From positions 1 to 24,014 of IMG/VR virus record IMGVR_UViG_3300042400_000089: 24,014 bases of DNA, one strand, 5' to 3'. A program made the position numbers and the translations under genes. The DNA comes from a virus. Every line of letters starts with the position of its first letter. Position 1 is the first letter of the stretch. Positions 1-24,014 of the stretch are shown here, piece after piece. The notes below the pieces were generated by a model that made no database searches, was not told the origin of the DNA, and worked only from the letters and a program-made list of their open reading frames with translations.

Positions 1-7
1 GGGGGTT

Positions 8-343
8 TTAGTTATGAATATATGGTTTATTAAATTCTCCGATCTTAATATTTACATAAAAGTCAGGCTGCGTTCCGTAGTCGCCTGTTTCTCTGTATGT
101 AACTCCTTCGCTTGCTATTGTATTAATAACATTTAATACATTTTTTTTAACTCCTTCAGGTTGTTCGTGAATGTACCAAGTATTTACTTGCTCGTAATTT
201 TCTTCAGTTAATTTTGCCGGTCCTGATAGAATCACAATACTAACTCCGTTGTAATGTCTTTTAGTTACTGAAAATTTGTAAGCAGGCAATGCGTTCTTTA
301 ATTCGCATCTAATTGTTTTTACTCTCTCGGTTGTTGTTTTCAT
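8..343 (-). CDS. Small phage protein with LPD29-like domain
   Basis: A complete 111-aa gene with an ATG start behind an A-rich leader (minus strand reads AACAATAT before ATG). The N-terminal half, residues about 9-40 (IRCELKNALPAYKFSV, then a SIVILSGPA-type strand), resembles the 'large polyvalent protein associated domain 29' pattern: a basic helix, a KFSV strand and a turn ending in GP. In other phages and conjugative elements that domain occurs alone or inside polyvalent proteins, with no settled function. It is the first gene after the promoter at 366-405 and is separated from terL by 104 nt, so it probably starts a new transcription unit that continues beyond the window's left edge. No membrane segment or signal peptide is seen. 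The domain name is from memory of the pattern and is moderately sure. Confidence 0.7.
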   Translation of the reverse strand: MKTTTERVKTIRCELKNALPAYKFSVTKRHYNGVSIVILSGPAKLTEENYEQVNTWYIHEQPEGVKKNVLNVINTIASEGVTYRETGDYGTQPDFYVNIKIGEFNKPYIHN

Positions 344-365
344 ATATTGTTTTTTTGTTTTGTTC

Positions 366-405
366 TACAAATATACACCTTTTACCCATATTTTATACAT
401 TTATA
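366..405 (-). promoter_or_regulatory. Bacteroidota-type promoter (copy B of a repeated block)
   Basis: On the minus strand TATATTTG (368-375) matches the Bacteroidota -7 consensus TAnnTTTG and lies about 25 nt upstream of the ATG at 343. No convincing -33 TTG is seen. The 40-bp block is the same as that upstream of position 11731, with 25 of the first 30 positions identical, which is unlikely by chance in unrelated spacer DNA. It is inferred to drive the gene at 8-343 and whatever follows. Confidence 0.55.
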
Positions 406-415
406 GGCACTATAT

Positions 416-447
416 GATAAGCGGTAAATATGGTGGATAAGCGGTAA
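416..447. repeat. Pair of 12-bp direct repeats GATAAGCGGTAA
   Basis: GATAAGCGGTAA occurs at 416-427 and again at 436-447, exactly 20 bp apart (about two helical turns). The second copy abuts the stop codon of terL. The pair sits upstream of promoter copy B, a position suited to an activator or repressor site. Function is inferred from position only. Confidence 0.6.
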
Positions 448-1599
448 TTAGGCAAAGGCGTACCGCCCTGAACCCCTTTTAAGGTTGAAATTCTGCCAGG
501 CTAAAGCCAATGCCATAACGCAGTCATCGTGGAAGCCTGAAGGCGCTGAATAGCGTACCCCGTTAGCCGTAAATTGATACTCAAATACATCTAATTCGTC
601 AACAATTACCCCCTCTGGGTAACCTATCTTGCCCTGTTGAATTGCCTGCGCTAAGCCTTCCATAAGTTGCTGCTTAGATTGGCTCGTAAATTTTAAGCCT
701 TCAATATTTACCCCTTCCCTAATTAAGTCCTCAAGTATAGGATCACCAACTCCCGTGCTATCTGCCAATATAGGCGCAATAGGAAGCCTTTTAATGTTCG
801 CCTTAGTATTATGCCAATCCATCTGGAAGCGGTCAAAATAAGCCACGTTACCCCCATTGTCAAGCCCTACAATAACGGTGAAGTCAACTGACTTAGCAAG
901 GTCAATCCCATAAGCTACAATTTGCTGCGCTGATATTGGTTTAATACATCTTTGGATAAAAGCATTACCAAAAGGGTTGGCGCTATTCTCGGCGGGGTTT
1001 GCAAGATATTCCTGTTCAAATACTACTTCCGGCAACTGCAATCTTGCCTCGTCTATTTCCCTTGTATTAATATAGGGATTGTCATAGGTACTAAATTTAA
1101 AACTGCGCCAATCATTCTCGCCCTGTTTCATAAACATTGAGTAAAAAAAATTCTTACCTCTGGGCGTGGATAAGAAAACCGCCTTGCCTTCATAATCGGT
1201 TAAGGTTGGGCGTATGCTATTTTGCCATCCTGATTCTAAGTCGGGGATAAATGCCGCCTCGTCTATTATAACTAAATGAAACTTTCGCCCTCTTAAATTA
1301 TCTAAACGTTCCCCTGTAAAAAATTCTATTGATCCGTTGTTAGGGCAATATATTTTTAAGTTGCTGATATTGTTTTTAAATGGTAGTGCTGCCGTAAGCC
1401 TTTCAAAAAAAGCCTTTGCCAATTTATAGGTTGGTGTAATGTAGGCGACTTGTCCGCCCTTAATTGCTTCGCTGATTGATAGTATCTGGGATAGTTCTGA
1501 TTTACCGAAACGCCTTCCGCACATAACCACAATAAAACGCCTATCGCATTCTAATATCTTCTTTTGGTTTATATGTGGACTTGGTAATTCTATGCGCAC
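448..1599 (-). CDS. terL: Terminase large subunit (TerL)
   Basis: The packaging motor ATPase and nuclease that cuts concatemers and pumps DNA into the prohead through the portal. The N-terminal ATPase shows Walker A CGRRFGKS (27-34), Walker B IIDEAA (111-116) and a coupling motif STPRG (144-148). The C-terminal RNase H-like nuclease has the expected acidic residues: D233 in GIDLAKSVD, D280 in ADSTGVGD, and D358/D359 in HDDCVMALA. At 383 aa it is on the short side for the family but complete. The start is GTG at 1599, which overlaps the TAG stop of terS (TAGTG), so the two are translationally coupled. The identification is firm. Confidence 0.97.
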   Translation of the reverse strand: MRIELPSPHINQKKILECDRRFIVVMCGRRFGKSELSQILSISEAIKGGQVAYITPTYKLAKAFFERLTAALPFKNNISNLKIYCPNNGSIEFFTGERLDNLRGRKFHLVIIDEAAFIPDLESGWQNSIRPTLTDYEGKAVFLSTPRGKNFFYSMFMKQGENDWRSFKFSTYDNPYINTREIDEARLQLPEVVFEQEYLANPAENSANPFGNAFIQRCIKPISAQQIVAYGIDLAKSVDFTVIVGLDNGGNVAYFDRFQMDWHNTKANIKRLPIAPILADSTGVGDPILEDLIREGVNIEGLKFTSQSKQQLMEGLAQAIQQGKIGYPEGVIVDELDVFEYQFTANGVRYSAPSGFHDDCVMALALAWQNFNLKRGSGRYAFA

Positions 1600-1961
1600 T
1601 ATAAAATAGTTTTGCCTTCAACAAATACAACCTCAATCTTTGTATCTTGTTGAATATCATATTGTTCTTTAGGCTTCCCATAAACTCTGGTCAGTAAAGT
1701 ATCTAAACTATATAGGCTTCCTTTTTGTAGGCTTTTGTTCATAGCGCCTGCAATCGTCTTTTCTAATATTGTTGCCTTTGGGTTATCGTAAACTTCTTTT
1801 AATTCTGTTGTATTCATTGACATCATTACTTGTATCGTGTCATTTATTTCGCTTAGCTTATACCCTTGCTCTTTAAGTAAAGTTACATATTTACGCGGTC
1901 GCCCGTTTGGGTTTCTTATTTCCCCTTTCTGAACCGGTATTAAATTCTGTTCGTTTGCCAT
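1599..1961 (-). CDS. terS: Terminase small subunit-like protein (DUF5681-like)
   Basis: A 120-aa protein directly upstream of and overlapping terL, the usual place for the DNA-recognition subunit of terminase. The N-terminus has a basic GEIRNPNGRPRK segment (13-24), typical of the DUF5681/TerS-like proteins of Bacteroidota phages, and the rest is predicted helical (ATILEKTIAGAMNKSLQKGS). The small subunit binds the packaging site and forms a ring that activates TerL. The ATG at 1961 follows an AAATAAGAGAAT leader. The assignment rests on position plus the NPNGRPRK motif, and no structural check was possible. Confidence 0.8.
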   Translation of the reverse strand: MANEQNLIPVQKGEIRNPNGRPRKYVTLLKEQGYKLSEINDTIQVMMSMNTTELKEVYDNPKATILEKTIAGAMNKSLQKGSLYSLDTLLTRVYGKPKEQYDIQQDTKIEVVFVEGKTIL

Positions 1962-1997
1962 ATTCTCTTATTTCCTTCTTTGTTATTTTGAGCGGTA

Positions 1998-2035
1998 GGG
2001 TGGTATTGCACCCCTTCTTTAGTCTGGAAGACTAA
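1998..2035 (-). promoter_or_regulatory. Two adjacent hairpins upstream of terS
   Basis: In the 84-nt gap between the Mom-like gene and terS there are two perfect inverted repeats: TTAGTCT/AGACTAA (2019-2025 and 2029-2035, 3-nt loop) and GGGTG/CACCC (1998-2002 and 2009-2013, 6-nt loop). Neither is followed by a T-run on the minus strand, so this is not a typical terminator. Leader RNA structure or a packaging-site element are both possible. Confidence 0.4.
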
Positions 2036-2045
2036 CGCATTACTT

Positions 2046-2717
2046 TTATGCTTCTACCGCTTGTTGCCTTTCAGCCAAAGTTACTTTATTTCCCTTATAC
2101 ATCCCTGCGCCCATTTCATCTATTTTGCTAAATGGTAATATTGGGACTGTTATTTTGCAAGTTTTATCTATTAAATAAACGTATTTTAATTGTTTACCTT
2201 CAAATGGTTTCCACTTTCTAAATTCTGTACTTATCTTTAAATGGTGTGCCTGTATAACGTGAATTGCTTCCCCATTAACAGGGTTTATTCTTAAAGACAT
2301 ATTTTCAACGATACCAACTAAACTAAATCCACTTGCCCTATATATTGTGCCATCACCACATTGTGTTCCATCTGCAAAACTAATTATCCATTTTATTTGT
2401 GGTGCATTTTTCTTTATTAGTTTAATGCTAATTGCTATGCATCTGCTTTCACTATACTTTGGCAAATATTCATCAAATGCCATTCTATTAAGTTCAATAA
2501 ATTCATTCCATCCTGTGCCTTCTACTAAGTTAATCGTGCCTTTTTTATTAATACTTGGACCATAAGACATTACTCCGTGTAATTTTTCATCTAAAAAGCA
2601 ACCAAAATGCAATGTACTATTAGGCACTACCTTGCCTGAATAATGATTTAATTTAACAAACTCATTAGCCACTTTACTCGGTATTACTTTTACTAAGATT
2701 TCTTTTGCTCTGCCCAT
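2046..2717 (-). CDS. Mom-family DNA modification protein (GNAT-like)
   Basis: A 223-aa protein resembling the Mom family, GNAT-fold enzymes named after phage Mu Mom, which converts adenine to N6-methylcarbamoyl-adenine and so protects DNA from many restriction enzymes. Recognisable elements in order: NHYSG (24-28), a FGCF strand then GVMSYG (48-53), ELNRMAF (75-81), an S-rich helix SESRCIAISIKLIKK (89-103), ISFAD (112-116), and GDGTIYRASGF (121-131). The start overlaps the ParB-like gene by 25 nt, so the two are probably co-translated. The length agrees with the family. The exact chemistry and substrate are not shown by the sequence, and a different GNAT acyltransferase is the main alternative. 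Confidence 0.75.
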   Translation of the reverse strand: MGRAKEILVKVIPSKVANEFVKLNHYSGKVVPNSTLHFGCFLDEKLHGVMSYGPSINKKGTINLVEGTGWNEFIELNRMAFDEYLPKYSESRCIAISIKLIKKNAPQIKWIISFADGTQCGDGTIYRASGFSLVGIVENMSLRINPVNGEAIHVIQAHHLKISTEFRKWKPFEGKQLKYVYLIDKTCKITVPILPFSKIDEMGAGMYKGNKVTLAERQQAVEA

Positions 2718-3286
2718 TGCATTATTATTAAGTATAAAGCGTTACCGTTTGAATTTTCGTTACCCATTGTTGCAGCGTATTTATATTCTTCTGTACGTTT
2801 TATTTCCTCAATAGCATTTTTTATTTGCTCTGCTTGTTCATCTGCTAAAGTAAAAGTTATTTGTTGAAAAGGGGATTTATCTCCATCTGGCAAAGTAAAT
2901 CCTTCGCCCAAATCTTCAACATTACTAAAACCAATAATATCAACTCCCCAATCTGTAATTTCTTCAGAATCCCAATTATTAGCCAAATCTGACCAATCCC
3001 ATTCCCCAAAACTTGCGTTATCTTTTATTATAAACTCTTTTTGCTTATCCTCTGACCAATCAACTATTTCAATATTAATTTCTTTTATCCCCGCTTCCTT
3101 TATTGCCTTTAAACGCATATTTCCACCAAGTACAACCATATCTTTATTAACTACAATAGGTCGGACGTTTAGCATATCTGGGAAGTCCTGTATTGACTTT
3201 ACAAGTTTTTTAAACTTATCATCTTTAATTAAACGGGGGTTGTTAGGGTTGGCAATTACTTCTGTAATCTTGACTTTTTTTATCAT
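2693..3286 (-). CDS. ParB-like N-terminal domain protein
   Basis: A 197-aa protein whose first 90 residues form a ParB/sulfiredoxin-type domain: NPNNPR (13-18), KLVKSIQDF (27-35), RPIVVNKDMVVLGGNMRLKA (42-61) with the nucleotide-binding GGNxR motif, and a DNASFGEWDW segment. In chromosomal ParB this domain binds CTP, and in phages stand-alone versions occur beside methyltransferases or modification genes. The helix-turn-helix of full ParB is absent; the C-terminus is acidic and helical instead. It overlaps the downstream Mom-like gene, suggesting a role in the same modification pathway rather than partitioning (inference). The start at 3286 follows AAAAACCT. Confidence 0.8.
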   Translation of the reverse strand: MIKKVKITEVIANPNNPRLIKDDKFKKLVKSIQDFPDMLNVRPIVVNKDMVVLGGNMRLKAIKEAGIKEINIEIVDWSEDKQKEFIIKDNASFGEWDWSDLANNWDSEEITDWGVDIIGFSNVEDLGEGFTLPDGDKSPFQQITFTLADEQAEQIKNAIEEIKRTEEYKYAATMGNENSNGNALYLIIMQWAEQKKS

Positions 3287-3296
3287 AGGTTTTTAT

Positions 3297-3419
3297 TTAC
3301 CTGCCCTGACCTCTATATGCTTTAGGTTTTGGGCTATGTTTATTAAAGGATTTCTTAGCGTGTCCGCATTTCCTTTTACCAAAGTTAACCTTTCTTGAAT
3401 CACTTTTAACTTTTGCCAT
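3297..3419 (-). CDS. Small basic phage protein (40 aa)
   Basis: An ATG-started ORF reading MAKVKSDSRKVNFGKRK and ending PKPKAYRGQGR, very rich in Lys/Arg. It fills the gap between the HNH gene (14-nt overlap) and the ParB-like gene (10 nt away). Similar short basic proteins with an 'FGKRKxGxxKKSxNKHxPK' pattern occur in other Bacteroidota phages as far as I recall. The single Cys and His (CGHAKKS) do not make a metal site. The strong basic bias and the gap-filling fit argue that it is real. It possibly binds nucleic acid, but function is unknown. Confidence 0.65.
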   Translation of the reverse strand: MAKVKSDSRKVNFGKRKCGHAKKSFNKHSPKPKAYRGQGR

Positions 3420-3663
3420 CTAATTTTTTTTTATGTTCTTCAATTAAAAATTCAATATAATGCTTTTTATCCCCGTATTCAATATGGCAAGTTCTACAAA
3501 CCGCCATCAAGTTTTCAATCTTATCTGCATCTGTGCTTCCCCCCATTCCCCTTCTATGTATGTGGTGAATATCTACCGCTCTACTTCCGCAAACCTCACA
3601 GGGCATAAAATCTTCACCTCCGTAACCAAAATAATTAAGATATATTTTAGTGTGCTTTTTCAT
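3406..3663 (-). CDS. HNH endonuclease
   Basis: An 85-aa protein with a complete HNH motif: CxxC (C22, C25), DIHHIH (31-36) with the catalytic His, N51 in IENLMAVC, and CRTCH (56-60), giving a Cys4 zinc site around the bba-metal nuclease core. Free-standing HNH proteins near terminase genes often assist cos cleavage or packaging in HK97-type phages; others are homing nucleases. Here terS/terL lie about 1.5 kb downstream, so a packaging role is plausible but unproved. I chose ATG 3663 (MKKHTKIYL) over a longer reading from 3714, since it leaves only 17 nt of overlap with the upstream gene. Confidence 0.88.
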   Translation of the reverse strand: MKKHTKIYLNYFGYGGEDFMPCEVCGSRAVDIHHIHRRGMGGSTDADKIENLMAVCRTCHIEYGDKKHYIEFLIEEHKKKLDGKS

Positions 3664-4069
3664 TATCAATTTGTTCAAGTTTCCTCTGCGCCCAAGCCAC
3701 GCCTTCATCACCACCCCAAGCTAACCACATTAAAGCGCCGCAATCCACCTTAGGATCACCCTTTGAATTTTCCCTGTGCCTTTCAAAACTTGACATCCTT
3801 GCTATTGTATCCCTTGTAATATTTTCACCTTTAGCTAATTGATTAGCACGCGCCCAACCAACAGGCGTTCCGCAATTACGTTTATATTGATCCCTGATAT
3901 TTATTGCTCTTTGCGCGTTTACTCTTGCGGCTTGTGGGTAATCTTTATAGCTATCAGCCATTGATACACGAATCGCAGCCCATACGCTTTGCGCCTTTTC
4001 CTCTGTATCATAGATACAAGCACCAGAACCAATTCTGTATTTTCCGTTTCCACATTTAATTACCGGCAT
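3647..4069 (-). CDS. Conserved phage protein, GWxRAxQLA family
   Basis: A 140-aa protein with an N-terminal hairpin-like segment CGNGKYRIGSGACIYDTEEKA (6-26) followed by a helical core with NAQRAINIRDQ, GTPVGWARANQLA, DTIARMSSFERH and ALMWLAWGGDEGVAW. The 'VGWxRAxQLA...DTIxRMxxFxRHxxN...WLxWGGDxGxxWA' pattern recurs in many phage proteins and in N-terminal parts of larger head-associated or XkdF-like proteins. I know of no proven function. It overlaps both neighbours (14 nt with the GT-B gene, 17 nt with HNH) in the same operon. The W- and C-rich content and lack of a signal peptide suggest a cytoplasmic or virion protein. Confidence 0.7.
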   Translation of the reverse strand: MPVIKCGNGKYRIGSGACIYDTEEKAQSVWAAIRVSMADSYKDYPQAARVNAQRAINIRDQYKRNCGTPVGWARANQLAKGENITRDTIARMSSFERHRENSKGDPKVDCGALMWLAWGGDEGVAWAQRKLEQIDNEKAH

Positions 4070-5063
4070 TTCCTATTAGTTTATTATAAATAGCAAATCG
4101 GCTCTTATTTACAACGTGCAAGTTGAAGTTAGTATTGCAATAATCATAAAGCGCTTCCCCGTAATGGGTTCTCGCGTCCTTATCATTAACTAAAAGTTTG
4201 ATCCAATAATACCAATCCTTTTGGCTATTGACGTGGCAGGCAGGATAAAATCCTCTGTAAGGATGAACGTTGCTTACAATAGCAGGGTTTTTCTTTGAAG
4301 CCGTTTCTAATACTTTTAAATTAGATTTCATTGAATTAAACTTATTGTCAACCAAAGGGATAAGGCTTATGTCTGAATCGCAATAGGCAGCCATATATTC
4401 CGTAACGTGATTAAAATTATATATTGTTGGGTTTAATTTAAGCCCATTTGTAAAGGATGCTATCATTCCATCCCAGATATGCTTTTCGCCTTCATTATAC
4501 CCCGCTATGATTGTACGCACAGGAAAGTTTATTCGCTTCATTGGGTTGCGTAGTATATCTATATCCCTTCCGTGTGTTCCTGATCCTGACCAAAATAGCC
4601 TCACAAGATCCGAAGGCTTTTTATCTAAAAGAAATTGTTCTTCGCCGAATGGTATTGCATTAGGCAATATTTCAACATTCTGATTTAAGGGATAAACTTC
4701 TTCAGCTAATCGTTCGTGAGTAACTGTGCAAAGGTCTGCTATTTTTATCCAAGCAATAATTTGTTCACTTACTTTATTTTCTTTATATGATTCTGAAAGT
4801 ATATGGGAAGCACCCAAATCCCAATGGTCGTCATTATCAACAATTAATTTAAAGCCGTATTTTTTGCGCCAAGCAATCATTTGCTCTGGCGTTACATTAT
4901 GCAGCATTCTATTCATTACAACAAGGTCGTAATTATTTGAAACCACTTCCTCGTTTATTACGTCAGTCATTAAGCAATAATCTTTTTTCATATTGACTAT
5001 CGGCATCAGGATTCTATGATAAGATACGCCGCTACTTTTGGACGCTATTGCTAAAATTCGCAT
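4056..5063 (-). CDS. GT-B fold glycosyltransferase
   Basis: A 335-aa protein of the GT4/GT1-like type. The N-terminal Rossmann half begins MRILAIASKSSGVSYHRI, with an acceptor-domain strand DLVVMNRM and LIVDNDDHW. The linker strand VEILPNAIPF is the usual 'NGID' position. The C-terminal donor domain runs from FWSGSGTHGRDIDIL through a DSDISLIPLVDNKFNSMKSNLKVLE segment, which corresponds to the nucleotide-sugar-binding 'E-x7-E' region, here S/N-K rather than a clear EX7E. It would transfer a sugar from a nucleotide-sugar donor in the cytoplasm. It is the last of four overlapping sugar or glycan genes. The acceptor is unknown: phage virion protein, modified DNA base or host surface glycan. Confidence 0.85.
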   Translation of the reverse strand: MRILAIASKSSGVSYHRILMPIVNMKKDYCLMTDVINEEVVSNNYDLVVMNRMLHNVTPEQMIAWRKKYGFKLIVDNDDHWDLGASHILSESYKENKVSEQIIAWIKIADLCTVTHERLAEEVYPLNQNVEILPNAIPFGEEQFLLDKKPSDLVRLFWSGSGTHGRDIDILRNPMKRINFPVRTIIAGYNEGEKHIWDGMIASFTNGLKLNPTIYNFNHVTEYMAAYCDSDISLIPLVDNKFNSMKSNLKVLETASKKNPAIVSNVHPYRGFYPACHVNSQKDWYYWIKLLVNDKDARTHYGEALYDYCNTNFNLHVVNKSRFAIYNKLIGNAGN

Positions 5064-5725
5064 CTAAGTTTTTTTTCTGTATGGTATATAGGTTGATACT
5101 TTTCCCAAACCGCTTGCGCCCTTTGTAGGCTTGCGTCCTTCATTGCCCTGTACTCTGTGCCATTTCCAACGTCGTGTCCAATATGCTCACTTTTTAAATC
5201 AGGAATATAGTAATTAGTAAAGCCCGCAATTACAGCCCTTTCTGCATAATCTCTGTCTTGCATTCCATAAGGATCGTAGGCTTCATTGTAACCGCCAATC
5301 GCATCAATCAATTCCCTTGTTATAAAATTATCGCCAAATGGAACGTGTGTTTTATGGATTCCATCAACTAATGGCGGTAACTCCTCTACGCAATGTATTC
5401 CAATAATGCCTGTTTTTGACACACGTTTTGCAAACATAACCCAATTTGACAACCAATTCTGTGGAAGCAATATATCATTTGCTAATAAACAAACGCCATC
5501 GTAGTCTTGTGTCATTCTTAAACCTGCATTAACTCCCGCGCCTATCCCTCTTTTAGTTTTAGATAAATCATAACCTGTAAAGGGATATTTAAAATTTACT
5601 TGCTCGCTTCCGTTATCTATTAAATAACAGTCAGCATTATATCCAGAATTAAAAAAGTTCTGGTCTATTACTCGCTGAGTTAAATCGTTTCTATTTAAGG
5701 TTAATAAGATTACTGCTACTTTCAT
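5051..5725 (-). CDS. GT-A fold glycosyltransferase, family 2-like
   Basis: A 224-aa family 2-type enzyme. It begins MKVAVILLTLNRNDLTQ, the standard first strand and donor loop. LIDNGS (35-40) and RGIGAGVNAGL (59-69) follow, then the metal-binding DxD equivalent LLANDILLP (80-88; N83-D84). GGYNEAYDPYGMQDRDYAERA (144-163) carries the acceptor-side acidic motif in the QDRD position. No membrane segment is present, so it is a soluble single-domain enzyme and not a polyprenol-linked transferase. It overlaps the GT-B gene by 13 nt and the methyltransferase gene by 4 nt. Donor and acceptor cannot be read from the sequence. Confidence 0.87.
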   Translation of the reverse strand: MKVAVILLTLNRNDLTQRVIDQNFFNSGYNADCYLIDNGSEQVNFKYPFTGYDLSKTKRGIGAGVNAGLRMTQDYDGVCLLANDILLPQNWLSNWVMFAKRVSKTGIIGIHCVEELPPLVDGIHKTHVPFGDNFITRELIDAIGGYNEAYDPYGMQDRDYAERAVIAGFTNYYIPDLKSEHIGHDVGNGTEYRAMKDASLQRAQAVWEKYQPIYHTEKKLRCEF

Positions 5726-6312
5726 TTTCTTTTATAGGTTTTGCTTTCTGGTTTATCAATAATTAAACTATATCCGTTTTCTTTCATTATTTCGTTTATT
5801 TTATTCCATCCTATTGTTAGCTTGTGTGTACCAACGTACCCATCCCAATCATTGCCATCGTCTGTCAATGGGGATTCAAAATGAATGTATTTAACCCCTT
5901 TACAATATTTAGCTAATTGTTTAAAATGTTCGTTGCTCAAATGTTCAATAAAATGAGTAGCTACAATAAAATCGGCTTCTATTGTTCTTTTATCTGTAAA
6001 CCAATCAAATTTTGAAGGAAAAATATAATTAACTTCTTTGCATTTAGTTGAACGAATTGCAGCTTCGCAAATTTCTACACCATACCAAGCTGATATATTA
6101 AAGTCTTGCATTGCTTGTTTAGCTAAATCGCCTTTCCAAGTGCCGAACTCTAATACTATTGGTTTATTACATAGCATTAATGCTTCCTTTACGTTATCAT
6201 AATTGTAATGATTCTGCTCTGGATAACGTGCTTCTAATTCATTATGATAAGCTATTTGCTCATCTATTGTCATCGTATCATAGCGTTCGCGCCACTTGTC
6301 AAATTCGTTCAT
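5722..6312 (-). CDS. Class I SAM-dependent methyltransferase-like protein
   Basis: A 196-aa protein with a Rossmann-type methyltransferase core: motif I VLEFGTWKGDLA (53-64), an acidic strand end WYGVEIC (76-82), and DFIVATHFIEHL (114-125), typical of methyltransferases acting on small molecules or sugars. The C-terminal HFESPLTDDGNDWDGYVGTHKLTIGW segment replaces the usual substrate loop. No DNA methyltransferase catalytic motif (DPPY, NPPF or PCQ) is present, so methylation of a sugar or lipid-linked glycan is more likely than of a DNA base. It overlaps both cassette neighbours by 4 nt (ATGA type). The motif-level assignment is good; the substrate is unknown. Confidence 0.8.
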   Translation of the reverse strand: MNEFDKWRERYDTMTIDEQIAYHNELEARYPEQNHYNYDNVKEALMLCNKPIVLEFGTWKGDLAKQAMQDFNISAWYGVEICEAAIRSTKCKEVNYIFPSKFDWFTDKRTIEADFIVATHFIEHLSNEHFKQLAKYCKGVKYIHFESPLTDDGNDWDGYVGTHKLTIGWNKINEIMKENGYSLIIDKPESKTYKRK

Positions 6313-6845
6313 TGTTTAATATTTGGTGAAAGATATCTTGCAGGCACGCCTGCGTATTTACTAAATTCTTGAGTAGTACCTTTAAAAAAAGCACTCGCGC
6401 CAATCATACAACCTTGTTCAATTATACTAAACTGATGCAGAACGGCATTTAATCCTATGTTTGAATATTGTTTAATAACTGTATGTCCGCCTATCTTAGC
6501 GCCGCAGCTTATTGTAACATTTGAATAGATCAGACAATCGTGTCCAATATGCGCGTGCTTCATAATAAAACAATTATCCCCTATTGTAGTTATATCTTTT
6601 GTTCCTGCATCTATTGTAACTAATCCTGTAATAATATTATTATTGCCAATAGTTACTAAGCCTCTTTTTATTTGTCCTTTCTGGATAATTTTTAAAGTTC
6701 CATAATCTTTTATTTGTTCTTCATATTCCCAATACTTTTTATGCTCTGCGGGATCGCCAATAATACAATAAGCGCCAATATAATTATTGTCGCCTAAGAT
6801 AACATTTTCGCCAATGATGGCGGTGGGGTGTATAAAGTTTGCCAT
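6309..6845 (-). CDS. LpxA-like acyltransferase (left-handed beta-helix)
   Basis: A 178-aa protein built of hexapeptide repeats: IHPTAIIGENVILGDNNYIG at the start, then IGNNNIITGLVTI, IGDNCFIMKHAHIGHDC, VTISCGAKIGG and IGLNAVL. HIGHDC (99-104) matches the LpxA motif HIAHDC, whose second His is the catalytic base, here H102. True LpxA is about 260 aa with a helical C-terminal domain; this protein stops just after the helix, so it is a short form. It may acylate or acetylate a nucleotide sugar in the same pathway as the three genes below. ATG 6845 is preferred over a TTG five codons upstream, and leaves 1 nt after the previous stop. Confidence 0.85.
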   Translation of the reverse strand: MANFIHPTAIIGENVILGDNNYIGAYCIIGDPAEHKKYWEYEEQIKDYGTLKIIQKGQIKRGLVTIGNNNIITGLVTIDAGTKDITTIGDNCFIMKHAHIGHDCLIYSNVTISCGAKIGGHTVIKQYSNIGLNAVLHQFSIIEQGCMIGASAFFKGTTQEFSKYAGVPARYLSPNIKQ

Positions 6846-6846
6846 A

Positions 6847-7068
6847 TTATTGTTTTTCAAACCATTTATATAATTTCATAATCATTTCAAATTTACAAGA
6901 GCCGCACCAAACAGATACAATAAAATTAGCATCTAAATATGACCTGTAAATATGTTCATACATTTTTAATTCATCTAATTCTAAATTCCTAACGTAACCA
7001 TTCTTTGCGCTTTCATAATTACCTATATTAGCAATCAGCCATTCCCTATGCTCTTGTTTTATTTCCAT
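6847..7068 (-). CDS. Small CxxC phage protein
   Basis: A 73-aa protein with an N-terminal helical, charged half (KQEHREWLIANIGNYESAKNGY) and a C-terminal WCGSCKFEMIMKLYKWFE segment. The CxxC alone cannot make a full zinc site, but the 'CGSCxxEMxxxLYxWFE' pattern is familiar from small proteins of Bacteroidota phages of unknown function. Its start overlaps the membrane protein gene by 10 nt and its stop is 1 nt from the acyltransferase gene. Dimerisation through metal or disulfide is possible. There is no signal peptide. Confidence 0.65.
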   Translation of the reverse strand: MEIKQEHREWLIANIGNYESAKNGYVRNLELDELKMYEHIYRSYLDANFIVSVWCGSCKFEMIMKLYKWFEKQ

Positions 7069-7298
7069 AGCTTCCAGATTAATTTAGAAACAATCGGTGC
7101 TAAGAAACCTGCTATAAACATTGTTGACGTAATATTTTGTATTAATTCAGGTAGGAAATAGTGTATTGGTGCAATCCACGCAGCCAAGCAACTTCCGCAA
7201 TTAAAGGGCTTGAAATTGATTCCCCATTTATTCGGTAGGTTATGAATTTCAGTAAAAAATAATGATGCACAGATAGCAGTTAAAATTGATAAAATCAT
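7059..7298 (-). CDS. Small membrane protein with CGSC motif
   Basis: A 79-aa protein with a hydrophobic N-terminal segment (MILSILTAICASLFFTEI, residues 1-18), a loop containing KPFNCGSCLAAWIA (30-43), and a second hydrophobic stretch near TSTMFIAGFLAPIVSKLIW (58-76). It resembles small phage inner-membrane proteins with a 'KPFxCxxCLxxWI' core. Topology is likely two or three helices. Function is unknown; superinfection exclusion or an accessory to lysis are possibilities without direct evidence. It overlaps the sigma-like gene by 4 nt (ATGA type). Confidence 0.65.
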   Translation of the reverse strand: MILSILTAICASLFFTEIHNLPNKWGINFKPFNCGSCLAAWIAPIHYFLPELIQNITSTMFIAGFLAPIVSKLIWKLWK

Positions 7299-7786
7299 TT
7301 TCTAATATTTGTTTTCATTTGTTTTTTGGTTTTATTTATCGTCCTAACTATTGACATATAAGGAATGCCTGTTTTTCTACTTAATTCTTTTGCATTCTTT
7401 TTAAAATCAATAGCATATAGTTTTAAAATCTCTTTGTTATACCAATGCAGCCCTTCCAGATTCTTTTCAAGTTTATCAACTAAGTCTGATTTGTCAAAAT
7501 TAACTTCCGCTTCAGTATCATTATCAACGTACTCTGTATAATTTCTATAACTCTTATAAAAATTACTTCTGTCGCTTTTAATCATATTTAGCATTATTCG
7601 TACTATATAAAATTTAAGTTCATTCCTTTCATACATTCCTATTAATTTATCTTCATTCATTTCGCAAAGAACTAAAAAAACTTCTGCCTTCAGGTCATAT
7701 TGCAACTCCTCTGGATGCATTTTAGCAAACGCGTCATTAACTTCTTTTAAAGTCCAATACTCGGCTAAAATTTTATTTTTGACCAT
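7295..7786 (-). CDS. Sigma-70-like RNA polymerase factor
   Basis: A 163-aa protein with the two-domain plan of small sigma factors. Residues 30-83 (DLKAEVFLVLCEMNE ... LKFYIVRIMLNMIKSDRSNFYKSYR) resemble region 2, including the -10 recognition helix. Residues 115-160 (WYNKEILKLYAI ... NAKELSRKTGIPYMSIVRTINKTKKQMK) form a region 4-type helix-turn-helix for the upstream element. The linker (84-110) is acidic. Such factors redirect host RNA polymerase to phage promoters, and the repeated promoter block at 366 and 11731 is a possible target (inference). It overlaps the VRR-NUC gene by 22 nt. It could instead be a sigma-derived DNA-binding protein without polymerase activity. Confidence 0.75.
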   Translation of the reverse strand: MVKNKILAEYWTLKEVNDAFAKMHPEELQYDLKAEVFLVLCEMNEDKLIGMYERNELKFYIVRIMLNMIKSDRSNFYKSYRNYTEYVDNDTEAEVNFDKSDLVDKLEKNLEGLHWYNKEILKLYAIDFKKNAKELSRKTGIPYMSIVRTINKTKKQMKTNIRK

Positions 7787-8079
7787 TCAATCAATGCGGG
7801 TTTGTTTTCTATTTCGCTACAAATATAAACAATTCCTCCACATTCATAAATATCTTTTAACCGATCCCTTTGCTCAGGGCTTAGCTTATCACCTATCTTT
7901 TTAATCTCAACGGCTACATAAGTACCCTTTTCCGTGTACCCTTGCAAGTCAGCCCATCCTTTTTGAATAGTACCTTTACGCTTGCCAAAGGGTATATTGT
8001 TAACTCTATTTAAGCGCCAACCAATTAATTCAAGATTCTTTTTTGCCCACTTCGTTAGGTCGTTCGCTGATATATCCAT
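7765..8079 (-). CDS. VRR-NUC domain nuclease
   Basis: A 104-aa stand-alone nuclease of the PD-(D/E)xK superfamily, VRR-NUC type. The catalytic signature is visible: ADLQG (D44), then VEIKK (E58, K60), LSPEQ (Q70) on the following helix, and a GGIVYICSE strand (81-89). In phages these small proteins act as structure-specific nucleases, proposed as Holliday-junction resolvases clearing branched DNA before packaging. A position among replication and recombination genes fits. Its ATG shares one base with the TAA stop of the gene above (TAATG). Confidence 0.87.
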   Translation of the reverse strand: MDISANDLTKWAKKNLELIGWRLNRVNNIPFGKRKGTIQKGWADLQGYTEKGTYVAVEIKKIGDKLSPEQRDRLKDIYECGGIVYICSEIENKPALIEWSKIKF

Positions 8080-8300
8080 TATAGTTTTTTTATTTCTTTT
8101 TTAACTTCTGTCCAATAATTAACTGAATGTTTCATTAAATAAGTTTCATCTGGATCATCAACTGCTTTTAATATCTCATCTACTGCTATTAATGCACATT
8201 GTTTAGCTACATAATAAGTGCAATGATGATGTTCATCTCCGTCATTTGAACACATTTTATCAAATAGTTCTATTGCTTTTTCTTTTGGTGTCATATTCAT
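8079..8300 (-). CDS. Conserved small phage protein (73 aa)
   Basis: A 73-aa helical protein, MTPKEKAIELFDKM then HHHCTYYVAKQCALIAVDEIL and a C-terminal YWTEVKKEIKKL. The 'MTPKEKAxEL...KxCALIAVDEI...YWxEVKxEI' pattern is common in small proteins of Bacteroidota phages, but no function is known to me. The start could be ATG 8300 or ATG 8294 (MTPKEK). It overlaps its upstream neighbour by tens of bases and its downstream neighbour by one base, in a compact replication operon. Confidence 0.75.
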   Translation of the reverse strand: MNMTPKEKAIELFDKMCSNDGDEHHHCTYYVAKQCALIAVDEILKAVDDPDETYLMKHSVNYWTEVKKEIKKL

Positions 8301-8448
8301 TTATTTTATCATAAAATTCTTTGTGAAATAATAATCTATTTACCTTTGGTTTAACCTCTGTATATGATGCATAAAAGTCAACAAAGTTATCTGTATAACA
8401 ATACTTTAGTGTTCCATAATAGGTGTATTTAACCTCGTAAATTTTCAA
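8260..8448 (-). CDS. Hypothetical small protein with TTG start
   Basis: About 62 aa, beginning with a KIYEVKYTYYGTLKYCYTDNF beta-rich segment and ending in a basic tail KRKSNRTI. No ATG exists near the N-terminus; TTG at 8448 (used here) or TTG at 8460 would be the start, so expression is less sure than for its neighbours. It overlaps the 247-aa gene by about 20-30 nt and the 73-aa gene by 41 nt. The amino-acid composition is protein-like (aromatic strand pattern), which supports it being real. Function is not recognised. Confidence 0.5.
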   Translation of the reverse strand: MKIYEVKYTYYGTLKYCYTDNFVDFYASYTEVKPKVNRLLFHKEFYDKINEYDTKRKSNRTI

Positions 8449-9172
8449 AATACTTGACAAGGGCTAATTTTTTACATTGTAATTCAATAAAGTCTTCATC
8501 CTTAATTTGCTTACTAAACTCCTTTGCATCCTTTGGGTGCATTCTATTTAGCCTGTATAAATTGTCATCACTTACTACCTTAATCGTTTCTATTATCTGC
8601 TGATTTGTAAAAGTAATTTTACCCTGTTTCATAAGGATCATAAAAACCTTATCCGCATTGAATAGCCTATTGAAGTCCTCACGCTTCCCAGATAGCCATT
8701 CCTGTTTAGTAAACTCAACAATTTCATCATCTGTTAATTGTTTTACGGGTTCTTCGGGTGGGGGTGGCATATTTTTACGCACTTGGTTAGCTTTGCTTTT
8801 ATAAGCATTCATTATTCCTGATATGTATTTAGGGCTAAATTTTTCGTAGTGTTCAATATTGCATTCAAACTTGCCTTGTACTGCCATCTTAAAAGCTATG
8901 CGCATTTCCTGTATTGTAAAAAATGGGTAGGTCGTTCTTATGTAATCTTCGATTACTTCTAATTCTGTTACATCTGGAAGCCGCGTCAATCCTATTAAAG
9001 TAAATATGTAGGCTAAGTTCTCGCGTAGGGTAACAGGGCTAATAAGGTTTAACTTATCCCCTGTAAAGGCTTCAATAATAGGTAAATCTTCTTTACTGAT
9101 TAACCCATTTGGCAAGGTCTTCCATTCGTTTGCGACTTGTGGCAGTTGCGTCAGTATTTTTTGAATTTCCAT
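8429..9172 (-). CDS. Replication-region protein (247 aa)
   Basis: Starts at ATG 9172 with a strongly A-rich leader (AAATAAAAATAAAT), and its first 80 nt overlap the end of the replisome organizer gene in another frame. The N-terminal helical half has LRENLAYIFTLIGLTRLPD and IEDYIRTTYPFFTIQEMRIAFKMAVQGKF, then a FSPKYISGIMNAYK motif. A proline-rich linker (KNMPPPPEEP) precedes a charged helical C-terminus. The 'YPFFTxxEIxxAFxxAVxGKF...SxxYISxxMxAYK' pattern is known from Bacteroidota mobile elements next to replication genes. A helicase-loader or adaptor role is possible from position only; no ATPase motif is present. Confidence 0.7.
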   Translation of the reverse strand: MEIQKILTQLPQVANEWKTLPNGLISKEDLPIIEAFTGDKLNLISPVTLRENLAYIFTLIGLTRLPDVTELEVIEDYIRTTYPFFTIQEMRIAFKMAVQGKFECNIEHYEKFSPKYISGIMNAYKSKANQVRKNMPPPPEEPVKQLTDDEIVEFTKQEWLSGKREDFNRLFNADKVFMILMKQGKITFTNQQIIETIKVVSDDNLYRLNRMHPKDAKEFSKQIKDEDFIELQCKKLALVKYFENLRG

Positions 9173-9707
9173 ATTTATTTTTATTTTGTAACCAAGTATT
9201 TACACGGCGTTTAATATCAAAAAACTTTTCTGCTTCATAGCGTAATTTACCGCTTTTTGATGGTTCTGTCCAATAATCAATAAATTCCTGATATGATTCA
9301 CTTAATAAATTTTTAAAAGGTTCTATATTATTTATAAATATATCTTTATTTACACTTATAGTTTCAGTTTCCATATGCATAGGCATATGCTTAGCAAGTG
9401 CTTCGCTTGTGCTATCATTTTTAACTGATTTAGCGTTATTACGCCTGCTTTCTGTAAATTTTGACCTTCTAATTGCTTCGTCATACATTCTATTATTGAT
9501 AAAAAAGCCGTCAAGTTGCTCAAATTTTTCCCATATATCTGCATCATATGCTTGACATATGCTAAGCATATCCTTTTCTGTTAGCTTACCTTTCTGGTGT
9601 TGTAAACATAATAAGCGAATGTACTTACCAACTTGCTCATTGGTCATTGTAAAAGTGCCACTTAAAAAATCGCTTGTATAAAATAGCACGGCGGGGTCTT
9701 TTGACAT
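9093..9707 (-). CDS. Phage replisome organizer (DUF1376/DUF7833-like)
   Basis: A 204-aa protein whose N-terminus, KDPAVLFYTSDFLSGTFTMTNEQVGKYIRLLCLQHQKG (3-40), is the typical winged-helix domain of phage replication initiators (replisome organizers such as the Lin1244/Lin1753 type). A variable linker holds MPMHMETE. The C-terminal segment FIDYWTEPSKSGKLRYEAEKFFDIKRRVNTWLQN also recurs in the family. It likely binds the phage origin and recruits helicase. Iteron-like CATATGC repeats lie inside the gene, as in phages whose origin is within the initiator gene. ATG 9707 is clear, preceded by AATTT. Confidence 0.85.
   Translation of the reverse strand: MSKDPAVLFYTSDFLSGTFTMTNEQVGKYIRLLCLQHQKGKLTEKDMLSICQAYDADIWEKFEQLDGFFINNRMYDEAIRRSKFTESRRNNAKSVKNDSTSEALAKHMPMHMETETISVNKDIFINNIEPFKNLLSESYQEFIDYWTEPSKSGKLRYEAEKFFDIKRRVNTWLQNKNKYGNSKNTDATATSRKRMEDLAKWVNQ
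9372..9571. repeat. Iteron-like CATATGC repeats inside the replisome organizer
   Basis: CATATGC occurs at 9372-9378 and 9384-9390 (12-bp spacing), then CATATGCT at 9545-9552 and 9556-9563 (11-bp spacing), with an inverted half-site AGCATAT at 9565-9571. Short inverted sequences (TAGCAAGTGC next to GCTTGTGCTA, about 9392-9413) lie beside the first cluster. Spacing near one helical turn suggests protein binding. This is a candidate origin, by analogy with phages whose origins sit inside the initiator gene. Confidence 0.45.
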
Positions 9708-9710
9708 AAA

Positions 9711-9791
9711 TTAAAAATGGATCGCAGGCTCACAGATAATGGTACTATCTGCTTGCCCTTGATCCAATATATTTAAACTACGTTGTACCAT
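9711..9791 (-). CDS. Possible 26-aa leader peptide
   Basis: An ATG-started ORF (MVQRSLNILDQGQADSTIIC...) begins behind AAAGAAAACGTT and ends 3 nt before the replisome organizer start. It fills almost exactly the gap after the DnaA-domain gene. A composite hairpin lies inside it: TGGATC/GATCCA (9718-9723, 9761-9766) enclosing CAGATA/TATCTG (9733-9738, 9746-9751). It might be a translated leader controlling the initiator by coupling. At this length, chance cannot be excluded. Confidence 0.35.
   Translation of the reverse strand: MVQRSLNILDQGQADSTIICEPAIHF
9718..9766 (-). promoter_or_regulatory. Composite hairpin upstream of the replisome organizer
   Basis: Nested inverted repeats TGGATC/GATCCA and CAGATA/TATCTG form a possible 49-nt stem with internal loops, ending about 11 nt before the initiator start codon at 9707. 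There is no T-run after it on the minus strand, so it is unlikely to be an intrinsic terminator. A translational control element or an origin-associated structure are the alternatives. Confidence 0.4.
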
Positions 9792-9801
9792 AACGTTTTC
9801 T

Positions 9802-10227
9802 TTATTCTTTTACAAATTTACTAAAATTTTCAATCTCTTTCTCTATTTCTTCAACTTTTTCTTTATACCATTCTTCGGTTTCTATTAGGTTTTCAGCCGT
9901 TTTTATGTTATAAATAACTGTTGTATGGTCGCCAACGCCTATCAATTTAGCTATTTCGTTAAGGGATAATTGAGTGTATTTCTTCAGTATGTAAGCCGCC
10001 GCCTTGCGTCCAAAAATTACGCTCTGGCTTCGGTTCTTAATCTGGATATTAGTATCAAATACATCCTCAACTAATTCAACTAATCTATGCGGCATAATGG
10101 TTGTAGAGATTGATCCTATTGCAAGCTCGTCTGTTATCAAATTATTTTTGACTAATTCTTTATGAAACATACGCAAACTTCGTAATTGATCCTTGTAACA
10201 TTGTATTAAATTGTTATTAAATTCCAT
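9802..10227 (-). CDS. Orphan DnaA domain IV-like DNA-binding protein
   Basis: A 141-aa protein that aligns by eye with only the C-terminal DNA-binding domain of DnaA: RSQSVIFGRKAAAYILKKYTQLSLNEIAKLIGVGDHTTVIYNIKTAENLI (66-115). It includes the DnaA signature DHTTV (100-104), which contacts the DnaA box in the host initiator. The AAA+ ATPase and the DnaB-binding domain are missing, so it cannot form an initiator filament by itself. It ends in a coiled, acidic helix (EKVEEIEKEIENF). It may recognise DnaA boxes or phage origin sites and act as a regulator. It lies directly upstream of the replisome organizer gene. Confidence 0.85.
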   Translation of the reverse strand: MEFNNNLIQCYKDQLRSLRMFHKELVKNNLITDELAIGSISTTIMPHRLVELVEDVFDTNIQIKNRSQSVIFGRKAAAYILKKYTQLSLNEIAKLIGVGDHTTVIYNIKTAENLIETEEWYKEKVEEIEKEIENFSKFVKE

Positions 10228-10230
10228 AGC

Positions 10231-10455
10231 TTAAAATAAATCGTCATCTGTTAATGTTTTAGTTTCCTGTACTTGTCCTGTTGGTGCTACATAATTGTCC
10301 TCATAAATTTTATAGTCAGGCTGCGAATTTTTATCTTTGTAGGAATTAACCCACATATTGTAGCGCTGACCATTGATTGAAAATTTAATTACTTCTTTGC
10401 CGTCCTTAGTCTTGTTTATCCAAGCGCCGAACGATTCTTTTTTTACTTCTGTCAT
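10231..10455 (-). CDS. Small protein with SSB-like acidic tail (DUF736-like)
   Basis: A 74-aa protein with a beta-rich core, GAWINKTKDGKEVIKFSINGQRYNMWVN (10-37), then QPDYKIYEDNY and an acidic end LTDDDLF. The core resembles the DUF736/phage 'GAxWKKxxKDGKEYxSxKI...PDYxVY' pattern. The last residues recall the C-terminal tip of SSB proteins (DDDIPF), which binds replication partners, although the P is missing. Location beside the ERF annealing protein fits a role in single-stranded DNA handling. It is too short for a full canonical SSB. Confidence 0.7.
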   Translation of the reverse strand: MTEVKKESFGAWINKTKDGKEVIKFSINGQRYNMWVNSYKDKNSQPDYKIYEDNYVAPTGQVQETKTLTDDDLF

Positions 10456-10456
10456 T

Positions 10457-10669
10457 TTATATTTGGTTTGTGGATTCTTCCGAACCCTGATTAAAAAATA
10501 CTGCTTTAAATTCTGAATGCTTTTCCCAATGGTTTATAAAGGTAAGCAATTCTTTGTATGCTTCCTCATTATACCAAGCATAATGATATATTTTTGCAAG
10601 TAGCATCTGGCGTTCCATTGGTAATAAATTTTGCATTCCATCTTCTAAGTCTTGATAGGTTTGTTGCAT
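10457..10669 (-). CDS. Hypothetical protein (70 aa)
   Basis: An acidic, helical 70-aa protein (MQQTYQDLEDGMQNLLPMERQMLLAKIYHYAWYNEEAYKEL). It has no recognised motif, membrane segment or signal peptide. It sits 2 nt before the ERF gene and 1 nt after the SSB-like gene in reading order, so it is certainly part of the recombination operon. The aromatic-rich HYAWYNEEAY helix suggests a folded protein-protein interface. Function unknown. Confidence 0.65.
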   Translation of the reverse strand: MQQTYQDLEDGMQNLLPMERQMLLAKIYHYAWYNEEAYKELLTFINHWEKHSEFKAVFFNQGSEESTNQI

Positions 10670-10671
10670 TT

Positions 10672-11223
10672 TTATTTATTTTGGTTTGCTAATATGATTC
10701 TGTAAGCCTTGTCGTATTGCTCATTCGTAGTGTAAGCGCTAATCTTTATAGCCTGTTTGCTTTTCAGGTTTTCATCCCAGATAGTATTTTCTAATAAAGT
10801 AATTAACTTCATTCGCTTTTCTTCTCCCACTTCGTCCTTATGTTCATTGGTTGAATCAGCATCCTTAGTGTCATCAATAGCAAACAATCCATTAAGGGCA
10901 TACTTGCGGGCGTATGAACTTGCAGAGCCTGTTATTTGAGCTGCGTCCATTCCTTTTTTTACTTCTTCTTCGCGCGCCCATCCGTAAACTTTTATGGGTA
11001 ATTCCTCGTTATTTTCATCTATCAACATAGCAGTTGCCTTTACATAAACTCGGTCGGCTACTTGCACAATTTCATCACTGATAAGCAGCGCGCAATTATT
11101 TTTAAATAATATTGGTTTTACTGCTTCAATGATATCCTCTGCGCTTCGGTATTTATATTTCCCAAAGGCATTCATTTGGTTTTTAGGCGCTTTTAATTCC
11201 GCCTGAATTTTTACTAATTTCAT
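10672..11223 (-). CDS. erf: ERF-family single-strand annealing protein
   Basis: A 183-aa member of the ERF recombinase superfamily, which anneals complementary single strands during phage recombination and replication. Family hallmarks: MNAFGKYKYRSAEDIIEAVKP (17-37), the RVYVKATAMLID strand pair, GWAREEEVKKGMDAAQITGSASSYARKYALNGLFAI (81-116) with the conserved QITGSASSYARKYAL helix, and a DDTKDAD turn. The C-terminal tail is charged and helical. ATG 11223 (MKLVKIQ) is chosen, preceded by AAAAACAAACCT; the reading frame continues upstream into the previous gene, with alternative starts that would overlap it. Confidence 0.92.
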   Translation of the reverse strand: MKLVKIQAELKAPKNQMNAFGKYKYRSAEDIIEAVKPILFKNNCALLISDEIVQVADRVYVKATAMLIDENNEELPIKVYGWAREEEVKKGMDAAQITGSASSYARKYALNGLFAIDDTKDADSTNEHKDEVGEEKRMKLITLLENTIWDENLKSKQAIKISAYTTNEQYDKAYRIILANQNK

Positions 11224-11233
11224 AGGTTTGTTT

Positions 11234-11485
11234 TTAATAGTCGCCATATTCCTCAAATTTTTCAGTCCATTCAGACATTGGGGTATATAACATTTTTGGT
11301 AAATTAAATTTAGGTTGTTGTAAAAGATGCGGGTAATATTTAGCTTTAAACTCTTTTAATTCTTGTTTAGCTTCTTTATACCTTTGCAATCTTTGACGCG
11401 CATTTGCTTCTGTTGATAACTCAAATAACCATTCTAAATAACTAACATTGTTTCTTAGTTTTTCTAATTCGTAAAGAGTATTCAT
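11234..11485 (-). CDS. Hypothetical coiled-coil protein (83 aa)
   Basis: A highly helical, charged protein: MNTLYELEKLRNNVSYLEWLFELSTEANARQRLQRYKEAKQELKEFKAKYYP, then a proline-containing tail with LPKMLYTPMSEWTEKFEEYGDY. I used ATG 11485, which lies 4 nt after the previous stop, rather than a start at 11506 that would overlap. It resembles small phage early proteins of unknown function. It probably oligomerises by coiled coil. No catalytic motif. Confidence 0.6.
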   Translation of the reverse strand: MNTLYELEKLRNNVSYLEWLFELSTEANARQRLQRYKEAKQELKEFKAKYYPHLLQQPKFNLPKMLYTPMSEWTEKFEEYGDY

Positions 11486-11489
11486 TTTT

Positions 11490-11699
11490 TTAATTTTCAG
11501 GTTCAAAAAATATTTCTTCTAAAATTTCTTTTTTCGGTTTTAAAGAACCGCCCTGTGCTAAGATTAAAAACTTTTCATAAGCGTTTTCTTTAATGTGGCT
11601 TCCCGAATCAGATATATAACTATCGTCTTCGGTAGTGTAATAAAAAATGTCTTCGGGTTTACCATATTTGGCTTCCCCAATAAATTTAAAACTTTTCAT
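11490..11699 (-). CDS. Hypothetical early protein (69 aa)
   Basis: The first gene of the replication/recombination operon, 25-35 nt downstream of the promoter at 11731-11770. The protein begins MKSFKFIGEAKYGKPEDIFYYTTEDDSYISDSGSHIKENA and ends in an acidic tail. It is small, soluble and beta/helix mixed, and I recognise no family. Its leader holds an inverted repeat ATGCCGT/ACGGCAT that could regulate the whole operon. Confidence 0.6.
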   Translation of the reverse strand: MKSFKFIGEAKYGKPEDIFYYTTEDDSYISDSGSHIKENAYEKFLILAQGGSLKPKKEILEEIFFEPEN

Positions 11700-11706
11700 A
11701 GTATTT

Positions 11707-11730
11707 ATGCCGTTGGTTTTATTACGGCAT
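11707..11730 (-). promoter_or_regulatory. Leader hairpin or operator of the early operon
   Basis: ATGCCGT (11707-11713) and ACGGCAT (11724-11730) are perfect 7-bp inverted arms with a 10-nt spacer. They lie between the -7 box (11733-11740) and the start codon at 11699, overlapping the expected transcription start. It could be an operator for a dimeric repressor or a 5'-UTR stem. Confidence 0.5.
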
Positions 11731-11770
11731 TACAAATATACATCTTTTATTCATATTATGTACACTTTAT
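11731..11770 (-). promoter_or_regulatory. Bacteroidota-type promoter (copy A of a repeated block)
   Basis: Minus-strand TATATTTG at 11733-11740 fits the TAnnTTTG -7 box and lies about 35 nt before the start codon at 11699. It is just downstream of an intrinsic terminator, so a new transcript is needed here. The surrounding 40 bp match copy B (366-405) at 31 of 40 positions. No clear -33 TTG is visible, which leaves room for an activator or an alternative sigma factor. Confidence 0.6.
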
Positions 11771-11782
11771 TAATTATTTAGG

Positions 11783-11810
11783 CAAAAAAAAGCCACTTAT
11801 TATAAGCGGC
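11783..11810 (-). terminator. Intrinsic terminator after the exonuclease operon
   Basis: On the minus strand GCCGCTTA-TAA-TAAGTGGC forms an 8-bp stem with one G-T wobble and a 3-nt loop (11792-11810), followed directly by eight T (11784-11791). It stands 25 nt after the stop codon of the 84-aa gene and separates the late and lysis transcript from the early operon. Confidence 0.85.
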
Positions 11811-11834
11811 AATACCTTATATATATAAAATTAT

Positions 11835-12089
11835 TTATATATCTTCTTCAACATCAAACATTTCAGCGTGTAATTCGTTAATCACTTCAGCAATAATTTC
11901 AAGCGACTGCCTTCTAATTTTTTTAATTTTATTAGCTTCAATTTTTGAAATCAAAGTAAGGTCAATTTCATCAACTGCATTAATAGCATAATAGGCACAG
12001 GAAATTAAATCACTTCTGGTAGTGGTTTCAGCATCTTCCCATTCTAATTCTTCAATAGGTTCGGCATCAGGTTTAACTTCTTCTTCCAT
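11835..12089 (-). CDS. Acidic hypothetical protein (84 aa)
   Basis: A very acidic N-terminus (MEEEVKPDAEPIEELEWEDAE) is followed by a helical bundle-like region ending QSLEIIAEVINELHAEMFDVEEDI. Acidic small phage proteins can act as DNA mimics or anti-restriction factors, but nothing more specific supports that here. It is the last gene before the terminator at 11783-11810. Family not recognised. Confidence 0.6.
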   Translation of the reverse strand: MEEEVKPDAEPIEELEWEDAETTTRSDLISCAYYAINAVDEIDLTLISKIEANKIKKIRRQSLEIIAEVINELHAEMFDVEEDI

Positions 12090-12092
12090 TTA

Positions 12093-12278
12093 TTACAATT
12101 TTAAAAGTGCTTCATCTGGTCTTTCTACTTCGGATATTTGCAATCTTTGTCCACCTCTAATTGATGCTAACATTCTTGTTATTTGGCTTTGAATTGCATA
12201 GTAATCTTGTAATTTATTTACTAACCAAATCTCTTGCTCTTGAGCAGACCACTTACCAAATCCTTTAGGCATTTTCAT
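12093..12278 (-). CDS. Hypothetical protein (61 aa)
   Basis: MKMPKGFGKWSAQEQEIWLVNKLQDYYAIQSQITRMLASIRGGQRL and a short tail. It is a mostly helical, soluble protein lying 1 nt after the exonuclease stop and 3 nt before the next gene, so it is co-transcribed with both. The 'MPKGFGKWSxxEQExWLVxKLQ' start looks like a small helical domain seen in other phage ORFs of unknown function. No catalytic residues. Confidence 0.6.
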   Translation of the reverse strand: MKMPKGFGKWSAQEQEIWLVNKLQDYYAIQSQITRMLASIRGGQRLQISEVERPDEALLKL

Positions 12279-12279
12279 A

Positions 12280-13026
12280 TTATTTATCGGTTTTTGAATG
12301 ATAGTGATTGCAGGTTTTACATTTATATTGAATCCTTGTTAACCCTGTTGCAGTTACTACTTTATTATTTTTTATTAAATCATCTGATCCACACTCTGGA
12401 CAACTTCCCCTGTCTTCACCAAATATAACGCCATAATGTGTCTTTGGTTCAATATGCGCGCTTAATAATTTAAAAACCTTTTCAAGTAATACTACATCCT
12501 TTTTGCAATATTTAATCATTGCTTCCATTGCCACCTTATCCTTATTTAAAAGAATGTTTTTCCAAAGGCTATATTCTGTTTTAATCTTTTGCCCTAACCC
12601 TAAAAAATCCGCTATGTAATTCAACCTGTTAGAATTAAATCTAAACTTTTGACGCGCAACTTTTAAGGTATCAATCGTTGTATATTTTGGGAACATAGAT
12701 ATATTGTGAAATAAGCATCTTGTCCTGATCCAAGCCAAGTCAAATTTATCGCCATTGTGTCCGACCATTTCGTTAGAAACATTCGCAACCTCAATAAATT
12801 GTTCAAGCATTCGTTTATCATTTTGCTTAGCATCCCATTGCAAAGAATAAACTTCCTTTTCATCTTCCCATTTATAACAGATACAAATAATTGCACGTTC
12901 TTGAATTATGTTTGAGTAATCTATATTTTTTTTATAGCCTGCTTCCCAGAACAATCCGATATTCGGTGAAGTTTCAATATCAAAAAATAGTCTTCGGCGT
13001 TTGGTTTTTAGGTTTTTGTTTGTCAT
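12280..13026 (-). CDS. DnaQ/RNase H-like 3'-5' exonuclease with zinc ribbon
   Basis: A 248-aa protein of the DEDDy exonuclease group. ExoI is FDIET (15-19; D16, E18), ExoII NGDKFDLAWI (91-100; D96) and ExoIII YCKKDV (173-178; Y173, D177), so all four catalytic acids and the Tyr are present. After residue 200 a zinc ribbon follows, CPEC (C209, C212) and CKTC (C236, C239). This type (YprB-like, ribonuclease H superfamily) occurs alone in phages and may process DNA or RNA ends; there is no polymerase domain. The start overlaps the endolysin stop by one base. Confidence 0.88.
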   Translation of the reverse strand: MTNKNLKTKRRRLFFDIETSPNIGLFWEAGYKKNIDYSNIIQERAIICICYKWEDEKEVYSLQWDAKQNDKRMLEQFIEVANVSNEMVGHNGDKFDLAWIRTRCLFHNISMFPKYTTIDTLKVARQKFRFNSNRLNYIADFLGLGQKIKTEYSLWKNILLNKDKVAMEAMIKYCKKDVVLLEKVFKLLSAHIEPKTHYGVIFGEDRGSCPECGSDDLIKNNKVVTATGLTRIQYKCKTCNHYHSKTDK

Positions 13027-13490
13027 TAATAGGGTTTGTATTTTGTTTTTCCTGCTTCTTTATATGCTTTCAAAACTTGTTTCCTTTGCTTACCGCTACT
13101 TTCGTAGGAAACGTGAACCCAATCAGGGTTTTGATCCGTGCCAAATTCCCAAATTAATTGGTCAAATTCTAAATTGTCTTTAATAAAATTAAACACCATT
13201 TTATTAGTTACCCCGTGCGGCGTCCCGTCCATATCAATATCAATGGCTTCGCCCTGACAATGTTGGCTTGTTAATGATCCGCCGATACATTTATTTAACT
13301 CAACCGAACGATACCCAGAACTCAAATTAATAGGGCAACGAAAATTCAATCTAATAGGCTCAAAAACCTTTTCAGCTAATAATCTAAAGTTTGCAATATG
13401 CGCCTCTGTTGGCATATTTGATATGCCGTTGCGCTTTGCTGATTCGCTTCTAATTACTTCTGATAAATCTAAGTGTTCACTTAACTTCAT
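13026..13490 (-). CDS. M15-family peptidoglycan peptidase (endolysin)
   Basis: A 154-aa D-Ala-D-Ala carboxypeptidase-like enzyme of the VanY/M15A type. SSGYRS (57-62) is followed by the zinc motif SQHCQGEAID (75-84, ligands H77 and D84), and WVHV supplies the third ligand H126. It would cleave peptidoglycan cross-links at lysis. There is no signal peptide, so it needs a holin to reach the periplasm; holin-like genes lie just upstream. ATG 13490 (MKLSEHL) is preferred over a TTG three codons before it. C-terminal KAGKTKYKP-type basic residues may aid cell-wall binding. Confidence 0.92.
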   Translation of the reverse strand: MKLSEHLDLSEVIRSESAKRNGISNMPTEAHIANFRLLAEKVFEPIRLNFRCPINLSSGYRSVELNKCIGGSLTSQHCQGEAIDIDMDGTPHGVTNKMVFNFIKDNLEFDQLIWEFGTDQNPDWVHVSYESSGKQRKQVLKAYKEAGKTKYKPY

Positions 13491-13530
13491 AAAATACAAT
13501 TAAATAAATAAAATAATGTTGATATATATA

Positions 13531-13551
13531 AAATGCTAATTATAGTTAGCA
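13531..13551 (-). terminator. Possible weak terminator between holin and endolysin
   Basis: TGCTAA (13534-13539) and TTAGCA (13546-13551) form a 6-bp stem with a 6-nt loop, followed on the minus strand by TTTT then AT-rich DNA. It is AT-rich and weak, so partial termination or a mere AT palindrome are both possible. Confidence 0.35.
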
Positions 13552-13565
13552 CCCTTTTTTCGTAA

Positions 13566-13781
13566 TTAGTCATTCTTTTTAAATATCTTTTCAGCCGTTG
13601 TTAAACCTAAACATCCAAAAGCTAAAGCAGATACGGCATAAACTAATGCCTTGCTCGGCGCTTTACTTAATTCACTAAAACTATTATGATACATTGTAAC
13701 GCATAGGGCTATAACGCATAATAATCCACATAAACGCTTCATACTTAATCTGCCATTGTCTTCTGTAAAAAATTGTTTCAT
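13566..13781 (-). CDS. Holin-like two-helix membrane protein
   Basis: A 71-aa protein. After a polar start (MKQFFTEDNGRLSMKRL) come two hydrophobic helices, CGLLCVIALCVTMYH (about 18-32) and ALVYAVSALAFGCLGLTTA (about 45-63), and a Lys-rich tail KIFKKND. Size, two helices and position two genes from the endolysin suit a class II holin; similar 'FFxEDNGRxSxKRLCGxLC' proteins are found in Bacteroidota phages. A general membrane protein cannot be excluded. Its ATG shares a base with the stop of the upstream gene (TAATG). Confidence 0.7.
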   Translation of the reverse strand: MKQFFTEDNGRLSMKRLCGLLCVIALCVTMYHNSFSELSKAPSKALVYAVSALAFGCLGLTTAEKIFKKND

Positions 13782-14176
13782 TATTTTAAACTTTGAAATT
13801 GTAAAACTATTATTGCTATTAAAATTATCTTTTGCGCAAAGTCGTACTTTTTGTCTTTTTGGACTTCGGTTTCTCTTGCGTAATAAGTGTTTCTATTTGC
13901 TTCATATTTCCATTTCCAATCATAGAACGAATCTTTGACCAAAAATATTGTATTGTATAAGCTATCATATTGCGAACGTTTTATTTTTAAACTATCCTTT
14001 GTTAAACTTAAATCCTGATTGAATTTATTAAAAGTTTTATTAATCTGTTCTCCCTGTTTTAAAGTCATTATAACAACTGTATCTTCGCCTATCTTTTTAG
14101 TAATTGGATATTGGCAGTAACATAAATTTGCCACCGGTATCAATACTAACAGAATCCAACTTGCTTTTAACTTCAT
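13781..14176 (-). CDS. Exported coiled-coil protein, possible spanin
   Basis: A 131-aa protein with an N-terminal signal sequence (MKLKASWILLVLIPVANLCYCQ, Cys at 19 and 21), a middle charged coiled region (KKIGEDTVVIMTLKQGEQINKTFNKF, then KDSLKIKRSQYDSLYNT), and a short hydrophobic end IILIAIIVLQF (about 117-127). N-terminal export or lipid anchor plus C-terminal membrane helix is the layout of a unimolecular spanin, which links inner and outer membrane and fuses them at lysis. The lipobox is poor (ANLC or LCYC), so this is a hypothesis. Its start overlaps the upstream lipoprotein gene by 80 nt in another frame. Confidence 0.65.
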   Translation of the reverse strand: MKLKASWILLVLIPVANLCYCQYPITKKIGEDTVVIMTLKQGEQINKTFNKFNQDLSLTKDSLKIKRSQYDSLYNTIFLVKDSFYDWKWKYEANRNTYYARETEVQKDKKYDFAQKIILIAIIVLQFQSLK

Positions 14177-14414
14177 TTAATTCAATTTTTAAATCTTTAA
14201 TTTCACCCTTCATTGAAACTATTGTTGCAACTGCTTTGGTAACTAATTCAGCTTCTTTCTTTGTTGCTGCCTCCTGAACCAGAACTGATCTATTATTTGT
14301 TTGTCTAACTTTTGACATAAGTTGTTCAAACTCACGCTCTTGTATAAGTTCATCACTTGTTTTTTGTGCTGATACACTACATCCAAATAAGAATAGAATC
14401 AATAAATATTTCAT
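14097..14414 (-). CDS. Putative lipoprotein with coiled coil
   Basis: A 105-aa protein starting MKYLLILFLFGCSVSAQ, a short signal with an acceptable lipobox (LFGC, Cys12), so likely lipid-anchored in the outer or inner membrane. Residues about 45-90 form a charged coiled coil (TKKEAELVTKAVATIVSMKGEIKDLKIELNEVKSKLDSV). The gene sits in the lysis region and overlaps the next by 80 nt, reminiscent of overlapping spanin gene pairs. An o-spanin or a virion-associated lipoprotein are alternatives. The Gram-negative host fits an outer-membrane target. Confidence 0.65.
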   Translation of the reverse strand: MKYLLILFLFGCSVSAQKTSDELIQEREFEQLMSKVRQTNNRSVLVQEAATKKEAELVTKAVATIVSMKGEIKDLKIELNEVKSKLDSVSIDTGGKFMLLPISNY

Positions 14415-14716
14415 TATTTAATTTTTTGAATCTTACCTAATTGCTCTAATGTTGAAAGTTTAGTTGTAGCTGAAGCCAATGATGAATCGCAACGGCGCAG
14501 AGCGTCGCTTACCAAATCAACACGGCTTTCTAATTTTTCAATCTTGCGACCTTGCCCTTCAATCTGATTATTAAACGTGCCGCGTATGTCAATATATAAA
14601 ACTGAAATTCCAATAATTACTAAAAACATAGTGCCAACCACAGGGTTTTTACTAAAGTCTTTAAAACTTATTGGAAGCGGATTTGCTGAAACGTCTAATT
14701 TTTTACTCGTTGCCAT
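14414..14716 (-). CDS. Membrane-anchored coiled-coil protein
   Basis: A 100-aa protein with one transmembrane segment, NPVVGTMFLVIIGISVLYIDI (24-44), and a coiled-coil tail (QIEGQGRKIEKLESRVDLVSDALRRCDSSLASATTKLSTLEQLG). The layout is similar to i-spanins and to small phage membrane proteins next to lysis genes. Its stop and the next ATG share one base, so these genes are translated together. The function is inferred from neighbourhood alone. Confidence 0.65.
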   Translation of the reverse strand: MATSKKLDVSANPLPISFKDFSKNPVVGTMFLVIIGISVLYIDIRGTFNNQIEGQGRKIEKLESRVDLVSDALRRCDSSLASATTKLSTLEQLGKIQKIK

Positions 14717-14725
14717 TAAATATGA

Positions 14726-15274
14726 TTATAACTTTAAATAGAATCCGAAGCCATAATTCACGGATTGACCTGTTTTTAAATTTAAGCCAAGTAAAGCCCT
14801 ATCCTTGACCTTTAGCATTGCGCCTATGCCTACCCCTTGCAAAGACTTATCCTGTCTTAAATCGGCTAATACGCCCAAATAAAGGGCATTTTTAGGCTTG
14901 GGGGTGATTGTCCTTGTTTGTATTATTGTTTTTTCGCTTAAATTAGCGCTGAATCCCCTGCCAATGATCCTGTTCTGGGTAATCGTATCTTGAATAAATA
15001 CGACATTGTTCGTATCTAAGCGAATCGTATCTAAATACGAATAAACACGGCTATAATCAGATACTATTTTTATTGTATCGTGAACGGGGATAAATACAGA
15101 ATCGGTTTCAATGATATACGAATATATATCACTTCCCTTTTTGTATTTAGTAAAAGTTTTTTGTTGGTAAAGAGTATCTGTCTTTACAATAACTGAACTT
15201 TTATAAGTTGGATTTGTAATTAAAAATAAAATAACTACAACCAATAAGACTGCAATTACAAAATTTTTAATCAT
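14726..15274 (-). CDS. Membrane-anchored phage protein, DUF6808-like
   Basis: A 182-aa protein with an N-terminal helix (MIKNFVIAVLLVVVILFLITN) and no cleavable signal. The middle part is rich in 'DTIxxxxDT' strands (FIPVHDTIKIV, LDTIRLDTNN), and the end NALYLGVLADLRQDKSLQGVGIGAMLKVKDRALLGLNLKTG to FYLKL resembles alternating beta strands of a small barrel or sandwich. I connect it with a DUF6808-like family of Bacteroidota phages in the lysis region, function unproved. It overlaps the 59-aa gene by 8 nt. Confidence 0.65.
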   Translation of the reverse strand: MIKNFVIAVLLVVVILFLITNPTYKSSVIVKTDTLYQQKTFTKYKKGSDIYSYIIETDSVFIPVHDTIKIVSDYSRVYSYLDTIRLDTNNVVFIQDTITQNRIIGRGFSANLSEKTIIQTRTITPKPKNALYLGVLADLRQDKSLQGVGIGAMLKVKDRALLGLNLKTGQSVNYGFGFYLKL

Positions 15275-15446
15275 CTTTTACTTTTTTAGTTGCGTTATAG
15301 TAATAGCGAATAGCCATCACCCCAGATATAATTGCAATCAAACCGGCAAATAAAGTAACTACGGGTTGAATTGTTGAAATACTTACAATAGCGCTTAAAA
15401 CGCTTATTCCTGTGCCTATGTCGGCTTGATTGCTATGCGGTGTCAT
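15267..15446 (-). CDS. Small hydrophobic protein, holin candidate (59 aa)
   Basis: An ATG-started ORF directly adjacent to the upstream stop (TAAATG) and overlapping the next gene by 8 nt. The protein starts MTPHSNQADIGTGISVLSA, then has a long hydrophobic stretch (about 11-47, including VVTLFAGLIAIISGVMAI) and ends RYYYNATKKVKDD. This is the pattern of small phage holins: one or two helices with a positively charged cytoplasmic tail. It is easily missed because of its length. The exact fit between two genes strongly supports it as real; the holin function is inferred. Confidence 0.75.
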   Translation of the reverse strand: MTPHSNQADIGTGISVLSAIVSISTIQPVVTLFAGLIAIISGVMAIRYYYNATKKVKDD

Positions 15447-15587
15447 TTAATCTTTTTTTTCTTCTTTTGGCGCTTGTTCTTCTTGAATTTGCTTAAACCA
15501 TTGTAATAAAGGCACGCCATATTTTGTTGGAAGTTCTTGACAAAATTGTTTTAGTTCTGTTAATTGTTCTTCGTTCAAAGTAATCAT
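15447..15587 (-). CDS. Small charged helical protein (46 aa)
   Basis: MITLNEEQLTELKQFCQELPTKYG followed by VPLLQWFKQIQEEQ and a charged tail PKEEKKD. I used ATG 15587, which follows an A-rich AAAATAAACACT leader; a longer frame from 15641 would overlap the upstream gene. It is soluble and helical, and directly adjoins the holin candidate (TAAATG). It may be a regulator or anti-holin-type partner of the next gene, but nothing in the sequence proves this. Confidence 0.55.
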   Translation of the reverse strand: MITLNEEQLTELKQFCQELPTKYGVPLLQWFKQIQEEQAPKEEKKD

Positions 15588-15621
15588 AGTGTTTATTTTA
15601 AAGTTAATAATATTAGTAAAA

Positions 15622-15873
15622 TTAATACTTTTTTGTATCAATAATCATTTTTTTGTATTCTTCAATTACTTCAGGTGTCCAAATTGCATTTGCTATTGCT
15701 TGTACTTTTAAATCTTCATTTATAATATCATCACCCGGTAATATAACGTGTCTATGATATGTTTTTGCAATTTCTACACCATTTTTTTCAATGATTGTAG
15801 CATTTCTTACTTGAATAGAATTATTTTCTGTTACTTCAATTTTGTCAATAATGTTTTTTTCTGTTAATGCCAT
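15622..15873 (-). CDS. Conserved small protein downstream of tail fibre (83 aa)
   Basis: ATG 15873 (MALTEKNIIDKIEV) gives an 83-aa protein with the pattern ALTEKxxIDKIEVxENxSIQVRxATxIEKNGxEIAxTYHRHVxxPGDD and a C-terminal VWTPEVI-like end (IWTPEVIEEYKKM). This type is found next to tail-fibre genes in diverse tailed phages, so it is probably a tail or adhesion-associated protein of unknown role. It starts 10 nt after the fibre stop. Confidence 0.72.
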   Translation of the reverse strand: MALTEKNIIDKIEVTENNSIQVRNATIIEKNGVEIAKTYHRHVILPGDDIINEDLKVQAIANAIWTPEVIEEYKKMIIDTKKY

Positions 15874-15883
15874 TTTTATATTT

Positions 15884-17773
15884 TTAAACGTAATAAAATC
15901 CTTGTAATTGAATATACAATGAACCACCTGAATAACCATTTCTTAAAAGACCTGCATAATATGTTTTATTAGCTATTTCATTATTAAATGAATTTTGTGT
16001 TCCATTCAATGCCGTTCCACCTGCGTCAGGTGTAAAAAATATTGAAATTAAAGAACTTGATTTGTAATATCCTTCTGTCCTTGCAATAGTAACTAATGAA
16101 TAACCACAAGTAAAAGGAAGTCCTGAAATAACTAATGATGAAGCATCTTGTGTTGTATTTGTAGAACTAAATGTCATTTCAATACTATAATTTACAATAT
16201 TACCGATTTTTGTATATCTACCTGCCCTAACACTATAAGAAACAGTACCTAATAAATTAATTGAAGGTGTAAAAGTTCCTTCTTCATAATCATCTAAAGA
16301 ATTAGCATCTGCGGTATCACCATTAAATTGTATTCCTTTTTTTTCAAGTCTTAAATATCCTTCAGGACTAATTAAAAGCCTTTTTTCACCTGCGGTTTCG
16401 TCAAAAATATAAAATCCATTTCCACCGCCTGAAATTGAACCACCACTACCAATTGAATATGTACGACCGCTTGTACTTGAATTTACAAATCTTAATTGCG
16501 TATTTGATTGCGTTGATTCTAATAAAGCTAATAAACCAACTGTTGTACTATATGCGTGAATTGGCGAAGAAGGTGTTGAAATACCAAAACCAACATTTCC
16601 TCTAAATACTGCACTATATCCTAAGCCCGTTCCGTCACCAAAAGTACCAACGTCTAATATTGACCTTGTTGCACCTAATGAAGCGGCAAAGTTTGAATAA
16701 TTTGTTGGTGCATTAATTTTTAAAACACTTGCATTTGTACCCCCGCCGTCATCTGACCTTGCGTCAAAAAATGGACTTGGACTTGTTATTGTTTGTCTAA
16801 TTTCAATTTTAGAATTTGGTGAAGTTGAAATTCCTAAACCAAAATTTCCTGTTGAACGAACAATTGTCAAAGGTGTCGCTAATAAAGAACCTGCATCTGT
16901 ATATGTTCTTAAAAAGAAATTTGCACCTGCATTTGAACCTGATTCTGTTCCTGAAACTTCTAAATTTATTCTATTGCTATTGTCAGAACGGAAACTTAAA
17001 GTTTTTGCAACAGAAACGTTTGCGTCTAAATTAGCAATTAATGCTGAAGCAGCGCCGTCAATATGAAACTTTGTTGTAGGGTTTGCAATACCAATTCCAA
17101 ATTCCCCTGTTTGTAAAACTGAAATTAATTCAGCACTATTTGCTTCGCTAAATATTCTAAATCTATGGTCTGATTGAACGTTGCCGATTGACCATTTGTT
17201 TGTACCCGCACTTGCAAAACCTAAATAAGCATTGTTTGTTGAAGTTCCGTTTATGCGTCCAATAATTCCTGAACCGAAAACGTCCAATGCAGTTGTTGGC
17301 GCATTTGTACCTAAACCTAATCTGTTATTAGTATCGTCCCAAAAGAAGTTTGCGTTGTCTTGTAATAAAGCACCTGAAGCACCTATAAATCCAACTGAAC
17401 CCGTTGTTAATGCAGTCGTAATTGTTAAGGTCGCAACTGAACCGACTAAATTAATAGTTCCGTCAAATCCATTCGCGTCGTTAAACACCAAAGAAGATAC
17501 AATGTTTGGTGACAATTCAACGTATGCGCTTGTACCTGTATTCCAACGATACAAAATGTTTGTATCTAAGGCAATATAAATTGTATCTGCAACACCAACC
17601 AAAGGGAATGCCGCAAGGTTTGCGTATTCCTCAACTGTACCTGTAAACAAAGACGCCATTTGTGAAAGCGTAATTTTTTTACTTATACCTGTTGTTGGGT
17701 CGCCTATAATTGTTAAATCTGATAAATCAGGCGCAAGTTCTGTCGCTAATTGATTAATTTTTTTTGATTCCAT
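15884..17773 (-). CDS. Tail fibre / receptor-binding protein
   Basis: A 629-aa protein; ATG 17773 shares one base with the upstream TAA. The N-terminal part (1-140) carries a short attachment domain (SKKITLSQMASLF, then a YRWNTGTSAYVEL strand pair). Residues 151-407 contain four copies of a repeat of the GxxGxGIxxPTxxxxI type, at about 151-166, 224-239, 310-325 and 393-407, each followed by variable sequence; this is common in long beta-structured fibres. The C-terminus has LDDYEEGTFTP and GRYTKIGNIVNYSIEMTF, then a GLPF motif, as in many receptor-binding tips. No peptidase S74 chaperone is seen, and no depolymerase motif. Confidence 0.88.
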   Translation of the reverse strand: MESKKINQLATELAPDLSDLTIIGDPTTGISKKITLSQMASLFTGTVEEYANLAAFPLVGVADTIYIALDTNILYRWNTGTSAYVELSPNIVSSLVFNDANGFDGTINLVGSVATLTITTALTTGSVGFIGASGALLQDNANFFWDDTNNRLGLGTNAPTTALDVFGSGIIGRINGTSTNNAYLGFASAGTNKWSIGNVQSDHRFRIFSEANSAELISVLQTGEFGIGIANPTTKFHIDGAASALIANLDANVSVAKTLSFRSDNSNRINLEVSGTESGSNAGANFFLRTYTDAGSLLATPLTIVRSTGNFGLGISTSPNSKIEIRQTITSPSPFFDARSDDGGGTNASVLKINAPTNYSNFAASLGATRSILDVGTFGDGTGLGYSAVFRGNVGFGISTPSSPIHAYSTTVGLLALLESTQSNTQLRFVNSSTSGRTYSIGSGGSISGGGNGFYIFDETAGEKRLLISPEGYLRLEKKGIQFNGDTADANSLDDYEEGTFTPSINLLGTVSYSVRAGRYTKIGNIVNYSIEMTFSSTNTTQDASSLVISGLPFTCGYSLVTIARTEGYYKSSSLISIFFTPDAGGTALNGTQNSFNNEIANKTYYAGLLRNGYSGGSLYIQLQGFYYV

Positions 17774-18222
17774 TAAAAAGTATAATTTGAAGGTACTTGA
17801 CACCTATTGTTAATAAATGGCACGGTTAATGTTGCATCTAATTTTACGCCTGCTAATAAATCAGGATCGCTTTCTGTGTAAAATGTAACGGGTAAGTTTT
17901 GACTTAATGTCCAAGTTACAATAGAATAATCTTCTGGGTATCTTAACTGCGCCACTACATCACCCGCAACCTGTGTCATATCTGATAAAACTTCCGTTTC
18001 ATTTGTTTCTTCCATAAGCATACGATCCATAAAGTAAAGACTAAATGAAAAAGCTATTTCCTTAGCGCCATAATTTGCACCCGTTAACGTAAAAAACATA
18101 GCAGGATAAGTTACCTCGCCATTGCTTAAACGTTCCCAGACATCACCAAAATAGACGTAATTAATTTGCTCGTGGTCGTTGCCTATCTTTGTTAATTCTT
18201 TCACTATTTGATTTAGTGTCAT
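17773..18222 (-). CDS. Tail terminator/completion-like protein
   Basis: A 149-aa protein starting MTLNQIVKELTKIGNDHEQINYVYFGDVWERL, then a YPAMFFTLTGANY strand, SFSLYFMDRM and an acidic NETEVLSDMTQVAGDVVAQL helix. This resembles a Bacteroidota-phage family that I link with tail terminators or head-tail joining proteins; the alpha-beta order and length agree. It lies between the connector and the fibre. It overlaps a possible 42-aa ORF by 62 nt. Confidence 0.72.
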   Translation of the reverse strand: MTLNQIVKELTKIGNDHEQINYVYFGDVWERLSNGEVTYPAMFFTLTGANYGAKEIAFSFSLYFMDRMLMEETNETEVLSDMTQVAGDVVAQLRYPEDYSIVTWTLSQNLPVTFYTESDPDLLAGVKLDATLTVPFINNRCQVPSNYTF

Positions 18223-18289
18223 TCTTTTTTGCTTTTTCCAAATAAACTTTTAGTTTAGTTTGGTTTTTTATTGTTACTTGTTTACTCAT
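18161..18289 (-). CDS. Possible small overlapping gene (42 aa)
   Basis: An ATG ORF starting 4 nt after the connector stop and reading MSKQVTIKNQTKLKVYLEKAKKN, ending in a basic tail. It occupies the otherwise empty 70 nt between the connector and the tail-terminator gene, then overlaps the latter by 62 nt in another frame. The close fit to the upstream stop supports it; the long overlap and lack of a recognised family weigh against it. Low confidence. Confidence 0.3.
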   Translation of the reverse strand: MSKQVTIKNQTKLKVYLEKAKKNDTKSNSERINKDRQRPRAN

Positions 18290-18292
18290 ATA

Positions 18293-18886
18293 TTAGCAGC
18301 AACCAATATTTCCCTGATACCTTTCTTCAAAAGTTTTTTTATTCTTTCCCTCATAGTCATCATTGCAACAAGCATCACCTAAATACATTGAAACCGTGTA
18401 ACCCTCATTGTCAGGTTTAATTGAATCAATCCCGCTACCAAAGTTTAAATAATTAGGATAAGAAGCATTGTTTTGTTTCAGGTACTTTATTAATCTTTGT
18501 TTATAAAATTCTGCTCTTGCTCTGTATCTATTTGCCACGTCAATCATATCCTGCATTGAAGGGCTTTCCTGATTCTCGCCTGTCTTTCTTATTAAACCCT
18601 TATTGTAAAACTGATATGATAAACCTTGTGGAAGCTCTGACATAACAAAATAAATCAAACAATCTACAATGTAGTCGTCTAATAAAGTTGTTTGTAATTG
18701 CGTATATGTATTTGCATCTACTGCCGTTTGTAATTCATTGTACAATGCCGAACCTAAAGCAGGCAAAATATACATATCTTGCGCGGTCTTAATTTCAGGC
18801 AATACTAATTTTTCTTCTACGTTAGCGTGAAGCCCTGTTCTATCTTTAATAGATTGTACTGATATGAATAATGTGTTTTTGCTCAT
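18293..18886 (-). CDS. Head-tail connector-like protein (DUF6712-like)
   Basis: A 197-aa mostly helical protein: MSKNTLFISVQSIKDRTGLHANVEEKLVLPEIKTAQDMYILPALGSALYNEL, then a hydrophobic LLDDYIVDCLIYFVMSELP and MIDVANRYRARAEFYKQRLIKYLKQN. The order of elements and position right after the portal gene fit the DUF6712 family, head-tail adaptors of Bacteroidota phages. A Cys-rich C-terminus (DACCND, IGCC) is unusual and could bind metal or form disulfides. It starts 1 nt after the portal stop. Confidence 0.75.
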   Translation of the reverse strand: MSKNTLFISVQSIKDRTGLHANVEEKLVLPEIKTAQDMYILPALGSALYNELQTAVDANTYTQLQTTLLDDYIVDCLIYFVMSELPQGLSYQFYNKGLIRKTGENQESPSMQDMIDVANRYRARAEFYKQRLIKYLKQNNASYPNYLNFGSGIDSIKPDNEGYTVSMYLGDACCNDDYEGKNKKTFEERYQGNIGCC

Positions 18887-18887
18887 T

Positions 18888-20666
18888 TTATTTTCTTGTT
18901 ACTATATTTGAAACCCATTCGTGTCTGCAACTTGGGGAATGCTCATTAGTATTTGGTTTTGTGTACCAACCACCTCCGCGATCCCAAACAGAATATCCTA
19001 AACGCGCACTAATTGTTTCTATTTCAGAACGGCTATACATTTTATCAGCAGTTAATAAATATTTACAAAAAGGTCTGCTTGTATCTATATCTTTATTTGT
19101 AAAGCCTTGCTTCCACTCATAAGAATATCTAATTAGTAACTCTTTAGTTTGTGGTTTAATTTTTGTTAATATATCTTTTAATGGCTCTGTAAGTGTATGC
19201 TCAATAATTGTATTGCTATCAATCCCCTCGCCAATAACATATTCGCTTGGTTGAATATACCCGTTTGCTATTAATGTTTTAATAACTTGCTTGATAGTAT
19301 CTTCGCTTTGTTCAAGCGTTGTCGCTAATACATCTGGCGTAATTCTTTTATCCTTAGACATCAAATCAAGCACATTCGCCTGTAATTGGTTTACCTCTGC
19401 AAACATTTGGTATTCTGAATCGTCATCAAAGCGCGTTCTTGACCTCCAAACATTAAAGCTATCCTTTGCGTCGCCAAACTCAAAAAACACGCTAAATTCG
19501 TCTGAAAACTGCGCTTGTTGGGCAACGGGTTGGTATTTACTAATATCAATCCCCGCCTTTTCAAGTAACCATTCTTTTGGCGCTATTTCTTTTAGTATGT
19601 TTTCAGTAAACTCAAAGCCAATAGGCTCGGTTGGAATTATAAGTAATTCAGGTTCTGCAATCCCTTTATATTTAGCCAACATATTAAACACACTTTCAAG
19701 GTGCATTTGCTTGCTATTGACATAGGTGTTTTTAAATATCTCGTAGCCATCACGCATTTCAGAACGGCTGCCTAATTTACCCGCCTCTGCAATACCAAAG
19801 ATTGACGGCGTTGTAATTTGATGCCCTGAAAATATATTAGTTTGTATCAATGAATCCACACGCCCAAAATCCTCTTTTGTAATATCAGAAGTTCCCAGAT
19901 CATCAACTATTGGCTTCCTTGCGCTATCATTAACAAAAGCTAAAATAAACTTTTTGCCATCTGATCCGCTAAATCTACTTGTAAAACGCTTTTCAATATT
20001 ACGCTTTTCTTCATCTGAAGGCTCACCATTTGGCAGGGTAATTAATTTGCTTGCGCTAAATCCTGTTTGCGCATTACCTAAGACGTGCTTAGAAATCTCA
20101 ATATCTGATTCAATATAATTAAGCGCACCAAAGTAACCTGGCAATGAATAGAAGCCCATATTAGGGCGGTATTCTTTTATATAAAGTATTTGTTTTCCTA
20201 CGGGGTTATTAGCATTAAAAGCAGGATATACCATAGCTTTTTCGTTCCTGTCATCCCATTTTTCTTTATACCAGAATTGAGTATTGTCTTTATTAGTTCT
20301 GATCTTAGTATAATCGCAATGCCATACTTCAGATAATTGCTTTGTTACTGACCATATAATTTCTAAATAATATCCACCAAATAATTCAGCATCTAAGGAA
20401 ACTTTGCGGGTTAAGTCATTAAGACTTTCCATTCTGTTAACCTTTTGAATAAATGCCTCTGCCTCTGGACTTCCCTTCCAACCATTCGCGCTAATATAGT
20501 GAACCTTGCTTTTTACAATCGCATTATGTTTAGCTGACTTGTTGAATAGGTCAACCAAATAATTAGGATAGTCATTGCGGTCGCCATACTGAATATAGCC
20601 CTCGCCCTTCTTTTCTTTAAATTCAGGCTGCTTAGCTTCCGCGAATGTTAATACTCTTAAATCCAT
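18888..20666 (-). CDS. Portal protein with C-terminal Cys/His tail
   Basis: A 592-aa protein typical of Bacteroidota-phage portals: early YGDRNDYPNYLVDLFNKSAKHNAIVKSKVHYI, a QILYIKEYRPN strand, FSASKLITLPNGEPSDEEKRNIEKRF, and a Q-rich FSGHQITTPSIFGIAEAGKLGSRSEMRDGYEIF segment. It forms the dodecameric DNA gate at one capsid vertex. After about residue 450 there is a winged-helix-like piece (LATTLEQSEDTIKQVIKTLIANGYI), then from residue 530 SRPFCKYLLTADKMYSRSEIE to SCRHEWVSN (C534, C580, H582). That tail resembles SPP1 gp7/head-morphogenesis-type C-termini, so part of a minor head protein may be fused here. Confidence 0.9.
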   Translation of the reverse strand: MDLRVLTFAEAKQPEFKEKKGEGYIQYGDRNDYPNYLVDLFNKSAKHNAIVKSKVHYISANGWKGSPEAEAFIQKVNRMESLNDLTRKVSLDAELFGGYYLEIIWSVTKQLSEVWHCDYTKIRTNKDNTQFWYKEKWDDRNEKAMVYPAFNANNPVGKQILYIKEYRPNMGFYSLPGYFGALNYIESDIEISKHVLGNAQTGFSASKLITLPNGEPSDEEKRNIEKRFTSRFSGSDGKKFILAFVNDSARKPIVDDLGTSDITKEDFGRVDSLIQTNIFSGHQITTPSIFGIAEAGKLGSRSEMRDGYEIFKNTYVNSKQMHLESVFNMLAKYKGIAEPELLIIPTEPIGFEFTENILKEIAPKEWLLEKAGIDISKYQPVAQQAQFSDEFSVFFEFGDAKDSFNVWRSRTRFDDDSEYQMFAEVNQLQANVLDLMSKDKRITPDVLATTLEQSEDTIKQVIKTLIANGYIQPSEYVIGEGIDSNTIIEHTLTEPLKDILTKIKPQTKELLIRYSYEWKQGFTNKDIDTSRPFCKYLLTADKMYSRSEIETISARLGYSVWDRGGGWYTKPNTNEHSPSCRHEWVSNIVTRK

Positions 20667-21040
20667 TATTGTCTTATTTTATAAGTGTCTGTTGTTGAAT
20701 ATTCAGTAAACGACATAGCCGTTCCGATAAGTTCCATTATGCCTGATTCAAGCATATTTAAACCCACAGGATTTGTATTGGTTGTACTTGCTTGCTCATA
20801 TATTTCGTAGTCGTATTGACCATTCAAAGAAGATCCAAAGTTAGTATTTGTAACGATACTAAATTCATTGTACCTATCCTTGTACAAACTTATGTCTGTA
20901 TTATTTAGCTTAACAAATTTAACCTCAGTATTGGCGCTTCTATTAGTAAAAACGAACAAATAATTAGGGTTAGTTAATAACTCCTTTTCGGTCAATGTTA
21001 AAATAATATTTTGCGTCTGCCCTTTCGTTAACCTCATCAT
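20666..21040 (-). CDS. Conserved virion-region protein (124 aa)
   Basis: MMRLTKGQTQNIILTLTEKELLTNPNYLFVFTNRSANTEVKFVKLNN..., a beta-sandwich-like pattern (alternating hydrophobic strands with NTEVKF, YNEFSIVTNTNFGS, YDYEIYEQAST). It is known to me as a recurrent short protein before portals in Bacteroidota phages, without an assigned function. The start may be ATG 21040 or ATG 21037. It is the first gene after the structured 402-nt region and its stop overlaps the portal ATG by one base. Confidence 0.72.
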   Translation of the reverse strand: MMRLTKGQTQNIILTLTEKELLTNPNYLFVFTNRSANTEVKFVKLNNTDISLYKDRYNEFSIVTNTNFGSSLNGQYDYEIYEQASTTNTNPVGLNMLESGIMELIGTAMSFTEYSTTDTYKIRQ

Positions 21041-21190
21041 ATTACTAAATAGCAGAAATTTGAATTTGTTGCAGTTAGGGGATAAATAACCCTAATATGT
21101 AAAGCTATTACTTTACCGCGTTATAACATCAGTCAAGTTATAACTTTACTTATTTGCGTAGTACTACTACTAACATTTAACATATTTTGT

Positions 21191-21220
21191 TACAAATACC
21201 TATAAATCAGTAGCATATTC
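21191..21220 (-). promoter_or_regulatory. Weak candidate promoter for the portal transcript
   Basis: On the minus strand GGTATTTGTA resembles the -7 box of the promoters at 368 and 11733 (TATATTTGTA), with a CATATT element at a similar distance upstream. A start here would give a leader of about 150 nt before the gene at 21040. The match is partial, so this is a low-confidence call. Confidence 0.3.
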
Positions 21221-21259
21221 GCCCTAATTCCATTACAACATTTTACATATTGTACCTAA

Positions 21260-21275
21260 AACATTGTACAATGTT
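21260..21275. promoter_or_regulatory. 16-bp perfect palindrome AACATTGTACAATGTT
   Basis: A perfect palindrome of 16 bp in noncoding DNA, a usual format for a dimeric repressor or activator site. A related half-site ACATATTGTAC lies just beside it (about 21245-21255). The binding protein is unknown. Confidence 0.5.
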
Positions 21276-21385
21276 CCCAATTCGGTAACAAGTTCTCTAA
21301 TAGAAAACTTTATAAATCAATAATGTATCATATAAAGGATAAAATGAGCCGATAATGAGCGATATACGGCTCATTAATGATCTAT

Positions 21386-21420
21386 AAAAAAAACCGCCGA
21401 ACGAATTAACGAACGGCGGC
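21386..21420 (-). terminator. Intrinsic terminator after the 173-aa structural gene
   Basis: Minus strand CCGCCG (21414-21419) pairs with CGGCGG (21394-21399), with an inner imperfect CG pair, followed by T8 (21386-21393). It lies 23-57 nt downstream of the gene stop at 21443. It is GC-rich in an AT-rich genome, so a strong terminator. Confidence 0.85.
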
Positions 21421-21446
21421 AAACCTATAAACCTATGAAAACCTAT
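21421..21446. repeat. Three tandem copies of AAACCTAT
   Basis: AAACCTAT at 21421-21428, 21429-21436 and 21439-21446, spanning the stop codon region of the 173-aa gene and touching the terminator stem. The minus-strand form ATAGGTTT also appears near several start codons as AAACCTATG in the other sense (for example before 11223 and 3286). Meaning unknown. Confidence 0.6.
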
Positions 21447-21964
21447 GCGCCTGCTGTTTCCAGAACAGAATAAACTGCTTGTGCAACGCTTGGTGCTAAT
21501 GCAGGCTCAGAACCTGTAAAAGTTAAAGTGAAACCACTTCTATCAGCTTGCGCAGTACCGGTAGATGCTGCATTTGCAGTCATATCAATACCACGAGTTT
21601 TTCCTAAATACCAATAAATGCCGTTGCTATCTTTTGCAACTGCCACTAAACTATTTTGCGCTAACAAAAGTAATTCATTTCTTGTATTGGTTTGTAATTT
21701 GTTTAAAATTATTTGTAGTTCTTGACCATAAACAACTGTTCCGTTTGCAACAGAAGCAGTCATAGTTTGATTGAACATTGAAGTATCTTTAACTAAAGCA
21801 TACTTCCAAAAACGCTTTCCACTCGCTTTAGTCAAAGCAGTAATTACACCACTCGCCTCAGTTGTTGCAGATACGTTTGCCGCTTCTGTGAAATATACTT
21901 CTACGATTCCGCCTAAACTATCGCGACAATCTAAAGTATATCCTTGTGTTAATGCACACGCCAT
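21443..21964 (-). CDS. Structural protein, tail-tube-like (173 aa)
   Basis: MACALTQGYTLDCRDSLGGIVEVYFTEAANVSATTEASGVITAL..., then NELLLLAQNSLVAVAKDSNGIYWYLGKTRGIDMTANAASTGTAQADRSGFTLTFTGSEPALAPSV. The beta-rich pattern with 'TGTAxxDRSGxTLTFTGxEPxxAPxV' is well known from Bacteroidota phages right after the capsid gene, and looks like a tail-tube or head-decoration protein. A terminator on each side suggests its own expression level. Exact role unproved. Confidence 0.72.
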   Translation of the reverse strand: MACALTQGYTLDCRDSLGGIVEVYFTEAANVSATTEASGVITALTKASGKRFWKYALVKDTSMFNQTMTASVANGTVVYGQELQIILNKLQTNTRNELLLLAQNSLVAVAKDSNGIYWYLGKTRGIDMTANAASTGTAQADRSGFTLTFTGSEPALAPSVAQAVYSVLETAGA

Positions 21965-21985
21965 TGTTATTTAATTTAATATTTT

Positions 21986-22011
21986 AAAAAATGGGGGTAT
22001 TTTACACCCCC
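21986..22011 (-). terminator. Intrinsic terminator after the major capsid gene
   Basis: GGGGGT-GTAAAAT-ACCCCC on the minus strand (22011-21993) makes a 6-bp G/C stem with a 7-nt loop, followed by A and T6 (21986-21991). It begins a few nt after the capsid stop at 22018. It likely acts as a partial terminator, raising the ratio of capsid to downstream genes. Confidence 0.85.
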
Positions 22012-22017
22012 GAATAA

Positions 22018-22980
22018 TTATGCTAAGATGAACTTCACAATCTCGTCTGGGAAAGCAAAGTTTACACCCATTTTAAATTCAGATACAAAACGAACTTGGT
22101 CAGCTTCTTTTGCATAGAAAATTTCAAACTTTTCTTCTTCGTTCAACAAATCTGTTCCTAAGAACAAGTTGCTTAATCTTGAAGCGTAAATTTTATTTGT
22201 TCCGTTTAAACCTTGTAAAGCAATAACTTTAATAGGAGTACCTGGTAATACAAATTCGCTATCAGACTTACCATCAAAAGAATAGTTAAACATATTAGCA
22301 TTCTTCAATGCAATAGTGTAAGTTCTAAATGTGTCCATACCGCAGAAAATAGTCATATCATCATAAGCTACTACCTTAGCATCAATAGCTTTGTAAACAC
22401 CATCAAAAATGCTTACTACGTTTGAAGCTACAATACCTGTTGCAGCACTAATAGGCGCAGTTGCAATATAAGTTGCAGAGTTTGCAGCTACCGGTCCTGT
22501 TGCAGCACCAATTAATTTAACCAATCCGTCAAATTTAGATAGATTAGCGTTGCCACTATCTGTATCACCCTGCCATAACGCAGTTTCTAATTGAGAAGCA
22601 ATAGTTTTAGCTTTTTTCTCAGCAAACGCTTGCTCAAAAGGAATAGAATCATAAATTGATCCTGTTGGTAATGCTTTTTGTAAATACTTAGCTTCTAAGT
22701 CTTTAGGACAAAGTGCTTCGTTTACTTTAATTTTTCCAACTGTTACTGTTCTTTGAGTAAAAGTTGTTGAACCTGATGCAGTAAATCCGCAGCTTCCGCC
22801 CGCTTGAAATATTGCGTCTGTGTCCATAATGTTAATCGTTTCAGAAGACTTTACGCCTACCATAACGTTACCTGCGCTCTTAATTAAAGATGCAGTCTTT
22901 GCGCCTAATACAGAATCCGTTACCAATAAGGCTTCGTTTTGCTCTGTGTATGCGGCTAATGCTGATACGTCAAATGCCAT
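22018..22980 (-). CDS. Major capsid protein
   Basis: A 320-aa protein beginning MAFDVSALAAYTEQNEALLVTDSVLGAKTASLIKSAGNVMVGVKSSETINIMDTDAIFQAGGSCGF, followed by TVGKIKVNEALCPKDLEAKYLQKALPTGS, the typical start of capsid proteins from Bacteroidota tailed phages with the HK97 fold. The middle ETALWQGDTDSGNANLSKFDGLV and the C-terminal IKVIALQGLNGTNKIYASRLSNLFLGTDLLNEEEKFEIFYAKEADQVRFVSEFKMGVNFAFPDEIV complete the P- and A-domain pattern. It follows the scaffold gene by 5 nt and is followed by a strong terminator, consistent with a highly expressed virion protein. Confidence 0.9.
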   Translation of the reverse strand: MAFDVSALAAYTEQNEALLVTDSVLGAKTASLIKSAGNVMVGVKSSETINIMDTDAIFQAGGSCGFTASGSTTFTQRTVTVGKIKVNEALCPKDLEAKYLQKALPTGSIYDSIPFEQAFAEKKAKTIASQLETALWQGDTDSGNANLSKFDGLVKLIGAATGPVAANSATYIATAPISAATGIVASNVVSIFDGVYKAIDAKVVAYDDMTIFCGMDTFRTYTIALKNANMFNYSFDGKSDSEFVLPGTPIKVIALQGLNGTNKIYASRLSNLFLGTDLLNEEEKFEIFYAKEADQVRFVSEFKMGVNFAFPDEIVKFILA

Positions 22981-22985
22981 TGTTA

Positions 22986-23597
22986 TTAATTTTTAATGTT
23001 TAAAATTGCTTGTCTATATTTATCTAATCTTTGGCTTTTAATATCATTTGTATTAATAAATGAATTAAAGCTATTAGGTCTTTGAATTGGGTCGGCTGAA
23101 GGTGTATTTGAAAGTGCTTCAATTAATTCAGCTACTTGTGCAAATCCTTGCTTAACCTTATTTTCTAATTCTAAAACTTTTTCGTCTGATACTCTTTTAG
23201 CTTCAACTAATTCTGCAATACTTGCATTGAATTGTTCAGCCATATCTTGCATCTTTTTGTCTTCATAATCTTTGCCTGCTTCAACCTCTGCTTCTGGTGC
23301 AACTTCTTCAACCTTAGTTTCAATAGCAATAATTTTGCCATTCTCGTCTAAAGTAATTTCTGTTCCGTCCATCAATTCGTGGTCGCCTGCCGGTGCTACT
23401 GATCCGTCTGCTAAATTAACAGAACCGCCAACCTCTAATGCTGAAATTTCAACTTTAGTTCCGTCCATCAAAGAATATTCAGCCATCTCAACTTTGGTTT
23501 CTTCAACCTTAGTTTCTTCAGCTTCTACTTCTTTAACAGGCGCAGCGTTGTCCTCAAACAATGCCTTAATTTTTAAAATTGCTTCCTGTGCGTTCAT
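22986..23597 (-). CDS. Scaffold-like protein
   Basis: A 203-aa acidic protein between protease and capsid genes. ATG 23597 (MNAQEAILKIK) is chosen since upstream codons overlap the protease gene. The N-terminal half has low-complexity KVEETKVE repeats and two 'LMDGT' repeats (SLMDGTKVEIS and ELMDGTEITLD, beta hairpin-like). The C-terminal half is a coiled coil (DKKMQDMAEQFNASIAELVEAKRVSDEKVLELENKVKQGF) with a tail LDKYRQAILNIKN, like the capsid-binding ends of scaffolds. Such proteins organise capsid assembly and are cleaved or released by the protease. Confidence 0.8.
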   Translation of the reverse strand: MNAQEAILKIKALFEDNAAPVKEVEAEETKVEETKVEMAEYSLMDGTKVEISALEVGGSVNLADGSVAPAGDHELMDGTEITLDENGKIIAIETKVEEVAPEAEVEAGKDYEDKKMQDMAEQFNASIAELVEAKRVSDEKVLELENKVKQGFAQVAELIEALSNTPSADPIQRPNSFNSFINTNDIKSQRLDKYRQAILNIKN

Positions 23598-23634
23598 ACT
23601 TTTTTTATTATATAGTGAAAAAATGAAAAGTTTA

Positions 23635-24014
23635 TCACTTAACTTGTGATAATATTTTTTTGATAGCATCAACCATTGATGCAACCTTGTTAACTTCTTT
23701 AGGTTTATAGTTAAATAATCCCTCTACGCTAAATCCCATAATCTCGCCATTCTTTACTTTAGACCAAGCGTCCTCATTATCTACAATCATACTACCAAAC
23801 CAACTTCCCTCTGGTGCATCCTCAAAGCCTTTCATAGGCATAATGCCACGCGAAGGGTCTGAAATAAAACTCTCAAATAAAGTAACACCTTCAAATTGTG
23901 CGCTTGAATTGTGCATTAAATTCACATTACTTTGGAAGCCTTTTTTGAAAAACTTTTGTACAATTTTAAGAATAGTATCACGACTAAAAGCCACATAGTA
24001 GTCGCCATAAGTAG
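23635..24014 (-). CDS. XkdF-like prohead protease (5' end outside window)
   Basis: The reading frame is open to the window edge (upstream codons read TYGDYY before a GTG codon at 23994), so the gene is longer than the part seen and only its C-terminal 125 or so codons are present. The segment resembles the XkdF family of putative phage serine proteases: VAFSRDTILKIVQKFFKKG, NLMHN, TLFESFI, RGIMPMKGFEDAPEGSWFGSMIVDNEDAWSKV and GEIMGFSVEGLF. This enzyme is thought to mature the scaffold and capsid. The order protease, scaffold, capsid supports it. The start codon and catalytic residues may lie beyond the window. Confidence 0.85.
   Translation of the reverse strand, partial: TYGDYYVAFSRDTILKIVQKFFKKGFQSNVNLMHNSSAQFEGVTLFESFISDPSRGIMPMKGFEDAPEGSWFGSMIVDNEDAWSKVKNGEIMGFSVEGLFNYKPKEVNKVASMVDAIKKILSQVK

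Follow-up and report, generated by a model that had tools for sequence, protein, structure and literature searches.

Binding sites of LytTR-family regulators are often degenerate, and the broad consensus of the family provided the lead toward the reading proposed here for a promoter block that occurs twice in a viral genome from IMG/VR. LytTR direct repeats lie 11–13 bp apart and in most cases some 10 bp ahead of the -35 element, with a Treponema example reading ACCACTTAT-11-GCCACTTAT and with TGTA or TGTG at the -33 position of LytTR-type operons in Bacteroides (PMC6193735). The promoter-proximal repeats of AgrA are centred near -60 (PMC4227749), and AlgR is an activator of the Pseudomonas pilin operon fimU (PMC4064291). 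Where phages are concerned, Pseudomonas phages are described in a review as encoding LytTR proteins (PMC11945551), and cyanophage promoters carry pho boxes recognised by PhoBR, a two-component system of the host, at single genes and with gel-shift evidence (PMC10976474). As far as the accessible text of the literature searched extends, no description of LytTR operators in phage promoters was found. The second relevant system is the primary-sigma promoter of Bacteroidota, defined by TTTG at -33 and a -7 consensus of TAHHTTTG / TANNTTTG, with transcription starting 4–5 nt past the -7 element; in Flavobacterium johnsoniae the -33 element is generally weak and AT-rich patches are centred on -18 and -28 (PMC6847099).

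The stretch of DNA analysed here (the window) is a complete IMG/VR record of 24,014 bases, which looks like a fragment beside relatives of 32–36 kb. A sequence-only reading of the window had claimed that a 40-bp block is repeated with 31 of 40 positions matching and with one sequence present in both copies. Direct comparison confirms both points: copies A and B, each upstream of minus-strand genes, are identical at 31/40 positions and have TATATTTGTA in common, with 84% identity between 366-402 and 11731-11767. The proposed check against AT bias gave a divided answer. With copy B as a fixed query, none of 300 dinucleotide shuffles reached 31 (the best reached 28), a clear result, and an all-against-all search of 40-mers gave a weaker one, as 2 of 100 shuffles contain some pair scoring 31. 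We accept the repeat as real because its core pattern is conserved, the all-against-all match alone being weaker. The core promoter pattern was found in 52 IMG/VR stretches and, at up to five mismatches, in 54 distinct contexts, and the reversed pattern, used as a control, had no matches. Among 46 related records the core pattern is present in 12, with two copies in nine, one in three and more than two in none.

The window and 28 related genomes largely share their gene order, and the marker genes lie on a single strand in the order capsid, portal, tail-like protein, exonuclease, promoter A, ERF, DnaA_C, sigma-like protein, glycosyltransferases, terminase and promoter B; two genomes without an ERF match (G041 and G045) were left out of this layout comparison. 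Promoter A precedes the replication operon and promoter B follows the terminase, so that the gene order in the 29 genomes places A and B at the heads of two long gene runs. The claim that regulatory DNA is repeated at two operon starts is thus supported by position and by the relatives. GenBank holds no near-identical phage. The exonuclease matches Flavobacterium phages at 50%, and the portal is 24% identical to that of Nonlabens phage P12024S over half the portal length; on these two likenesses the host phylum is inferred only. The terminase has matches in many phages, all below 60%, and queries with the sigma-like and capsid proteins returned no isolate match. Phage P12024S (Inhavirus) resembles the window's phage in size and shares part of the gene order (portal, ERF, VRR-NUC, sigma-like, terminase). 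A tRNA gene (1991-2060, minus strand; Rfam RF00005, 41.3 bits) lies between the small-terminase-like gene of the window and the next gene. The features discussed are collected in Table 1.

Table 1. Features of the two promoter regions and of two candidate regulatory proteins, in window coordinates.
Feature	Position	Strand	Remark
Repeat copy B	366-405	-	promoter block
Promoter B first gene, 111 aa, LPD29-domain protein	8..343	-	
Promoter B -7 element TATATTTG	368..375	-	expected transcription start ~363, inferred from 4-5 nt spacing (PMC6847099)
Promoter B 20-bp AT-rich spacer	376..395	-	conserved in relatives
Promoter B TGTA at -33 position	396..399	-	sequence
Promoter B tandem, proximal half, LytTR-like, putative: TTACCGCTTATC	416..427	-	
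Promoter B tandem, distal half, LytTR-like, putative: TTACCGCTTATC	436..447	-	
Sigma-like protein, 163 aa	7295-7786	-	possible divergent sigma factor
141-aa phage protein, DnaA-type helix-turn-helix (DnaA_C)	9802-10227		
Promoter A first gene, 69 aa	11490..11699	-	without family match
Repeat copy A	11731-11770	-	promoter block
Promoter A -7 element TATATTTG	11733..11740	-	expected transcription start ~11728
Promoter A 20-bp AT-rich spacer	11741..11760	-	sequence
Promoter A TGTA at -33 position	11761..11764	-	sequence
Terminator-like hairpin and T-run of upstream operon	11784..11810	-	read from sequence
Promoter A lone half-site TTGCCGCTTATA	11801..11812	-	60 bp upstream of A -7

The two copies resemble Bacteroidota primary-sigma promoters in their -7 element, which reads TATATTTG at both A and B, in spacing and in AT-rich patches; in the spacer of copy B, TAAAA and AAAATA fall about where the host patches at -18 and -28 sit. 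They depart from these promoters at -33, where TGTA replaces TTTG in the window's lineage. The sequence-only reading had seen no clear -33 TTG in either copy, and both indeed read TGTA, 20 bp upstream of the -7 element. Outside the window's lineage (18 genomes) a host-like -33 is present in 17/18 A and 17/18 B copies, counts that lean toward TTTG because the procedure that chooses the -7 element gives score to a TTTG-like -33. TAnnTTTG alone shows no enrichment, so the -7 element by itself proves nothing. Taken as a whole, the repeated block is, to judge by its sequence, a host-type (Bacteroidota) promoter opening two large operons, and its weak -33 TGTA suggests that both promoters probably need activation. 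Two further features of the region can be recorded here. Within the core, TGTATA recurs with a periodicity of 11 bp, for which the host AT-rich patches may account in part. Directly before the ATG, the leader of operon A contains a small hairpin (11707-11730, minus strand; ATGCCGT ... ACGGCAT), whose third pair is C-G, T-G or T-A among 10 distinct lineage leaders and which is maintained through two-sided changes.

The clearest regulator site, a tandem repeat at 416-447, lies upstream of copy B and outside the coordinates of the earlier reading. When the A and B regions of the 29 genomes were searched for a repeated box, the tandem took the form TTACCGYTYATC-N8-TTACCGYTYATC, and at a scoring threshold of at least 20 of 24 it is present at B in 26/29 and at A in 19/29 genomes. 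Outside the window's lineage, every one of the 18 genomes has it at A and at B. In one genome (G005) a cut terminase misled the automatic assignment of B; the true B there has no tandem and is counted among those lacking it. In the window the tandem at B is perfect: no other 12-mer of the record recurs without mismatch at +20, and 0/200 shuffles contain such a repeat. At A a lone half-site sits where the distal box of a promoter of the 40-bp class would fall, and a terminator-like hairpin has its T-run where the proximal box would be. The window's lineage has the tandem in 20/38 distinct B contexts and in 0/18 A contexts, with the A half-site 60 bp from the -7 element in 6/6 (the first six of the 18 contexts). 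Given that 18 of the 38 B contexts and all 18 A contexts of the lineage are without the tandem, the shared core must work without it there. At up to three mismatches the tandem occurs in 52/53 phage records and its reversed pattern in none. Phage P12024S, unlike the window's phage, has no tandem operator at this stringency, and the tandem is missing from the isolate relatives checked. An additional tandem, carried by the other strand some 100 bp away from promoter A, is present in several genomes (G010, G015, G022, G023, G026 and others); it ends in TTACCGCTTGTG or TTACCGTTTGTG and may mark a divergent promoter.

The geometry of the tandem is strict. Among the matches listed, the period is 20 bp in 176/176 distinct instances, although 19–22 was allowed; the phage boxes used are a sample, and the tally of exact tandems in phages is at least that counted. 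Clustering the 176 instances at 80% identity gives, among the matches listed, 86 groups, 67 with a strict -7 element downstream and 19 with none. The distance from box to -7, measured to the most downstream -7 match, is 32–34 bp in 17 of these 67 groups, 40–42 bp in 14, 50–53 bp in 34 and 24 bp in two, so that 65 of 67 fall in three main classes, again among the matches listed. At 65% identity, 28/42 groups have a strict -7 element, every one of them in the three classes among the matches listed. A separate 24-bp class was discarded: it mostly reflects a match inside the -33 TATGTTTG, and the most-downstream rule leaves two cases. The three classes are one helical turn apart, with the operator upstream of the promoter and in phase with it, and none of 50,000 uniform random draws was equally phased at 10.5 bp. 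Such one-turn increments would be expected if a DNA-bound protein touches the polymerase. If transcription from promoter B starts at 363, the half-sites lie at about -58 and -78, the proximal one near -58. The elements, their conservation, their spacing and their phasing are direct observations on the sequences.

Compared with described LytTR operators, the tandem agrees in spacing, half-site sequence and position. It consists of direct 9-bp half-sites with 11 bp between them, within the spacing that defines LytTR repeats (PMC6193735), as do the operators of AlgR, AgrA and HdrR/BrsR and the LRS-like sites of Bacteroides, which likewise have a pair of direct 9-bp half-sites, separated by about 11 bp, ahead of their promoters. 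The half-site core CCGTTCATC is, in a comparison by eye, one letter from the AlgR core CCGTTCGTC (PMC4064291), and the window's own half-sites, which read CCGCTTATC, are three letters off it. Its location upstream of the promoter and in phase with it is comparable to that of the AgrA repeats near -60. The phage tandem differs from known LytTR operators in consisting of near-perfect copies, in occurring in phages without a detected LytTR gene and in being known here by sequence. LytTR identity, host origin of the regulator and activation rather than repression are what we infer.

A cellular counterpart came from genome_contigs, where the sole exact tandem (L356, 1546-1577) lies just upstream of a minor-pilin operon, a type of operon that AlgR activates; about 0.03 such matches are expected by chance, as estimated from the pattern and the database size. 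The metagenome-assembled genome (MAG) that carries it is gammaproteobacterial and has 12 LytTR matches, and the site is a candidate for an unusually perfect AlgR-type operator. Among 43 genomes of the MAG's family, two have boxes at up to three mismatches, one being the MAG itself and the other a weak match among pilin-like ORFs. The same search of genome_contigs did not find the exact tandem in Bacteroidota genomes.

Who reads the tandem is the question on which the alternatives divide. The LytTR domain (PF04397) was found in none of the 28 phage records and, at E-values up to 1, in none of 53. When profiles of 23 LytTR domains were compared with those of 66 phage protein families, the probability was at most 0.7%, with a control at 99.8%. 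A phage-encoded LytTR protein was rejected, as neither the domain search nor the profile comparison found one. Since the 53 phage records yielded no LytTR protein, a host regulator would be the simplest reader of these sites. Alternatively, a phage-encoded regulator outside the LytTR family might read the tandem, such as the 141-aa DnaA-type protein or an unrecognised small protein. The abundance of the exact tandem in phages and its near absence from cellular genomes, among the matches listed, speak for such a protein, as does the presence of DnaA_C in 27 of 40 records examined, 39 of which bear the tandem; DnaA_C was not found in the other 13, several of them fragments. Against it stand the fit of tandem sequence and spacing to LytTR sites and a 76-kb genome (G064, L353) that has the boxes and shares 0/44 family proteins. 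This unrelated phage has LytTR-like boxes at three promoters, near 15.3, 17.8 and 21.4 kb, and includes a four-box array with a 20-bp period followed by TTGACA-N17-TATCTT (read by eye). We regard a phage regulator of this kind as unlikely.

That A and B are simply strong promoters of the host type, alike through the host consensus and without a special regulator, is quite improbable. Their -7 elements and AT-rich patches are host features as published, and the tandem is missing in some members of the lineage; the identity between A and B nevertheless exceeds what the consensus would give, and a phased tandem is kept in most genomes. The sequence-only reading had proposed that a host sigma factor alone may be insufficient, pointing to the sigma-like protein of the phage. 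The first part holds to the extent that the -33 is weak and a shared activator likely; a need for the phage protein finds no support. The protein is conserved across the phage family, where it may represent a divergent sigma factor. No family match is significant; its structural model is poor (pLDDT 59) and has ECF sigma factors as its seven best Foldseek matches, none significant. In P12024S the gene that likewise follows VRR-NUC has a Sigma70_r2 match, but its product cannot be aligned with the window's protein. No result connects the sigma-like protein with promoters A and B, which have the host -7 element; its own operon lies downstream of promoter A, and no homologue was found in 11 of the 40 records examined, many of them fragments, with 39 of the 40 bearing the tandem. 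We consider it very improbable that this protein directs polymerase to A and B. Replication iterons or partition sites lying near promoters by chance would be helically spaced direct repeats close to genes with DnaA_C and ParB_N domains, as here, and this explanation can practically be dismissed, since the tandem is a pair or short array in fixed phase to the -7 element, usually at both operon starts.

The reading we favour, and hold to be reasonably probable, is that A and B carry a LytTR-like tandem in the relatives and that a host LytTR regulator recruits polymerase to both operons. Against it count the lack of an exact tandem among the Bacteroidota genomes of genome_contigs, although LytTR sites can be degenerate, the contexts of the window's lineage that are without the tandem, and its absence from the isolate relatives checked. 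On this reading a phage genome of about 32–36 kb, with its genes on one strand, would have A and B as its principal promoters: A would open the operon running from replication to terminase and B the one that follows the terminase, and both have a host primary-sigma -7 element and a weak -33 (TGTA). The activator site of the family would consist of two 9-bp half-sites, ACCGYTYAT, 11 bp apart and on the same DNA face as RNA polymerase, and a LytTR-domain regulator, probably the host's, would bind it and bring polymerase to A and B alike. The putative full operator is present at B in 20/38 contexts of the window's lineage, and A would have the distal half only.

Phages listening to host regulators have hitherto been described mostly for single genes or for captured quorum-sensing genes (PMC10976474, PMC11945551). 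The cyanophage pho boxes are likewise sites for a host response regulator in phage promoters; the putative site described here differs from them, as they are reported, in standing at both operon starts, in belonging to another regulator family and in being known by sequence. It is found at both operon starts in most of the phage family and recurs with the same geometry in unrelated phages. We suggest tentatively that a large group of uncultured Bacteroidota phages, together with some unrelated phages, may have a host LytTR regulator in control of their main gene programmes. If so, the sensory state of the host would license the expression of the whole phage genome, and a simple DNA motif would be at hand for pairing uncultured phages with host signalling systems.
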